A stretch of DNA of 64,000 nt. Origin: Verrucomicrobiota bacterium (GTDB lineage: Bacteria; Verrucomicrobiota; Verrucomicrobiia; Limisphaerales; JADLHS01). Shown here in pieces: positions 1 through 64,000 of this stretch. The stretch spans positions 1-64,000 of the forward strand of contig JAKQDQ010000181.1 in assembly GCA_029573725.1 (NCBI GenBank), written 5' to 3'. The stretch's first letter is position 1, and every line of letters starts with the position of its first letter. The position numbers and the translations under genes were made by a program. Under the pieces are notes generated by a model. It was not told the origin of the DNA and searched no databases. It was given only the letters and a program-made list of their open reading frames with translations.

Positions 1-1514
1 TCCTGCTCTACGGCGGCGCGGTGCAGCTCGCCGGCTCGGTGACCGCGCGCAAAAACCAGCGCGCCACCACGTCGGACTGGATGGAACTGGAGAAGAAGCG
101 CGGCATCTCGATCAGCTCGACGGTGCTGCAATTCGATTACGACGGCTATCGCATCAACCTGCTCGACACGCCCGGCCACAAAGACTTCTCCGAGGACACC
201 TATCGCGTGCTCACGGCGGTGGATTCGGTGGTGATGGTGATTGACGCCGGCAAGGGCATCGAGCCGCAGACGAAGAAGCTCTTCGAGGTGTGCCGGCATC
301 GCGGCGTGCCCATCTTCACCTTCATGAACAAGTGCGACCGCCCGACACGCGATCCGCTCGAACTGGTGGACGAACTGGAGCGAGTGCTCGGCATCGGCGC
401 GTTTCCGGTGAACTGGCCCATCGGCAACGGCTTTGATTTTCGCGGCGTGTTCGACCGGCAGACGAGTCAGATGCATCTCTTCGAGCGCACCGTGGGCGGA
501 CAGTTTCGCGCGCCGGTGAGTGTGGGGGACATCAATGATCCCGCCGTGCGCGGCCAGCTCGATGAGCAGACGTTCGGCAAGACGGCTGAGGAATTGCAGA
601 TGCTCGAAACTGCCGGTGAAGTCTGGGATGACACCGCGGTGCTGGCAGGGCAACGGACGCCGGTGTTCTTCGGCAGCGCGAGCAATAATTTCGGGGTGCA
701 ACTGTTGCTGGATGGATTTTTGAAACATTCGCCGCCGCCCCAGCCGCGCGTAATGGCGGGCGTCAAAATCGTTCCAGATCATCCGGCGTTCTCTGGTTTC
801 ATCTTCAAGATTCAGGCGAACATGGACCCGAAGCACCGCGACCGCATCGCGTTCATCCGCGTGTGTTCCGGAAAATTCGAGCGTGACATGACGGTGCATC
901 ACTCGCGCAGTGAAAAGAAGGTGCGTCTCTCCAGCTCGCACAAGATTTTCGGCAATGAACGCGAGACCGTGGACGAGGCGTATCCCGGCGACGTCATTGG
1001 CCTGGTCGGTCATGACGCGTTCGGCATTGGCGATACGCTGACCACCGATCCGAAAATTGCCTACAACGAGATTCCGCGTTTCACTCCGGAGGCGTTCAGC
1101 TACCTGCACAATCCGAACACGGCCAAGTTCAAACAATTCCGGCAGGGCCTCGATCAGCTGCTGCAAGAGGGCGTGATTCAGGTGTTGTCGCTGCGCCATG
1201 CTCCGGTGAAAACCCCGCTGCTTGCCGCCGTCGGCCCGCTGCAATTCGAGGTGGTGCAGTACCGGCTCGAGAGCGAGTACGGTGCGGCGTCGCGCGTGGA
1301 GCCCGCCCCCTGGACCGTGGTGCGTTGGTTGCCGCCCGCGATCAGCGAGACTGCTCTGGATGCCCTGGTGCTGCCGACCGGCGCACGGATCGCCTACGAC
1401 ATGGGCCAGAACCCCGTCGTCCTGTTCAGCAACGCATGGTCGTCCCAGTATTTTGGCGAAACCAATCCGGGCGTGCCCCTTTCCGCCCTGCCCGTGCAAA
1501 CGGCGCGCGAGTAG
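1..1514 (+). CDS. prfC: Peptide chain release factor 3 (5'-truncated by window edge)
   Basis: Translational GTPase that recycles release factors 1 and 2 from the ribosome after termination. The reading frame is open from the first bases, so the start codon and the P-loop lie upstream of the window. Visible parts are the DWMELEKKRGISI switch region, the G3 motif DTPGHKDFSEDTYR, the G4 motif NKCD, and the long RF3-specific C-terminal domains, including FKIQANMDPKHRDRIAF and VGPLQFEVVQYRLESEY. The sequence follows E. coli RF3 almost end to end, which separates it from EF-G. It converges with the beta-mannosidase gene. The only doubt is the missing N-terminus. Confidence 0.96.
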   Translation, partial: LLYGGAVQLAGSVTARKNQRATTSDWMELEKKRGISISSTVLQFDYDGYRINLLDTPGHKDFSEDTYRVLTAVDSVVMVIDAGKGIEPQTKKLFEVCRHRGVPIFTFMNKCDRPTRDPLELVDELERVLGIGAFPVNWPIGNGFDFRGVFDRQTSQMHLFERTVGGQFRAPVSVGDINDPAVRGQLDEQTFGKTAEELQMLETAGEVWDDTAVLAGQRTPVFFGSASNNFGVQLLLDGFLKHSPPPQPRVMAGVKIVPDHPAFSGFIFKIQANMDPKHRDRIAFIRVCSGKFERDMTVHHSRSEKKVRLSSSHKIFGNERETVDEAYPGDVIGLVGHDAFGIGDTLTTDPKIAYNEIPRFTPEAFSYLHNPNTAKFKQFRQGLDQLLQEGVIQVLSLRHAPVKTPLLAAVGPLQFEVVQYRLESEYGAASRVEPAPWTVVRWLPPAISETALDALVLPTGARIAYDMGQNPVVLFSNAWSSQYFGETNPGVPLSALPVQTARE

Positions 1515-1535
1515 TGGCCGGCCCGGAGCGGCCAC
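1514..1535. terminator. GC-rich hairpin between convergent prfC and GH2 gene
   Basis: A perfect 7-bp stem (GTGGCCG at 1514-1520, CGGCCAC at 1529-1535) with an 8-nt loop starts at the last base of the prfC stop codon. There is no T-tract on either side, so it is at best a transcript-end stabiliser or a weak bidirectional terminator. Confidence 0.35.
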
Positions 1536-1553
1536 GCGTGGTGATCGCGCGAC

Positions 1554-4067
1554 TCAGTTGTTGTACGTGTCAAACAGGTTGTGAACGTACAAGGCGTCCC
1601 GGAACTGTTCCGGCGTCATGGGCTGATCGGGTGTGACCACGATCTCCACCGGCGCGCCCGCGCGCACGTGTACGAAATTGTCCGAATACCGCGCACGGCT
1701 GCCTTTCAGCTCGAGCCACGTCCACAACGCGGGATGACGCGCGTCCAGGCGCACCACGAATTGTTTGCCGGAAGCCTTGAGATCTGTTTGCAACCACGGA
1801 TCCACCAGCGGCAGTTCCTTGGGCCGCGCCAGCGTCACCAGGTTGTCTGAGGTTGGTTGCCCGGGTGTCTCCAATTTCAACCAGACCATCAGATTGTCAG
1901 CGCCATGTTTTTTTGCCAGCGCTTGCAGGTCAAGTTTGGTGACCAACTGACTGGCTTGTGCGCCGAGCGTCACCCGGCGGTTTTCGCGTTGCAATGAGGT
2001 GCCGTCAGCCGTGGTGACCTCCCAACTGACGGTAGCGGGTTTTTCCTCCCGCAAATCGCTGGTGGCATAAATCGCCACGGAATTGTTGGTGGGATTTTCC
2101 AAACCGGACACGAGCACCGGTGCGTAAAAGTGCCGTGCGAAGTATTGCAGCGCCTTCCAGTTGCCGTAGTAATCCACTGCGGACCAACTGGTAACCGGCC
2201 AGCAATCATTGTATTGCCAGAACACGCAACCCATGGAGGCGGGCTGGTTTTGACGCCAGAACTCGGCGCCCATTTTGATTCCGTACCCCTGCAGAATCTG
2301 GCTCAACCACAAGGCGCTTTCAAAATCCTTCGGTTCGTGAAAGTAACGCGCCGTGGTGTCCTGGATTTTTTGATTGCCGTTGCCGGAGGAGCGTTGATGC
2401 CACTGCATCACCGGTGTAAGCAATGACGCGCGGTCCTGCGGCAGGGTGTAGGTCGCCACCGTGGACGGTTCGGGGAAGGATTGGAAGCCGAATTCGCTCA
2501 TGAACCCGTTCAGTTCGCGAAAACTCTCAAACGGTTTATCTCCGTGCCAGACGCCCCACGAATGGATGTCGCCCACCTCGGGGCTGCCGGGCACGTAAAC
2601 GGCCTGCGGCGCCAAGCGCCGGACCTCGCCCCCGATCAGGTCGCTGAACAGTTTGTCGTAATCCGCCTTGCCCATGCTGTTGGTGGACCACTCCGCCTTG
2701 GTCATGAGCGAGATTTCATTGTTGCCGCACCAGACGGCGATGCTCGGATGATGGCGCAGGCGCTTGACGTTATCGCGCACTTCCTGCCGCACGTTGTCCA
2801 TGAACGCGGGGTCAAAGGCCGGGTAACTGGAGCAGGCGAATTTGAAATCCAACCAGACCAGAATGCCCGCGGCATCGCACGCCTCGAACAGCGCCGGCTC
2901 TTCGTAATAACCGCCACCCCAGAAACGCAGCAGGTTCATGTTCGCCGCCACGGCATCGTTGACGTAGCGCTGTAATTGTTCCGTGGTGACGCGATTGGGA
3001 AACGGATCCGCGGGAATCCAATTCGCGCCCTTGGCAAAAACGGTCACGCCGTTCACCGCCAGGCGCAGTGATTGGTTGCGATCCGGCGGCAATAATTTCA
3101 CAGTGCGCAGGCCGATCCGTTTGACGGTGTAATCCAACAGGTCCGTGTCCAGATTCATCAAGCCCACATGCACGTCATATAACGGCTGGCCTCCCAGGCC
3201 GACCGGCCACCACAGCTGCGGTTGCTTGATGAGCAGCGCGCCCGCGCCCTTGCCCTGCGTCAACGGAATGAAAGTCCGATCCAGTGTCTTGTCGCCGTAC
3301 TGCACGGCAATGATCGCCGTCAGCGGCTCTTGACTGACCGCTTCGGCCTCGACCTGCACCGTCAGCGAGACCTGCTCTTTCACGGTGTGGTCCTGCTGGA
3401 TGGATATGTCGGTAAAGCGCGCCTCGTCAAACGCCACCAGTTGGATGTCGCGCCAGATACCGCAGGTGATCAGCACGGGGCCCCAATCCCAACCGAAGTT
3501 GCACGGCTCCTTGCGCACCCAGGCGCGCCCCGACGGTTCGTGAGACCCGATCCATTCATACAGGGGCCGTTCGGCGTTGCGTTCGCGCATGACCGGCAAG
3601 GGCGAATCAAAAGCCACCTCGATGATGTTAACGCCGGGGACCAGCGCCTCCCTGGCGTCAAATTCCCAGGTGCGAAACATGTTATCCGTACGGCCCAACT
3701 CCCTGCCATTCAAGCGGACAGTGGCCAGCGTGTCCAAACCGTCGCACCGCAGCAGAATCCGCTTGTGCCGCAACAACTCTGGCGGCGCAAGAAAGGTGCG
3801 GCGATAGATCCAGTTGGTTTCCCCCACCCATTGGACCAATTTTTCGTTCTCGCGAAAAAACGGATCGGGAATGCGCTGGGCGGCGAGCAGATCGGTGTGA
3901 ATGCAGCCCGGCACGCTGGCGGGCAGCCAGTTGGTGCCGCCCGCCTCCACCACCTGCCACGAACCGTTCAAGCTGACGGTGGTGATCTTGGTCAAATCGG
4001 CGGCGGACGTGCCCACCACCCCGGCGAGCAGAACCACCAGGGACCAGAGACGCGTTGGAGCTTTCAT
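1554..4067 (-). CDS. Secreted glycoside hydrolase family 2 beta-mannosidase
   Basis: An 837-residue exo-glycosidase likely to remove beta-linked mannose from the non-reducing ends of mannans or glycoprotein glycans in the periplasm. The start at 4067 gives a clear signal peptide (MKAPTRLWSLVVLLAGVVGTSA); longer starts would add a non-signal extension. A GH2 sugar-binding domain and an Ig-like domain precede the TIM barrel. WCGNNE carries the acid/base Glu (about Glu451) and SEFGF carries the nucleophile (about Glu525). This spacing and the SEFGFQSFP motif match beta-mannosidases better than beta-galactosidases. The gene stands alone between prfC and an ABC-F gene. Substrate assignment is by family; no linked mannan operon is visible. 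Confidence 0.9.
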   Translation of the reverse strand: MKAPTRLWSLVVLLAGVVGTSAADLTKITTVSLNGSWQVVEAGGTNWLPASVPGCIHTDLLAAQRIPDPFFRENEKLVQWVGETNWIYRRTFLAPPELLRHKRILLRCDGLDTLATVRLNGRELGRTDNMFRTWEFDAREALVPGVNIIEVAFDSPLPVMRERNAERPLYEWIGSHEPSGRAWVRKEPCNFGWDWGPVLITCGIWRDIQLVAFDEARFTDISIQQDHTVKEQVSLTVQVEAEAVSQEPLTAIIAVQYGDKTLDRTFIPLTQGKGAGALLIKQPQLWWPVGLGGQPLYDVHVGLMNLDTDLLDYTVKRIGLRTVKLLPPDRNQSLRLAVNGVTVFAKGANWIPADPFPNRVTTEQLQRYVNDAVAANMNLLRFWGGGYYEEPALFEACDAAGILVWLDFKFACSSYPAFDPAFMDNVRQEVRDNVKRLRHHPSIAVWCGNNEISLMTKAEWSTNSMGKADYDKLFSDLIGGEVRRLAPQAVYVPGSPEVGDIHSWGVWHGDKPFESFRELNGFMSEFGFQSFPEPSTVATYTLPQDRASLLTPVMQWHQRSSGNGNQKIQDTTARYFHEPKDFESALWLSQILQGYGIKMGAEFWRQNQPASMGCVFWQYNDCWPVTSWSAVDYYGNWKALQYFARHFYAPVLVSGLENPTNNSVAIYATSDLREEKPATVSWEVTTADGTSLQRENRRVTLGAQASQLVTKLDLQALAKKHGADNLMVWLKLETPGQPTSDNLVTLARPKELPLVDPWLQTDLKASGKQFVVRLDARHPALWTWLELKGSRARYSDNFVHVRAGAPVEIVVTPDQPMTPEQFRDALYVHNLFDTYNN

Positions 4068-4166
4068 AACCCGGACAGTGTAGGCGGCATGGCGGCGCGT
4101 GGCGAGACTGGACTTTGTTCGGCAAACGAAAAGGGTTAACCTGCCGGGACGACGTTGAGTACCGCC

Positions 4167-6077
4167 ATGTCCACCATTCTCCAGGCCACGGAAGTGACCG
4201 TGCGCCACGGCACGCAGGTTTTGCTGGATGCCGCCACCTTCGCCATCGCGGCGGGGCAGCGGATTGGGCTGGTGGGACGGAACGGCTGCGGCAAGACCAC
4301 GTTCCTCAAGGTGCTGGCGGGATTACAGACGCCGGACGCCGGGACGGTCACGCGCCGCCGTGAGTTGTCCACCAGTTACCTCCCCCAGGATTTTCAACTC
4401 GATCCCGCGCTGGACGTGCGCGGCAATGTGCGCGCGGGTGCGGCGGAAGTGTTGCGTTGGATTGCCGAGTTCGAGGCCTTGCCGCCGGATTCCGGGCGCC
4501 ATGCGGAACTGGAGCAGCGCATCCAGTCCCGGGACGGATGGACGCTGGATCAACGCATTGACACCGCCCTGTCCCGCTTGAACTGTCCGGCCGGGACGCG
4601 CGCCACGGACCAGCTGTCCGGCGGCGAGAAGCGGCGGGTGGCCCTGGCCCGCGCCATCGTGTCCCGGCCCGACTTTCTGCTGCTCGACGAACCCACGAAC
4701 CATCTCGATCCGGAAGCCATTGCGTGGATGGCGGAGTTTCTCGAAAATTTTCCCGGCACGTTCCTCATCGTCACCCACGACCGTTATTTCCTCGACCGCG
4801 TGGTGACGCGAATGGTGGAGCTGGACGAGGGCAAATTCTGGGAGCACGCGGGCAATTACACGGACTACCTGCTCGCCCGGGCGGAACGGGAGCAGGCCCA
4901 GTCGGTGGTCGAACACAAGCGGCAGATGTTTCTGCGCAAGGAACTGGCCTGGGTGCGGACCGGTCCACGCGCCCAGCGCACCAAGCAGAAGAACCGCTTC
5001 GAGCGTTATTACGCGGCGGCGGCCCAGGCCGGCCCCGCCATGGACACCGACCTGGAACTGGTGATTCCGCCGCCACCGCAGTTGGGCAATCGCACCGTGG
5101 AATTGACCAACCTGGGAGTGGAACGGGGGGGGCGACCGTTGTTCTCCGGATTCAGTTTCAATTTTGAGAATGGCCGGCGCGTCGGCATTTGCGGCCGCAA
5201 TGGGCTGGGCAAAACCACGCTGTTGAAAATCATTCTGGGCCAGCTCCAACCCACCGAAGGCACGGTCAAAACCGGTCCGCTCACCCGGTTCAATTACGTG
5301 GACCAGGCGCGTCAGCAACTGCATGATGACCTTACCGTGCTGGCGGAGGCCTCCGACGGGACGGAGTTCGTCCTGTGGGGCGAAGCGCGGCTTTCCGTGC
5401 GCAGTTATTTGAAGCGGTTTTTGTTTGCGGATGACCGTCTCACGACGCGCGTGGGCCAGTTGAGCGGCGGCGAACGCAGCCGGCTGCTGTTGGCCAAAAT
5501 CCTTAAGGCGGGCGGCAACTTTCTCATTCTGGATGAACCGACGAATGATCTGGACTTGCCGACGTTGCGGGTGCTGGAGGAGGCGCTGGTGGCGTTTCCG
5601 GGGGTCGTGTGCGTTGTCAGTCATGACCGTTACTTCTTGAACCGGGTGTGCACGGATATTCTCGCGTTCGAAGGCGATGGCCGGATTCAGCACAGCGTGG
5701 GCGACTACGATTACTACCTGGAGAAGAAGCGCCGGGCGGACACGGCCGCCGCGCGCCGGCTGCCGCCGGAGGCCCCCCCCGCCAAGCCGCCGGAGGCAAA
5801 CGTCTCCGCCGCATCCGGCCCGCCGCGCCCGCGGAAATTATCCTTCAAGGAGCAGCGCGAATTGGCCGGGGTGGAGGCGCAGATTGCGGCGGCGGAGGCG
5901 GAAATCGCGCGCATTGAGGGGCTTTTTGCCGCGCCGGATTTTCATCGCACGCACGCGCCACAAACCGGCCGGTTGCTGGCCGACCTGGCGGCCGCGCGGG
6001 AAACGGTGGCGGCGCTCTACCAACGCTGGGAGGAACTGGAAACCATCAAGATCGCTGCGGCGCAACGCACCACGTAG
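4167..6077 (+). CDS. uup: ABC-F family ATPase, Uup-like
   Basis: Soluble ATPase of 636 residues with two ABC domains and no membrane segments, as in ABC-F translation or DNA-associated factors. The first Walker A is GRNGCGKTT (about residue 37) with signature LSGGEKRRVALARA and Walker B LLLDEPTNHLD. The second is GRNGLGKTT (about 343) with LSGGERSRLLLAK and LILDEPTNDLD. An arm/linker region lies between them. The basic, Pro/Ala-rich tail ends in a coiled coil (KEQRELAGVEAQI onward), typical of Uup's DNA-binding C-terminal domain. An in-frame TTG at 4155 would add four residues; I chose the ATG at 4167. Uup is favoured over EttA because of this tail. Confidence 0.88.
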   Translation: MSTILQATEVTVRHGTQVLLDAATFAIAAGQRIGLVGRNGCGKTTFLKVLAGLQTPDAGTVTRRRELSTSYLPQDFQLDPALDVRGNVRAGAAEVLRWIAEFEALPPDSGRHAELEQRIQSRDGWTLDQRIDTALSRLNCPAGTRATDQLSGGEKRRVALARAIVSRPDFLLLDEPTNHLDPEAIAWMAEFLENFPGTFLIVTHDRYFLDRVVTRMVELDEGKFWEHAGNYTDYLLARAEREQAQSVVEHKRQMFLRKELAWVRTGPRAQRTKQKNRFERYYAAAAQAGPAMDTDLELVIPPPPQLGNRTVELTNLGVERGGRPLFSGFSFNFENGRRVGICGRNGLGKTTLLKIILGQLQPTEGTVKTGPLTRFNYVDQARQQLHDDLTVLAEASDGTEFVLWGEARLSVRSYLKRFLFADDRLTTRVGQLSGGERSRLLLAKILKAGGNFLILDEPTNDLDLPTLRVLEEALVAFPGVVCVVSHDRYFLNRVCTDILAFEGDGRIQHSVGDYDYYLEKKRRADTAAARRLPPEAPPAKPPEANVSAASGPPRPRKLSFKEQRELAGVEAQIAAAEAEIARIEGLFAAPDFHRTHAPQTGRLLADLAAARETVAALYQRWEELETIKIAAAQRTT

Positions 6078-6084
6078 GGCGCGT

Positions 6085-6102
6085 GGCGCGGCTGAACGCG
6101 CC
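6085..6102. terminator. GC hairpin between convergent uup and ligA
   Basis: A 6-bp perfect GGCGCG/CGCGCC stem with a GCTGAA loop sits in the 38-nt gap between two convergent stop codons. It lacks a T-tract, so terminator function is only suggested by position. Confidence 0.3.
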
Positions 6103-6115
6103 GGACGGGCGGCGC

Positions 6116-8569
<2,454 letters not shown>

Positions 8570-8614
8570 TCACCTACCGTCACCGCGGTTGGCAACTAGA
8601 GCAAATCTTGATTT

Positions 8615-9514
8615 ATGAGCGTATTGATCGTGGGTTCAACGGCCTTGGATTCCATCAAAACTCCGCGGCGGGAAAATCCGAAGTTGTTGGGCGGCTCGGC
8701 AAGCCACGCCGCGGTGGCGGCCAGTTTTTTTTCGCCCGTCAACATGGTGGGTGTGGTGGGCGAGGATTTTCCGTCGAAATACACCCGGCTCTTCAAGCGG
8801 CACGGCATTGATCTGGCCGGATTGCAGGTCAAACCCGGCAAAACGTTCCACTGGTCGGGCGAGTACGAGGCAAACATGAACAACCGCCGGACGCTGCTGA
8901 CGGAACTGGGGGTGTTTGAAACGTTTTCTCCGGAACTGCCGCGCCCCTATCAGTCCTCGCCGTTTGTGCTGCTCGCCAATATCGCGCCGGCGTTGCAACT
9001 GCACGTGCTGCGACAGATGCGCCGGCCAAGGTTCGTCGTTGCGGACACCATGGATCTCTGGTTGAACATCGCCCTGGAGGATCTGCTGGCGTTGATCAAA
9101 CTGGTGGATGGGTTTGTGCTCAATGACAGTGAAGCGCAGCAGTTGACCCAGACGGACAATGTCTTCAACGCGCTCAAAAAGATTCACCGACTCGGGCCGA
9201 AGTACGTGATTATCAAACAGGGCTCGCACGGCTCCATTCTGAGCGGACCGAAGGGATTTTTTCTCTGTCCGGCCTATCCCGTCTCCGGGCTGGTGGACCC
9301 GACGGGGGCCGGCGACTCGTTTGTGGGCGCCCTGATGGGGTATCTGGCGCGGGCCCGCGGCTCAACGGATGCCCACATTCGGCGCGCGATGATTCACGGA
9401 AGCGTCGTGGCCTCCTTTTGCTGTGAAGGCTTTGGCCTGAACCGAACCGTTACGGCCACGCCCGCTCAAATTGACGAGCGGGTGAAACGTCTTGAACAAA
9501 TAACCCGATTTTGA
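8615..9514 (+). CDS. PfkB-family carbohydrate/nucleoside kinase
   Basis: A 299-residue ribokinase-fold kinase that transfers phosphate from ATP to a sugar or nucleoside hydroxyl. The N-terminal GGSASHAAVAAS segment is the substrate-side glycine motif. The C-terminal DPTGAGDSFVGALMGYLAR is the PfkB signature 2, with the anion hole and the catalytic Asp of GAGD. The substrate cannot be read from the sequence. It is followed after 38 nt by a Lon-N-domain gene on the same strand, so the two may be cotranscribed, but no pathway partner is adjacent. ATG at 8615 is the first start and fits the family. Confidence 0.85.
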   Translation: MSVLIVGSTALDSIKTPRRENPKLLGGSASHAAVAASFFSPVNMVGVVGEDFPSKYTRLFKRHGIDLAGLQVKPGKTFHWSGEYEANMNNRRTLLTELGVFETFSPELPRPYQSSPFVLLANIAPALQLHVLRQMRRPRFVVADTMDLWLNIALEDLLALIKLVDGFVLNDSEAQQLTQTDNVFNALKKIHRLGPKYVIIKQGSHGSILSGPKGFFLCPAYPVSGLVDPTGAGDSFVGALMGYLARARGSTDAHIRRAMIHGSVVASFCCEGFGLNRTVTATPAQIDERVKRLEQITRF

Positions 9515-9552
9515 AACTGCGTTGGAACAGTTGTTGCTTGTCGAAGGCAGCT

Positions 9553-10239
9553 ATGACGTTGCCCGACGCAGTACCTGTGATGACGTTGCCCAACGCGATC
9601 CTGTTTCCGCAGGCGTTGCTTCCACTTTACGTCTTTGAAGCGCCCTATCGCCAATTGCTGGCCGATGCATTGCACGGCAACCGGCTCTTTGTGGTGGCCA
9701 TGCGTCATCCCGAGTCAGCCAACGAAACCCCGGCCAAAGTGGCCGGGATCGGGCTGATCCGCGTTGCCGTCGGGCACAAGGATCACACCGCGCACGTGAT
9801 TTTGCAGGGACTGGCGCGGGTGAAGCTCGGCCGGCTGAAAAAACGGCGGCCGTACCCGGTGCACGAAATTGAACCGCTGCCTCCCGCAACTGGAAGCGGC
9901 CGGAAAATTGGTGGGCTTCTGGCGCGCGCGCGGCTGTTGCTGAAGGAACGAGTGAAGCAGGGCATTCCGTTTCCGTTTCCATTCGTTTCCAGTGCGCAGC
10001 CCGCCCAGGCCGGTCAGCCGCCGCACACACTGTCCGCGCGGGAAATGCTGGATTATCTTGATTCCATTGTCGAACCGGAGCGGGCGACGGATTTAATGGC
10101 GGGAATGGTTTTGGCCGCGGCCGAGGAACGCCAGAAGATCCTGGCAACCCGCGGCTTGGAAACCCGGCTGCGCCATCTGACGCATTTTCTCCACCGCGAC
10201 TTGGAGTCACAGTCGCAGCCCAAGGTTCTGGGCCAATAA
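9553..10239 (+). CDS. LON peptidase N-terminal (substrate-binding) domain protein
   Basis: A 228-residue stand-alone Lon N-terminal domain without ATPase or protease parts. The opening VMTLPNAILFPQALLPLYVFEAPYRQLL is the family's hallmark (usually LPLF.L...LFPG..LPLHIFE.RY). The start at ATG 9553 is preceded by an AAGG Shine-Dalgarno-like motif with 5-nt spacing; an in-frame TTG at 9511 is less likely. Such proteins are widespread but poorly characterised, probably protein-binding adaptors. It lies downstream of the PfkB kinase and converges with the parvulin gene. Confidence 0.85.
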   Translation: MTLPDAVPVMTLPNAILFPQALLPLYVFEAPYRQLLADALHGNRLFVVAMRHPESANETPAKVAGIGLIRVAVGHKDHTAHVILQGLARVKLGRLKKRRPYPVHEIEPLPPATGSGRKIGGLLARARLLLKERVKQGIPFPFPFVSSAQPAQAGQPPHTLSAREMLDYLDSIVEPERATDLMAGMVLAAAEERQKILATRGLETRLRHLTHFLHRDLESQSQPKVLGQ

Positions 10240-10257
10240 AGATGCGCCTGTTGGGGC

Positions 10258-10289
10258 CGCCGGGTGAAAAACCGATTTTCCCCCGGGCG
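10258..10289. terminator. Imperfect hairpin between convergent genes
   Basis: The 50-nt gap holds an imperfect inverted repeat, CGCCGGGTGAAAA against TTTTCCCCCGGGCG, spanning about 10258-10289. There is no clear T-run after the stem; a bidirectional terminator is plausible from position only. Confidence 0.3.
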
Positions 10290-11402
10290 TTACTTGGGGC
10301 CCGCGGCCGGCTGCTCCTGCTGCGATGAAGCCATCAATTCCTCAATTTTCTTCAACCGTTCATCCAGGATTTCCACATGGGCTTCCTTCCGCAACGCTTC
10401 AATGAATTTGCCGTCGGCCAGTTTTTTCTGCAGCGCCTGGCTGCGTAAAACTTCTTTGAGGTCATCCGCCACTTCCGCATAGGGAAGCATCCGGGCGGGG
10501 ATTTTCTCACCCAGCTTGATGATGTGATAGCCGTACGCGGTGGTCACCACATCACTGACTTGATTTGTGCGCAGGGAGAAGGCGGCGGCGGAGAATTCCG
10601 GCACCATGTCCTCGCGCTTGAACGTGTATTCTCCCCCGCGATCCTTGGAGCCGGGATCTTCGGAGTACTGCCTGGCCAGGGCGGCAAAATCGGCTCCGTC
10701 CACCGCCTGCTTCCGCACCTCCTCCAGCTGTTTGCGCTTCGCTTTTTTCTGCTCCTCGGACAAATCCTCTCCGGTGACCGGGTCCTTGGTGCTGAGCAAA
10801 ATGTGACTGGCACGCACCTGCTCCGGCTGTTCGAACCGGGTGGGGTTTTCCTCGTAATACTTTTTGGCGTCGGCATCGGTGATGTTGACCTCCAGCTCGC
10901 GTTGGAGGACGGCCGCCACGGTGGCCTGCTCCACGCGTTGCCGGTCCCACTCGGCCCGCGTCAGCCCCTGCAGGCGCAGCTGGCTGCCCAGTTTCTCATC
11001 GAATTCCGCATCGGTCAGCTTGTTGTCGGCTTTGAGGCGTTGCAGCGCCTTGGCAAACATCTCACGTCCCCTGGCCTTGTCGGCGTCGGTGGCCCGCGCC
11101 AATAACAACTGCGCGGCGATCAGGTCGTTCAGCTTCTGCAGCTGAAACATGCCGAGGTTGTCGGGCGGGATCGGGCGGCCCTGCGCATTGGCCGCAGCCT
11201 GTAGCTGGATCATTTCCGAATCCAACTGGCTGCGCTTGATTTCCACTCCCTTGCCCCTGGCAATCACCGGATCCCCGAGCAGGCTGTCGAGTTTGCTCAC
11301 GCTGTTGGTCGGGGTGTCGGCCCGGGTGGTCATACTGCTGCCGAAGCCGGCCAGCACCAGCCCAAGCGTGAGGCAGGAAATCCTGCGGGTAACAGAGGTC
11401 AT
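10290..11402 (-). CDS. Exported parvulin-type peptidyl-prolyl isomerase (SurA/PrsA-like)
   Basis: A periplasmic foldase of 370 residues that isomerises Xaa-Pro bonds and chaperones outer-membrane or secreted proteins. An N-terminal signal (RRISCLTLGLVLAGFG) is followed by a helical SurA-N-like region, then one rotamase domain: VRASHILLSTKDP, FAALARQYSEDPGSKDRGGEY, and AYGYHIIKLGEK. A Gln/Lys-rich tail ends the protein. Start 11402 lies 13 nt after the serA stop; an upstream start at 11453 would overlap serA and spoil the signal. It is probably cotranscribed with serA. The single rotamase domain makes it closer to PrsA/PpiC architecture than to two-domain SurA. Confidence 0.9.
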   Translation of the reverse strand: MTSVTRRISCLTLGLVLAGFGSSMTTRADTPTNSVSKLDSLLGDPVIARGKGVEIKRSQLDSEMIQLQAAANAQGRPIPPDNLGMFQLQKLNDLIAAQLLLARATDADKARGREMFAKALQRLKADNKLTDAEFDEKLGSQLRLQGLTRAEWDRQRVEQATVAAVLQRELEVNITDADAKKYYEENPTRFEQPEQVRASHILLSTKDPVTGEDLSEEQKKAKRKQLEEVRKQAVDGADFAALARQYSEDPGSKDRGGEYTFKREDMVPEFSAAAFSLRTNQVSDVVTTAYGYHIIKLGEKIPARMLPYAEVADDLKEVLRSQALQKKLADGKFIEALRKEAHVEILDERLKKIEELMASSQQEQPAAGPK

Positions 11403-11415
11403 AGGAATGATTCGT

Positions 11416-13014
11416 TTATAATTTGACGACGTGTACACTGTGAATGTCTTCATCTTTTTCCAGCTCGGCCAATACCGCCGCCGTCGGTTCGCTGTCCAAA
11501 TGCAGCACCGTTAGCGCATCGCCGCCCTCGGTGTCGCGGCTCAAGCTCATGCTCGCGATGTTCACCTGATGACGACCCAGCAGCGTACCCAGGTATCCGA
11601 CAATTCCCGGGCGGTCCTTGTTCGTTAATAACAGCATCACTCCGCTGATCGGAATCTCGACCGGGGAGCTGTACAAACGCACGATCCGCGGGTTGTTCGG
11701 CGAGCCAAAAAATGTGCCGCCGGCCGAGATGACCTTTTGGTTCTCGTGAAAGGCCTGCACGTGCAGCCACTCGTTAAACGTAACCGGTTCATTGGAGCGT
11801 TTCTCTTCGACGGTCAATCCCAGCGTGGAGGCGATGCTGCGGACGTTGATGTTGTTCAAGTCATGCACACCGGCCCGGGATAAAAATCCCTGCAACACCG
11901 CCCGGGTGATGGGATCAATATTGGGCAGCTCCTGCGCCTTGCCGCCGTAAGTGATGTAGAGGCGATCCACCTGGGCGGGGGCCAGTTGGGCAAGCAATTT
12001 GCCAATTTTTTCACCCAGGATGAGATACGGTTTGACCTGTTCGTACGTCTTGGCGTCGAGGTAGGGCAGATTCACCGCATTGCGGACTTCTCCCGTCAAC
12101 AAATAGCCCGTAATGACTTCGGCCACCTCCAACCCGCACTTTTCCTGCGCTTCGGTCGTGCTGGCGCCGAGGTGCGGGGTCAGGATCAAACCCGGATGGG
12201 TGCGGAACGGGTGGTCCGGGGGCAAGGGCTCCTTGTCATACACGTCCAATCCCGCCGCCGCCACCTTGCCGGATTCCAGCGCGGCCAGCAGGTCCTGCGC
12301 TTCGATGATTTCACCCCGGGCACAATTCACCACCCGCACGCCCGGTTTCATTTTGGCGAAGGCCGCGGCATTCAACATCCCTTTGGTCTGGTCGGTCACC
12401 GGCATGTGTACGGTGATGAAGTCGGCTTCGCGGTAAACCAAATCCACTTCGGTGGCCAGCTCCACTCCAAGCGCTTTGGCGCGCGCCTCACTCAGAAACG
12501 GGTCATAACCAATTACGCGCATCCCGAACGCCAGCGCCCGTTTGGCCACCTCCGTGCCGATCCGGCCCATGCCCAATACCCCGAGGGTTTTGCCGGCAAC
12601 TTCCACGCCTTGGAACAGCTTGCGGTCCCATTTTCCGGCCGTCATCGAGGCATAGGCCTGTGGCACATTCCGCGCGAGGCTCAGCAGCATGGCGAACGTC
12701 AACTCCGCCGTCGTCACGGTGTTCCCTCCCGGCGTGTTCATCACCACAACCCCGTGACGGGTCGCCGCCTTCACATCCACATTGTCCACCCCGACACCGG
12801 CGCGACCAACCACGCGTAATTTTTTGGCGGCTTCCAGGACCTTTTTGGTCACCTTGGTTTCGGAGCGTACAATCATGGCGGCGACATCGCTCACCACGGG
12901 AAGCAATTCGGTTTCAGCCAGGCGTTTGGGCAGGACAACCACCTCGAACTCGGGGCGTTGTTGTAGCAGGGCGATGCCGCGGGGCGAGATGGGGTCACAA
13001 ACCAATATTTTCAT
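11416..13014 (-). CDS. serA: D-3-phosphoglycerate dehydrogenase
   Basis: First step of serine synthesis: oxidises 3-phosphoglycerate to 3-phosphohydroxypyruvate with NAD+. The protein has 532 residues, the long type with an intervening domain and a C-terminal ACT domain. Visible are the Rossmann motif LGVLGMGRIGTEVAKRA, the catalytic Arg in NCARGEII, the Glu in DKEPLPPDHPF, the His in LTPHLGASTTEAQ, and an ACT domain from about residue 455 (LLLTNKDRPGIVGYLGTLLG) that usually senses serine. ATG at 13014 aligns with the family. It heads a likely two-gene transcript with the parvulin gene. Confidence 0.96.
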   Translation of the reverse strand: MKILVCDPISPRGIALLQQRPEFEVVVLPKRLAETELLPVVSDVAAMIVRSETKVTKKVLEAAKKLRVVGRAGVGVDNVDVKAATRHGVVVMNTPGGNTVTTAELTFAMLLSLARNVPQAYASMTAGKWDRKLFQGVEVAGKTLGVLGMGRIGTEVAKRALAFGMRVIGYDPFLSEARAKALGVELATEVDLVYREADFITVHMPVTDQTKGMLNAAAFAKMKPGVRVVNCARGEIIEAQDLLAALESGKVAAAGLDVYDKEPLPPDHPFRTHPGLILTPHLGASTTEAQEKCGLEVAEVITGYLLTGEVRNAVNLPYLDAKTYEQVKPYLILGEKIGKLLAQLAPAQVDRLYITYGGKAQELPNIDPITRAVLQGFLSRAGVHDLNNINVRSIASTLGLTVEEKRSNEPVTFNEWLHVQAFHENQKVISAGGTFFGSPNNPRIVRLYSSPVEIPISGVMLLLTNKDRPGIVGYLGTLLGRHQVNIASMSLSRDTEGGDALTVLHLDSEPTAAVLAELEKDEDIHSVHVVKL

Positions 13015-13108
13015 ACGAACAAGGTCGGTCAGTCTAACTTAGCCCGGCCCGAGGTCAAACTTTCAAAAATCACCGCCTCCCGGCGGCCGGCCCATCAATC
13101 GGCTTTAC

Positions 13109-16100
13109 TTGGCCCGCAGGGCCTCCAACCATGACTTGGTGCTGAAGTGGTTGCGAGGATGGACGGTGGGGATGCTGCTGGTCGGAGGAGGGCTGGCCGG
13201 GAGCCGGTGTCCTGTTGTTGCGGCCGACTCCGGCACGTTTCTGGTGTGGAACACCCAGGACGCAGAATTGCTGCCGCAGAGTTCGGTCATTGCGCTGACC
13301 CAGACGCGTGATGGGTACCTCTGGTTGGGAACGATGAAAGGGCTGGTCCGCTTCGACGGCATTCATCCGGAGGTGTTCTACGAAGCCGAGACGATCGTAC
13401 ATTTGTTTGAGGACCGCCAGGGCGGGTTGTGGGTGGGCACGGAAAAATCCGGCGTATTGCGCCTCCAAAACGGCGTGGCCACGAACGTGCAGTTCGGCCA
13501 TGGCGTGCGGGAGCGCCTGATGGCGGCGACCGAAGATGCGACGGGCGCGGTCTGGTTGTTTGGCGCCGACGGGCAACTGGCCCGCTATCGGAACGGCCGT
13601 CGCGAGAACACCTGGTTGATCAATCCCGGCGCCAGCAGTTGCCGCTCCCTCATTACCGACGCTGCGGGCGAGCTCTGGGTGGGCACGGACATGAATCTGT
13701 ATCGGGTCGTTTCTGATCTGCGGCGCCCGGACTTTGAATTGCAGCTCCAAACCATTCCACTGACCGGCCGGCAGGACTTTCTGCTCGCCCGCAAGGACGG
13801 TGGTTTCTGGCAATTCGCCAATCAGCACATTTATCTGCACACGACGAATGGGATCACCCAAACGCTTGGGCCTTATCCCTGGAAACCTCTCCTCACCGCC
13901 TCACCGGTCACATCGGCCTGCGAAGATGCACAGGGCAACCTGATCATCGGAACGCTGGGTGACGGCGTGTATCGGTTGGACCCGCGGGGCGCGGTGACGC
14001 GCATCGGCAGCTCCCAGGGCTTGAATCACGAAACCGTATTGTCCTTGTGCGTGGATCGCGAAGGCAACCTGTGGGTCGGCACTGACGGCGGCGGGGCCAA
14101 CCGGCTGCGCCCGGCGCGGTTTCAGCTGCAGCCGGAAACGGGTGGCAAAAGTGTGCAATCCGTTTCCACCGACAGTCAGGGCGGATTATGGATCGCGTTC
14201 AATGGCGGTGAATTGAACTACTGGCTTCATGACACCATGCGCAAGTACGACGCCACGGCGGATTTGCCCGGGGTAAACGTGCGGGCGCTGCTCGTGGATG
14301 CGCGGGATACCGTCTGGCTGGGCGGCATTGTGGCGGGCGGCATCTATCAATTCGTGGACGGGAGGTTCCGTCTGGCGCCCGGCACTGAAGGGGTGCGACC
14401 GCAGGTTTCCGCCCTGTTTCAGGATCGGGCCACCAACATCTGGGTCGGCACACAGGAGGGACTGGCGTTTTGGAACGGCGCGACGTGGAAGCTGTACACG
14501 ACCGGGGATGGCTTGACGACGAATTCGGTGCGCGCCATTGCCGAAGGCGTCAATGGCGATTTATGGGTGGGCACCGATGGCGGGGGTTTGAACCGGTTGC
14601 AGGACGGACACTTTACCAGTTATCGCGCGACGGACACCGGACTGCCCAGCGACTATATTACCGCGCTCCACACCGATGCGGCCGGGGCGGTTTGGATTGG
14701 CACTTCGGGCGGGGGGCTGGCGCGATTCCAAACGGGCAGCTGGAAACGCTTTGACAAGCAGGATGGTCTGGCGGGCAACAGCATTTCCTATCTGGCCGAG
14801 GACGAGTTGGGTTTCCTTTGGATCGGCTCAAACGAAGGGTTGATGCGCGTGGCCCGGTCCGCCTTGAATGCCTACGCCGACGGCCGGACCAACATTTTGT
14901 CCCTGCGCACCTTCGGCAAGGCGGACGGATTGCCGACCAAGGAATGCTCCTCGGGCTCGCAACCGTCCGTTTGGCGCGGCCCTTCCGGACGGATGTGGTT
15001 TCCCACGGCCAAGGGCCTGGTCAGCCTGCAACCGGCGGCGTTGCAACCCAATACCAATCCCCCGCCCGTGGTGATTGAAGCCGTCCTGGTGGATGGAAAA
15101 TCCCAGGCGACCAATGCCTTGCAAACCGCCTGGCCGCGCGCGGTCGTCGTGCCGGCCCGCAAGGAAGTGGTGGAAATTCGTTTCACCAGTCTGAATCTCA
15201 CGGCGCCGGAGCAGGCCCGCTTTCAATATCGCCTGGACGATGGGGACGCCCGTTGGATGGATTCGCGCGGGCTGCGGGAAGTCCGGCTCACCCGGCTGCC
15301 GCCGGGACATTACCATTTTCAGGTGCGCGCCTGCAATGAGGACGGGTTCTGGAGTCCCATTCCGGCGTCCTTGCGCCTGGTGGTCATTCCGCCCTTTTGG
15401 AAAACGTGGTGGTTTCAGGCGGGCGGAGTGGTGTGCTTGATCGGGGGCATTGGGGGCCTCGTGTATTTCATTTCCACCCAGCGGTTGCAACGCCAGCTCG
15501 CGTCCTTGCGCCAGCAGGAAGCGCTGGAAAAGGAGCGCGCCCGCATCGCGCGCGACTTGCACGATCAACTGGGCGCCAATCTGACGCAGGTCAGCTTGCT
15601 GGGTGAAATGGTGGGCGAGGACCGGCACCTGCCGGCGGAGGTCGCGGCGCATGCCGAACAGATTTGCAAGACCGCCCGGCAGACCTCGGATGCACTGGAT
15701 GAGATTGTTTGGGCGGCCAATCCTTCCAATGACACGCTGGAGGGGCTGGTCAATTACGCCTGCAAATATGCGCAGGAATATCTCGCCCTGGCCAATCTCC
15801 GGTATCGTCTGGATGTGCCCCCGGCGCTGCCGGCGCTCGGCATTCCGCCGGATCTGCGGCACAATGTATTCCTGGCCTTCAAGGAATCGGTGAACAACGT
15901 CGTCAAGCACGCGCGCGCCACGGAGGCCAGAATCCATCTGCGGCTGGGGGACCGGCAATTCGTTTTTGAAGTGGAGGACAACGGGCGCGGCCCGGCGGGG
16001 GCCGCCACGAAAACCGGGAGAAATGGGTTGCGCAACATGCGCAAACGCATGGAAGATGTGGGCGGCACATTTGAAATGGTGCCGGCCCCCGGGCGCGGGA

Positions 16101-16138
16101 CCATCGTGCGACTGACGGCGCCGCTCACCAAACCCTGA
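13109..16138 (+). CDS. Two-component propeller sensor histidine kinase (reg_prop/Y_Y_Y/HisKA_3)
   Basis: A membrane sensor kinase of about 1009 residues. A signal-like N-terminus (LKWLRGWTVGMLLVGGGLAG) leads into many reg_prop blades of the form DGYLWLGTMKGLVRFDG, making an extracytoplasmic beta-propeller. A Y_Y_Y domain (RFQYRLDDGDARWM ... LPPGHYHFQVRACNEDG) and one TM helix (about residues 769-790) follow. Next come HisKA_3 with phospho-acceptor His818 (ARIARDLHDQLGANLTQV) and a HATPase (VNNVVKHA, VEDNGRGP, GLRNMRKRME). The start is uncertain: TTG 13109, TTG 13136 or GTG 13139; the last gives the neatest signal peptide. It is NarX/DesK-like and paired with the regulator 6 nt downstream. The ligand is unknown; such propeller sensors often respond to polysaccharides. 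Confidence 0.92.
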   Translation: MARRASNHDLVLKWLRGWTVGMLLVGGGLAGSRCPVVAADSGTFLVWNTQDAELLPQSSVIALTQTRDGYLWLGTMKGLVRFDGIHPEVFYEAETIVHLFEDRQGGLWVGTEKSGVLRLQNGVATNVQFGHGVRERLMAATEDATGAVWLFGADGQLARYRNGRRENTWLINPGASSCRSLITDAAGELWVGTDMNLYRVVSDLRRPDFELQLQTIPLTGRQDFLLARKDGGFWQFANQHIYLHTTNGITQTLGPYPWKPLLTASPVTSACEDAQGNLIIGTLGDGVYRLDPRGAVTRIGSSQGLNHETVLSLCVDREGNLWVGTDGGGANRLRPARFQLQPETGGKSVQSVSTDSQGGLWIAFNGGELNYWLHDTMRKYDATADLPGVNVRALLVDARDTVWLGGIVAGGIYQFVDGRFRLAPGTEGVRPQVSALFQDRATNIWVGTQEGLAFWNGATWKLYTTGDGLTTNSVRAIAEGVNGDLWVGTDGGGLNRLQDGHFTSYRATDTGLPSDYITALHTDAAGAVWIGTSGGGLARFQTGSWKRFDKQDGLAGNSISYLAEDELGFLWIGSNEGLMRVARSALNAYADGRTNILSLRTFGKADGLPTKECSSGSQPSVWRGPSGRMWFPTAKGLVSLQPAALQPNTNPPPVVIEAVLVDGKSQATNALQTAWPRAVVVPARKEVVEIRFTSLNLTAPEQARFQYRLDDGDARWMDSRGLREVRLTRLPPGHYHFQVRACNEDGFWSPIPASLRLVVIPPFWKTWWFQAGGVVCLIGGIGGLVYFISTQRLQRQLASLRQQEALEKERARIARDLHDQLGANLTQVSLLGEMVGEDRHLPAEVAAHAEQICKTARQTSDALDEIVWAANPSNDTLEGLVNYACKYAQEYLALANLRYRLDVPPALPALGIPPDLRHNVFLAFKESVNNVVKHARATEARIHLRLGDRQFVFEVEDNGRGPAGAATKTGRNGLRNMRKRMEDVGGTFEMVPAPGRGTIVRLTAPLTKP

Positions 16139-16144
16139 CACGCC

Positions 16145-16780
16145 ATGGCCATCACGGTTTCGATCGTTGAGGACAATGAACAATTGCGGGACACCCTCGC
16201 GCGCATGATCAATCGCGCGGAGGGATTCGCATGCGTTGGCCAGCATCCGAGTGCGGAGGCCGCCCTTGCCGGCGTTCCCGCAGAGCAACCCCACGTGGTC
16301 CTGATGGACATCAACCTGCCCGGCATGAACGGGGTGGAGTGTGTCCGGCGATTGAAGGAAATTCTGCCGGCCACGCAAATCGTCATGCTGACGGCTTACG
16401 AGGATACGGAGAACATCTTCAATTCGCTGGCCGCCGGCGCCGCCGGTTACCTGCTCAAACGTTCCAAGAGTTCGGAAATTCTGGATGCCATCCGCGATGT
16501 GCAGAACGGCGGCTCGCCGATGTCCACCCACATCGCCCGCAAAGTCGTGCAGTCTTTCCAAATGCGTCCGAGCGTCGCCCCGCCCGAACCCACAAATGAA
16601 CTTTCACCGCGCGAGCAGGAGGTGTTGGATTTACTGAGCCAGGGGTTCATGTACAAGGAAATTTCCGACCGGCTCGGCATCAGCTTTGAAACCGTGCGAA
16701 CTTACATCCGACGAATTTATGAAAAATTACACGTTCGCACGCGCACAGAGGCGGTTGCGAAGGCCCTGAGACGTCAGTAA
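16145..16780 (+). CDS. NarL/LuxR-family response regulator
   Basis: A 211-residue transcription regulator that accepts phosphate from the preceding kinase. The receiver domain has acidic residues VEDNE, phospho-acceptor Asp55 in VVLMDINLPGMNG, the conserved Thr/Ala (LTAYED) and Lys (LLKRSKS). The LuxR-type HTH occupies the C-terminus (LSPREQEVLDLLSQGFMYKEISDRLGIS). It starts 6 nt after the kinase stop, so the pair is one operon. Targets are not evident from the neighbourhood. Confidence 0.95.
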   Translation: MAITVSIVEDNEQLRDTLARMINRAEGFACVGQHPSAEAALAGVPAEQPHVVLMDINLPGMNGVECVRRLKEILPATQIVMLTAYEDTENIFNSLAAGAAGYLLKRSKSSEILDAIRDVQNGGSPMSTHIARKVVQSFQMRPSVAPPEPTNELSPREQEVLDLLSQGFMYKEISDRLGISFETVRTYIRRIYEKLHVRTRTEAVAKALRRQ

Positions 16781-16999
16781 CAACCTGAATATCAGCGGTT
16801 TGTGATCGTATCGTTTGCGGGCGCAACCTGTCCCCCACAATGGTGACTACCGGTATCTGGAAACTATCCTATGATGAGGGCGTTGTTGGACGGGAATTTG
16901 CAGAGGTTACCGTGTGTTTCGTAAAGGCGTAGAACTGCAGCGCCGCCGGAAAACAACTTTGAATTTCGGCATTGGAAATGGGTTTTGTTCTCAGGCAGA
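16781..16999 (+). ncRNA. Possible small RNA or long 3' UTR ending in a strong terminator
   Basis: No convincing protein gene lies between the response regulator and the ribE stop codon, yet a textbook plus-strand terminator closes the stretch at 17000-17030. A TATGAT hexamer near 16870 could be a -10 element, but no matching -35 is seen. A 15-codon ORF begins at 16871. The region is either a long 3' UTR of the regulator mRNA or an independent RNA of about 150 nt. I recognise no known RNA family. Confidence 0.3.
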
Positions 17000-17659
17000 G
17001 GACCGGATGAATTGTCCGGTCCTTTTGTTTGTACGCCCGCGCCCGCCATCGCCGTCTCGTGGTCGGGCCAGGAAGCGCTCCACGTACTTGCCCAACATGT
17101 CCACTTCGAGGTTCACGTAATCGCCAGGCTGCCGCGCCCGCAAGGTGGTGATCTCGTACGTGTGCGGAATAATCCAGATTTGAAACTGGGTTTTCGTCAC
17201 CCCGGCGACCGTCAGGCTGATCCCATCCACCGCAATGGAGCCCTTCAAAACGACGTAACGCATGAGGTTGGAGGGGGCGGAAATGCTGAGCAGCTGGTCC
17301 GTTCCCGATTTTTTCCAGCTCCGGACTTTTCCCAGGCCGTCCACATGGCCAGTCACGAAATGACCTCCCAATTCATCGCCCGCGCGCAGCGGACGTTCCA
17401 GATTGACAATGTCGCCGGACTGAGCGAACTGCAGGTTGGTGCGTCGCCAGGATTCACGCAATACATCGAAATGAAGTCGTCGCCCAGGACCGCACGGGGT
17501 GTGTTGCACCACGGTTAAACAGCAACCATTGACGGCCACACTCGCACCCAGCCGGGCGCCCTGCATTCCACGCGGGACGCGCAGCACCAGGCGGATCGCT
17601 TTGGGTGCCGGGGCAATGGTTTCAATCACGCCGGTCTGCTGAATGATCCCCGTAAACAT
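16991..17659 (-). CDS. ribE: Riboflavin synthase alpha subunit
   Basis: Dismutates two 6,7-dimethyl-8-ribityllumazine molecules into riboflavin. The protein has 222 residues with two tandem lumazine-binding domains. The N-terminus MFTGIIQQTGVI is diagnostic and fixes the start at 17659. Domain 1 has VAVNGCCLTV and GHFVTGHVDG; domain 2 has GSIAVDGISLTVAGV and ends with VNLEVDMLGKYVERF. It lies 50 nt downstream of ribD, with ribH elsewhere in the window (33.7 kb), so the pathway is split. The Gly/Arg-rich C-terminal tail overlaps the opposing terminator. Confidence 0.96.
   Translation of the reverse strand: MFTGIIQQTGVIETIAPAPKAIRLVLRVPRGMQGARLGASVAVNGCCLTVVQHTPCGPGRRLHFDVLRESWRRTNLQFAQSGDIVNLERPLRAGDELGGHFVTGHVDGLGKVRSWKKSGTDQLLSISAPSNLMRYVVLKGSIAVDGISLTVAGVTKTQFQIWIIPHTYEITTLRARQPGDYVNLEVDMLGKYVERFLARPRDGDGGRGRTNKRTGQFIRSSA
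17000..17030 (+). terminator. Rho-independent terminator overlapping the 3' end of ribE
   Basis: A perfect 8-bp stem (GGACCGGA 17000-17007, TCCGGTCC 17015-17022) with a 7-nt loop is followed by TTTTGTTT. The T-tract is on the plus strand, while the same bases encode the last codons of ribE on the minus strand. It would stop transcripts coming from the response-regulator side. Confidence 0.8.
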
Positions 17660-17709
17660 GGGGCTATGGTGGGGGAGAAACCTTTCCGCCGGCAAGGGCG
17701 CAAAACGCA

Positions 17710-18834
17710 TCAAACCGCCACCCTGGCGGTGAGCAGCAGGTCCTCCCCGGCCAGACGCCAGTTCACATTGGTCAGTGTCAATACTTCGCTCCACGCCTCC
17801 GCGCCCTTGCCGGCGACGCCTTTCAGGGCCGTGCGTCCGCCGAGAATCTTCGGCGCGTAAAAAAACGCAATCCGCTGCGCCAGACGCTCCAGCAGGAAGG
17901 AGGCATTGACTTCGCCGCCCCCCTCGACCAACAAGCTGGTGACCGCTTCCGCACCCAGCTTGCGCAGCAGCCATCGCAGGTCGATTTTGCCGTGCTGCGC
18001 CGGTCCCGTGACCACACGCACCCGGCGGGCGAGCGCGGCCACCCGGCGCGGCGCGGCGTTCTCACTCACCACAAGGGTCGTGGTGGCGGCCTGCGGATCA
18101 CTGACGACCTTGGCGGACAAGGGCGTGCGGGCCTCCGCGTCCAGCACGATTCGCCGCAACGGCGGGTGTTTCTCCGGCAGATCCCTGCCGCCAATTTTCC
18201 GCACGACCAGGCTCGGATCATCGGCGAGAATGGTATGCACGCCGACCACAATGGCGTCGTGTTCGTGGCGCAACTGCATCCCGTGCGCTCGTGCGGCGGC
18301 GCTGGTGATCCACTTGGATTCGCCGGCGGCCGTGGCAATCTTCCCGTCCAGGGTCATTGCCGCCTTCACCGTGACCAGCGGAGTGCGACACTGGATCCAA
18401 TGGTTGAAGGCCTCGTTCAGTTCAGCACAGCGATCGCTTAAAACTCCCGCCGCCACCTGAAGGCCGGCATGGCGCAGCTCCGAAAGACCGGCGCCGGCAT
18501 GACGGGGGTTGGGATCAATCGCGCCGACCACCACGCGCCGGATCCCTGCGGCCTGGATGGCCGCGGTGCAGGGTGGCGTGCGTCCGTGCGTGGAGCATGG
18601 CTCCAAGGTCACATAGAGGGTCGCGCCGCGCACGGAGTGCCGCCGTCGCCCGGCATCCCGGAACGCCTCAATTTCGGCATGGGGCTCACCCGCGCGCCGA
18701 TGCCAGCCACGACCAATGATCCGGCCCGCCCGCACCAGCAAGGCGCCAACGATCGGGTTGGGCGAGGTCGTGCCGCGGCCCCGTTGCGCCAGCCGGATGG
18801 CCTGGCGCATAAAACCAAAATCCCGGGCGTTCAT
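17710..18834 (-). CDS. ribD: Bifunctional riboflavin biosynthesis deaminase/reductase
   Basis: Converts the pyrimidine made by GTP cyclohydrolase II through deamination and NADPH-dependent ribosyl reduction. It is 374 residues, normal for fused RibD. The zinc deaminase domain has HAEIEAF and the PCSTHGRTPPC zinc site near residues 50-85. The reductase domain begins with PLVTVKAAMTLDGKIATAAGESKWIT and contains LLVEGGGEVNASFL. No FMN-riboswitch-like sequence is visible in the 147 nt upstream. Probably one transcript with ribE. Confidence 0.96.
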   Translation of the reverse strand: MNARDFGFMRQAIRLAQRGRGTTSPNPIVGALLVRAGRIIGRGWHRRAGEPHAEIEAFRDAGRRRHSVRGATLYVTLEPCSTHGRTPPCTAAIQAAGIRRVVVGAIDPNPRHAGAGLSELRHAGLQVAAGVLSDRCAELNEAFNHWIQCRTPLVTVKAAMTLDGKIATAAGESKWITSAAARAHGMQLRHEHDAIVVGVHTILADDPSLVVRKIGGRDLPEKHPPLRRIVLDAEARTPLSAKVVSDPQAATTTLVVSENAAPRRVAALARRVRVVTGPAQHGKIDLRWLLRKLGAEAVTSLLVEGGGEVNASFLLERLAQRIAFFYAPKILGGRTALKGVAGKGAEAWSEVLTLTNVNWRLAGEDLLLTARVAV

Positions 18835-18981
18835 CTGCCTTGATCCGCGGCGGCCAGTTGGGACGGTGGCGGTACCGGCTTTTCCGTCCCGTCATCGCGC
18901 CGCGCAGCACCGGTCCGGTGCAATTGAAGCTTGCCACTCATCGGTTTCACCCTCTAAGTTTCCCGCGGACTATATTCATTT

Positions 18982-19212
18982 ATGGCTGATGCAGTAAACC
19001 GATATTCCGATAACGTCCCAGGCCGCTATTACGTGGACAATCAATGCATTGACTGCGATCTCTGCCGGGAAACCGCACCGGACAATTTCAAGCGCAACGA
19101 TGACGGCGGCTACTCGTTCGTATTTAAACAACCCGAAACTCCGGAGGAGGAGGAGCGCTGCAAGGAGGCCAAGGAAGGGTGCCCCGTGGAAGCCATTGGC
19201 GACGACGGTTAA
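18982..19212 (+). CDS. Small single-cluster ferredoxin
   Basis: A 76-residue acidic electron carrier. CIDCDLCRETAPDNF supplies three Cys ligands (CxxCxxC) and GCPVEAI the fourth, the pattern of one [4Fe-4S] (or [3Fe-4S]-convertible) cluster; a second full motif is absent. The sequence is very acidic in its second half. It is a monocistronic gene: ribD diverges upstream and a strong terminator follows. The electron partner is unknown. Confidence 0.9.
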   Translation: MADAVNRYSDNVPGRYYVDNQCIDCDLCRETAPDNFKRNDDGGYSFVFKQPETPEEEERCKEAKEGCPVEAIGDDG

Positions 19213-19233
19213 GAGGCCGACACCGACATTTAG

Positions 19234-19263
19234 GCCTGTCATTTCCCAATGGCAGGCTTTTTT
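19234..19263 (+). terminator. Rho-independent terminator of the ferredoxin gene
   Basis: The stem GCCTGTCATT (19234-19243) pairs with AATGGCAGGC (19248-19257) including one G-T wobble, with a 4-nt loop, and is followed directly by six T. It lies 21 nt after the ferredoxin stop. Confidence 0.9.
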
Positions 19264-19329
19264 ATGTACAAAAAAATCGGGGTGGCGTTCCGGCCATCCC
19301 CGATGCGGAAAAGGTCTGCGCCCCCAGGC

Positions 19330-20106
19330 TTAGAACGTATAGGCGGTTTGGGCAATCAGCCGGGTATCCGTCGTTTCCTTGCCGTATTTCACGCCGTTGT
19401 CGTAGTTCACCTGATACTTCACCTGCAAGTCCCAGTTGCTGATGATCTTGGTGCTGATTCCGATCTCAAAATTGATCAGGTCCCGATCCGGCCAGTCTTC
19501 GACGGCGGGAATGTACTCCGCAGTTTGCCAGATGCGGGTCGTATCCGTCAGCTTGTGCTCGAATTTTTCCCCGATGCGCAGCGCAAAGTACTCCTGGCGA
19601 TCCCGTGGCGAGGTGGCGGATGCTTCGCGTTCTTCAATCACAAACGACGGGCCCACATCGAACGACAGCGTGGTCTTCTCGTTTTTGATGAGGTAATAAC
19701 CCGCCAGTGGCGCAATCCGCAGGCGATACGCCAGGTCGGCAATCCCGTCATGTTCACCATCCACCCGCAAGCCGAAGTAGAGCCGGTCCGTAAACAAATG
19801 GTTGTATTGACCGTAACCCTTCACGTAATCGGTTGTGCGCGAACGATTGTTGCCCGTGCTGCTGCTTTTGCCGTAGCCGCCGGAAGCCCCCAGCAACACC
19901 TCGTCCCAATCCCATTTCCGTTTCGTGTCAATGCTGACCGTGGCCCCAACGCTTTCGCTGTTGCCGCTCTGAATGGTCAACCCCGCTGCCGCCACGGTTT
20001 CCCAGCCCTTTTGTTCCGGGGGCGGCGCTTGTTGAGCCCGCGCGTTTTGGTTGGCAAACAGCAGGGAGATGCCCAAGCCGCCTGCAAGTATCAATGTGTT
20101 TTTCAT
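19330..20106 (-). CDS. DUF481 outer-membrane beta-barrel protein (YdiY-like)
   Basis: A 258-residue exported protein. The signal peptide is MKNTLILAGGLGISLLFANQNARA. The rest is alternating amphipathic strands of the DUF481 type, including GLTIQSGNSESVGATVSIDTKRKWD near the start and a terminal YTF, an outer-membrane insertion signal ending in an aromatic residue. DUF481 members are called salt-stress-induced outer membrane proteins; the molecular role is unclear. Start 20106 is chosen because it begins the signal peptide. Confidence 0.85.
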   Translation of the reverse strand: MKNTLILAGGLGISLLFANQNARAQQAPPPEQKGWETVAAAGLTIQSGNSESVGATVSIDTKRKWDWDEVLLGASGGYGKSSSTGNNRSRTTDYVKGYGQYNHLFTDRLYFGLRVDGEHDGIADLAYRLRIAPLAGYYLIKNEKTTLSFDVGPSFVIEEREASATSPRDRQEYFALRIGEKFEHKLTDTTRIWQTAEYIPAVEDWPDRDLINFEIGISTKIISNWDLQVKYQVNYDNGVKYGKETTDTRLIAQTAYTF

Positions 20107-20562
20107 AGTAAAAATAAAGGCGGGATTATGCTTGGGTTGAACGGGGTTGGCCAGCTTTTTCTTCGCTTCAGGTTTGGATGCGATTGTGTACCGGGGAAGG
20201 GCCACTTGTCGGTGAAGGCACGAACCAACCTGCACGCGGGCCAAAGGTGAGAATCCCCCGGTGCAGGAAGCGCGCCCGCGGGTCAGGATGCCGACCGACA
20301 TTTCGCCAGATCACCTGCCTTTCACCACGGATCCGCGGCTTTCGCGGCAGCACCGCATCCACGCGGCCCGGCGGCTTGGACAACCCGGCAAGGAGCGCGG
20401 AATCGCTCCGGCTCACTGGCACAGGACCGGCATCGGGATTTTTCCTTCCGGCGGAGGTGGTTGCCCGGCGCGGAGACGGTTGCCCGGCCATGCTCGCAAG
20501 CAGTTCGTCATGAAAATCTGTTCCCCCAGCCGCCGGGTCCGCTACAATCCAGCGACGACAAA
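20107..20562. other. 456-nt divergent intergenic region
   Basis: This holds the upstream regions of the DUF481 gene (minus) and the ECF sigma gene (plus). Open frames here lack recognisable protein features. On the plus strand at 20246-20256 is GGTGAGAATCC and at 20281-20292 GGTCAGGATGCC, both resembling conserved pieces of cobalamin riboswitches, but the CGCAACTGT block is missing. I could not place a convincing sigma-70 promoter. Confidence 0.4.
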
Positions 20563-21174
20563 ATGGGAAGTGAAGCCCAACTGCTGACGCGTTGCCGTCA
20601 GGGGGAAGCCGCGGCATGGGATGAACTGTTTGATCTGCACTATGCCGCCACCGGACGTTTTGTCTTTCAGCTGGCGTCGGACTTCACCCGCGAAGATGTC
20701 GAGGAAGTCTGCCAGGACACCTTTTTAAGTGTGATTCGAAATCTGGATTCCTTTCGGGAACAAAGCCAGTTTCGCACCTGGTTGTTTCACATCGCCGCCA
20801 ACAAGGCGCGGGACTTTCGCGAAAAGAGACTGGCGGCCAAGCGCGGTGGCGGCCAGGTGCCACTGTCGTTGCAGGCGGAGACCGAGCCGGCTGGACTTGT
20901 GTTGGATCCGTCGGATTCGGCCCCCGCCCCGGACCTCCGGCTGCTCCAACGGGAACAAGCCGGACAGGTGCGCGAAGCCGTGGCGTTGCTGGATGCGCCG
21001 TGCCGGGAGATTATTGAACTGCGTTATTTTGGCGATTTGAGCTATGAAGAATTGAGCCGCCTGTTGCAGTTGAATCCCAAGACCGTCAGTTCGCGTCTGA
21101 GCAAGTGCCTCGACAAATTGGAGTTGATCGTGCAGCGTTGCCTGGCCGGGGAAAATTTGCCGGATCCCGTCTAA
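20563..21174 (+). CDS. ECF-type RNA polymerase sigma factor
   Basis: A 203-residue alternative sigma factor of the sigma-70 ECF group. Region 2 is WDELFDLHYAATGRFVFQL and DVEEVCQDTFLSVIRNL with FRTWLFHIAANKARD. Region 4 is LLDAPCREIIELRYFGDLSYEELSRLLQLNPKTVSSRLSK. The linker is long and Pro/Ala-rich. ATG at 20563 gives the usual N-terminus; the ORF is open further upstream without homology. It is followed after 14 nt by a gene with one TM helix, the usual anti-sigma arrangement. Confidence 0.92.
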   Translation: MGSEAQLLTRCRQGEAAAWDELFDLHYAATGRFVFQLASDFTREDVEEVCQDTFLSVIRNLDSFREQSQFRTWLFHIAANKARDFREKRLAAKRGGGQVPLSLQAETEPAGLVLDPSDSAPAPDLRLLQREQAGQVREAVALLDAPCREIIELRYFGDLSYEELSRLLQLNPKTVSSRLSKCLDKLELIVQRCLAGENLPDPV

Positions 21175-21188
21175 ACCAGCGTGTGGTA

Positions 21189-22523
21189 ATGAACGACGAA
21201 CGTCCCATTGAAGAATTGCTCCGTCGCGCCGCTCAAGAGCGCCGGGCTGCTGCGGGCGAGGCGCTCGAATTATCCCCGCTCCACCGCCGCCTGTTGCAAG
21301 CTGAAGTGGCGCGCCGGTTTCCGGCGACCGCGGCGCCAAGGCCGGCGGACCATCCTCCCTTCTGGCGGCTCCCGATCTGGCGCTGGGGTTATGTGCTGGC
21401 CGCGTTTGCGGGAATCGCCATCACCGGGGTCTGGCTGTTCTTTCAATCCGGGAAAACCACCTTGCAACCGGCGTATGAGCTGGCAAAACGCCTTCCGGGC
21501 GAAGCCTCACGGCCGGTCTTGACCACTCCGCCGCCGCCCTCCACCTCTTCGCCGTGGCCGCCGGCGGCAAGCCCCGTGTCGGATGAGGAAACAAAAACCG
21601 CCGCCCCGGCAGTGACGGTTCCCGTCGCGCGCAGGATTCCGGTGGCTCCGGAACCCCATCCGACCACCAGCCGGCAGACACGCGCTGCCGCCAGGAGCCA
21701 GGGGACGTCAGTGCCCACCGGAACGATCGCTGTTTCCCGGACGGATGAGGCGTTGTCCGCTCCGCGGTCTGCAGCGCCGCCGCCTGCCGCGCTGACAAAC
21801 GAGGCCTCGATCCCTGTCCTGCCGTCATCCCGCGTTGACGCCGCGCCCCGGATCCGGCTCGCCGATGCGGGTCCGCGTGAACCTGCCGATGCGGGGACCA
21901 GTTTAACCGTACCGGCGCCACCGGCAGCGCCGAGACCTGCGCGGGCCGATGCGGCGGTTCCGGCCGAAGTGCGCGCGCAATCCTTCGTGCGGTTCGTCAC
22001 CGCGCAGCAGGAAAAGGTGCGGGACGAACGGTTGCCGCAATTGGCCGTGCCGCACGTGCTGCAAAGCTTCAAAGTGGAGCAGCGCGGATTGAATTTGCGG
22101 GTGGTGGACAGCGACGGCTCGGTTTATCGCGGGATGTTTGACGAGGCGAATACGATCTATGGCCAGATTTCCGCACGGCGCACGCATGATCTGGGCGTCG
22201 CCCAACGCAACCGGTTTCGCCTGCCCTCGCCGCAGGCGCGGGCAGACACCACCCGCGCCCGGAGACCGATTTATTTTTACCAGGTCAGCGGCACGAACCA
22301 GACGCGCAACGCCGGTCTGACCTTCAGCTGGAACTTCATCTCCACCAATGCCACCACGCTGAGTGCGGCACCCGATTACCGGCCGGCGATCCAGGATCCG
22401 GATTTCAGCAAGCGTGGCTCTGATTTCTCCGAGGCCCTGCATCGCTCGTATCTCCGGGGCCAGGTGCAGTGGAGTGATGGTCGCGTGATTGAAATCAACG
22501 CCGCGCCAGTCTTTTCTCCGTGA
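21189..22523 (+). CDS. Putative anti-sigma factor / membrane protein with Pro-rich periplasmic part
   Basis: A 444-residue protein, likely partner of the preceding ECF sigma factor. About 60 N-terminal residues (MNDERPIEELLRRAAQERR onward) form a cytoplasmic helical segment. One TM helix follows (YVLAAFAGIAITGVWLFF, about residues 69-86). A roughly 170-residue Pro/Ala/Thr-rich low-complexity stretch then leads to a folded C-terminal region from about residue 258. No zinc-binding HxxxCxxC anti-sigma motif is present, so the anti-sigma role rests on gene order and topology only. The Pro-rich part may span peptidoglycan. Confidence 0.6.
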   Translation: MNDERPIEELLRRAAQERRAAAGEALELSPLHRRLLQAEVARRFPATAAPRPADHPPFWRLPIWRWGYVLAAFAGIAITGVWLFFQSGKTTLQPAYELAKRLPGEASRPVLTTPPPPSTSSPWPPAASPVSDEETKTAAPAVTVPVARRIPVAPEPHPTTSRQTRAAARSQGTSVPTGTIAVSRTDEALSAPRSAAPPPAALTNEASIPVLPSSRVDAAPRIRLADAGPREPADAGTSLTVPAPPAAPRPARADAAVPAEVRAQSFVRFVTAQQEKVRDERLPQLAVPHVLQSFKVEQRGLNLRVVDSDGSVYRGMFDEANTIYGQISARRTHDLGVAQRNRFRLPSPQARADTTRARRPIYFYQVSGTNQTRNAGLTFSWNFISTNATTLSAAPDYRPAIQDPDFSKRGSDFSEALHRSYLRGQVQWSDGRVIEINAAPVFSP

Positions 22524-22595
22524 GTCCGTCCGCCCGGACCAGCGGCCGGCGATTTAACGGTTTAACGCGATTGCCCCCGCCGCTATGCTGGGTTC

Positions 22596-23885
22596 ATGAT
22601 TGCGCGGACCAAATCTGAAGCCTTGTTCGCCCGGGCACTGGCTTGCCTGCCGGGCGGCGTCAATTCACCCGTGCGCGCTTTTCGCGCGGTTGGCGGCACA
22701 CCCTTCTTCGTGCAGCAAGCCCGGGGTTGTCGCATCACCGACGTGGACGGCAACGAATACCTTGATTACGTCGGCACATGGGGGCCGGCCATTCTCGGGC
22801 ACGCACACCCCAAAATCATCGCGGCGGTAAAGGCCGCCGCCGGGCAAGGCACCAGTTTCGGAATTCCGAACCCTCACGAAGTCCTCATGGCCGAGCGGAT
22901 TACCCGGCTCGTGCCCAGCGTGCAAAAGGTGCGCCTGACCAACTCCGGCACCGAAGCCTGCATGAGCGCCATCCGCCTGGCGCGTGGGTTCACCAAGCGC
23001 GACAAGATCATCAAGTTTGCCGGATGTTACCACGGGCACGCGGATTCGCTCCTGGTTAAAGCCGGCAGTGGCGCCCTCACCTTTGGCCATCCGGACAGTG
23101 CCGGAGTGCCGGCGGATTTTGCCAAACACACCCTCGTGCTGCCCTACAATGAAATCGAACCGCTCCAGGCCGCGTTTGCCGCGCATCCCCGGGACATCGC
23201 GTGCATCATCGTCGAGCCGGTGGCCGGCAACGCGGGCCTGTTCAATCCGAAACCCGGCTGGCTGGAATTTCTCCGGCAGATCACCGCAACGCACGGGGCG
23301 TTGCTCATTTTTGACGAGGTGATGACCGGTTTCCGCCTCGCTCCGGGCGGCGCGCAGGAGCGTTTTGGCATCACACCGGATCTGTCCACCTTCGGCAAAA
23401 TCATCGGCGGCGGTCTGCCGGTCGGAGCACTGGGCGGGCGGGCGGACGTCATGGATCATCTCGCGCCGTTGGGGCCGGTGTACCAGGCCGGCACGCTCAG
23501 CGGCAATCCGTTGGCCATGGTGGCCGGTCTGGCCAACCTGGACGAGCTGGCGGCCGGGGATTATTACGCGCAACTGGAGGCGCGCGGCGCGCAGTTGGAA
23601 GCGGGGTTGCGTGCGGCAGCCGGGTCCGCCCGGGTTGCGGTGACGTTCAACCGCTGCGGTTCAATGTTTTGCTGCTATTTCACCGACCAGCCGGTTTGGA
23701 ATCTGGACGACGCCCTGCGCGCCGACCGCGAGCGGTTCAAAAAGTTCTTCCACGGCATGCTGGCGGCGGGCGTGTATCTGGCCCCTTCACCATTCGAGGC
23801 GGGTTTCATCTCCACCGCCCATGGCGAGGCAGAGGTGGAAATGACCGTCAAAGCCGCCGCTCGAGTGTTGAAGACCCGGGTCTGA
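22596..23885 (+). CDS. hemL: Glutamate-1-semialdehyde 2,1-aminomutase
   Basis: PLP enzyme that makes 5-aminolevulinate in the C5 tetrapyrrole pathway. It has 429 residues, the normal length. The N-terminus [21 protein letters not shown] is diagnostic of GSAM. The PLP-Asp region is [19 protein letters not shown] and the PLP Lys is Lys268 in [19 protein letters not shown]. It appears to be a single-gene unit; no other hem gene is in the window. Confidence 0.97.
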
Positions 23886-23970
23886 TCCGCCGGGACGGGC
23901 GGCTCATGCCGGCGATCGGAAAATCAGCGCTTGACGTCCCCGGCGGGAATCGGTTAAGAGTTACGGCGAA

Positions 23971-24051
23971 ATGAACGGATTGGTTCGACAAGCAGCAGCG
24001 GCGCTCCTCGTAGTCGTAGGTAACGAGGCCGGTGGTTCTTGTCGAAATTGA
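23971..24051 (+). CDS. Branched-chain-rich leader peptide of ilvB
   Basis: A 26-codon ORF begins at ATG 23971 and ends at TGA 24049-24051. It reads MNGLVRQAAAALLVVVGNEA and six more residues. The run of four Ala, two Leu and three Val, followed by GNEA, closely recalls the enterobacterial ilvB leader, whose peptide has a Val run ending in VVGN. A weak AAGAG Shine-Dalgarno-like motif lies 10 nt upstream. It precedes a terminator and the ilvB gene, so its likely job is to let ribosome stalling on Leu and Val codons sense branched-chain aminoacyl-tRNA supply. Confidence 0.82.
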   Translation: MNGLVRQAAAALLVVVGNEAGGSCRN

Positions 24052-24099
24052 AGCAATTTTAACAAGCACCCACGGCCGGGAACGGCTGTGGGTTTTTTT
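24027..24099 (+). promoter_or_regulatory. ilvB transcription attenuator (antiterminator region)
   Basis: Three RNA elements compete here. (1) Bases 24027-24036 (GGCCGGTGGT, inside the leader ORF) can pair with the 5' terminator arm 24068-24077 (ACCCACGGCC) with two mismatches, a candidate antiterminator. (2) A hairpin 24038-24066 pairs CTTGT with ACAAG and AAATTG with CAATTT. (3) The terminator itself follows. A ribosome stalled at the Leu/Val codons (24004-24018) leaves 24027 onward free; one reaching the stop codon covers it and lets the terminator form. The mechanism is inferred from the classical model. Confidence 0.75.
24068..24099 (+). terminator. Attenuator terminator hairpin before ilvB
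   Basis: An 11-bp stem (ACCCACGGCCG 24068-24078; CGGCTGTGGGT 24083-24093, one G-U) is closed by a GGAA loop and followed by a run of T to 24099. It lies 44 nt before the ilvB start, so read-through is needed for expression. Confidence 0.9.
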
Positions 24100-24142
24100 A
24101 TTGCCCGCGGGTCGTCTCCGGCCAGAACCAAGCACAAAACGT

Positions 24143-26038
24143 ATGAGAAAACGCACCGAAAGCACCGAAACGAAAACATCCCGAAGCCGGGCCGCCAAAC
24201 GCGGCAAGGTGGGCAAAGCCATGCTGGGCCGCGACATTTTTGTCGAAGCACTCGAACGCGAGGGCGTGGAGGTCATCTTCGCCTATCCGGGTGGCGCAAG
24301 CATGGAAATCCATCAGTCCCTGACAAAATCCAAAATTCGCACCATTCTGCCCCGCCACGAGCAAGGCGGCTCGTTTGCGGCGGGTGGTTACGCCCGGGCC
24401 ACGGGCAAGGCCGGGGTGTGCATGACCACCAGCGGTCCCGGCGCCACGAACATGGTCACTTCCATCGCCGATGCGTACATGGATTCCGTGCCGCTGATTG
24501 CCATCACCGGTCAGGTGCCGCGCGCCATGATTGGTCGCGGGGCGTTTCAGGAGACTGACATTATCGGCATGACCCTGCCCGTGGTGAAGCAAAGCTATCT
24601 GGTGAAGGACGCGAGCGAAATTCCGTGGATCATCAAGGAGGCGTTTTACCTGGCGCAATCCGGGCGGCCCGGCCCGGTGGTGATTGATGTGCCCAAGGAT
24701 GTGCAACAGATCCGGGTGCAGCCCGTCTGGCCCACGCTGGAGCAGGTCAAGCAGCGGTTGCGCGGCTATCAGCAGCCCCGGTTGAAGGCCGACGACCTGG
24801 CGTTGAACGAGATCATCGGCTTGATCGAGAAGGCGGAACGGCCGGTGTTGTACTGCGGCGGGGGTATTGTCATGGGCAATGCCACGGCGGAGCTGAAAAA
24901 GTTTGCCGAAGCCACCAACATTCCGGTCACCACGACCCTCGGCGGGCTCGGCGGTTTTCCCGAAACGCACCCGCAGTCCCTGCGCTGGCTGGGGATGCAC
25001 GGTTCGGCGGTGGCCAACTGGGCGGTGAGCGGGGAGTTTGAGAAACGGAAATCCTTCAGTGATCCCATGGTGAAGCTGCACGCGGGGGCGGATCTGCTGC
25101 TCGCGTTCGGTGTGCGCTTTGATGATCGCGTGACCGGCAAGGTGGAGGAGTTCTGCAAGACGGGCACGATCGTTCACATCGACATTGACGCCTCCGAAAT
25201 CAACAAGAATTGCAAGGCGCATCTGCCCATCGTGGGCGAGATCAAGGATGCGTTGACGCGACTGAACCGCCTGCTGGCCAGGCGGCCGCTGGCCAGGAAA
25301 TTCACCGCCTGGTGGCAGCAGATTGAGGCCTGGAAGCAGAAGGCGCCGTTCAGCTATGCGGTGACGCCGGAGATCATGAACAGCGAGCACATGCGCCGCC
25401 ATCTCAAAGGCCAGCCGGAGCAGTGCATTCTGCCGGAGATGGTCGTCGAGGAGTTGTACGACCTGACGAAAGGCGATGCCTTCATCACCACGGGCGTCGG
25501 CCAGCACCAGATGTGGGCGGCCCAGTGGTACAAGTACCAACAACCGCGCCGCTACATCAGCAGCCTGGGCCTGGGCTCCATGGGCTTCGGTTATCCGGCG
25601 GCGCTGGGCGTGAAGGCCGCGTTTCCGGACAAGCACGTCATTGACATTGACGGTGATGGTTCCTTCCTGATGAACAACCAGGAGCTGGCCACGGCCAAGG
25701 TGGAAAAACTCGCCGTGAAAGCCATCGTGTTGAACAATCAATACCTCGGCATGGTGATGCAGTGGGAGGACAAGTTTTACGGCGGCAATCGCGGGCACAC
25801 CTATCTCGGCAACCCCGAAGCGCGCGCCGACATTTATCCGGACTACGTGCAGATGTGCGAATCGTTCGGCGTGAAATGCGAGCGCGTGCTCTACAAGAAG
25901 GACTTGCGCGCGGCCCTTCAGCGCATGTTGGACGCCGCTGAACCCTACGTGCTGGATGTCATCGTGCCGCATACCGAGCACGTGCTGCCCTTCATTCCCG
26001 GCGGCAAAACCGTGGCCGACATGATCTGGAAACCTTGA
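24143..26038 (+). CDS. ilvB: Acetolactate synthase large (catalytic) subunit
   Basis: ThDP/FAD enzyme that condenses pyruvate with pyruvate or 2-oxobutyrate in Val/Leu/Ile synthesis. It has 631 residues. The N-terminal ThDP Pyr domain has VIFAYPGGASMEIH with the catalytic Glu in RHEQGGSFAAGGYARATG. The ThDP diphosphate motif is GDGSFLMNNQEL near residue 508. A basic extension of about 25 residues (MRKRTESTETKTSRSRAAKR) precedes the conserved start. Start 24143 lies downstream of the attenuator; the open frame further upstream runs through the leader. No ilvN small subunit or ilvC follows, which is unusual since AHAS normally needs a regulatory subunit. Confidence 0.95.
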   Translation: MRKRTESTETKTSRSRAAKRGKVGKAMLGRDIFVEALEREGVEVIFAYPGGASMEIHQSLTKSKIRTILPRHEQGGSFAAGGYARATGKAGVCMTTSGPGATNMVTSIADAYMDSVPLIAITGQVPRAMIGRGAFQETDIIGMTLPVVKQSYLVKDASEIPWIIKEAFYLAQSGRPGPVVIDVPKDVQQIRVQPVWPTLEQVKQRLRGYQQPRLKADDLALNEIIGLIEKAERPVLYCGGGIVMGNATAELKKFAEATNIPVTTTLGGLGGFPETHPQSLRWLGMHGSAVANWAVSGEFEKRKSFSDPMVKLHAGADLLLAFGVRFDDRVTGKVEEFCKTGTIVHIDIDASEINKNCKAHLPIVGEIKDALTRLNRLLARRPLARKFTAWWQQIEAWKQKAPFSYAVTPEIMNSEHMRRHLKGQPEQCILPEMVVEELYDLTKGDAFITTGVGQHQMWAAQWYKYQQPRRYISSLGLGSMGFGYPAALGVKAAFPDKHVIDIDGDGSFLMNNQELATAKVEKLAVKAIVLNNQYLGMVMQWEDKFYGGNRGHTYLGNPEARADIYPDYVQMCESFGVKCERVLYKKDLRAALQRMLDAAEPYVLDVIVPHTEHVLPFIPGGKTVADMIWKP

Positions 26039-26061
26039 AGTCCACGCGCGGATGATTGCCG

Positions 26062-26087
26062 GCCGGACGGGGCGGACTCCGTCCGGC
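26062..26087 (+). terminator. Probable terminator after ilvB
   Basis: A perfect 9-bp stem, GCCGGACGG (26062-26070) with CCGTCCGGC (26079-26087) and an 8-nt loop, followed by TGGTTCT. The T-tract is weak. It sits between convergent ilvB and the minus-strand gene below. Confidence 0.5.
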
Positions 26088-26165
26088 TGGTTCTCCGCGG
26101 CGCGGGGGCTGTCAACCCATGAACCCGTGTGGTCGCCGACCCCGCGCCGGCGCCGGCGGCGGGGC

Positions 26166-26957
26166 TTATTGCGGCGCTGGGGCGGCAAACTTCTCGTGCA
26201 GGCGCTCGTGCAACAGCCGTTGATCGTCCTCCGCCAGGGTTTCCAGGTATTCCTGCACCAGCGCGTTGGCGCGGAAGATCCGGGCCCGTTCGACGGCGGC
26301 TTCAAATTCGGTTTCGTCCGACCAGAAGGCCGTGCCGGCGTCAAACATCGCCCATGGTTTGGGGCGCATGTTGCCATCTTTTTTCCGATACTTCACGCCG
26401 TCCACCAATGACGATTTGCCGACAAAACGCCAGGTGCGATCAAAGAAAACCCGCTCCACCTGGAAGGTTTCCCGCCGCTCAACGTAGCGCACCCAAAGCG
26501 TGAAGGACGCCGCGAACCGCCGCCGCCGGTTTTCATGCTCGCGAAAAGTGCCCAGGTCGTTTTCCGGTGGTCGCGAAGCGCGGGTGGCCTTGATGGAGAT
26601 TTCGATGGGGTTGGGGCCGCAATGGATGGCCAGGTCGGCCGGACGATTTTTCTCCAGGCCGCGCCGTGTGGCGCCCGCATCCAGGTGTTCGCGGCGCAGC
26701 TCGGAGATGTGCCGGGGCAGAATGTCCTGCAGCGCGGCGATGCTCAGATCCTCGAACTGCCGCCAGACGGTGGTGTAACTGCCGGTGACGACGTTGGTGC
26801 GCAGGCGGGCGGTCAGTTCAGCGCTCAGGTTGGTGGCCAGCAAATCCAGTCGCGCAATGACGGCGGCGGCGGCGGGCTCGGCGGCCCGCAGTGGACCCGC
26901 GACAAGCATGAGCGTCAGCGCAAGCCACAGCATCGGGCTGGCGCGCGGCGGGCTCAT
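26166..26957 (-). CDS. Secreted protein of unknown function, coupled to rmuC
   Basis: A 263-residue protein I do not recognise. It has a signal peptide (MLWLALTLMLVAGPLRAAEP), then a helical N-terminal part, then a mixed region PADLAIHCGPNPIEISIKATRASRPPENDL that weakly recalls the strand-turn-strand layout of PD-(D/E)xK nucleases; the expected acidic-x-Lys reads S-I-K, so this is only a hint. The C-terminal half is rich in Arg, Phe and Trp. Its ATG overlaps the rmuC stop by 4 nt (ATGA), so it is translated with rmuC. Being both exported and operonic with a recombination-linked gene is odd. Confidence 0.7.
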   Translation of the reverse strand: MSPPRASPMLWLALTLMLVAGPLRAAEPAAAAVIARLDLLATNLSAELTARLRTNVVTGSYTTVWRQFEDLSIAALQDILPRHISELRREHLDAGATRRGLEKNRPADLAIHCGPNPIEISIKATRASRPPENDLGTFREHENRRRRFAASFTLWVRYVERRETFQVERVFFDRTWRFVGKSSLVDGVKYRKKDGNMRPKPWAMFDAGTAFWSDETEFEAAVERARIFRANALVQEYLETLAEDDQRLLHERLHEKFAAPAPQ

Positions 26958-28318
26958 GACAGTTGTTGCGGCCGTGTTTCGAGGAGCGGCACTTCGGTCA
27001 GGGGTTTGCTGGCGGGGGCCCCGCCCAGGCCGGCCAGGCGTTCTCCGGCCGGGCGCACCCGTGCTTGAAAGCTCGCCGCGGCCTTGTTGTAGGCGGAGTT
27101 GGCCTTCTCCAAGCCGTCGCGAATGGAGGCAAAATGGTCCGTGAAAGTGACCACGCGCGCGTAAAATTCCTGCGCGGCGGCGGCGATCTGCTGCGCGTTC
27201 TCGGCTTGTGCGTGCTGCTGCCAGCTCACACTGACCGAACGCAGCAGCGCGATCAACGACGCCGGGGTGGCCAGCAGAATATGTTTGCGCGCCGCCTCCA
27301 CGATCAAATCCCGGTCCCCCTCCAGCGCCGCGCTGAACAGCGACTCCGCCGGCACAAACAGCACCACATAATCCAGTGCGTTCGGAAATTGCCGTGGGTA
27401 ATCGCGGTCGGCCAGCGTTTTGATGGTGGCTTTGAGTTTGGCCGCATGAGCGGCCAGCGCCTCGGCGCGCCGGGTGGCGTCCGCCGTTTCCAAGGCGTGC
27501 AAAAAATCCAGTTCCGGCACCTTGGCGTCCACGATGATCAGCCGGTCTCCGGGCAGGCGCACCAGCATGTCGGGCTTTTTGTCATCCGCTTGCGTTTGTT
27601 CCGTAAAATCACAATGCGCGCTCATGCCCGCGGCTTCGACAACCCGGCGCAACGTCTCTTCCCCCCAGCGCCCGCGCGCTTGATTGGACTTCAGCACGGA
27701 GCGGAACTGGGCCGTTTCCGCGGCGAGGGACTGGCTGGATTGCGTCAGCGATTCGAGTTGTTTTTTCACTTCGCCCAACGAGGCGGCCTGGGCGGTTTCA
27801 CTCTGCTGCAGTCGTTTTTGGTAGGTGTCCAGTTGCTGCCGGAGCGGCTCGACCAGCACCTTGATGGATTCGTGGCGTTTGTCCAGATCCCCCTGGGCGG
27901 CGGCTTGAAACCTGCCGAACGATTGTTCGGCGAGGCGCAAAAATTCCGGTGCGCTTTGCTTTAACGCGTCGGCGCTCAAGGCTTTGAATGCCTCGCGCAA
28001 ATCGGCCAGCGCCCGGGTGTGCGCTTCCTGCGTTCCGGCCAGCATGCGCTCGTGCAGCGTCTTCTGTTCAGCCAGCAGCTTCTCGGCGCCGGCTTGCTGG
28101 GCCGCGGCCGTGGCCAGCGCGGTTTTGGTGTTGACCACTTCGCTGCGCGCCACCGCCAGTTCCGATTCGCGTTGTTGCAGTTGCTGGCGCAGTTCGTTGG
28201 CCAGGGCGACGCCGGCCCCGGGATCCGGGGCCGGCCGGCGCGCCAGCAGGGCGCAGAGACCCCACCCCAGCCCGGCCCCAAGCAGGAACACCATTGCGAG
28301 TTGCACACCGACCGGCAT
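26954..28318 (-). CDS. rmuC: RmuC-family DNA recombination protein
   Basis: A 454-residue membrane-anchored protein of the RmuC family, which limits inversion between short inverted repeats in E. coli. A single N-terminal TM helix (VQLAMVFLLGAGLGWGLCALLA) is followed by a long coiled coil (about residues 40-190). The conserved RmuC core carries RGRWGEETLRRVVEAAGM, DMLVRLPGDRLIIVDAKVPELDFL and YVVLFVPAESLFSAAL. The DAKVP motif resembles a nuclease-fold active site. It lies 18 nt after ridA and overlaps the next gene by 4 nt. Confidence 0.93.
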   Translation of the reverse strand: MPVGVQLAMVFLLGAGLGWGLCALLARRPAPDPGAGVALANELRQQLQQRESELAVARSEVVNTKTALATAAAQQAGAEKLLAEQKTLHERMLAGTQEAHTRALADLREAFKALSADALKQSAPEFLRLAEQSFGRFQAAAQGDLDKRHESIKVLVEPLRQQLDTYQKRLQQSETAQAASLGEVKKQLESLTQSSQSLAAETAQFRSVLKSNQARGRWGEETLRRVVEAAGMSAHCDFTEQTQADDKKPDMLVRLPGDRLIIVDAKVPELDFLHALETADATRRAEALAAHAAKLKATIKTLADRDYPRQFPNALDYVVLFVPAESLFSAALEGDRDLIVEAARKHILLATPASLIALLRSVSVSWQQHAQAENAQQIAAAAQEFYARVVTFTDHFASIRDGLEKANSAYNKAAASFQARVRPAGERLAGLGGAPASKPLTEVPLLETRPQQLS

Positions 28319-28336
28319 GGTCCTGGTCCGCAGGGG

Positions 28337-28720
28337 TTAGAAATGCGCGATCACTTCGATCTCGACCTGCGCGCCCTTGGGCAGAGCGGCGACCTGGACG
28401 GTCGAGCGCGCGGGGAAATCGTGCGTGAAGTACTTCGCGTAAACAGCGTTCATCGCGGCGAAGTCAGCCAGGTTAGTCATGAACACGGTGGACTTCACCA
28501 CGTGGTCCAGGGTCAGGCCCTGATCCGTGAGGATCGCCTTCACGTTTTCCAGAACGCGCTCGGTTTGCACCTGGATGTCCCCGGTGACGAGGCTGCCATC
28601 CGTCGGACGGATCGGAATTTGTCCCGCACAAAACAGCAGGTCGCCGACCCGCACGGCGTGGTTGTAGGGGCCGACGGCGGCGGGGGATTGGGCGGGTTGA
28701 ATGATTTGTTTGGTGGCCAT
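28337..28720 (-). CDS. ridA: RidA-family reactive imine deaminase
   Basis: A 127-residue trimeric enzyme that hydrolyses 2-aminoacrylate and related imines released by PLP enzymes. GPYNHAVRVGDLLFCAGQIP opens the fold, and the conserved catalytic Arg lies in ARSTVQVAALPKGAQVEIEVIA. Start 28720 (MATKQIIQPAQSPAA) matches the family; five codons upstream are also open. It is followed by rmuC. Confidence 0.95.
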   Translation of the reverse strand: MATKQIIQPAQSPAAVGPYNHAVRVGDLLFCAGQIPIRPTDGSLVTGDIQVQTERVLENVKAILTDQGLTLDHVVKSTVFMTNLADFAAMNAVYAKYFTHDFPARSTVQVAALPKGAQVEIEVIAHF

Positions 28721-28849
28721 AATCGCTGCGGGCAATGAAACGGTGGCCGTGCGCTGGAGGCAAGGTTAAACCACGGAAAATCGGGGCCCCGTGCGGATGG
28801 CGCCGGGATGCGGCCGGGGTGAATATTGCGGCTCAACGCATCAAGCCGC

Positions 28850-29329
28850 TCACCACACTGAAAGGATTTGCGCCCGCTGTTGGCGTCCGGCGATGTCCAG
28901 TTTGAGCCGGTTGCCCGGCATTTTTCCCAGGAGCTGGGCGCCCAGGGGGGATTGAGGAGTGATGACCAGAATCTCGTGCTGCGCGTGGGTGATTGTCGTG
29001 CCCCCGGCCCGCGGCCCGATGAAATACAACGCGGTTTCATCGTCCATCTGTAATGCCACCAAGGCGCCGATGCCGATGCCGTGATCCGCTGCAAGGGGGC
29101 GCGTTGCCAGTTGCTGAAATTCGGCGATGGCGGCTTCCAGTTCAGCTGCCTGCCGGGACTGACCCCGCGCGAGGTAGGATGCCTCCAGTCCGCGCGTGTC
29201 ATATTTGTTGTCCGCCCGGCTTTGCTCGTGCGTCGCTTCGGCGCGGGAGTTTTGCGCGGCCCGGAAATAAACGCCGAGTTCGTCCCTGAGGCGGGCAATG
29301 ATTTTTTGCAACACGGCGCGTTTGTTCAT
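28850..29329 (-). CDS. GreA/GreB-family transcription elongation factor-like protein
   Basis: A 159-residue protein with an N-terminal helical hairpin-like part (MNKRAVLQKIIARLRDELGVYF and ELEAAIAEFQQLA) and a C-terminal GreA/B FKBP-like domain (VALQMDDETALYFIGPRAGGTTI, ITPQSPLGAQLLGKMPGNRLKLD). The PQSPLG.aLlGk motif is the family's signature. It starts 8 nt after the mtnP stop. The N-terminal hairpin lacks the clear acidic tip pair of GreA, so it could be an Rnk- or Gfh-like RNA polymerase-binding protein rather than a cleavage factor. Confidence 0.8.
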   Translation of the reverse strand: MNKRAVLQKIIARLRDELGVYFRAAQNSRAEATHEQSRADNKYDTRGLEASYLARGQSRQAAELEAAIAEFQQLATRPLAADHGIGIGALVALQMDDETALYFIGPRAGGTTITHAQHEILVITPQSPLGAQLLGKMPGNRLKLDIAGRQQRAQILSVW

Positions 29330-29337
29330 GCCGCAAG

Positions 29338-30201
29338 CTACAAATACCTTTTCAGCATGGGGCGCAATGCCGCGATGGTTTTGGCCGGCCACGCCCGCCG
29401 GTCGGTCATGATGGCCCCCTGCAAGGCGGAGTGACAGGGCCAGCCGGGCTGCGAGGGAATCTGTGGAATGGTTCGGGTGATGATGGCCTTTGCGGTGGCG
29501 GCGTTTTTTGCGACGTTGGCCAGGACCATTTCCACGGTCACGTGCCGTTCGTCTGCCTTCCAGCAATCGTAATCGGTAATCATCGCCAGCGTGGCATAGG
29601 CAATTTCCGCTTCGCGCGCGCATTTGGCTTCGCCCAGGGCTGTCATGCCAATGACGTCGCCCCCGAGCTCGCGGTAGGTCTGTGATTCGGCGCGGGTGCT
29701 GAACGCCGGACCTTCCATATTCACGTACGTGCCGCCGTTGTGGACGCGGGCTTTGACCGCCCGGGCTGAACGCAGCAACAAGGTCCGCAGTTCGGTGGAG
29801 ACCGGGTCCGCGAACGCCACGTGCCCCACAATGCCCCGCCCAAAAAAGGTGTGTTCGTGGGACCGTCTGGTTCGATCAAAAAACTGATCAATCAGCACCA
29901 CATCGCGGGGACGATACCGGGGTTGCAGCGAGCCCACCGCGCTGACGCTGAGGATCCAGGCCACCTGGAGTTTTTTCAGCGCCCAGATGTTGGCGCGATG
30001 GTTGATTTCTCCCGGCAGAATCCGGTGACCCCGGGCATGACGGGGAAGAAAAACCACCTCCCGGCCCGCCAACCGTCCCGTGAGGCAGGCATCCGAGGGC
30101 GGACCGAACGGGGTCTTTAGCTTCACCCATTTTTGGTGAGTAAAGCCCTCGATGTCGTAGAGTCCGCTGCCTCCGATGAGGCCAATCCGATGTTGCGCCA
30201 T
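29338..30201 (-). CDS. mtnP: S-methyl-5'-thioadenosine phosphorylase
   Basis: Phosphorolysis of methylthioadenosine to adenine and methylthioribose-1-phosphate in methionine salvage. It has 287 residues. IGLIGGSGLYDI starts the PNP fold; FLPRHARGHRILPGEINHRANIWAL, GGTYVNMEGPAFSTRAES and MITDYDCW are MTAP signatures, the Asp pair selecting the 6-amino group. It resembles the eukaryotic-type MTAP more than MtnN nucleosidases. It is the first gene of a tight pair with the GreA-family gene. Confidence 0.95.
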   Translation of the reverse strand: MAQHRIGLIGGSGLYDIEGFTHQKWVKLKTPFGPPSDACLTGRLAGREVVFLPRHARGHRILPGEINHRANIWALKKLQVAWILSVSAVGSLQPRYRPRDVVLIDQFFDRTRRSHEHTFFGRGIVGHVAFADPVSTELRTLLLRSARAVKARVHNGGTYVNMEGPAFSTRAESQTYRELGGDVIGMTALGEAKCAREAEIAYATLAMITDYDCWKADERHVTVEMVLANVAKNAATAKAIITRTIPQIPSQPGWPCHSALQGAIMTDRRAWPAKTIAALRPMLKRYL

Positions 30202-30382
30202 GCGCCTGATTTTGCCGCCTCAAATTGGAAAGACACGAAAAAAGCGTTCCCGCCGCGTCCTGCTGGAGACCCGGACGGCTGGTCCGGCGGTGGCTCCGCT
30301 TGTAACGAAGCGCAATTCGGAAAACCGGACAGAAAACCTTGCGTGGATGGGAGCGCCGGGCGGATGGCGCGCCCGCAAGGCT

Positions 30383-31231
30383 TTACCGGGGATGAGTCGT
30401 CACGTCGGCCAGAGCTTTCCAGTCGCGCAATCCGCCCAATGGTCGAGCGCCGCCTGGGTTCCATCTCCGGCTTTCGGGGTCACGAAGCACTGTAATTTCG
30501 GCATGGCCATCGGCATAGTTGATGCCATAACCGAAGCCATGATTGCGGGATGGCAGGTCCAGAAACCGCGCCCCGCCCCCCATGTCCACCAGGAACATTG
30601 CGTCGTTGATGCTGGCTTGATCTTCGTCCAGCACCACCCAGGTGCGGGCGGGTTGGGTGAGTTCAGATTCTTTGCGATAGACCGGAGCTTGGGAACTTTG
30701 CGGGCCATTCGGAGAAGTCACCACCCAGGTCGGGGAGACGCCGAAGCTCGTGCCGTTCAAATAGGAGTTCATGGAAACGCTGCGCAAAATGGGTTTGTTT
30801 CGATACATGGCGGGGACGCCCGCCGCATCGGCGATCCGGTGATCCGCCGGGCAATGATAAAGCTTGAGGGATTTGATGTACGGCCAGAGCAATCCTCTTT
30901 CGATGCCGGTCGGATCCGCGCCGCCATAGACGTAGGCCCCGGGCAGGCCGCCCGTTTCCGCGTTGCCCCCGCACCACGATCCGGTGAATCCGCCATAGGT
31001 GGGATAAGCCGAAACCAGGCGACCCGCATTATCGTCGGTGTACAGCTTCCAACCCAGGGTGAACTGCTTCAAATTGCTGACGCAGTTGATGCGTTGCGCT
31101 TTTTCTTTGGCCTTGGCGAGCGCGGGCAGCAGCATGGCCGCGAGGATCGCGATGATGGCAATCACCACCAGCAGTTCAATCAGCGTGAAGGCCCGGCGGC
31201 GCCCATTCAGTTGGTTGACGGAGCGGTTCAT
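30383..31231 (-). CDS. Type II secretion/pseudopilin-like protein with H-X9 domain
   Basis: A 282-residue pseudopilin. A class III signal follows the basic N-terminus: [20 protein letters not shown], processed by prepilin peptidase before Phe and methylated, with the usual Glu5. The remainder ([46 protein letters not shown]) is the form found in large paralogous families of Verrucomicrobia and Planctomycetes, with a DGH motif at the end. No secretion genes adjoin it. Start 31231 (MNRSVNQL) is preferred over the upstream M at 31270 for a short leader. Confidence 0.88.
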
Positions 31232-31421
31232 GGTTTTCAATGTACAATCTGCATTCAGCTTCCCTGCCAAGCTCCGGGCGATTCACTCGAACGTCAAGCC
31301 GCGTCCGGAACATAAATATGTGGAAACATAGCAAAACTTGCGGCGCGGGCGATGCAAAAATTTCAGGAAAATCAGCCGGACGCTGCGGCACGACCTTTGC
31401 CGCCACCGGATGGCCGGGTGG

Positions 31422-32030
31422 TTACAAGGGTTTGCGCAGGTGGGAGAGGAAGCCGGCCTCCTGCCCGAGCAGGTCCTTGCGCCGCTGCCTGGCCAGCAGC
31501 GCGCCATAGACCTGCACGTCGCGCATGAACATCTCGAGCCGGTTCTTGAAGCTGTCGCTGACGATCTGCCCGTTCACGACATGTTGCCGGTCCGCAAAGG
31601 AAACCCCGTAAGGCAGGGTCCACGCGTAGCATTGCCGCGCCACGGTGCGTAGATGGTCGGTGACGGTGAGCCCTTTCTCCGGCGAGGCAACCAGGGTGGC
31701 GAACAGTTTGCCCGTAAACTCGCGCCAGAAATAATCGAGGAAATTTTTCAACGCGCTGCTGATGCTCCCATGGTAATCCGGCGTGCCGAGCACGTAGGCG
31801 TCGGCCACATCCACGCGCGCCTTCAGGGCGGCAAACCCCGGTTGTTTATCGGCCGTTTCCACATTGAAGAGCGGCAACGTTTCCTTGCTCAAATCCAGCA
31901 AATCCACGTCGCAGCCTTTCTCGTACAACTCCGCGGCAACGTAGGAAACGACGACGCGCGTGATCGAAGTGCCGTGGGTGCTGCCCACCACGGCCATGAT
32001 TCTTAATTTTTGCTCAGGCATTTCTGGCAT
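31422..32030 (-). CDS. NADPH-dependent FMN reductase family flavoprotein
   Basis: A 202-residue flavodoxin-fold oxidoreductase. MAVVGSTHGTSITRVVV is the FMN phosphate loop, and TPDYHGSISSALKNFLDYF is the SsuE/azoreductase-like signature. It probably reduces FMN or quinones/chromate with NAD(P)H; the substrate is unknown. Two ATGs (32030 and 32021) are possible; both precede QKLRIMAVVGS. It diverges from tig. Confidence 0.88.
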   Translation of the reverse strand: MPEMPEQKLRIMAVVGSTHGTSITRVVVSYVAAELYEKGCDVDLLDLSKETLPLFNVETADKQPGFAALKARVDVADAYVLGTPDYHGSISSALKNFLDYFWREFTGKLFATLVASPEKGLTVTDHLRTVARQCYAWTLPYGVSFADRQHVVNGQIVSDSFKNRLEMFMRDVQVYGALLARQRRKDLLGQEAGFLSHLRKPL

Positions 32031-32379
32031 AATCTTGCTCGAAAAGTGTGTCCGGCCGGTTGTTCGCATGGTTTCCGCGACCCGCGCGCCGCCGGGTGGG
32101 GCCCGATTTCGACATCGAAGGCCGTCATTGCTTCCGGGGAGATAAACCGGATTTGTCACAAACATCAAGCCGGATCGCATCGGAGTGCCGCGCGTGCAGC
32201 GCGGTGCGCGGCGCGTTTCCGATTTCCCGGCGCGACGGGGGCAACCACGCGCGGCATCGTTTCGTCGGAAACGCATGGTCGTCTTGACGGTCGGCTTCGA
32301 ATTGCTACCCTTTCCGGCCTGTTGAATCGCAGAAATCCACACGGCTTTCTTCATTCTCAGCGACAATCCAGACTGCTCT
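32031..32379. other. 349-nt divergent intergenic region upstream of tig
   Basis: Upstream DNA of the FMN reductase (minus) and tig (plus). I see no gene in it. The last 100 nt hold a possible sigma-70 promoter for tig; the rest is GC-rich without obvious repeats. Confidence 0.5.
32284..32311 (+). promoter_or_regulatory. Possible sigma-70 promoter of tig
   Basis: TTGACG at 32284-32289 is a good -35. With a 16-nt spacer the -10 would be TACCCT at 32306-32311, which is weak. The predicted 5' UTR would be about 60 nt. Confidence 0.3.
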
Positions 32380-33690
32380 ATGAATGTTACAGTAGAAAAT
32401 CTAGCTCCCTGTAAGAAGCTGGTGCGGATCGAGTTGAACGCCCAGGCTGTGGACGCCGCCTTTGCCGCGATGGAGAAAAATTTCCAGAAGGAGGCACAAC
32501 TGCCCGGCTTCCGCCCCGGCAGGGCGCCGATCCCCATGGTGGTGCGGAAATACGAGACCGAGATCCAGGCGGAAGTTAAACGCAAGCTCATCGGTGAGGC
32601 ATATCGGGACGCGCTCAAGGAGCAGAACATCGACGTGCTGGGCTACCCGGACATTGAGGAGATTCAGTTTGGGCGCGGTCAGAGCTTGTTGTTCGCGGCC
32701 ACCATCGAGACGCCGCCGGAGTTTCAACTCCCGGAATACAAAGGGTTGCCCGTCAAGCGCGAGGCGAAGGAAGTTTCCGAGGCGGATGTGGTCAAAGCCC
32801 TGGATCTGCTGCGGGAGCAGCGGGCGGATTTTGTAAAAGCGGACCGGGCGCTGGCCAGCGGCCACATCGCGGTGGTCAATTATGTCGGCACGAGTGATGG
32901 CCGGGCACTGACGGAAATCGCGCCGGCGGCGACACGGCTGGCCGCCCAGCAGGGCTTCTGGATCGAAATGAAGGCGGGCTCGTTCCTGCCGGGATTCAGC
33001 GAACAATTGCTGGAGGCCCGGGCGGGAGACAAGCGCACGGTGACCGTGGATTTTCCGGCCGATTTCAACCCCAAGGAACTGGCGGGCCGCAAGGGGGTTT
33101 ACGAGGTGGAGGTGGTTGAAGTCCGCGAAAAAACCCTGCCGCCGCTGGATGATGCATTTGCCAAGCTGTATGACGCCGAGAACCTCGACAAATTGCGCGA
33201 GGGCGTGCGCAAGGACCTGGAAAACGAGTTGAAGCATAAGTTGCAGCGTGACGTGCGCGGCCAACTCGTCAAGGCGCTGCTGGAAAGGGTGAATTTTGAT
33301 TTGCCGGAGGGGGCGGTCGCCAACGAAACGCGCAATGTGGTTTACAATCTGGTGCGCGAGAATGCGCAACGCGGTGTGCCGCGCGACCTGATCGAAAAGG
33401 AAAAAAACGCGATTTACAACGTGGCCAACCAGAATGCCAAGGAACGGGTGAAGTTCGCATTTCTGGTGCAGAAAATCGCAGAGAAGGAAGAGATCAAGGT
33501 TTCGCAGGAGGAGGTGGCGCGCCGCATCCACACCCTGGCGGCGATGTACCAAATTCCGGCGGAAAAATTTGTTCAGGACCTGCAGAAGCGCAACGGGTTG
33601 ATTGAAATCTACGATCAACTCGCCAGCGAACGAGTCCTGGAGTTTTTGGAGCAGCACGCCGCCGTGGAAACGGTGCCCGCCAAGGCCTGA
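32380..33690 (+). CDS. tig: Trigger factor
   Basis: Ribosome-bound chaperone and prolyl isomerase that meets nascent chains at the exit tunnel. It has 436 residues, the normal length. The ribosome-binding signature is PGFRPGRAPIPMV near residue 43. The FKBP-like PPIase domain (AVVNYVGTSDGRALTEI ... DKRTVTVDFPADF) lies near 165-250, and the helical C-terminal arm domain follows. ribH starts 6 nt later, so the two are cotranscribed. Confidence 0.97.
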   Translation: MNVTVENLAPCKKLVRIELNAQAVDAAFAAMEKNFQKEAQLPGFRPGRAPIPMVVRKYETEIQAEVKRKLIGEAYRDALKEQNIDVLGYPDIEEIQFGRGQSLLFAATIETPPEFQLPEYKGLPVKREAKEVSEADVVKALDLLREQRADFVKADRALASGHIAVVNYVGTSDGRALTEIAPAATRLAAQQGFWIEMKAGSFLPGFSEQLLEARAGDKRTVTVDFPADFNPKELAGRKGVYEVEVVEVREKTLPPLDDAFAKLYDAENLDKLREGVRKDLENELKHKLQRDVRGQLVKALLERVNFDLPEGAVANETRNVVYNLVRENAQRGVPRDLIEKEKNAIYNVANQNAKERVKFAFLVQKIAEKEEIKVSQEEVARRIHTLAAMYQIPAEKFVQDLQKRNGLIEIYDQLASERVLEFLEQHAAVETVPAKA

Positions 33691-33696
33691 ACGCGC

Positions 33697-34158
33697 ATGT
33701 TGCAACGTCTCAAGAAAGCGCGCCCGCCCCGGACCGGAGGCGTGTTCACGATTGTCGCCTCCAGTTACAATGCGCAGTACGTGGACGGCATGGTCAAGGC
33801 CGCAGTGCGTGAGCTCAAAAAAGCCGGCGGCAGAACGCGGGTCATCCGCGTGCCCGGAGCGTTTGAAATCCCCGTGGTGGCCGCCCGGCTGGCGGCGGGG
33901 CGGGAGCATCCCGACGCCCTCATCTGTCTTGGAGTGGTGTTGCGTGGTGAAACTGTTCACGCGCAGCATATTGGCGAGGCGGTAACCAGAGCCTTGATGC
34001 AGATCCAGATCACCCATCACCTGCCCGTGGTCCACGAAGTGTTGCTGTTGGAAAATCCGCAGCAGGCGGTGGCTCGTTGCCTGAACGCCAGGCATAACCG
34101 CGGCATTGAAGCGGCCCGCACCGCGCTGGAAATGGCGCGGGTGCTGGCCAAACTTTGA
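33697..34158 (+). CDS. ribH: 6,7-dimethyl-8-ribityllumazine synthase
   Basis: Condenses the ribityl pyrimidine with dihydroxybutanone phosphate, the step before riboflavin synthase. It has 153 residues. VPGAFEIPVVAARLA is the family signature. The catalytic His is in GETVHAQHIG, where most homologues read GxTxHF(D/E)YV; the flanking aromatic and acidic residues differ here but the His is kept. The phosphate-site segment reads NARHNRG instead of the usual GTKAGNKG. It follows tig by 6 nt, far from ribD-ribE. Confidence 0.93.
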   Translation: MLQRLKKARPPRTGGVFTIVASSYNAQYVDGMVKAAVRELKKAGGRTRVIRVPGAFEIPVVAARLAAGREHPDALICLGVVLRGETVHAQHIGEAVTRALMQIQITHHLPVVHEVLLLENPQQAVARCLNARHNRGIEAARTALEMARVLAKL

Positions 34159-34244
34159 TCCGAATAAATTTTTCCAGAATCAGTCTGAACAGGCATTGTA
34201 CACACAAGCGAAATCGATGCGTTTAATTCAAACACCTGCGCGCT

Positions 34245-34253
34245 TGCTAAAAT
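34245..34253 (+). promoter_or_regulatory. Extended -10 promoter before the coiled-coil gene
   Basis: TGCTAAAAT contains the TG extension and a strong -10 (TAAAAT, 34248-34253). No good -35 is present, as expected for extended -10 promoters. Transcription would start about 20 nt before ATG 34282. Confidence 0.45.
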
Positions 34254-34281
34254 TGAATCGCGCGGGCAACCTTCCCTGAAT

Positions 34282-35049
34282 ATGAAAAGTGTGATTGGCA
34301 TAGTAGTTTTGCTGGCCATCTGCATCGGCCTGGCCGTGGTTTTGTTCTCGAACAAAAAACAGGCCGAAGAACAGCACATCAAGGATGTGAACACGATTTT
34401 GAATCATTCCAACCAATGGGTGAAAACCAGCCGGGATTTGGAGGAGCAGCGGCAGGTCAATTTGCTGCTCACCAACGATCTCGGCAACGCCCGCGCCCAA
34501 TTCAATCAACTGACCAATCGTTTCACGGAAGTGGTCAGCAATTTGGGCAGGGTGGAAGCCACGTTGAAGGCCACCCAGACCGCCGTAGCCGAACGCGACC
34601 AGAAGATCGCCGCGCTGGAAACGCAAAACCGCGAGCTGGACGAGAAGGCCATTGATTTGAGCGCTGCCCTGACCAATCTCACCGTCCAGATTTCGGAAAC
34701 CCAGCGCAAACTGGCCGCCTCCGAGGGGGATAAGGCCTTTTTGGAACAAGAACTCAAGCGGTTGATGGCTGAAAAGGCCGAGCTCGAGCGGCAGTTCAAT
34801 GATCTGGCCGTGCTGCGCGCACAGGTCTCCAAACTTAAAGAAGAATTGTCCATCGCGCGGCGCCTGGAATGGATTCGTAAAGGGTTGTTTGCCACCGAGG
34901 GACAAAAGGGCGCGCAGCAGTTGAAGAACATGCACAACCCGCCCGCTCCCCCGGCTACCAACGGCGCGGATCTCAATGTGGAAATCAGTTCGGATGGCTC
35001 CGTAAAAGTCATTCCCAGCTTGACGAACGCACCGGCGTCGAATCCATAA
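34282..35049 (+). CDS. Single-TM coiled-coil protein of unknown function
   Basis: A 255-residue protein anchored by an N-terminal TM helix (MKSVIGIVVLLAICIGLAVVLF). Residues about 30-205 are almost unbroken heptad-rich coiled coil (QVNLLLTNDLGNARAQFNQL, ERDQKIAALETQNRELDEKA). A short Pro/Asn-rich tail ends with NVEISSDGSVKVIPSL. The topology suggests a periplasmic or envelope scaffold. No family recognised. It has its own likely promoter and is not tightly linked to neighbours. Confidence 0.75.
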   Translation: MKSVIGIVVLLAICIGLAVVLFSNKKQAEEQHIKDVNTILNHSNQWVKTSRDLEEQRQVNLLLTNDLGNARAQFNQLTNRFTEVVSNLGRVEATLKATQTAVAERDQKIAALETQNRELDEKAIDLSAALTNLTVQISETQRKLAASEGDKAFLEQELKRLMAEKAELERQFNDLAVLRAQVSKLKEELSIARRLEWIRKGLFATEGQKGAQQLKNMHNPPAPPATNGADLNVEISSDGSVKVIPSLTNAPASNP

Positions 35050-35182
35050 GCGGGCTGCCGCCAGACGATAATTCTGAAGGCCGCCGCGCCGGGCGAATGG
35101 GGTTCCCGGTCGGGGCGCAGCAACACCAGGTCTTCGGCCGCGGAGGTTCCCGCCCGCGAGCGCGTCTGCTCCGGCGAAACGG

Positions 35183-36325
35183 ATGAAATTGGAACTGACC
35201 TCGATGCTATTGAGCACCACGATGTTGGCGGCGGCCGCCGGCGAACCGTGGGTGTATTTCGGCACGTACACCAGTGGCGCAAGCGAAGGCATCTACGTCT
35301 CCCGATTTCATCCGGCCACGGGTCAATTGACCGAACCGCAACTCGTTGCCCGGATCAAGAACCCCAGCTTCCTGGCCGTGCACCCCACGCAAAAATTCCT
35401 CTATGCCGTCAGTGAAGTGGGAGACGTCCAGGGCCAGGCTTCCGGCACCATCACGGCGTACGCCATGGATCGCCGGACCGGCGCGTTGACGGCATTGAAT
35501 ACACAACTTTCCGGGGGGACGTTTCCGTGCCATGTGTCGGTGGATGCCACCGGCCAATGCGCGCTGGTGGCCAACTACGGTTCCGGCAGCTTCACGGCTT
35601 TCCCGATCCAATCCGACGGCCGTTTGTTGGCGGCCGGCACCACGATCCAGCACCAGGGCGCCGGCGTGAATCCCCAGCGCCAGGCCGGTCCGCATGCGCA
35701 TTTCATCGCTCCGGACCGGGACAACCGGTTTGCGTTCGCCTGTGATCTGGGGCTGGATCAGATTGCGGTTTATCGCCTCGAGGCAAACCCCGCCCGGCTC
35801 ACGGCGCACACGCCGTCAGGGGTGACGGTTGCGCCCGGAGCCGGCGTGCGGCATCTCGCCATCCACCCGGATGGTCGTTGGATCTATGCCGTCAACGAAA
35901 TGGCCCTGACGGTGGGTATGTTTGCTTATGATGCGGCAGCCGGGACGTTGACGGCGCGACAAACCCTGTCCACCGTGCCCGCGGATGCTGCTCCAACCCG
36001 GCATGATTCCGCGGCGGCGATTGCGTTGTCGCCCAATGGGAAGTTTCTCTACGTTTCGAATCGCGGCCGCGATGATCTGGCGATATTTGCCGTCGATTCC
36101 GTTTCGGGCGGATTGACGCATCTGCAAAATGTTTCCACGCAGGGCAAAACTCCGCGCCATTTTGCCATCCATCCCGCGGGCCGCTGGCTGTTGATGGAAA
36201 ATCAGGATTCCGGGACGGTGATCGTTTTCGCCCTGGACGCCGACACCGGCAAACTCCAATCCCGCGTGCAGACGATTCACCTGGCCGCGCCCAGTTGCGC
36301 AGTGTGGGTGTCCGGAGCGGACTGA
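35183..36325 (+). CDS. Exported lactonase-type seven-bladed beta-propeller (6-phosphogluconolactonase-like)
   Basis: A 380-residue protein of the lactonase family (Pgl/YbhE type). A short signal-like N-terminus (MLLSTTMLAAAAGEP) precedes VYFGTYTSGASEGIYVSRFHPATG, the family opening. Repeats include FLAVHPTQKFLYAVSE, CHVSVDATGQCALVANYGSGS, GAGVRHLAIHPDGRWIYAVNE and PRHFAIHPAGRWLLMENQDS. The signal suggests it acts outside the cytoplasm, so the usual phosphogluconolactone substrate is doubtful. Upstream and downstream genes are unrelated. Confidence 0.86.
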   Translation: MKLELTSMLLSTTMLAAAAGEPWVYFGTYTSGASEGIYVSRFHPATGQLTEPQLVARIKNPSFLAVHPTQKFLYAVSEVGDVQGQASGTITAYAMDRRTGALTALNTQLSGGTFPCHVSVDATGQCALVANYGSGSFTAFPIQSDGRLLAAGTTIQHQGAGVNPQRQAGPHAHFIAPDRDNRFAFACDLGLDQIAVYRLEANPARLTAHTPSGVTVAPGAGVRHLAIHPDGRWIYAVNEMALTVGMFAYDAAAGTLTARQTLSTVPADAAPTRHDSAAAIALSPNGKFLYVSNRGRDDLAIFAVDSVSGGLTHLQNVSTQGKTPRHFAIHPAGRWLLMENQDSGTVIVFALDADTGKLQSRVQTIHLAAPSCAVWVSGAD

Positions 36326-36386
36326 CGCATTCGACGGCGCGGCGCAAACTTGCGTTCACTTCGGCGGGTGCTACACTGACCGCCCC

Positions 36387-37454
36387 ATGAGTTCACTTTC
36401 GCAGGAGTCCATTCTCAATACGCTCAAAACCATCAAATATCCCGGCTACTCGCGCGACATCGTTTCCTTCGGGTTGGTGAAGAACATCGCCATCAACGGC
36501 GCCAACATTGCCGTCACGCTCCAGCTCACCTCCAACAACGCCGAGGCGGCGCGGCAAATCCAGGGCGAATGCGAACATGCCCTGAAACAAATGCCCGGGG
36601 TGGCCGTGGCCCATGTCGAAGTGAATCAACGCGCGTCCTCAGGCGGAGGCGCGGCGTCCGGCGGAGCGCACGGCACCACTCCGTGGGCGAATCAAAATCG
36701 CGTGCCGGGCATCAAGCACATTGTCGCCGTGGCGAGCGGCAAGGGCGGCGTGGGCAAATCCACCACCTCGGCCAATCTCGCCTGCGGTCTGCACCATCTC
36801 GGCGCCAAAGTGGGCCTGCTGGACTGCGATATTTACGGGCCGAGCATTCCCCTGATGATGGGCACGAAGGAACGCCCCGGCTTGAGTGAGCACGAGAAGA
36901 TGATTCCGCCGGTGAGTCACGGGGTCCGGCTGATGAGCATGGGGTTTCTGATCCAGGACGACCAGCCCGTGATCTGGCGCGGCCCGATGATTCAGCGCAC
37001 GATCCAGCAATTCATCACCGTGACCGAGTGGGGCGAGTTGGACATCCTGCTTGTGGATTTGCCGCCGGGGACGGGGGACGCGCAACTCACCCTTTGCCAG
37101 ACGGTGCCGCTCGATGGCGGCGTCATTGTCACCACCCCGCAGGAAGCATCGCTCGGCGTCGTGCGCAAGGGTATTGGCATGTTCGCCAAGGTAAACGTGC
37201 CGTTGCTCGGCCTCGTGGAAAACATGAGTTATTTTACCGCACCCAATGGGGAGCGGATTGAAATTTTCGGCCACGGCGGCGGTCGGCAGGAAGCCGAGCG
37301 ACTGGGCATTCCGTTCCTTGGGGAAGTGCCGATTTTCACCGAAATTCGCGAAGGCGGAGATCAAGGTGTGCCGGTGGTGGTTTCCGCGCCGACACATCCG
37401 GCCGGCGCCGCCTTCCTCCAAATTGCCGAAGCCCTCCGCCGCAAATTGAAATGA
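36387..37454 (+). CDS. Mrp/ApbC P-loop ATPase, iron-sulfur carrier family
   Basis: A 355-residue P-loop ATPase that in other bacteria carries and delivers Fe-S clusters. An N-terminal MIP18/DUF59 domain (ILNTLKTIKYPGYSRDIVSFGLVKNI) is followed by the deviant Walker A VASGKGGVGKSTTSANLA, DCDIYGPSIPLMMG, and DLPPGTGDAQLTLCQTVP. The C-terminal CxxC used for cluster binding in E. coli and Salmonella is absent: the segment reads ENMSYFTAPNGERIEIFGHGG. Cluster delivery is therefore uncertain. Confidence 0.92.
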   Translation: MSSLSQESILNTLKTIKYPGYSRDIVSFGLVKNIAINGANIAVTLQLTSNNAEAARQIQGECEHALKQMPGVAVAHVEVNQRASSGGGAASGGAHGTTPWANQNRVPGIKHIVAVASGKGGVGKSTTSANLACGLHHLGAKVGLLDCDIYGPSIPLMMGTKERPGLSEHEKMIPPVSHGVRLMSMGFLIQDDQPVIWRGPMIQRTIQQFITVTEWGELDILLVDLPPGTGDAQLTLCQTVPLDGGVIVTTPQEASLGVVRKGIGMFAKVNVPLLGLVENMSYFTAPNGERIEIFGHGGGRQEAERLGIPFLGEVPIFTEIREGGDQGVPVVVSAPTHPAGAAFLQIAEALRRKLK

Positions 37455-37588
37455 TCTTTTCAGACGGCGGACGTCGCCCAACTTCCTGGTTTCCAGCCAT
37501 CGCTGATTGGCGCGACAAGTTTCTCATTGTCAACCCGGCCATTCCCACGTAACGTCACCCGGCAAGCCAGCGTGCGAAGGATTTGCGT

Positions 37589-37828
37589 ATGACGGATAAC
37601 CCGAAAGAACCCACCGCGAGCGATCTCTTGAAGAATTCGTCGCTGTACCGCGAGTTTCAGGCGGAGCGCGAGGAAATCTTGAAACATAAATGGATTGAAT
37701 CGGAAAAGGCCGGGTATGATATCGGCTTTGAACGTGCGCTGACGGATTGGATCGTCAAACATCGCTCCAAGTGGCGTAAAGCGCGCCAGATGCAACAAAA
37801 CCCCACCCCCACCGCCACGCCACGGTAG
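37589..37828 (+). CDS. Small conserved-looking basic/acidic helical protein
   Basis: A 79-residue protein with no family I can name. It starts at ATG 37589 behind a good GAAGGA Shine-Dalgarno (37576-37581, 7-nt spacing). The core KHKWIESEKAGYDIGFERAL with DWIVKHRSKWRKARQ is dense in charged and aromatic residues and looks like a DNA- or protein-binding helical module; a low-complexity PTPTATPR tail follows. It lies between the Mrp gene and the pyrR leader. Confidence 0.72.
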   Translation: MTDNPKEPTASDLLKNSSLYREFQAEREEILKHKWIESEKAGYDIGFERALTDWIVKHRSKWRKARQMQQNPTPTATPR

Positions 37829-37846
37829 CCTTCCCGACAATCCGCT

Positions 37847-37877
37847 CCTTTAAGGGGTCTCCGCGAGGACCTCAAGG
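37847..37877 (+). promoter_or_regulatory. PyrR-type RNA binding hairpin upstream of pyrR
   Basis: A bulged hairpin with the shape of a PyrR binding loop. The lower stem is CCTT 37847-37850 with AAGG 37874-37877. A 5'-side TAA bulge (37851-37853) follows. The 7-bp upper stem is GGGGTCT 37854-37860 with GGACCTC 37867-37873, and the hexaloop is CCGCGA (37861-37866). The hexaloop fits CNGNGA followed by GG, the conserved part of the Bacillus PyrR consensus ARUCCNGNGAGGYU. It lies 147 nt before pyrR. No canonical terminator follows; a CCGGCAC/GTGCCGG long-range stem (37922-37966) lacks a T-tract. Confidence 0.6.
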
Positions 37878-38023
37878 TGCAAAATGACTCCAACCCCGCC
37901 CTGTTCTCCGACCCGTTTTGCCCGGCACCCTCTGCCCACGCTTGCCGGTCCACCCCGGAGTGCCGGACGCTGGACGATTGAATTTCGCTGGCGCTCACGA
38001 AACGGAATGCGGATGTTTTAGAC

Positions 38024-38557
38024 ATGGCTGAGTCGCATCAACTGCTAAACGCCGCCGGGATCCAGCGCTCCCTCACCCGCATCGCACATGAGATTATTGA
38101 GCGCAATGAAACGCCGGCCGACCTGGTGTTGATCGGCATCCAGCGTGGCGGCACGGCGCTGGCCGGCCGCCTGGGAGAGATTTTGTCCGGGATCACCAAA
38201 CAGGCCATTCCCGTGGGCACGCTTGACGTGAGCATGCACCGGGACGATCTGGATCGCCGTGCCGCGCCCCGGATTCATCCCACCCAGATTCCCTTTGATG
38301 TCACGGGAAAAACCGTGGTGCTGGTGGATGACGTCCTGTTCAGCGGGCGGACCATTCGCGCGGCCATGGACGCCTTGAACGATTTTGGGCGGCCGCAACG
38401 CCTGCAGCTCGCCGTGCTGGTGGACCGCGGGCACCGGGAACTGCCCATCAAGGCGGATTTCGTCGGCAAAAACCAGCCCACCGCGCGCGATGAAAAAGTT
38501 CTGGTGCGTTTTGGCGCACCGGACCAGGCTGACGAGGTCCTGCTGCAACGCTCATGA
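38024..38557 (+). CDS. pyrR: Bifunctional pyr operon RNA-binding regulator / uracil phosphoribosyltransferase
   Basis: A 177-residue PRTase-fold protein that binds pyr mRNA in a UMP-dependent way and can also convert uracil with PRPP to UMP. The PRPP motif is [21 protein letters not shown], and [20 protein letters not shown] and [19 protein letters not shown] match PyrR. Its stop overlaps the pyrB start (ATGA). A PyrR-like hairpin lies in its leader, suggesting autoregulation of pyrR-pyrB. Confidence 0.95.
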
Positions 38558-39498
38558 GCTGGCATCGCCAACATCTGCTGGATATCGAATCGCTCACGGC
38601 GGACGAGATCCTGACCGTGCTGGACACGGCCCGGGCGTTCAAGGCCGTCGGCGAACGCGCCATCAAAAAAGTTCCGGCCTTGCGCGGCAAAACCGTGGTG
38701 AACCTGTTCGTCGAGCCCTCCACCCGCACCCGCATCAGCTTCGAACTGGCGCAACAGCGGCTGTCGGCGGACATCGTGAACTTCACAGCGGAGGCGTCCT
38801 CGTTGAAGAAGGGCGAGACCCTCAAGGACACGGCGAAAAATCTGGAGGCGTTGAACGCCGATTTCATCGTCATCCGCCACCGCGCCGCCGGCGCGCCCCA
38901 CTTCCTTTCGCGGGTCTTGAACACGCACGTCATCAATGCCGGCGACGGCGCGCACGAACACCCCACGCAGGCGTTGCTCGACGCGTTCACCATTCGCGAA
39001 CGCAAGGGGGAGATTGCCGGGTTGAACGTCACGATTCTCGGCGACATTTTGTTCAGCCGGGTGGCGCGTTCGAACATCTGGGCGTTGACCAAGCTCGGCG
39101 CCAAAGTCACCTTGTGCGGTCCGGCCACGCTCGTGCCACGCACCTTCGAGGCGATGGGATGCCGCGTCACCTACGACGTGGAGGCGGCGTTGCGCGAGGC
39201 GGACATCATTCATCTGCTCCGCATTCAGCACGAACGCCAGCGAAAAACCATGTTCCCGAGCATCGGCGAATACACGACGCTGTTCGGCCTGAACCGGGCC
39301 AGGTTCGCCCGGGCCAGGCCGGACGCCCTCATCATGCATCCCGGTCCGATCAATCGCGGCGTGGAAATTGACAACGAGCTGGCCGACTGCGGACGCTCGC
39401 TGATTCTGGAGCAGGTGACCAACGGCCTCGCCGTGCGCATGGCGGTGATGTTCCTGATCAATGGCGGCAAGGGGCCGGCAGAAGTCGAGAGCCACTGA
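38554..39498 (+). CDS. pyrB: Aspartate carbamoyltransferase catalytic subunit
   Basis: Forms N-carbamoyl-aspartate in de novo pyrimidine synthesis. It has 314 residues. The carbamoyl-phosphate site [42 protein letters not shown] and [12 protein letters not shown] are all intact. The arrangement pyrR-pyrB with 4-nt overlap is typical of Gram-positive and actinobacterial pyr operons, but pyrC does not follow here. Confidence 0.97.
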
Positions 39499-39656
39499 AA
39501 CGCGCTCCCGTGCTTGCCGGCGGGACGGAGGCTGGTCGGTGGGCCGGTGGCGGCGATCTTGCCTTGCGCCTGGCCGCCGGATGGGATCCGGCGGCCCGCG
39601 CGCAGGCGCCAGAATTTCATGGCGAGCGCGCCGGGACTTTTCCATACTGGCCGCCC

Positions 39657-40538
39657 ATGAAGTCCATGACGGGCTACGGGCGCGGTGAGTGCGCCCGCGA
39701 CGGATTCAACATCACCGTTGAGCTCAGTTCCGTGAACCGCAAGCAGGCCGAAGTTGCGGTCAATCTGCCGCGCGAGCTGGAGCTGCTGGAGACGCGCATC
39801 CGCGAAACCATCCTGGCGGCCGTGTCGCGGGGCCGCATTGTGGCCCGCATTTCGGTTCAGACCGCCACGGGCCAATCTTCCGTCCGGCTGCGGCTGAACC
39901 GCGCGCTGGCCCGGATGTATGCGCAGGAACTGCACAAGCTTGCCAAAGAACTCCAGCTGGCCGGCGGCGTGACCCTCGAGCAGATCATGCGTGCGCCGGG
40001 CGTGCTGCAAACCGACGCAGAAGTGGTCGAGCCCGGGGAGCTCTGGCCCTCCGTCCAGCGGGCTTTGCAGCTGGCGCTCAAAGCCCTGTTGCAAATGCGT
40101 CAGCGGGAAGGCGCCCATCTCGGCCAGGAACTGGCCGCCCGGATCAATCTCATGCGCCGCAGCGTCGCCCGGATCACCGCCCGGGCGCCCCAATCGGCGG
40201 AGCGCTATCGGCGGCAGCTCATCAAACGCATCCGGGCCGCGGGCCTGCCGCTGCTCAAGGCGGACGATGAGCGCCTGTTGAAAGAGGTGGTTTTTTTTGC
40301 CGATCGCTCGGATATCGCCGAGGAGTTGACCCGGTTACAAAGTCATTTCGAGCAATTTGCGGCCTGCACCACCGCCACCGAACCGGTGGGGCGCACCCTG
40401 GATTTCCTGGCCCAGGAAATGAACCGGGAGATCAACACCCTGGGGGCCAAGGCCAACGACGCCCTGATCTCGCGCGAGGTCGTCCGCTTGAAGGCGGAGC
40501 TGGAGCGGTTCCGTGAACAGGCCATGAACATCGAATAA
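39657..40538 (+). CDS. YicC family endoribonuclease-like protein
   Basis: A 293-residue member of the YicC family, which includes endoribonucleases acting on small RNAs. MKSMTGYGRGE is the universal start and fixes it at 39657. The C-terminal DUF1732 part is KEVVFFADRSDIAEELTRLQSHFEQF and GRTLDFLAQEMNREINTLGAKAND. gmk follows after 12 nt, the common yicC-gmk order. Confidence 0.95.
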   Translation: MKSMTGYGRGECARDGFNITVELSSVNRKQAEVAVNLPRELELLETRIRETILAAVSRGRIVARISVQTATGQSSVRLRLNRALARMYAQELHKLAKELQLAGGVTLEQIMRAPGVLQTDAEVVEPGELWPSVQRALQLALKALLQMRQREGAHLGQELAARINLMRRSVARITARAPQSAERYRRQLIKRIRAAGLPLLKADDERLLKEVVFFADRSDIAEELTRLQSHFEQFAACTTATEPVGRTLDFLAQEMNREINTLGAKANDALISREVVRLKAELERFREQAMNIE

Positions 40539-40550
40539 CGCCCACGCCCC

Positions 40551-41192
40551 GTGACCAGCGCGGAACTTCCATCCGAGCCACCGGCGAACCCGTTGCTGGT
40601 GGTGATTTCCGCTCCCTCGGGGGCCGGCAAAACCACCTTGTGCAACGAGCTGCTGGCCACCCGGCCGGACATGGTGCGGGCGATCACCTGCACCACGCGC
40701 GCCCCGCGCGCCGGCGAGAAAGACGGGGTGGACTATTACTTTCTGGATGCCGCCTCGTTCCTCAAGCGCGTCCAAGCAGGGAATTTTCTGGAGCACGCCA
40801 CGGTGTATGGGCAGAGCTACGGCACCCTGAAGTCGGAAGTGCTGGGCAAGCTGCGTACCGGGCACGACGTGCTGCTGAACATTGACGTCCAAGGTGCCGC
40901 GGCGGTTCGCAGGTGTGCGGAGGAAGAGCCCGGACTCAAGCGGGCCCTGGTCACCGTTTTCCTGACGCCGGCGACGTTGGCGGTTCTTGAAACGCGGCTG
41001 AAAAAGCGTGGCACCGATGCCTCGGCCGACATCAAACGACGTCTGGGGGTGGCGCGCCAGGAAATCGCGCAATGGAAGAATTTTGATTACCTGATCGTCA
41101 GCCAGAGCGTGGCCACGGATTTGCGCCGCATGCAGGCGATCATTGCCGCGGAGAAAATGCGTTCGGCACGGTCGGAGGCCCCGGAATTTTAA
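40551..41192 (+). CDS. gmk: Guanylate kinase
   Basis: Phosphorylates GMP to GDP. It has 213 residues; GTG start at 40551. The P-loop is SAPSGAGKTTL; GMP-binding motifs are TTRAPRAGEKDGVDYYFLD and FLEHATVYGQSYGTL; LNIDVQGAAAVRR is conserved. rpoZ, often next in this cluster, is not present. Confidence 0.97.
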   Translation: MTSAELPSEPPANPLLVVISAPSGAGKTTLCNELLATRPDMVRAITCTTRAPRAGEKDGVDYYFLDAASFLKRVQAGNFLEHATVYGQSYGTLKSEVLGKLRTGHDVLLNIDVQGAAAVRRCAEEEPGLKRALVTVFLTPATLAVLETRLKKRGTDASADIKRRLGVARQEIAQWKNFDYLIVSQSVATDLRRMQAIIAAEKMRSARSEAPEF

Positions 41193-41280
41193 TTTCGCGC
41201 CGGACTTTTTATTTGCCGGGAATCCGCCGTGCCGCAAATTGCAGGCGGATGAACCGCAACCATCAACGGGAATTGCAGTC

Positions 41281-41829
41281 ATGAGCAAGAATATCGTTCT
41301 CGGAGTCGCCGGCTCCATTGCCGCCCCCAAGGCCGCCGATCTGGCCAGCCAGTTGACGAAGGCCGGACACCACGTCTCCGTGGTGTTGACGGCCGACGCC
41401 CAGCGCTTTATTACGCCGCTGCCGTTCAAGGTCCTGTCGCGTCATCCGGTTGTCACCGATCTCTACGGCGAAGAAGAAGGCTGGCGCCCCGCGCACGTGC
41501 GTCTGGCCGACGAAGCGGATTTGCTGCTGGTGGCCCCGGCCACCGCGAATCTGATCGCCCAGCTTGCCCACGGTCTGGCCCCGGATGCCCTGACCTGCAT
41601 GGCCCTGGCCCTGTCGTCGCGCGCCAAGTTGTTGATTGCCCCCGCGATGAACGGGAAGATGTGGCTGCACCCCGCGACGCAGGAAAATGTCCGGCAGTTA
41701 ACAGCCCGCGGCGCGGAGTTCATTGGGCCGGCCGAAGGCCTGCTGTCCTGCGGCTACGAGGGCATCGGCCGGCTGTGGCCGGTGGAAGCAATCGCGCAAC
41801 GGGTGAACGAGTTGATGGGGCAAGGATAA
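41281..41829 (+). CDS. coaC: Phosphopantothenoylcysteine decarboxylase (CoaC-only flavoprotein)
   Basis: FMN enzyme of coenzyme A synthesis. It has 182 residues, only the CoaC half of the usual CoaBC fusion. Visible: VLGVAGSIAAPKAADLASQL (FMN site), HVRLADEADLLLVAPATANLIAQ (active-site His region), PAMNGKMWLHP (PxMNxxMW substrate clamp) and LLSCGYEGIGRL (conserved Cys). The CoaB ligase domain is absent and nothing CoaB-like follows within the window. Confidence 0.9.
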   Translation: MSKNIVLGVAGSIAAPKAADLASQLTKAGHHVSVVLTADAQRFITPLPFKVLSRHPVVTDLYGEEEGWRPAHVRLADEADLLLVAPATANLIAQLAHGLAPDALTCMALALSSRAKLLIAPAMNGKMWLHPATQENVRQLTARGAEFIGPAEGLLSCGYEGIGRLWPVEAIAQRVNELMGQG

Positions 41830-41841
41830 GCCGGTGCGGCC

Positions 41842-43473
41842 ATGAGAAAACCGGGCAGGTGGCAATGGTGGCGTCAGCTTTCGGCAGCCTTCAACCAGGT
41901 GTCCGTCAAGCCGGCGGTTCAGTCCGAACGCGAGGTCACCCGCCAGCGCAATATTTTTCTGCCCACCCGCCTGATCGTCGCGCTGATCGTCTTCTATCAG
42001 TTCTTTTACTCGGCCACACCCTGGATGATTGACGTCGTCAACACCTACGACGTTGTTTTCGAAACGATTCAAAATCTCATCCTGGCCTACACCGTGAGCG
42101 TGCTGGTCATCGCGACCTTCTTGTTCGTGGTCCGGCGCCTCCCCGCCGGATTCGTGCAATGGCTCATCTTCTTTCTCGGTCTGGCGGACGGTCTGTTCCT
42201 GGGAGGGTTGACCGTTGTGACCGGAGGATTTGAAAGCAATTTGTACTGGGTGTACCCGGCCTTGATCATCGTCAACGCCGCCTCCATTCCGCTGGCCACC
42301 CCGCAAATTGTCCTGAATCTGACCCTGGGCATTTTCTTTCTGACGGCAGGGCTCGTGGAGCGGGACGCGCAACGTGATTTGGTGCTGGGGACGATTCCCA
42401 TCCGCACCCAGCGCATGACGGCCAGCGAGATTGAGGATCCGTTTGCCCTGGCGCACTGGCTGGAGACCGCGCCGGCACCGTTCCGTCGGTTGTTTTGGGA
42501 CAACCTCGCCCCGGACACCCGCTCGAACATCATCAACGCGCCGGTCAACCATTTGTCCGTCACGGAACTGCGCGCCCTGCTGACGCCGGAGGTGCGGGGT
42601 CTGTTGCCCTGGCGCCAACACCTGTCGGCGCTCATTCCGCCGCCTCCGGAGCCGGAACCGATCGGCAGCCATTACGTGTTGCAGGTCACCGTGCTGGTCC
42701 TGCTGACGTTCTGCTGTTACGGGGTGCAGGTGCTGGCCGCGGGCCAGCGCCGCGCCGTGGATGAGCGCAACGAATTCACCGCGCGCACGGAGCAGCTCCG
42801 CTCCACGGGCCGCCTGGCCGCCGAGGTGGCCCATCAAATCAAGAATCCGCTTTCGGTCATCAACAACGTCACCTTTTCCTTGCAGAAACACTTCGCGGCG
42901 CATCCGCCGGAGGCGCTGGCGCAAATCGCAATCATCCGCGAAGAGGTGGGGAAGGCGGACCGGATCATCACGCAGGTCATGGGCTACGCGCAATTGACCG
43001 AGGGGCGGGTGGAGAGGCTGGATCTGCCTCATGAACTTCACCGGGTGGTGGCAGAAACCTTTCCGGTCCCCGCGCCTTCCGCCCTGCAAATTCAGTGCGA
43101 TTTTCACGGACCATTCCCGCCCCTGCTGATGCAGCGCAAACATTTTGCCGATGCGGTGGGCAACCTGCTGCAGAACGCCCGGGAGGCCGTGCCGGCCGCG
43201 GGACGGGTTCTTGTGCAGGCGCGTGTCCTGGAGAACAGCGCCATTGAAATTTCGGTGCAGGACAACGGCCCGGGCGTTCCCCCCGACCAGCGCGGACGGA
43301 TTTTTGAAGCCTATTACACCACCAAGGAGCACGGCAGCGGGCTGGGGCTGGCCATCACCAAGCGCAACGTTGAACTCTACGGAGGCACGGTACGCGTCGA
43401 ATCCGAACTTGGAACGGGCGCCAAATTTATTCTAACTTTTCCCGCGCGAACCTTGTTGCCATCGCTGTCATGA
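41842..43473 (+). CDS. NtrB-like membrane sensor histidine kinase
   Basis: A 543-residue kinase. The N-terminal half has several TM helices (LIVALIVFYQFFYSA, LAYTVSVLVIATFLFVV, WLIFFLGLADGLFLGGL, NLTLGIFFLTAGLV, VLLTFCCYGVQVLAAG). HisKA has phospho-acceptor His331 in AAEVAHQIKNPLSVINN. HATPase boxes are AVGNLLQNAREAV, VQDNGPGVPP and GSGLGLAITKRNVELYGG. It overlaps the next gene by 4 nt, so it is the cognate kinase of the NtrC-type regulator. The input signal is unknown. Confidence 0.93.
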   Translation: MRKPGRWQWWRQLSAAFNQVSVKPAVQSEREVTRQRNIFLPTRLIVALIVFYQFFYSATPWMIDVVNTYDVVFETIQNLILAYTVSVLVIATFLFVVRRLPAGFVQWLIFFLGLADGLFLGGLTVVTGGFESNLYWVYPALIIVNAASIPLATPQIVLNLTLGIFFLTAGLVERDAQRDLVLGTIPIRTQRMTASEIEDPFALAHWLETAPAPFRRLFWDNLAPDTRSNIINAPVNHLSVTELRALLTPEVRGLLPWRQHLSALIPPPPEPEPIGSHYVLQVTVLVLLTFCCYGVQVLAAGQRRAVDERNEFTARTEQLRSTGRLAAEVAHQIKNPLSVINNVTFSLQKHFAAHPPEALAQIAIIREEVGKADRIITQVMGYAQLTEGRVERLDLPHELHRVVAETFPVPAPSALQIQCDFHGPFPPLLMQRKHFADAVGNLLQNAREAVPAAGRVLVQARVLENSAIEISVQDNGPGVPPDQRGRIFEAYYTTKEHGSGLGLAITKRNVELYGGTVRVESELGTGAKFILTFPARTLLPSLS

Positions 43474-44885
43474 GTGCGACTTTGCCGCCCCTGCTCGTCG
43501 TGGATGACGAGAAGAACATGCGCCTTTCCCTGCAAACCTTGCTTGGGGATGAAGGCTATGTGGTGCTGGCGGTTGAATCCGCCGAGGCCGGTCTTGAGCT
43601 TCTGGCCCGGGAGGAAGTGTTCATGGTCATCACCGACGCGCGACTGGGGGGGATGAGCGGTTATGATTTCCTCTACAAAATCCGGGCGCGCTGGCCGGAG
43701 CTGCCCGTCTTGATGATTACGGCCTACGCCACGCCCAAACTGGCGGTGGAGGTGATCAAGGCGGGCGCGATGGACTATCTGGCCAAGCCGTTTGCGCCCG
43801 AGGAACTGCTGCACTCCGTCTCCCGCTGTGCGGAACGGCACCGCTTGTTGCAAGCCAACGCCCAACTGGTCGCGCGCGCCAACGCGACGTACCAGCTGGA
43901 CCAGATCGTGGGCGAGTCGCCCCGGATGCAGGAGCTGCGCCAGCTCATTCAAACCGTGGCCCCGACCGAGGCCCGCGCGCTGATTCTCGGGGAAAGCGGC
44001 ACGGGCAAGGAGCTGGTGGCCGGTGCGCTCCACAGCCTGAGTTTGCGGCAACGCGCCCCGTACCTCCGGATCAACTGCGCCGCCATTCCGGACACCTTGC
44101 TGGAAAGTGAATTGTTTGGCCATGAGCGCGGCGCCTTTACCGGGGCGTTGAAACAGAAACATGGCCGCGTGGAGGAGGCCGACGGGGGCACCATTTTTCT
44201 GGACGAAATCGCCGACATGGGGCGGCCCCTGCAAGCCAAGCTGCTCCGGTTTCTGGAGGACGGCACGTTTTGCCGGCTGGGCGGCAGCCGGGAACTGCGC
44301 GTCAACGTGCGCCTGCTGGCCGCTACCAATCGCGACATCGTGCAAGCCATCGCGGCCGGGGATTTTCGTGAGGACCTTTTCCACCGGTTGAACGTCATCC
44401 AGTTTCATCTGCCGCCATTGCGCGAACGCAACGGGGATGTGCTGCTGCTGGCGGAACACTTCCTGCGCTGGTTTGCCAACGCCATGAACAAGAACGTCAA
44501 ACGTCTTTCCCGCGGCGCACAACAGAGGTTGATGGCGCATCGCTGGCCCGGAAACGTCCGCGAACTGCGCAATGTCATCGAACGCGCGCTGATTTTGGAG
44601 ACGTCGCCGGAAATCACCGTGAACAGCCTGCCCGATTTCGAACTGGAAACCCGGCTCACCCGTCCGGCCAGCCCCGCCGCGCCCACCGCAGGACGGTCGC
44701 TGGACGAGATGGTCGCCGATTTTGAGCGCGAACTGATCAACACCACCCTGGCCAACACCGCACATAATCTGACCAAGTCAGCCGACCGGCTGAAAATCAG
44801 CCGTCACGCGTTGCGCTATCGCATGCAGCGCCTCAATCTACTGCCGTCCGATGAAGAAACCGGCAGCGCCCCTGCCGCCTCCTGA
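43470..44885 (+). CDS. Sigma-54-dependent NtrC-family response regulator
   Basis: A 471-residue activator. The receiver domain has phospho-acceptor Asp56 (VITDARLGGMSG). The AAA+ domain carries GESGTGKELVA (Walker A), the sigma-54 contact loop GAFTGA in HERGAFTGALKQKHG, DGGTIFLDEIADM (Walker B) and HRWPGNVRELRNVIERA. A Fis-type HTH ends the protein (NLTKSADRLKISRHALRYRMQRLNL). Its partner kinase is immediately upstream. I found no clear -24/-12 promoter in nearby gaps, so targets are unknown. Confidence 0.95.
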   Translation: MSATLPPLLVVDDEKNMRLSLQTLLGDEGYVVLAVESAEAGLELLAREEVFMVITDARLGGMSGYDFLYKIRARWPELPVLMITAYATPKLAVEVIKAGAMDYLAKPFAPEELLHSVSRCAERHRLLQANAQLVARANATYQLDQIVGESPRMQELRQLIQTVAPTEARALILGESGTGKELVAGALHSLSLRQRAPYLRINCAAIPDTLLESELFGHERGAFTGALKQKHGRVEEADGGTIFLDEIADMGRPLQAKLLRFLEDGTFCRLGGSRELRVNVRLLAATNRDIVQAIAAGDFREDLFHRLNVIQFHLPPLRERNGDVLLLAEHFLRWFANAMNKNVKRLSRGAQQRLMAHRWPGNVRELRNVIERALILETSPEITVNSLPDFELETRLTRPASPAAPTAGRSLDEMVADFERELINTTLANTAHNLTKSADRLKISRHALRYRMQRLNLLPSDEETGSAPAAS

Positions 44886-44899
44886 AGCCCGAACCGGCC

Positions 44900-45049
44900 A
44901 TGATCCGCAATCTCTTGCAAACCTGGAACCTGGGTAGTCGCCGCCTCGTCCTTGCCCTGGCGTTGCTGGTCGCCCTGATGTTTCTACGGGCCTGGTGGAC
45001 GCGCAAACCGCGTCGTGCCGCCAATTCACCCGTGGCCCCGGAATCTTGA
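44900..45049 (+). CDS. Small single-TM protein (49 aa)
   Basis: ATG 44900 to TGA 45047-45049 encodes 49 residues, beginning MIRNLLQTWNLGSRRLV, with a hydrophobic helix LALALLVALMFLRAWW and a basic KPRRA tail. It lies 14 nt after the NtrC-type gene and 3 nt before hpnD, filling the gap exactly, which supports a real gene. Function unknown; topology suggests N-in or N-out single-span membrane peptide. Confidence 0.6.
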   Translation: MIRNLLQTWNLGSRRLVLALALLVALMFLRAWWTRKPRRAANSPVAPES

Positions 45050-45052
45050 TCC

Positions 45053-45925
45053 ATGCAGCACAGCCAGACGATCACCAGGCAGAGTGCGTCGAACCTTGCG
45101 CTGGCGTTCATTCTGCTCGCGCCACCCCGCCGCCACGCGATGGCGGCGCTGTATGCATTTTGCCGCCAGGTGGACGACGTTGCCGACGAGGACCGCGTGC
45201 CGGTCGCCGACCGGCGCGCGCGCCTGGCGGAATGGCGCGCGGATGTTCAACGGGCGTGTACGGACGCCTCCCCCCGGTTCCCCGTCAACCAGGAACTGCA
45301 GCCGGTCATCCGCGCGTTCCATCTGCCGTTCACCCTCTTCGACGAGTTGATTCAGGGCTGCGAGATGGACCTCGAAACCCGGCGTTACGCCACCGCGGCG
45401 GATTTGCGGCTCTATTGCCACCGCGTCGCTTCGGTTGTGGGACTGTTGAGCATCGAAATTTTTGGCTACCAAAATTCCCGCTGCCGCGATTACGCGCTGG
45501 CGCTTGGACAGGCGCTGCAATTGACCAACATCCTGCGCGACGTGCGCAACGATGCGGAACGCGGCCGCATTTATCTGCCGCTCGCTGATCTGGAGGCGCA
45601 TCGAGTATCGGAGGCGGAAATTCTGCAGGGCAGGTATTCCGCCCGGTATGCGGAACTGGCCGAAGCGGTTGCGGCGCGGGCCCGGCACTATTACCGCCAG
45701 GCCCGGGATACCTTGCCGCGGGAGGATCAACGGGCCATGGTGGCCGCGGAATTGATGGGCGCCGTCTATTGGCGTCTGCTCGAAAAACTGCAACGCCACC
45801 GGTTCAATGTATTCACGCCCGCGCCGCTCCGGCTCTCCCGGGCCGTCAAACTGCGCCTGATTTGGCGCTCATGGTGGCGTCACGGCTTCCGTTGTCCGCG
45901 TTCGGATTACGGCGATGTGGCTTGA
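45053..45925 (+). CDS. hpnD: Squalene/phytoene synthase family protein, presqualene diphosphate synthase-like
   Basis: Condenses two farnesyl diphosphates to presqualene diphosphate in the HpnCDE route to squalene and hopanoids. It has 290 residues. The two Asp-rich sites are YAFCRQVDDVADE (first DxxxD) and ALQLTNILRDVRNDAERGRIYLP (second). SVVGLLSIEIFG and the spacing fit HpnD best; phytoene synthase is the alternative. hpnC and hpnE are not adjacent. Its last 19 bp overlap the end of the convergent batE. Confidence 0.85.
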   Translation: MQHSQTITRQSASNLALAFILLAPPRRHAMAALYAFCRQVDDVADEDRVPVADRRARLAEWRADVQRACTDASPRFPVNQELQPVIRAFHLPFTLFDELIQGCEMDLETRRYATAADLRLYCHRVASVVGLLSIEIFGYQNSRCRDYALALGQALQLTNILRDVRNDAERGRIYLPLADLEAHRVSEAEILQGRYSARYAELAEAVAARARHYYRQARDTLPREDQRAMVAAELMGAVYWRLLEKLQRHRFNVFTPAPLRLSRAVKLRLIWRSWWRHGFRCPRSDYGDVA

Positions 45926-46704
45926 GCCGCATCCGCCTGGCGTTCCAAGCCGGGCGCAATAAGCCGGCGGAATTCCTCGCGAGCCACCCAGCCGCGCGCC
46001 AGGCGCGTTTCAATGAGGAGATACTGGCTGTGGGTCCGCAGCACCCGACCGGGTTCCCCCGCCGCCAGGCGGATGACCGGTTCGCCATCGGCTGTCGGCG
46101 TCAGGCGCAAGGCCGTGTCCGCGTGCGCGATGAAGCCGATTTTGGTCCGGGTCCATGTGCCGTAGTTTGCCGGGAGGCTCAGCAGGAACACGCCCAGGCC
46201 CAGCGCCATGCCCGCTTGCGGCCAACTCGTCTTGCGCCAGCTCAGGGCAAGTGGCAGGACGGCCAGGCTGACCGCCAGCCAGAAACTGAGACACGCAATC
46301 CACGCCCACGTCCGGGCGGTAAGCCAGGCGGCGGCCATCTCGCTCCAGGTCCAGCGCGGCGCTTCCAACTGGGCGGTCTCACGTGCAAATTGCAGATTGT
46401 GGCGGGCGCGGGCGTCGTGCGGCGAAATCAACAGCACCCGCTCCCACGCCAGCAAGGCTTCCGTCGTGTGGCCCAGTTGCCAGGCCGCGTTGCCCCAATT
46501 GAGAAAGGTTCCGGCCGCCGGAGCGTCTGCGGCCAGTTGCCGATAGGTTGCCGCCGCCGCCTCGTAATTGCCACGCTCGTAAGCCTCCCGTCCGGCGGCG
46601 AAAGTCGGTGCGGCCGCCCCGGCAGCCGGCACGAGGGCCGACAGACCCAGCATCGTCACGACAACCAACCAGGGGCGGAATGGGGCGAAAACCGTCGGTT
46701 TCAT
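45907..46704 (-). CDS. batE: BatE-like TPR membrane protein
   Basis: A 265-residue protein, last gene of the Bat operon. A signal peptide is followed by TPR units (AAGREAYERGNYEAAAATYRQL and FLNWGNAAWQLGHTTEALLAWERVL), two TM helices (WIACLSFWLAVSLAVLPLA, AGMALGLGVFLLSL), and a C-terminal SH3-like domain (EPVIRLAAGEPGRVLRTHSQYLLIETRLARGWVAREEF). This layout is typical of BatE. Its ATG overlaps the batD stop by 4 nt. Confidence 0.82.
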   Translation of the reverse strand: MKPTVFAPFRPWLVVVTMLGLSALVPAAGAAAPTFAAGREAYERGNYEAAAATYRQLAADAPAAGTFLNWGNAAWQLGHTTEALLAWERVLLISPHDARARHNLQFARETAQLEAPRWTWSEMAAAWLTARTWAWIACLSFWLAVSLAVLPLALSWRKTSWPQAGMALGLGVFLLSLPANYGTWTRTKIGFIAHADTALRLTPTADGEPVIRLAAGEPGRVLRTHSQYLLIETRLARGWVAREEFRRLIAPGLERQADAAQATSP

Positions 46705-48572
46705 AACTTCGCCTCCAAAACGTCGAGGAGCAGCTGGAGTTCCGGCTGCCAGTGAAGCAGACCGCCGGCAGGGGGCGGGGTTGTTCCGAATTGGGCCGCG
46801 TCGGTTTGCGCAAAAAGGGCGCGCACCATTTCCGCGGCACGCCCCGTTCGCGTGGCTTCATCGAACACTTCCAGAATATCCCGGCTCACCAGGGCATGCG
46901 GGGCCGCCGGGAAGTGCGGGGCGCAGGCCAGCCGCAAGGCCTGCACGGCACTGCGGACAAAACGGGCTTCGTCGTTCGCCTGAGCCGCCGCGCGTAAAAT
47001 CCGGCGCTCGTGTCGCAGCGCGCGGCGCGCGCGGCGCCGACGCACCACCTCGGGATGACGCTCCAAATAGCGCCGCCGCCGGGCCCCGTACCCGAGTGCG
47101 GCCAGCACTGCGAAAGGCAGCACCTGCAGACCGAAAAACCCGCGGGTGAGTTGTGGTGCGGCAAAGGGATTTCCGCTCCGCCCCGGTGCGGCGGCGACGG
47201 CACCGAGTTGCAATCCGGTTTCCGTCCTCCCGGCGGCGGCCGCCTGGGCCAGGGCCTGCGCCTCCGCCGAGGCGGCACCCGCTTCCACCCGGATGGGCTG
47301 CGGTAATATGGTGAGGTCCACGTAGCGTTTTGCTTCGGGATCAAAACTCGAAAAGGGGATTGCCGGAGTCTCCGTCAGGTGGTGGGTCAGCGGAATCAAG
47401 GTGTAACTGAAGGCTACGATTGTGCCTGAAAGGTTCGGACTGGCGCCCGGTGCCGGGAAGGATGCCTCACTCACGGCGGGATAAATCTGCCAATTGGTCA
47501 CTGCGGGCGGGGGGGGCGGCACCAGACGCCGCGCGCCGGTGCGGCTCTCAAACGCCACCATCATCTTCACCGTGTCGCCAACACGAATGACGTCTGCGGA
47601 AAGTCGCGGCGGCAACGCGGCAAATTTTCCGATGGCCCCGGTAAACCCCGGCAGTTCTCCCGTACGCGGGAGGGGTTCCACCTGCAAGGTCACCGCGTCG
47701 GAATCGAGCAAGACGTAGCGTGACGACGCTCCGGGCGGCGGGTCCGGTCGCGGGGCGGTGGTGAAGCCCTGGGCGGTCACGTTGAGGCGCCCCGCCACCA
47801 GGGGGGTGAGTGTGGATTCGTAGATATACACCGGCCGCAGCCGGCCCAGAAATTCCAGCGGTTGCACGCGCTGCCGCACGGTCGCCTGGTCCACCAAGAG
47901 TCCGTCTCCATTCAACTGTACCTGGGTCAATGCCTGGACCAGGTTGTTGCTGGCCGCGGGCAGAAGCACTTGGAAGTCGACCGCCTGTCCGCAATAAACA
48001 TTGGTTTCCGCCAGTTGCAGATAGAGCTGTTGCGGCGGCGGGAGCGCGGCCGACGGTTGCGCCACGACTGTCAGGGTGACGGCGGGCACGGCGACGGAAC
48101 GGCCATACACCTGCACCTTGAATGTGGGGATGGTGTAAGTGCCCACACGGGTTGCCGCAACCAGATGGTTGATCATGGTGAACGGGCGGATGCGATCCGG
48201 CGCCGGCTCCAATATTTGGGCGCGGGAACTCAGCCGCAAAGTCAGCTCCTGGGGGGCTAAAATGTCCACCGGCCAGCGGATGGAATCATCCAGCGCGCTG
48301 ATCGTCACGCGGTAGGTGGAGTGACCGCCCGCGACAATGACCGGCGGGTCCAGCTCCGCCGTTACGGTCACATTCGTGCCCACCTCCATCGGGGGCTGCG
48401 CGAGCATCAATTGCAGCAGGGGATCCGGTGCCGGGACTTGCGCCGTCACAACGCCCGTGCTGGCCAGCAAACCGGCCCCGATCGCCCCGAGCAGTCCGGC
48501 CCGACGACAGATGCGTCGTCCGGCCCCTCCGGGCTGCGGCAGCTGAACCGTGCTGGCATCCGGTGGGGGCAT
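46701..48572 (-). CDS. batD: BatD-like oxygen-tolerance protein
   Basis: A 623-residue exported membrane protein. After an N-terminal signal/TM (LLGAIGAGLLASTGVVTA) come several Ig-like beta domains (VTAELDPPVIVAGGHSTYRVTI; YLQLAETNVYCGQAVDFQV) of the BatD type. A TM helix near residue 465 and a cytoplasmic Arg-rich helical tail (YLERHPEVVRRRRARRALRHERRI) follow. The ATG at 48572 shares one base with the batB stop (TGATG), preferred to the TTG two codons upstream. Bat proteins are linked to envelope stress and aerotolerance in Bacteroides and Leptospira. Confidence 0.88.
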   Translation of the reverse strand: MPPPDASTVQLPQPGGAGRRICRRAGLLGAIGAGLLASTGVVTAQVPAPDPLLQLMLAQPPMEVGTNVTVTAELDPPVIVAGGHSTYRVTISALDDSIRWPVDILAPQELTLRLSSRAQILEPAPDRIRPFTMINHLVAATRVGTYTIPTFKVQVYGRSVAVPAVTLTVVAQPSAALPPPQQLYLQLAETNVYCGQAVDFQVLLPAASNNLVQALTQVQLNGDGLLVDQATVRQRVQPLEFLGRLRPVYIYESTLTPLVAGRLNVTAQGFTTAPRPDPPPGASSRYVLLDSDAVTLQVEPLPRTGELPGFTGAIGKFAALPPRLSADVIRVGDTVKMMVAFESRTGARRLVPPPPPAVTNWQIYPAVSEASFPAPGASPNLSGTIVAFSYTLIPLTHHLTETPAIPFSSFDPEAKRYVDLTILPQPIRVEAGAASAEAQALAQAAAAGRTETGLQLGAVAAAPGRSGNPFAAPQLTRGFFGLQVLPFAVLAALGYGARRRRYLERHPEVVRRRRARRALRHERRILRAAAQANDEARFVRSAVQALRLACAPHFPAAPHALVSRDILEVFDEATRTGRAAEMVRALFAQTDAAQFGTTPPPAGGLLHWQPELQLLLDVLEAKL

Positions 48573-50527
48573 CACCAATCCTTTCCTTTTTGATCCCGGG
48601 AGGTTTTCTCGTCGCCCTGACCCATGGGCAGCCGCCGGTCGCCGCCCAGTTTCAATGCGTCCAGGATCCAGCTGGCTTCTTCACGCGAAATCAAGATGGT
48701 CTTTCCCTCCTGGGTCCGGCCTTCTTGCTGCCCGGCGCGCGGCCCCTCCTGGCCGTTCTCCTCCTCGTCCTCCTCCTCGTCGCCGCTCGCTCCGGGCGGG
48801 GCGTCCTCGGCGGGAATTTTTCCGCGCAGTTGCTTCATCAATTCTCCCAGCGCCTGGCGCTGCTGGCCCATGATTTGGCCGAGCTGCTGCAGCGCGCGCA
48901 GCCGGTCAATCAATTTAGCGATGGCGGCTTCCAGAATGGCGATATTTTCCCGGGCCTCCTGGTCGTGCGGATTGAGCTCCAACGCGCTCTTGAAATCATC
49001 CAGCGCCCGCTGCCATTTCTGCAGGGCGACACCATGCACCTCCACCGCGCGGCGCACCTGATCTGCCGCCTCCCGCAGGCCGCGTCGCGCGCCACGCCCG
49101 TTGAGATATGCCTGAATCAGTCGTTGTAGATTGTCACTTTCCAACGCCGACCGTCCGGCCTGCAAGGCTTGATCACCCCGGTCCAGGGCGCCGAGGGCGC
49201 GTTGCGCCGTCGCCGTGGCATCCGGTGATTTTTTCAACTCCTCGATGCCCAGCTGATAACGGGTCTGCCCCAGGTTGTAGAGCGTGGCGGGGCGCACCCG
49301 CCCCACTTGCAATCCCAGGGCGTGGTGCAACAGGCCTTCGGCTTCCTGAAATTTGCCGGCTTGGAGCTGCGCGGTGCCGGCATGAAAAAATTCCGCAGCC
49401 GACTTGGGCGACGGCCCGGCCGCCGGCGAATGGGTGGGGTGGGGGACTTCCGGGGTCGCCGGGGTGGGGACCGGTTGCACGATCAGCAATATCACCAGGC
49501 CGGCCAGCCCCGCGCGCCCGCGCCGTCGCGTGCTCAAAAGCGATTCAATCACCAGGAGCGCCAGCGCCAGCGCCAGAGGCACCTGGAAGCGGTCAATGCC
49601 CTGGTGGCGCGCCGGAGATGCGCCGCTGCCAGTCATCGACGTGTGCAACGCCTGTTTCACCCGTGCCAGTCCTTCGCCCAAAGCCCCTAACGGGAAGTAA
49701 CTCCCGTGCGTGGCCTGCGCGATACGGCGCAAAGTTGGTTCGTCCAACCGGCTGCGAACCACCTGGCCGCGGGTGTCACGCACCCAATCGACCTGGCCGC
49801 GTTCGTTGACGATCTGGATCTCCGCGCCCGCTTCCGTGCCGACGCCGATGGCGTAAACCACCACTCCCTGATCCGCCAGTTTTTTGGCCATGTCCACGCC
49901 GCTCTGTTGCAGATCCTCACCATCCGTGAGCAGCACGATGGCCTTCTGACGATCGGATTTTTCCATGGCCCGGAAGGCTTCGTCCAACGCCGCGCCGACG
50001 TCCGTGCCGGGCACCGCAATGGTTTTGTCATCCAGTGCCGCCAGGGCCTCCAAAAATGCGCCATGGTCAAACGTCAACGGGCATTGCAGAAAGGCCTGTC
50101 CGGCAAACGCCACCAAACCCACGCGACCGTTCGATTGCCGCCAGACAAAATCCTGTACCGCAAGCTTGGCCCGCCCGAGCCGGCTGGGCGAAACGTCTCC
50201 CGCCAGCATGCTGCGGGAACAATCCATGGCAAAAACCACGTCCTCGGTCAGATGCTGCACCCGGATTCCGCGCGTGCCCCATTGCGGTCGGGCCAGGGCC
50301 AGGCTGCAGCAGATCAGCACCAGCAGCAGCAGGAGGTTTTTGCCCAATCGACGTCCCGGACTGTGGGAGCGGGTCAATTCCCGGATGAACTCCGGGGCGG
50401 CCAGCCGTGCCAGCTGCCGTGCCCGCGCCCGGGCGGCGTGGACCTGCAAGGCGAGGAGCGCCAGTGGCCCCAGCCCCGCCAGCCAGAGCCATTGTGGTTC
50501 GGCAAAATGTGGTTCGGCAAAATTCAT
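48572..50527 (-). CDS. batB: BatB-BatC fusion: VWA membrane protein with TPR tail
   Basis: A 651-residue protein. The N-terminus fits BatB: TM helix, basic loop, TM helix ending LALARPQWG, then a VWA domain whose MIDAS starts FAMDCSRSMLAGD (DxSxS), with LLTDGEDLQQSG. A third TM helix (VPLALALALLVIESLL) leads into a C-terminal TPR region (FFHAGTAQLQAGKFQEAEGL; ALDDFKSALELNPHDQEARENIAIL) and a very acidic tail, which corresponds to BatC. In many genomes BatB and BatC are separate. Start 50527 (MNFAEPHF) overlaps the stop of a 40-codon ORF. Confidence 0.88.
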   Translation of the reverse strand: MNFAEPHFAEPQWLWLAGLGPLALLALQVHAARARARQLARLAAPEFIRELTRSHSPGRRLGKNLLLLLVLICCSLALARPQWGTRGIRVQHLTEDVVFAMDCSRSMLAGDVSPSRLGRAKLAVQDFVWRQSNGRVGLVAFAGQAFLQCPLTFDHGAFLEALAALDDKTIAVPGTDVGAALDEAFRAMEKSDRQKAIVLLTDGEDLQQSGVDMAKKLADQGVVVYAIGVGTEAGAEIQIVNERGQVDWVRDTRGQVVRSRLDEPTLRRIAQATHGSYFPLGALGEGLARVKQALHTSMTGSGASPARHQGIDRFQVPLALALALLVIESLLSTRRRGRAGLAGLVILLIVQPVPTPATPEVPHPTHSPAAGPSPKSAAEFFHAGTAQLQAGKFQEAEGLLHHALGLQVGRVRPATLYNLGQTRYQLGIEELKKSPDATATAQRALGALDRGDQALQAGRSALESDNLQRLIQAYLNGRGARRGLREAADQVRRAVEVHGVALQKWQRALDDFKSALELNPHDQEARENIAILEAAIAKLIDRLRALQQLGQIMGQQRQALGELMKQLRGKIPAEDAPPGASGDEEEDEEENGQEGPRAGQQEGRTQEGKTILISREEASWILDALKLGGDRRLPMGQGDEKTSRDQKGKDW

Positions 50528-50646
50528 GTGCGATGCTCCGGGTGGAGGCGGATCGTGGGCCATCCGGGCCTCAGGGTCACGCGGCCCGGGCCGGGCAGCC
50601 AGCCGGTTTGCCCCCACGGTTTGATGGCGTAATCATTTGAATTCAC
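50524..50646 (-). CDS. Candidate 40-residue ORF bridging batA and batB
   Basis: GTG at 50646 overlaps the batA stop by 4 nt (GTGA), and the TGA at 50524-50526 overlaps the batB start by 4 nt (ATGA). The peptide begins MNSNDYAIKPWGQTGWLPG and is Pro/Trp/Arg-rich with no TM helix. The same 4-nt coupling joins the other genes of this operon, which argues for a translated small gene or a translational bridge. No homologue is known to me, and chance is possible. Confidence 0.45.
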   Translation of the reverse strand: MNSNDYAIKPWGQTGWLPGPGRVTLRPGWPTIRLHPEHRT

Positions 50647-51683
50647 GGCACTCTCCTCAACCGCGTGTTGGCCAGCCAGCACTCCACGGCAAACAACCCC
50701 AGCCCCGCCAGCAGCGGCCATTGAAACAACGGCGTGTGCGTCGTGAAGCGACGCAGCTTCACCTCGGTCTTTTCCAGCCGGTCGATGTCGTCATAAATGC
50801 TCTGCAGCTCCTTCCGGCTGGTGGCCCGGTATGATCTGGCGCCGGACAACACGGACATCCGGTGCAACACCGAATAGTTCGCCGGCTGCAGGGCAATCGT
50901 CGGGCGCACCTCGCCGTTCGGTCCCAGCAGCAATTTTCCCGTGGCGGGATCGAACGCCGGCAGCTGGCACGGTGCTTCAATGCCGATGCCCACCGTGTAC
51001 ACTTTTGCCCCCAACGCGGCGGCCAGCTGTGCGGCCGGCACGGGATCCACCCGGCCTTTGTTGTTGTCGCCGTCGGTCAGCAGAATGATGATCCGGCTCT
51101 TGCTTTCGGTCCTGGCCTGGAGGCGTTTGGCGGCCATCGCCGTCGCGTCCCCGATGGCCGTGCCCAGTTCCCGGATCATCCCCACGTGCAGCCGCCGCAA
51201 ATTTTCCTCCAGCCAGGTGTGATTCAACGTCAACGGACTGGCCAGGTACGGCACGGCGGAAAAGACGACCAGCCCGATCCGGTCGCTCTCCCGTTTGCGG
51301 ATGAAATCCTGCAAAACACTGCTGGCAATATCGAAACGGGTCACCCGTTCACCGGGACCGCTCATGTCCAGCGCCATCATGCTCCAGGACAAATCCAGCG
51401 CGAGCATGATGTCCACGCCACTCGCCTGCGACTCCGTCCGGTCGTTGGCAAAACGCGGTCCCGCCAGGGCGACGATCACCAGCGTCACCGTGAGCAGGCG
51501 CAAGAAAACCAACAACCGTCCGGCGGCCGCGCGCGCGGTCGCCCCGGCGGTGCGGGCCAGGTCGGCGCTGGAAAAGACCAGTGCCGAGTGACGTCCGGTC
51601 CGCCCGCGCAGCACCGCATACAAGGGCACCAATGCCAGCAGCGCCAACACCCACGGATGCTGAAATTCAAAGCTGCTGTTCAT
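50643..51683 (-). CDS. batA: BatA-like VWA membrane protein
   Basis: A 346-residue protein: N-terminal TM pair (HPWVLALLALVPLYAVL; RLLVFLRLLTVTLVIVALAGP), a VWA domain with MIDAS DLSWSM (DxSxS) and DGDNNKGRVDPVPAAQ, then a C-terminal TM (LFQWPLLAGLGLFAVECWL). It is the standard BatA fold and length. The start overlaps the preceding gene by 4 nt. Confidence 0.9.
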   Translation of the reverse strand: MNSSFEFQHPWVLALLALVPLYAVLRGRTGRHSALVFSSADLARTAGATARAAAGRLLVFLRLLTVTLVIVALAGPRFANDRTESQASGVDIMLALDLSWSMMALDMSGPGERVTRFDIASSVLQDFIRKRESDRIGLVVFSAVPYLASPLTLNHTWLEENLRRLHVGMIRELGTAIGDATAMAAKRLQARTESKSRIIILLTDGDNNKGRVDPVPAAQLAAALGAKVYTVGIGIEAPCQLPAFDPATGKLLLGPNGEVRPTIALQPANYSVLHRMSVLSGARSYRATSRKELQSIYDDIDRLEKTEVKLRRFTTHTPLFQWPLLAGLGLFAVECWLANTRLRRVP

Positions 51684-52318
51684 GTCACCCGAAAGGCCAG
51701 TTGCTCCGCGGGCACGGACCGCAATTCGCGCCGCCGCGCCTCGCCCGCCTGGAAGAGCGCGTCCGCCTGCTGCCAGAGTTGGCGCGCACTGACGTAGTTC
51801 CCCGAGGCGAACCGCCTGGCGTCGCAATCCTGCATCAGGCGGACAACCCGCGCCGCCAGGGCGGCGCCCACTTCCGGATTGGTCATCAACGCGCGGCAGA
51901 ATTCCTCGGTCGTCAGTTCCCCCGCCGGGCCGCCGAAGGCGGCCTGGTAATAGCCGCGCAGGCAGCGGGCGAGGGCGCTGATGGTTTCCCGGGTTTCCGG
52001 TTGCGCAGCCAGTTGTTCCAGCCGGCGGCGTGTCACCACGGCGATTGGCTCCGGGGCGCGCGGCGGCGTTCGCGAAAGGAGGCCGGCGCCCAGAATCCCC
52101 AACGCCAGCAGTTCCAGGCTGTACACCGTCAAGGTCCGGCCGTGACGCTCCCAGAAGGTGGTGGGAATTGTGGTGCGGATCGGCCGCAATTCCGGAAATT
52201 CCGCCGCCGTCTGTGCCCCGCTCCACGGTGCTGCCATCCAGCCGCAGAGGAGCAGCCGGGCGATCCACAACCGGTTCGCCGTTCCCCGGCCTGGCTGAAA
52301 GAAGGCGTGCGTGCTCAT
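51680..52318 (-). CDS. DUF4381-like membrane protein of the Bat operon
   Basis: A 212-residue protein with a signal-like N-terminus and a TM helix (SLELLALGILGAGLL) near residue 70, then a cytoplasmic helical domain (RRLEQLAAQPETRETISALARCLRGYYQAAF; RVVRLMQDCDARRFA). Position between DUF58 and batA, size and layout fit the DUF4381-type subunit seen in such operons, but identity is weak. Overlaps both neighbours by 4 nt. Confidence 0.6.
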   Translation of the reverse strand: MSTHAFFQPGRGTANRLWIARLLLCGWMAAPWSGAQTAAEFPELRPIRTTIPTTFWERHGRTLTVYSLELLALGILGAGLLSRTPPRAPEPIAVVTRRRLEQLAAQPETRETISALARCLRGYYQAAFGGPAGELTTEEFCRALMTNPEVGAALAARVVRLMQDCDARRFASGNYVSARQLWQQADALFQAGEARRRELRSVPAEQLAFRVT

Positions 52319-53274
52319 CCGCGCCTCCTGCCCCGGCGCAACTCGAAGAAATTTTGCAAGGTGGGCGCAAAAGGATGCTCGGCGCTCAGCCGCAGCACAT
52401 CCACCCCGGCCCGGCGCAGCGCCCCTTCCAGCGCCGTCAGCCGCACCAGGTTGGTGCGGGAAAACTCGTCGCGCACCGCGGCGCGATTGGTGTCCAGCTC
52501 AAGCAGTTCACCGGTCTCCGCATCTTCAATCGTCACCAAACCTGCGCGCGGCAATGCGCTTTCGCGCGGGTCATGCAAATGCACGCAGACCAGATCGTGC
52601 CGCGCATTCGTCAGGCCGATCTCTTCAATCGCATCGCGCGGTCCGCCCGGGGTTTCCCGTGCCGGCACCGGATGGCGGGGCGGAACCGTCGGGCGGGCGG
52701 CGGCACGGGCAAAGCTGTGCAGAAAATCCGTCAGCAGGAACACCATGGAACGCCGCGTCAGGACGCGGTTCAAAAACGACAATGCCGCTGGAATGTTGGT
52801 GCCGCGGTGTTTGGGCTGGAAGGTCAGCATTTCGCGGATCAGGCGCAAAATATGCCGGCGCCCCTTGCGTGGGGGCAGATAGAGTTCCGGGCCGTCGGAA
52901 AACAGCAGCAGTGCCACCTTGTCGCTGGCGCGCGCCGCGGAAAATGCCAGTGTCGCGGCGATTTCGGTGGCCAGTTCCCGTTTCGTGCGCCGCACGGAGC
53001 CGAAGCGGGACGAGGCGGACACGTCCAGTGCGAGGACCAGGCCCAGTTCGCGTTCCTCGCGGAAGCGTTTTACAAACGGGCGTCCCATGCGATTGGTGAC
53101 ATTCCAATCAATGTCCCGCACGTCATCGCCGGGCGTGTATTCGCGCAGCTCCTCGAAGTCCATGCCGCGACCGCGGAAGCGGCTCAGATAAGCCCCCACC
53201 ATCGTGTCGTTGACGAGGCGGCTGGTGCGCACTTCCACCCGGCGCACGGTTTCAAGGAGTTCAGCGGTGGTCAT
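52315..53274 (-). CDS. DUF58 domain protein (VWA-like, MoxR-associated)
   Basis: A 319-residue protein with the DUF58 signature GMDFEELREYTPGDDVRDIDWNVTNRMGRPFVKRFREERELGLVLALDVSAS; the last part (DVSAS) is a degenerate MIDAS. It is always found beside MoxR ATPases, and here follows moxR by 98 nt. Confidence 0.93.
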   Translation of the reverse strand: MTTAELLETVRRVEVRTSRLVNDTMVGAYLSRFRGRGMDFEELREYTPGDDVRDIDWNVTNRMGRPFVKRFREERELGLVLALDVSASSRFGSVRRTKRELATEIAATLAFSAARASDKVALLLFSDGPELYLPPRKGRRHILRLIREMLTFQPKHRGTNIPAALSFLNRVLTRRSMVFLLTDFLHSFARAAARPTVPPRHPVPARETPGGPRDAIEEIGLTNARHDLVCVHLHDPRESALPRAGLVTIEDAETGELLELDTNRAAVRDEFSRTNLVRLTALEGALRRAGVDVLRLSAEHPFAPTLQNFFELRRGRRRG

Positions 53275-53372
53275 GGATCAACGATTGGCAACGTCCTTCG
53301 CACATTTTTCCCGGTGGTTTCCGGACGCCGGTGGTCGGCGAACCCAACTCCGGTCGGCGCCCGACACGTCCT

Positions 53373-54353
53373 TCACGGCACCGGCACCGCATTGAACACC
53401 TGCTTGATGATCGCATCCGTGGTGACGGCCTGCGCCTCGGCTTCGTAGGTCAGAATGATGCGGTGGCGCAGCACGTCCGCGCCTATGTTTTTGACATCTT
53501 CGGGCGTGACGTAGGTGCGGCCTTGCAAGAGCGCCCACGCCTTGGCCGCCAGCGTCAGAAAGATCGTCGCGCGCGGGGAGGCGCCAAACTGGATGTAATG
53601 TTTCACGTCCAGGTGGTGTTTCTCCGGCTGGCGTGTGGCGAAGACCACCTGTACAATGTAATCGCGCACCTTGTCGTCCACGTGAACCCGGTCCACCAGC
53701 TGCCGCGCCTGGAGGATTTCCTCCAGCCCGATCACCGGTTGGACCGGGGTGGCGGGGGAGGTGAAGGCCATGCGGTCCAGGATTTTTCGTTCTTCGGCTT
53801 CCGAGGGATAGTCGAGAATCACCTTGAACATGAACCGGTCCACCTGCGCTTCGGGCAACGGATAGGTGCCCTCCTGATCAATGGGATTTTCCGTGGCCAG
53901 CACAAGGAAGGGGGAGGGCAAGGGCATGGTTTCCCCGCCCAGCGTGATCTGGCGTTCCTGCATGGCTTCCAGCAAAGCCGATTGCACTTTGGCCGGGGCG
54001 CGGTTGATTTCATCCGCGAGCAGAAAATTGGCGAAAACCGGCCCGCGGGTCGCGTGGTATTTTCCGTCCTGCGGACTGTAAATCAGCGTGCCCACAATAT
54101 CAGCCGGCAGCAGGTCCGGGGTGAATTGGATGCGCCGGAAGCTGGCCTGTACCGCCGCCGCCAGCGTGCGCACCGAAAGGGTTTTTGCCAGCCCCGGCAC
54201 GCCTTCCAGCAGCACGTGACCGTTGGCCAGGAGGCCCACGAGCAACCGGTCCACCAGCTGGTCTTGGCCGACGATGACTCCGGCAATTTCCGCCCGGAGT
54301 CGCTTCACCCAGGCGGCGACGGCCTGGGCGGGTTCGCGCAATGCAGAATTCAT
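53373..54353 (-). CDS. moxR: MoxR-family AAA+ ATPase
   Basis: A 326-residue AAA+ chaperone thought to assemble or activate VWA partners. Walker A is LLEGVPGLAKTL, Walker B FLLADEINRAPAKVQSALLEAMQE, sensor FLVLATENPIDQEGTYPLPEAQVDRF, all typical MoxR. The start at 54353 (MNSALREPAQAVAAW) is an ATG; the frame stays open far upstream as a shadow of the kinase gene. First gene of the Bat operon. Confidence 0.95.
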   Translation of the reverse strand: MNSALREPAQAVAAWVKRLRAEIAGVIVGQDQLVDRLLVGLLANGHVLLEGVPGLAKTLSVRTLAAAVQASFRRIQFTPDLLPADIVGTLIYSPQDGKYHATRGPVFANFLLADEINRAPAKVQSALLEAMQERQITLGGETMPLPSPFLVLATENPIDQEGTYPLPEAQVDRFMFKVILDYPSEAEERKILDRMAFTSPATPVQPVIGLEEILQARQLVDRVHVDDKVRDYIVQVVFATRQPEKHHLDVKHYIQFGASPRATIFLTLAAKAWALLQGRTYVTPEDVKNIGADVLRHRIILTYEAEAQAVTTDAIIKQVFNAVPVP

Positions 54354-54569
54354 CCGCAGCACTTTAGAGGGCGAACCGCACTGACTCAAGCGCCGGAAAC
54401 GCCGGCGCCGCCCTCCCACCGACAAAGGACACGGAGCTTGCCCGGTTTCAGGACACTCGGCACGCCGGCCGGCGGACCCGGCGTTTGGAAATTCGCCGGG
54501 TCGCGGCAACTTTCTTTTCTTCGGCACCGGCGGAGCAATGGGCACGACACCTGCATCGCAACGCCAGAC
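54354..54569. other. Divergent region between moxR and FGGY kinase gene
   Basis: A 216-nt gap that must hold promoters for the Bat operon (minus) and the kinase (plus). I see no clear hexamer pair and no gene. Confidence 0.4.
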
Positions 54570-56048
54570 ATGGAGAAGTTGTACATTGCTTGCGAGCTGG
54601 GGGCGCGCACGAGCCGGGTCATGCTGGGTTCCCTGGAACATAATACTCTCAAGCTCGGGGAGCTGGTGCGTTTTGAAAGCCCGGTTTTGGCGGATAAAAA
54701 GGCGTTGCAGTGGAATATCCCGGAGTTTTTCAACCAGATCTTGCGCAGCCTGCTTGAAGTGGGAGCGCAAGACACCGACATCCACAGCATCAGTTGCCAT
54801 TCCTGGGGCGGCGATTACCTGCTGTTTGACCGGCGCGAAACCCTGCTGACGCCGGTATATCATCATCTGGATTCGCGTACGGATAAGAGTTGGGCCTCGG
54901 TCCTGCGGCAGCTCACTCCGGAGACCATCTATACCGAAACCAATTCCCCCCCGGCCCGGTGCTCCACACTGTTTCAACTGCAGGCCGAACCCGGCAGGCG
55001 CCTGCGCCAGGGCGAGGTTCTGCTGCTGGTGGCCGATGCGTTCAACCATTTGCTCGGCGGCATTGCCTGCGCCGAAATGTCGCTGGCCAGCACCACCCAA
55101 TTGTACACCCCGGTCAGCAAAACCTGGTCGCGCCGCCTGATCAACGAGCTGCGCCTGCCTCCCCAGTTGTTTCCCGCCATTGTCCCGGCCGGCACCCGTC
55201 TGGGCGAATTGAAACCGGAAATTGCCCGCCAAACCCGCCTGGAGGGCACCCAGATTGTCGCCACCAATTCCCATGAACTGGCGGCCGCATTGTCGAGCCT
55301 TCCGTTGAATCACGGCAGCGACTGGGCCTATGTGCAGATTGGCGCGGAAACCTTGATCGGCACGCAAATCCACGATCCGATCACGGCGCCCGACGACCAG
55401 GCGCGGCGTTATGCCCATGCCACCTGCCTGGGAGGCACCACGAATCTTTACCGCCGGCTCGTCGGTCTTTCCCTCTATGACGCATGCCGCAAATTCTGGC
55501 TCGAACGCGATCGCGAATTGTGTGATGACGTGTTGATGCACCTGGCCACCACCGCGTCCGCCTTTGAAGTGTTGATCGACCCGAATGATCCGCGGTTTGC
55601 CACACCGGAGGACATGCCCTTGAAGATCCAGGCTTATTGCCGGGAGACCGGCCAGGAGATACCCCGCAAGCCCGGGCAAATCATTCGTTGCGTGCTGGAA
55701 AGCCTCGCCTTGACCTACCGCCAGGCCTTTCACGAACTCGAGGTGCTGACCGGACGAAAGTTCGCGCGCATCTATCTTTTCGGGGCCGGCGAAAACACCC
55801 TGTTGAACCATTTCATTGTCAATGCGCTGCAGGTCCCGGCCATCATCGCCTCCCCCGACGCGGCGGCCATCGGCAATGTCATCGTGCAGGCCCTGACGCT
55901 CCGGCACATCCCCTCGCTGGAAGCCGCCCACGAAATTCTCCGCAGCTCCTATAAAATCCAGGCGATCATTCCCCACCAGGTGGACTGGGAGACGCCGGGC
56001 TTGCGCCTGGCCGAGTTGACGGCATCGCCCGCCTCCGCCTCCGCCTGA
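54570..56048 (+). CDS. FGGY-family kinase homologue, rhamnulokinase-like, altered active site
   Basis: A 492-residue FGGY-fold protein. The N-terminal ATP/sugar motif reads ACELGARTSRVMLG where rhamnulokinases have DLGASSGR; SISCHSWGGDYLLFD replaces the usual DTWGVD; TQIVATNSHELAAALSSLPL replaces the SHDTASAV segment that carries the catalytic Asp (RhaB numbering about 237), so Asp is Glu here. The C-terminal phosphate motif YLFGAGENTLLNHFIVNAL is present. It is near full length, hence not a pseudogene, but kinase activity is doubtful. No rhamnose genes are nearby. Confidence 0.8.
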   Translation: MEKLYIACELGARTSRVMLGSLEHNTLKLGELVRFESPVLADKKALQWNIPEFFNQILRSLLEVGAQDTDIHSISCHSWGGDYLLFDRRETLLTPVYHHLDSRTDKSWASVLRQLTPETIYTETNSPPARCSTLFQLQAEPGRRLRQGEVLLLVADAFNHLLGGIACAEMSLASTTQLYTPVSKTWSRRLINELRLPPQLFPAIVPAGTRLGELKPEIARQTRLEGTQIVATNSHELAAALSSLPLNHGSDWAYVQIGAETLIGTQIHDPITAPDDQARRYAHATCLGGTTNLYRRLVGLSLYDACRKFWLERDRELCDDVLMHLATTASAFEVLIDPNDPRFATPEDMPLKIQAYCRETGQEIPRKPGQIIRCVLESLALTYRQAFHELEVLTGRKFARIYLFGAGENTLLNHFIVNALQVPAIIASPDAAAIGNVIVQALTLRHIPSLEAAHEILRSSYKIQAIIPHQVDWETPGLRLAELTASPASASA

Positions 56049-56056
56049 TCGGGAGT

Positions 56057-57583
56057 TCAACCCCACAATTGCCGGTCCAGCGAACGCAGTTGAATCGCCT
56101 CGCTCACGTGGTCGGTGGTGATTTGCGCCGCGCCGGCCAGGTCGGCAATGGTGCGCGCCACCTTTAAAATCCGGTCGTACGCGCGCGCGCTGAGCTGGTA
56201 TTCCGCCATGGCCATCTGCAGCAGTGTCTTGGTGGGGTCATCCAGGCGGCAAAACGCTTTCATCTCGCGGGGCGCCATGCGCGCGTTGCAGGTGAGGCCG
56301 GGTTTCGCCGCGTAACGGGTCTGCTGCCTTTCGCGGGCGGCCACCACCCGGGCCCGGATTTGCGCCGAGGTTTCGCCCTGGTGCAGACTGGTCATTTCGC
56401 GGAATTGGACCGGCGGCACCTCGACGTGAATGTCAATCCGGTCCAGCAACGGCCCCGAAATGCGGCCCAGATAATTTTGAATTTCGCGCGGTGAACTCCG
56501 GCTTTCCTGCGGCATTTTACCGTCTGGCGTGGGGTTCATCGCCGCCACCAGCATGAACTGACTGGGAAAGGTCATCACGCCCGCCGCGCGCGCGATCGTC
56601 ACGCGCCCCTCTTCCAGCGGCTGCCGCAGCGTCTCCAGCACGCTGCGTTTGAATTCGGGCAGTTCGTCCAGAAACAACACGCCGTGGTGCGCCAGGGAAA
56701 TTTCCCCCGGCGTGGGATTGATGTTGCCGCCCAGCAATCCCGCGTCGCTGGCGGTGTGATGCGGGGCACGAAAGGGTCGGCGCGTGAGCAATCCCTGCCC
56801 GGCCGGCAACAACCCCACGATGCTGTGAATTTTCGTCGTTTCCAGCGCCTCCGCCAGGGTTAACGGCGGAAGAATCGTTGCCAGGCGTTTGGCCAGCATG
56901 GATTTGCCCGTGCCCGGCGGCCCGATCAGCAATACATTGTGACCGCCCGCCGCCGCAATCTCCAATGCGCGCTTCACCGATTCCTGTCCCTTCACCTCGG
57001 CAAAGTCCACGTCGTCATCGCGCGGCTGGTCGAACACCTCCCGCAAATTCACGCGCACCGGTCTGAGGGGGACCGACCCTTCGAGGAAACCGGTCGCTTC
57101 GCGCAGGTTCTGGATGGGAATCACCTGGAGGCCCTCCACCACGGCGGCCTCTGCGGCGTTTTCCACCGGCACCAGGACGCCCGTCCTGCGTTCCTGTTGC
57201 GCGCGAATGGCGATCGGCAAAACCCCCTTGCAGGGCCGCACCGCGCCGGTCAACGCCAGTTCGCCCACGCACATGAAATTGTCCAGCTGGTCGGTCTCGA
57301 TTTGCCCGCTGGCCGCCAGCATTCCGAGGGCGATCGGCAGGTCGAAGTTCGGCCCTTCCTTGCGCACGTTGGCGGGGGCAAGATTAATCGTCGTGCGTCC
57401 GTAGGAAACCTTGAAACCGGAACTGGTCAGGGCCGTGGTCACGCGATCCTGCGATTCCCGCACCGCTGCGTCCGGCAAGCCCACGATGACGATGCGCGTG
57501 TCGCCAAATCCCGCGCTGACTTCCACCTCCACGGGGAAGGCGTCAATGCCATTGACGGCGGCGGACCAGACCCGGGCTAACAT
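56057..57583 (-). CDS. YifB/ComM-family Mg chelatase-like AAA+ ATPase
   Basis: A 508-residue ATPase related to ComM, a branch-migration helicase used in natural transformation. An N-terminal Lon-protease-like domain (NGIDAFPVEVEVSAGFGDTRIVIVGLPDAAVRES) is followed by the AAA+ core: GPPGTGKSMLAKRLATILP, FRAPHHTASDAGLLGG, HHGVLFLDELPEF and a C-terminal helical domain (LSARAYDRILKVARTIADLAG). ATG at 57583 (MLARVWSAAVNGID) is the usual start; 57592 is an alternative. Converges with the kinase gene. Confidence 0.94.
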   Translation of the reverse strand: MLARVWSAAVNGIDAFPVEVEVSAGFGDTRIVIVGLPDAAVRESQDRVTTALTSSGFKVSYGRTTINLAPANVRKEGPNFDLPIALGMLAASGQIETDQLDNFMCVGELALTGAVRPCKGVLPIAIRAQQERRTGVLVPVENAAEAAVVEGLQVIPIQNLREATGFLEGSVPLRPVRVNLREVFDQPRDDDVDFAEVKGQESVKRALEIAAAGGHNVLLIGPPGTGKSMLAKRLATILPPLTLAEALETTKIHSIVGLLPAGQGLLTRRPFRAPHHTASDAGLLGGNINPTPGEISLAHHGVLFLDELPEFKRSVLETLRQPLEEGRVTIARAAGVMTFPSQFMLVAAMNPTPDGKMPQESRSSPREIQNYLGRISGPLLDRIDIHVEVPPVQFREMTSLHQGETSAQIRARVVAARERQQTRYAAKPGLTCNARMAPREMKAFCRLDDPTKTLLQMAMAEYQLSARAYDRILKVARTIADLAGAAQITTDHVSEAIQLRSLDRQLWG

Positions 57584-57650
57584 ACGGCGCATCTTCCCGA
57601 ACCCCGCCCGGAAGTGCAACCGCATTTTCCGGGCGGGTGGGACCTGCGGT

Positions 57651-57938
57651 TCAGGCTTGGGCGGCGCGCCGTTTCAAATGTACGATCGTTGCGCCCCAGC
57701 CCCCCCAATGCGCGTTCGCCAGATGATACGCCGCGACGTCGGGATGGCGTTGCAGGAGATGATGCACGGTCTGGCGCAATTGTCCCGTGCTCTTGCCGTG
57801 AATGATGCGCACCCGGAAAATTTCGCGCGCCAGACAGGCCGCCAGATAATCCGTCACGAGGGCTTTCACTTCCCGCGGCTGGAACGTGTGCAGATCCAGC
57901 ACTCCGTCAATGGGCAGTTGCCACGGTTCGTCGTCCAC
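57651..57938 (-). CDS. Small Smr-domain protein
   Basis: A 95-residue stand-alone Smr (MutS2 C-terminal-like) domain: LDLHTFQPREVKALVTDYLAACL, then RIIHGKSTGQLRQTVHHLL, where HGK is the conserved loop of the nuclease fold. Smr domains nick DNA or RNA. GTG 57938 is the only plausible start. Divergent from cinA, with 97 nt between. Confidence 0.85.
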   Translation of the reverse strand: MDDEPWQLPIDGVLDLHTFQPREVKALVTDYLAACLAREIFRVRIIHGKSTGQLRQTVHHLLQRHPDVAAYHLANAHWGGWGATIVHLKRRAAQA

Positions 57939-58035
57939 CCGGAGAGTTTACCGTGCTTCGCGGGGCTTGCACCTGGAATTCCGCCGACGCCGGGCGGCGC
58001 TTGCGCTGCGCGGCGTCTCTGCCAACACTGAAGGG

Positions 58036-59295
58036 GTGAAGGTGGAATTGATCAACACGGGCAGCGAATTGTTGCTGGGGCAGGTGCTCAACACGCACCA
58101 ACAATGGTTGGGGCGCCGGCTGACCGACCTCGGTTACACCATCGCGCATCAGGTCGCCGTGCCCGACACCGCCGGCGAAATTGAGCTGGCCGTCAAGGAG
58201 GCCCTGGCGCGCGCTGATCTGGTGATCACCACCGGCGGATTGGGCCCGACTTCAGACGACCTGACCCGGGAACGGATTGCGCATTTGCTCGGGAAAAAAC
58301 TTCACGAGGACGCCGTCCTCATCCGGCACATCCAGGGCTTCTTCGCCTGCCATAATCAATCCCTGCCCGCGCATGTGCGTGGGCAAGCGCTCGTCCCCGA
58401 GGGCGCGATTGTTCTGCCCAACCCCAACGGCACCGCGCCCGGCCTCGCCCTCAGGCTCTCCCCGCGGCCGCGGCATCCCGCGCGCTGGCTCATCATGCTG
58501 CCCGGTCCGCCCCGTGAGTTGTGTCCCCTGTTCAACCGTTCGGTTGTGCCGTTCCTGCAACGGGAGCTGCCCCTTGATGAGAACTTCGTTTGCCGTACTT
58601 TGCGCACAGTTGGGCTGGGCGAATCACACGTCGCCGAACGTTTGGAGCCCCGGCTGCATGCGCTGATCGCCCAAGGGTTGGAACTGGGATACTGTGCGCA
58701 CATTGGCGCCGTGGATGTGCGGCTGGCCGGCAAGGGCGAGGACGCCAACGCGCGGGTTTGCTCCGCCGCCGCCGTGGTTCGCGACGAGTTGCGCACCCAC
58801 ATTTTTACCGAGGCCGATGAAACCCTGGAGGCTGTGCTGGTGCGTCTGTTGACCGAACGCCGGCAAACCCTGGCCCTGGCCGAATCCTGCACGGGCGGCG
58901 GCCTGGCGCATCGACTGACGAACGTGCCCGGCGCCTCGGCGGTGCTGCTCGCCAGCCTGGTCACCTACGCCAACGCCGCAAAACAAAAATTTCTCGGCGT
59001 TCGCGCGACGTCGCTCCACACGCACGGGGCGGTCAGTGAAGTGGTGGCGCGTGAGATGGCCGCCGGCGCGCGCCGCGCAACCGGTGCCGACCATGCCTTG
59101 TCCGTCACTGGCATCGCCGGCCCGGGGGGCGGCAGCGCGGCCAAGCCGGTGGGAACGGTGTTCATCGGCCTGGATTCGGCGCAGGAAAATTCCGTGCAGC
59201 GTCGATTCAATCCGTTCGATCGCGAAACCTTCAAGCAAGCGACGATCATGCAGGCGCTGGAAATTCTGCGGCGCAAAATTCTGCAGCTGGACTAG
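58036..59295 (+). CDS. cinA: CinA-like nicotinamide-nucleotide amidase family protein
   Basis: A 419-residue protein with both CinA domains. The N-terminal MoCF-like domain has INTGSELLLGQVLNTHQQWLGRRL, TTGGLGPTSDD and MLPGPPRE. The C-terminal PncC-type amidase has LALAESCTGGGLAHRLTNVPGASAVLLASLVTYANAAK and VTGIAGPGGGSAAKPVGTV. GTG 58036 gives VKVELINTGSE, which aligns best; GTG 58042 has a better-spaced AAGGGG (58031-58036). It salvages NAD breakdown products and is not tightly linked to neighbours. Confidence 0.93.
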   Translation: MKVELINTGSELLLGQVLNTHQQWLGRRLTDLGYTIAHQVAVPDTAGEIELAVKEALARADLVITTGGLGPTSDDLTRERIAHLLGKKLHEDAVLIRHIQGFFACHNQSLPAHVRGQALVPEGAIVLPNPNGTAPGLALRLSPRPRHPARWLIMLPGPPRELCPLFNRSVVPFLQRELPLDENFVCRTLRTVGLGESHVAERLEPRLHALIAQGLELGYCAHIGAVDVRLAGKGEDANARVCSAAAVVRDELRTHIFTEADETLEAVLVRLLTERRQTLALAESCTGGGLAHRLTNVPGASAVLLASLVTYANAAKQKFLGVRATSLHTHGAVSEVVAREMAAGARRATGADHALSVTGIAGPGGGSAAKPVGTVFIGLDSAQENSVQRRFNPFDRETFKQATIMQALEILRRKILQLD

Positions 59296-59453
59296 CGCCA
59301 CAGCCGGGGCGGCCGGTGGTTCCGCCCGTTGTCCAGGCTGCCGCGGACGGCCTGCCCGGTGCGCCGGAGCGGTCACGGATGGTCGGCGCTCAAGCCGGCC
59401 GCGTCAGGAACATTCGTCTCGCCATTGATCCGAAATGGCCGCAACTTTGCGCC

Positions 59454-60851
59454 ATGCGATTTTCCATCCTGCTGCTCCTCGGCGGACTCGCTGCCGGATG
59501 CCATTCCCTCCAACCCGGTCCAGCCCGCGACGGGTTCGAGTCCCTCTTTGACGGACGAACGCTCGACGGCTGGCGGGGACAGGACATGTCCTTCTGGTCC
59601 ATTGAAGACGGTGCGATCACCGGCACGATTGCCCCCGACCACGCGCCGGAATTGAACCAGTACCTGGTCTGGCAGGGCGGGCTGCTGGACGATTTTGAAT
59701 TGAAGCTCACGTTCCGGATGCGCAGCACCAACTCTCCCCTGGTCAACGGCGGCTTCCAGTTCCGCAGCCGGCGCCTGCCCAACGGCGACGTTGCCGGCTA
59801 CCAGGTGGACAACAATTATGGGCAACCGTGGAAGGCGCGTCTTTACGACGAATTCGGTCGCCACAATCTGGCGCTGCAGGGCGAGCGCACGGTGTTTGAT
59901 CGCGAGGGCGGCAAGCACACCGGGCCCCTGCCGCTCGAGCCGGGCGCCGCCGATTTCCGCCTGGAGGAATGGCACGAGTATCATTTGATCGCGCAGGGCC
60001 GAAACCTGGCGCTGCGCGTGAACGGCAAGCCGATTGCCGAGGTCACGGACAACGATGACGACAGTTTCGAGCCGCTCGGCCTGCTGGCGCTGCAACTGCA
60101 CACCGGCCCGCCGATGAAAGTTCAATTCAAGGACATCCGGCTCAAGCGCCTCCGGCCTGTCCCAAAACCCTCCGGGCGCGAACGGTTGTGGGCCGACGCG
60201 GCGCTCGCGTGGCAATTCGGCGCACGTCCGGACGCCCACCAGCCACCGTTGCAGGCGGTGGGCAATATCATTCCCCAGGTGCCCGCGCGGGGGCCGGGGG
60301 CGCGCCCGGGCGCGGTGGTGGCCGCAATGGAACGCGCGTATTTCGACGTGCAGCGGGATCTCAACCAGCCCCGGCTCTGGAATGTTTCGGGTGAGGCGCT
60401 CACTGTTTATCTGCGGGCCCGGGTGCCGGACGGCCACTGGAATGCCGGACTCTTCGCCAAGCGCGGCAGTCAGGGCATTGTGAATTACTGTTTGTTTGGC
60501 GCGAACCCTGGCGACAGTCCGGGTCCCACCATCGGATTCGAGATTCATACCGACAAGGGTTCCGTCATGGTGAGTTTCCCGGTTTCGCAGATGGACGCCA
60601 CGGCCTGGCTGGACCTGATCGGCCGCTATGATGGCCGCAACATTTCGCTGCTTTGTAATGGTCGCGTGATGGCAGAGCGGCCCTGGTCGGGCAGACTCAT
60701 CGGTAACAGCGAGCCGACCTTCATTGGCGCGACTGCAATTGATGACGCGCCGGAACTGCGTTTCACCGGCGAAATGGAAGAAGCCGCCCTCTGGACGCGG
60801 GCGTTGAGTGCGGGCGAAATGGCCACGCTGCTGCGGCCGCCGCTTCCGTAG
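59454..60851 (+). CDS. DUF1080/LamG-type lipoprotein
   Basis: A 465-residue lipoprotein. The lipobox is LAAGC after MRFSILLLLGG. Residues about 28-230 are DUF1080 (3-keto-disaccharide hydrolase domain): FESLFDGRTLDGWRG, WSIEDGAITG, GGFQFRSRRLPNGDVAGYQVD, EWHEYHLIAQGRNLALRVNG, MKVQFKDIRLKRL. The C-terminal half is LamG-like (DLIGRYDGRNISLLCNG, PTFIGATAIDDAPELRFTGEMEEAALWTRALSAGEM). Such proteins are abundant in Verrucomicrobia and Planctomycetes. Upstream open frame lacks homology. Confidence 0.9.
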   Translation: MRFSILLLLGGLAAGCHSLQPGPARDGFESLFDGRTLDGWRGQDMSFWSIEDGAITGTIAPDHAPELNQYLVWQGGLLDDFELKLTFRMRSTNSPLVNGGFQFRSRRLPNGDVAGYQVDNNYGQPWKARLYDEFGRHNLALQGERTVFDREGGKHTGPLPLEPGAADFRLEEWHEYHLIAQGRNLALRVNGKPIAEVTDNDDDSFEPLGLLALQLHTGPPMKVQFKDIRLKRLRPVPKPSGRERLWADAALAWQFGARPDAHQPPLQAVGNIIPQVPARGPGARPGAVVAAMERAYFDVQRDLNQPRLWNVSGEALTVYLRARVPDGHWNAGLFAKRGSQGIVNYCLFGANPGDSPGPTIGFEIHTDKGSVMVSFPVSQMDATAWLDLIGRYDGRNISLLCNGRVMAERPWSGRLIGNSEPTFIGATAIDDAPELRFTGEMEEAALWTRALSAGEMATLLRPPLP

Positions 60852-61073
60852 CCGCCCCGGGCAAGTCCTCGTTCCCGTTGGATTCAATGGGCGGGGGCAC
60901 CCGGCGCAACCCTGCGACGGGGATGTGCCGGCGGATTATTCGTCCGCTGGAAAGTGGCGCCGCGCCGCGCCGCGCGGTCCCGCACTGGTGTGGAGTCCTT
61001 GCACGGGCAGGAGGGCCTGCAACCGGGAACCGGGGTGGTCTGTCGTCGCCGCAACCCCGGGGGGGCCACAGGT

Positions 61074-61147
61074 TGGAGCGGGTGAAGGGAATCGAACCCT
61101 CGTATCAAGCTTGGGAAGCTCGTGTTCTACCATTGAACTACACCCGC
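61074..61147 (-). tRNA. tRNA-Gly (anticodon CCC)
   Basis: On the minus strand the acceptor GCGGGTG pairs with CACCCGC, the D arm is GTTCAATGGTAGAAC, the anticodon stem CGAGC/GCTTG encloses the loop TTCCCAA (anticodon CCC), and the T arm has GAGGGTTCGATTCCCTT. A discriminator T and an encoded CCA follow (61074-61076). It closely matches E. coli tRNA-Gly CCC. It lies in the 458-nt gap between the DUF1080 and thioesterase genes, antisense to both. Confidence 0.97.
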
Positions 61148-61309
61148 GCCGCAGATCCTTCTAACAGAGCCCGTCCCGTCCCGCAACTGTTTGCTGTGGC
61201 AAATTTGCGCGTCAGCCCGTCCGTCCCGGGACGCCCGCCGCCCGTGCCCGGCCGTGGTCCGCGCGATTTTGAGATCGTCAACGCCATGCCTCAACGCCAA
61301 GATTCCGCC

Positions 61310-61750
61310 ATGGCATATCAATTCAAGATTCGGCGCTTCGTGGAGTTCGGGGATACCGACATGGCAGGGATCGTGTATTACGCCACGTATTACCGCTACA
61401 TGGACGCCGCGGAGCACGCCTTCTTTCGTTCGCTGGGATTGTCGTTTGCTCCCGGGCGCCATTCCAGCTCGGTCGGCTGGCCGCGCGTGCATACCGAAGC
61501 GGATTACGTGGCGCCGCTGCGCTTTGGCGATGAAGTGGAGGTGCATCTGTTGGTCATGGAAAAACGGCCCAAGGCGTTGACCTACGCGTTCCGGCTGCGG
61601 AGGGTGAACACTCCGGAACCTTACGAGGTGGCGCGGGGCAAGGTCACCGCCGTGTGCGTGAAGGTGGTCGAGGGCAAGATGCAAGCCACGCGCATTCCCA
61701 AGGTGATTGACGCGAAAATCAGCGTGGCCCCGGCGCGGCTGTTGCAGTGA
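61310..61750 (+). CDS. Acyl-CoA thioesterase (4HBT, hot-dog fold)
   Basis: A 146-residue hot-dog thioesterase: FVEFGDTDMAGIVYYATYYRYMDAAEHAFFRSLGL is the 4-hydroxybenzoyl-CoA thioesterase signature with the catalytic Asp of GDTDMAG. ADYVAPLRFGDEVEVHLLV and ARGKVTAVCV follow. Two starts are possible (61286 MPQRQDSA..., 61310 MAYQFKIRR...); the second fits homologues. YbgC/YbaW-like; substrate unknown. Confidence 0.9.
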   Translation: MAYQFKIRRFVEFGDTDMAGIVYYATYYRYMDAAEHAFFRSLGLSFAPGRHSSSVGWPRVHTEADYVAPLRFGDEVEVHLLVMEKRPKALTYAFRLRRVNTPEPYEVARGKVTAVCVKVVEGKMQATRIPKVIDAKISVAPARLLQ

Positions 61751-61759
61751 GGGGGCGCG

Positions 61760-62161
61760 CTACTGAACCGGCTTCGGCAGGGTCCGCCAGGAGCTGACCA
61801 CGCCGTTCGAGAAGACGACCTCGGCACTGACGTAAGTGCGCGACTGAAAATCGGACACGGGCTGGCGCGCGGTGCGCGGCCAGTAGCGGGTTTCCTCCAA
61901 CCAACCGCCGTAATACAGCCAAATCGTGAGGGGACCCTGCTCATCCTCCTGTTGCAATACCTGCGCGGGTTTGCCCCAGGCGATGTACACGGCATCAGGC
62001 GGCATCCCGCGCCGGATCTGCCCCTGATCCACCAGGGCCTTGAACCCGGGATTCAAGGTCGCGTAAACCGACGCGCGTTCGCGGCGGCGCGATTCAATCG
62101 AACTGGTCGCGCACCCGGCCAGGAGGCTGACCAGAACAAGCATCCAGAATCCGTTTCTCAT
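61760..62161 (-). CDS. Small lipoprotein of unknown function
   Basis: A 133-residue lipoprotein; lipobox LLAGC after MRNGFWMLVLVS. The body (ALVDQGQIRRGMPPDAVYIAWGKPAQV ... LTIWLYYGG) has the helix-turn G(M)xxxxVxxxxGxP pattern of SmpA/OmlA- or BamE-like proteins, which is suggestive only. Convergent with the thioesterase gene. Confidence 0.75.
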   Translation of the reverse strand: MRNGFWMLVLVSLLAGCATSSIESRRRERASVYATLNPGFKALVDQGQIRRGMPPDAVYIAWGKPAQVLQQEDEQGPLTIWLYYGGWLEETRYWPRTARQPVSDFQSRTYVSAEVVFSNGVVSSWRTLPKPVQ

Positions 62162-62259
62162 GGGGCGAACGCTACCCGATCGGCGTGGTCAAGTCCTGCA
62201 AAAAACGGTGCGGATTTTTTGAGTCGCCCCGCCCCCGTCTGGCGGCGTACCCTTGCGGG

Positions 62260-63705
62260 GTGAAAGTCCCGTGGCTCCGCCTGGCCGGCCTGCTGGGTGT
62301 CGCTTGGTTGGGGACCGCTGCCACCCCGGCTGCGCGTCCGCCCAACATCATTATCATTTACACCGATGATCAGGGATATGCCGATGTGGGGGTGTTCGGC
62401 GCGCAAGGGTTCCAGACGCCCCACCTTGATCGGCTGGCGCGGCAGGGGGTGAAATTCACCAACTTCCATGTGGCACAACCCGTCTGTTCGGCTTCCCGCG
62501 CGGCCTTGCTGACCGGTTGCTATCCGAACCGGATCGGCATCCATGGCGCGCTGGGGCCGCAGGCCAGGCACGGGCTCCACGCCGCTGAAGTGACGCTCGC
62601 CGAGTTGCTCCAACAACAGGGCTACGCCACCGGCATGGCGGGCAAATGGCATCTGGGCCGGCCGCGCCCGTTTCTGCCCGTGCATCACGGATTCGAGGAA
62701 TACTATGGGCTGCCCTATTCCAACGACATGTGGCCGCACCATCCGGAAGCGCGCCCGGGGACGTATCCGCCCCTGCCGCTGATTGAGGGCGATCAAGTGA
62801 TTGATCCCGAAGTCACACCCGCAACGCAAACCCAGCTCACCACCCGGTACACCGAGCGCGCGGTGCGGTTCATTGAGCGCCATCGGACGCGTCCATTTTT
62901 CTTTTACCTCGCCCACTCCATGCCGCACGTGCCGTTGTTCGTGAGCGAGAAGTTCCGGGGGCGGTCGGCACAGGGCCTTTACGGCGATGTGATCATGGAA
63001 ATTGACTGGAGCGTGGGCGAAGTGATGAACGCGTTGGAACGTTGCGGCCTTGAACAGGACACCCTGCTGATTTTTGCCAGCGACAACGGTCCGTGGCTCA
63101 GTTATGGCCACCATGCCGGCTCGTCGGGTCCGCTTCGCGAAGGCAAGGGGACGAATTGGGAGGGCGGCACGCGTGTGCCCTGCATCATGCGCTGGCCGGG
63201 CCGGCTTCCGCGTGGCCAAACCAACGATGCCCTGTTCATGAACATTGACCTGTTCCCCACCCTCGCCCGCCGGGTGGGCGCCCCCCTGCCACCGCACCGG
63301 ATTGACGGCCTGGATGTCTGGCCGCTGCTGAGCGGTCAGCCGGGCGCGACCAATCCGCACGCCGCCTATTTTTACTATTACCACCAAGGTCAGTTGGAGG
63401 CGGTGACCACCGGTGATGGCCGCTGGAAGCTGCAACTGCCGCACGCGTTTCGAACGCTGGCGGGCCGGCCCGGGGGCACCAACGGCATCCCGGTGAAGTA
63501 CGCCCAGGCCCGGGTCACCTCCCCGGAACTTTACGATTTGCAAAACGATCCCGGCGAAACCACCGACGTCGCCGCGCAACAGCCGGCAACGGTGCAGCGC
63601 CTGCTCGCGTTGGCGGAAGCAGCCCGAGATGATCTGGGCGACACGCGCACCAAGCGTGTCGGCCGTGGGTTGCGCGAGCCGGGACGTGTCGGCCCGGATG
63701 ACTAA
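62260..63705 (+). CDS. Secreted sulfatase (formylglycine-dependent)
   Basis: A 481-residue arylsulfatase-type enzyme. Signal: MKVPWLRLAGLLGVAWLGTAATPAA from GTG 62260 (an upstream GTG at 62185 gives a poorer N-terminus). NIIIIYTDDQGYADVGVFG binds calcium; the formylglycine site is CSASR (Cys76), followed by AALLTG. GMAGKWHLGR and LIFASDNGPW are further active-site motifs. It probably desulfates a polysaccharide or sulfolipid. It ends 134 nt before the next gene. Confidence 0.95.
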   Translation: MKVPWLRLAGLLGVAWLGTAATPAARPPNIIIIYTDDQGYADVGVFGAQGFQTPHLDRLARQGVKFTNFHVAQPVCSASRAALLTGCYPNRIGIHGALGPQARHGLHAAEVTLAELLQQQGYATGMAGKWHLGRPRPFLPVHHGFEEYYGLPYSNDMWPHHPEARPGTYPPLPLIEGDQVIDPEVTPATQTQLTTRYTERAVRFIERHRTRPFFFYLAHSMPHVPLFVSEKFRGRSAQGLYGDVIMEIDWSVGEVMNALERCGLEQDTLLIFASDNGPWLSYGHHAGSSGPLREGKGTNWEGGTRVPCIMRWPGRLPRGQTNDALFMNIDLFPTLARRVGAPLPPHRIDGLDVWPLLSGQPGATNPHAAYFYYYHQGQLEAVTTGDGRWKLQLPHAFRTLAGRPGGTNGIPVKYAQARVTSPELYDLQNDPGETTDVAAQQPATVQRLLALAEAARDDLGDTRTKRVGRGLREPGRVGPDD

Positions 63706-63839
63706 GCCGCGCCGGGTGACGAACCTGTGTGTTTGGCCTCGTTCGGTGTCACGGCAGGGCTGCCGGCAATCTCCGTTTTGTGTTCCGGGATTGCCCTGTC
63801 CCCCGCTCGTCCGCCAAGCTGGGCGGAATTGAAAACATC

Positions 63840-64000
63840 ATGCCTCCTGTCACCGAGCACTGGCCGCGCCCCCCGGGGGACCGAACACGTCGCGAGTTTT
63901 TGCAACAGCTGGGTGGTCTGAGCCTCAGCGCGGCGGCCGCTCCCCTGCTGGCGGGGTCGGTCCGGGCAGACCCGGCGCCGGCGTTGCCGGACCCCGTGCT
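63840..64000 (+). CDS. Tat-exported protein, N-terminal fragment (truncated by window edge)
   Basis: 53 complete codons from ATG 63840 to the window end. The twin-arginine motif RTRREFLQQLGGLSLSAAAA with a hydrophobic stretch and PLLAGSVRADP indicates Tat export. Many Verrucomicrobia place DUF1501, oxidoreductase or sulfatase genes like this beside sulfatases; the mature part is out of view, so no product is named. Confidence 0.7.
   Translation, partial: MPPVTEHWPRPPGDRTRREFLQQLGGLSLSAAAAPLLAGSVRADPAPALPDPV

Follow-up and report, generated by a model that had tools for sequence, protein, structure and literature searches.

The ilvB gene, whose product catalyses the first step shared by the valine, leucine and isoleucine pathways, lies on the forward strand of the window, i.e., the whole 64,000-nucleotide stretch of Verrucomicrobiota DNA that was analysed here. 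The product reaches 674.7 bits with NCBIfam model TIGR00118 (cut-off 538.35), which assigns it to the biosynthetic large subunits, and it contains the Pfam TPP_enzyme N, M and C domains. The upstream gene, hemL, is located on the same strand and ends at 23885. The following features were found on the forward strand between hemL and the end of ilvB:

23931-23960, forward strand: sigma-70-like promoter, with -35 TTGACG at 23931-23936 and -10 TTAAGA/TAAGAG at 23954-23960, assigned from the sequence and the homologous leaders
23971-24051, forward strand: leader open reading frame (ORF) of 26 codons, MNGLVRQAAAALLVVVGNEAGGSCRN, then a stop codon at 24049-24051
23984-23992, forward strand: strand 1 (protector), UUCGACAAG, codons RQ, partner 24038-24046
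24004-24018, forward strand: candidate control codons CTC CTC GTA GTC GTA, inside the leader ORF
24027-24046, forward strand: strand 2, with alternative partners, strand 1 (via 24038-24046) or strand 3 (antiterminator)
24062-24078, forward strand: strand 3, ACAAGCACCCACGGCCG, the 3' arm of the antiterminator and the 5' arm of the terminator
24068-24099, forward strand: intrinsic terminator, an 11-bp GC-rich stem (24068-24078 with 24083-24093), a GGAA loop and seven T at 24093-24099
24143-26038, forward strand: ilvB, acetolactate (acetohydroxyacid) synthase large subunit, 631 aa, ATG at 24143, the putatively regulated gene

The 26-codon ORF, the 11-bp terminator with its T-tract and the antiterminator are all located where the original prediction had placed them; the promoter 5' of the ORF and the helix between strand 1 and strand 2 had been missed by it. 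The ilvB frame is open back to a GTG at 24032, through the terminator (24032-24142 of the window), and gene callers may for this reason miss the leader or place the start of ilvB too early.

According to the calculated folds, the leader RNA is structured (z -3.5), and its helices 1:2, 2:3 and 3:4 constitute the complete set of a trp-type attenuator. In the 1:2 segment (23984-24048; MFE -28.1, z -3.8) the protector helix is formed by 23984-23992 and 24038-24046. The antiterminator segment (24026-24079) reaches -25.3 kcal/mol (z -4.7), as low as none of 500 dinucleotide shuffles, and in the computed fold 24027-24031 pairs with 24073-24077, 24034-24036 with 24068-24070 and 24038-24042 with 24062-24066. 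It was initially thought that an internal hairpin exists next to a separate antiterminator pair; the pairing was recovered, yet the two are not separate, a single antiterminator arm having the hairpin as its inner half and the pair as its outer half. Since strand 2 can have only one partner, and strand 3 is limited to either the antiterminator or the terminator, the three states are exclusive. The terminator by itself has an MFE of -22.2 kcal/mol and is the calculated minimum of the full segment 24026-24102 (-31.5 kcal/mol, vs -25.3 kcal/mol for the antiterminator segment), so that antitermination would have to rely on kinetics, as it does in known attenuators.

Of 57 relatives, 55 yielded an ilvB gene. 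The comparison used 50 upstream regions, of which 49 are readable, the remaining one being cut by a contig end. All 49 of these members of the order Limisphaerales, also known as Pedosphaerales or Verrucomicrobia subdivision 3, carry a terminator and a leader ORF upstream of ilvB, the ORF being judged by eye and a few variants being weak or odd (for example L039, L044 and L045); the comparison of related ilvB upstream regions, proposed at the outset as a check, thereby spoke for the prediction. The usual ORF in the order is Val-rich and ends with G(A/S)CRx. A strict automatic test for both ORF and terminator was passed by 42 of the 49, vs 0 of 33 ilvB upstream regions from the class outside the order, where genome G193, with a Val leader before ilvB (L095), is an exception. 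The covariance model, which was built on 49 sequences (the window's own and 48 others), detects the element with an E-value of 2.7e-21 as the sole strong match in the 4.28-Mb genome. Exact-pattern matches in named genomes number 59 and come almost entirely from Verrucomicrobia subdivision 3, Limisphaerales or Pedosphaera, so the earlier guess of a Verrucomicrobiota genome was right; ilvB is situated downstream in 58 of them, and the contig of the 59th ends first. The element is linked to ilvB and not to the gene 5' of it: hemL precedes ilvB in the window only, and at none of 49 further loci.

Several more distant matches were set aside. Phylum-wide matches of the model outside the class (best E 1.1e-4) were regarded as ordinary terminators, and L113, the one that was inspected, lacks a Val-run leader; the weak matches L119, L123 and L124 within the class, which also have no Val-run leader, were treated in the same way. 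Three matches labelled Omnitrophota, Acidobacteria and Methylacidimicrobium (L130, L132 and L135) do have the ilvB leader, together with an ilvB that is 66-82% identical to that of the window, which suggests misnamed or mis-binned contigs of Verrucomicrobiota metagenome-assembled genomes instead of a wider distribution.

The alternative helices show covariation. In the 49-sequence alignment, 80.6% of the cells of helix 1:2 are paired, with compensatory changes on both sides in 8 of 9 pairs, and the cells with both-side changes number 37, vs 11.2 in shuffles (score 0.275 vs 0.177); for helix 2:3 the respective values are 74.3% paired cells, both-side changes in 9 of 18 pairs, and 22 such cells vs 9.8, the shuffle controls in both cases overstating significance when sequences are related. 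Shifting the partners by 1-3 columns cuts pairing to 30-54%. Compensatory stem changes, which the original prediction had named as a check, are thus present in both helices. The terminator helix is nearly invariant, with 98.2% of its cells paired, and the T-tract is present in all sequences. RNAalifold, applied to the same alignment, recovered the terminator alone, because the alternative helices share columns; helix support was counted on the named structures in its place. The number of nucleotides that separates strand 1 from strand 2 is divisible by 3 in 50 of 56 homologues.

In 85 of 86 leaders (the 49 aligned and 37 more) a TTGAC -35 element and a TAnnnT-like -10 element precede the start codon. 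Counted from the first base of the -35, the start codon comes 34-45 nt later in 85 of the 86 and 36-39 nt later in 73, a spread much narrower than the 30-62 nt upstream to which the -35 search was confined. Transcription is expected to start 0-5 nt 5' of the start codon in most leaders, and at about 23966-23968 in the window, where the predicted 5' UTR would measure about 3-5 nt. A 5' UTR of that length leaves no room for a Shine-Dalgarno site, and the leader ORF is predicted to be leaderless or nearly so.

Valine accounts for 27.3% of the leader residues, with a mean of 6.7 and never fewer than 4 per peptide; Leu stands at 8% and Ile at 3.3%. Of the leader Val codons, 34.4% are the rare codon GTA, vs 1.6% in ilvB of the same organisms, which corresponds to about 21-fold enrichment, and part of this codon bias could come from RNA folding. 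Together, the Val content and the GTA enrichment point to charged tRNA-Val as the main signal; the downstream gene, placed above the TIGR00118 cut-off, serves the synthesis of the amino acid that would be sensed.

Every sequence-level feature of a classical leader-peptide attenuator that was looked for was found, and each comparative expectation of the original prediction that could be tested here was borne out. The element is therefore very probably a classical (trp-type) ribosome-mediated transcription attenuator that tunes ilvB to charged tRNA-Val, possibly also tRNA-Leu, as judged from sequence comparison. From these observations we infer translation of the leader, ribosome stalling, read-through and which charged tRNA matters most. 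RNA polymerase would initiate a few nucleotides 5' of the leader ATG, and the ribosome would read the ORF as a leaderless mRNA. With ample charged tRNA-Val the ribosome would reach the stop codon at 24049-24051 and cover strand 2, the terminator (24068-24093) would then form, and transcription would end near 24099. When charged tRNA-Val is scarce, the ribosome would stall at the Leu-Leu-Val-Val-Val run and block the pairing of strand 1; strand 2, left free, would pair with newly made strand 3, so that no terminator would arise and ilvB would be transcribed. Finally, if the leader is not translated at all, helix 1:2 would form, making the terminator the default, as in trp. In the ilvB leader of Streptomyces coelicolor, changes of candidate codons were without effect, as a passage in PMC1262725 reports, which indicates that anatomy alone is no proof of the mechanism.

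One may ask if the same structures could serve another purpose. That the terminator merely ends hemL transcription, and the ORF arose by chance, would agree with hemL ending at 23885 on the same strand; nonetheless, promoter, leader and terminator stay with ilvB in loci where hemL does not precede it, the promoter is placed between hemL and the terminator, and the frame of the ORF is conserved, hence read-out from hemL is virtually excluded, mainly because of synteny. A metabolite- or protein-binding riboswitch (responding e.g., to ppGpp or Val), the expression platform of which happens to hold an ORF, is extremely improbable. It is true that ppGpp riboswitches control ilvB in Firmicutes (PMC10272879) and that the leader RNA is structured, as given above. 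However, the conservation tracks codons and pairing, with no aptamer-like core conserved beyond the three helices, and no covariance model of a ppGpp riboswitch, T-box or other Rfam cis-regulator matched the leader; in the whole window a single tRNA was the sole gathering match to Rfam, and matches at E up to 10 were otherwise at chance level.

Two further explanations concern the peptide itself. The well-conserved C-terminal GACR could argue for an arrest-peptide switch, in which a ligand would cause the nascent peptide (..GDAVGACRx, conserved) to stall the ribosome. Yet GACR is encoded by strand 2, the pairing of which with strands 1 and 3 is required, and in several homologues (L007 and others) the peptide terminates with GAC, the R codon being replaced by a stop while the CTTGTTGA RNA is kept; a bias towards rare Val codons would not be expected either. 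Because strand 2 explains the ending, which this group of homologues kept as RNA and lost as peptide, an arrest peptide is very unlikely. As to the amino acid sensed, in the run of the window's leader, AAAALLVVV, Ala takes up four codons, Leu two and Val three; the run is thus largely Ala and Leu, and the whole leader has only four Val codons. It was therefore considered that in this genome the attenuator might respond to leucine or alanine more strongly than to valine, which we find unlikely. Two of the four Val codons are GTA, a codon which is very rare in the genes of this genome (2 of 176 Val codons in six genes of the window), and across the homologues Val is conserved at the run positions, but Ala and Leu are not. 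Of the Leu/Val control codons initially proposed, Val is therefore upheld, being conserved and enriched in a rare codon. The Ala run, which the original prediction had called unusual, is peculiar to this genome and absent from the family; alanine sensing was set aside, as it has no comparative support. The preferred reading remains attenuation through charged tRNA-Val.

Elements of the same build were also found at other genes. Upstream of leuA in the same genome (L218:1333-1455, G000:C34) there is a GTG-initiated Leu-rich ORF, VIGMLNLNLLPGALRLNNAAVGF; its TTGACC is spaced as for a leaderless start, its terminator is of the form CCCCACTGCC..., and Leu-rich leaders precede leuA in other members of the order as well (L106-L109, L114), which implies that the leader amino acid follows the pathway. 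Outside the order, a Val-rich short ORF and a CCCAC(G/A)GC-type terminator lie upstream of a gene for a SAM-dependent methyltransferase in 8 of 12 genomes that have the ortholog. Such leaders, with CCCACGGC-type terminators, were noted at L240-L246, L248 and L100, and five other families of the class have them before this gene. The protein matches Pfam Methyltransf_11/25/31 and no NCBIfam model above its cut-off. In G193 its gene lies beside metY and a gene for homoserine O-succinyltransferase; in G125 it lies beside one for homoserine dehydrogenase. We tentatively propose, at somewhat less than even odds, that one leaderless attenuator design operates on ilvB (Val, in Limisphaerales), leuA (Leu) and the methyltransferase gene (Val, in at least five other families). 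If so, valine-tRNA attenuation would govern a gene with no known part in amino-acid synthesis, and a previously undescribed link would exist between valine supply and a methylation step. A terminator-like hairpin also recurs before the gene of a protein of about 125 aa (..RRAANEAVALAWL..) in several members of the order (G000:C178:27896-27987, i.e., L115, and L110, L111, L112 and L117); this protein matches no Pfam or NCBIfam family, and its gene is possibly another attenuated one. At L105 (G172:C19, about 23905-24055), in a further family of the class, an acetolactate-synthase-like gene follows a Val-rich leader of another kind (..MKLTLVVLLVKVVVVVVTSNEFARA), whose terminator is unrelated.

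A Val-rich leader peptide before ilvB is shared with the E. coli ivbL/ilvBN attenuator, in which it is likewise combined with an intrinsic terminator; that system is, however, proteobacterial and the mRNA of its leader has a normal 5' UTR. Attenuation of ilvBN reflects the substrates or products of the enzyme, as worded in the title of Hauser and Hatfield (1984; cited in PMC10272879). The Corynebacterium ilvBNC attenuator (ilvB-II motif; PMC10272879; PMC11857589) also has a leader ORF with branched-chain amino acid (BCAA) codons before ilvB, and its three helices act as terminator, antiterminator and anti-antiterminator, as would those described here. Its translation starts one nucleotide from the 5' end (PMC11857589) and, by the title of Morbach 2000 (cited in PMC10272879), the C. 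glutamicum leader is translated without a ribosome binding site. The differences lie in the phylum, in leaders of 22-31 codons with a Val run here and 15-17 codons there, in ilvB alone vs ilvBNC and in the lack of an Rfam match here. In Mycobacterium tuberculosis ilvB1NC an upstream ORF (uORF) whose LVVI control run contains a GUA codon is coupled to a similar choice between terminator and antiterminator; a short terminated transcript was observed and the mechanism is supported by reporters, though the phylum is again another one and the regulatory codons number four (PMC13236596). Structured leaders with BCAA-rich uORFs before ilvB occur in other lineages too, as the ilvB-OMG and Leptospira ilvB motifs, the latter with at least three consecutive Val codons (PMC10272879). 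The element was not filed as ilvB-II or ilvB-OMG; the comparison with these motifs drew on their published descriptions, and no Rfam family matched.

A survey from 2010 listed such systems as known from Proteobacteria and Actinobacteria only and added Firmicutes (PMC2965389); Leptospira and others followed later (PMC10272879). No description of attenuators or leader peptides in Verrucomicrobia was found in a full-text literature search, most subscription journals being outside its reach. The covariance model is ready for use in annotation, and the order-wide set makes the parts testable, from leaderless initiation and the sensing of rare codons to the deployment of a single design on ilvB, leuA and the methyltransferase gene. 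An order of Verrucomicrobiota would join the lineages in which leader peptides of the classical type attenuate branched-chain amino acid synthesis: the kind is known from ilvB of E. coli and Corynebacterium, while the phylum, the order-wide conservation and the methyltransferase branch appear to be new.
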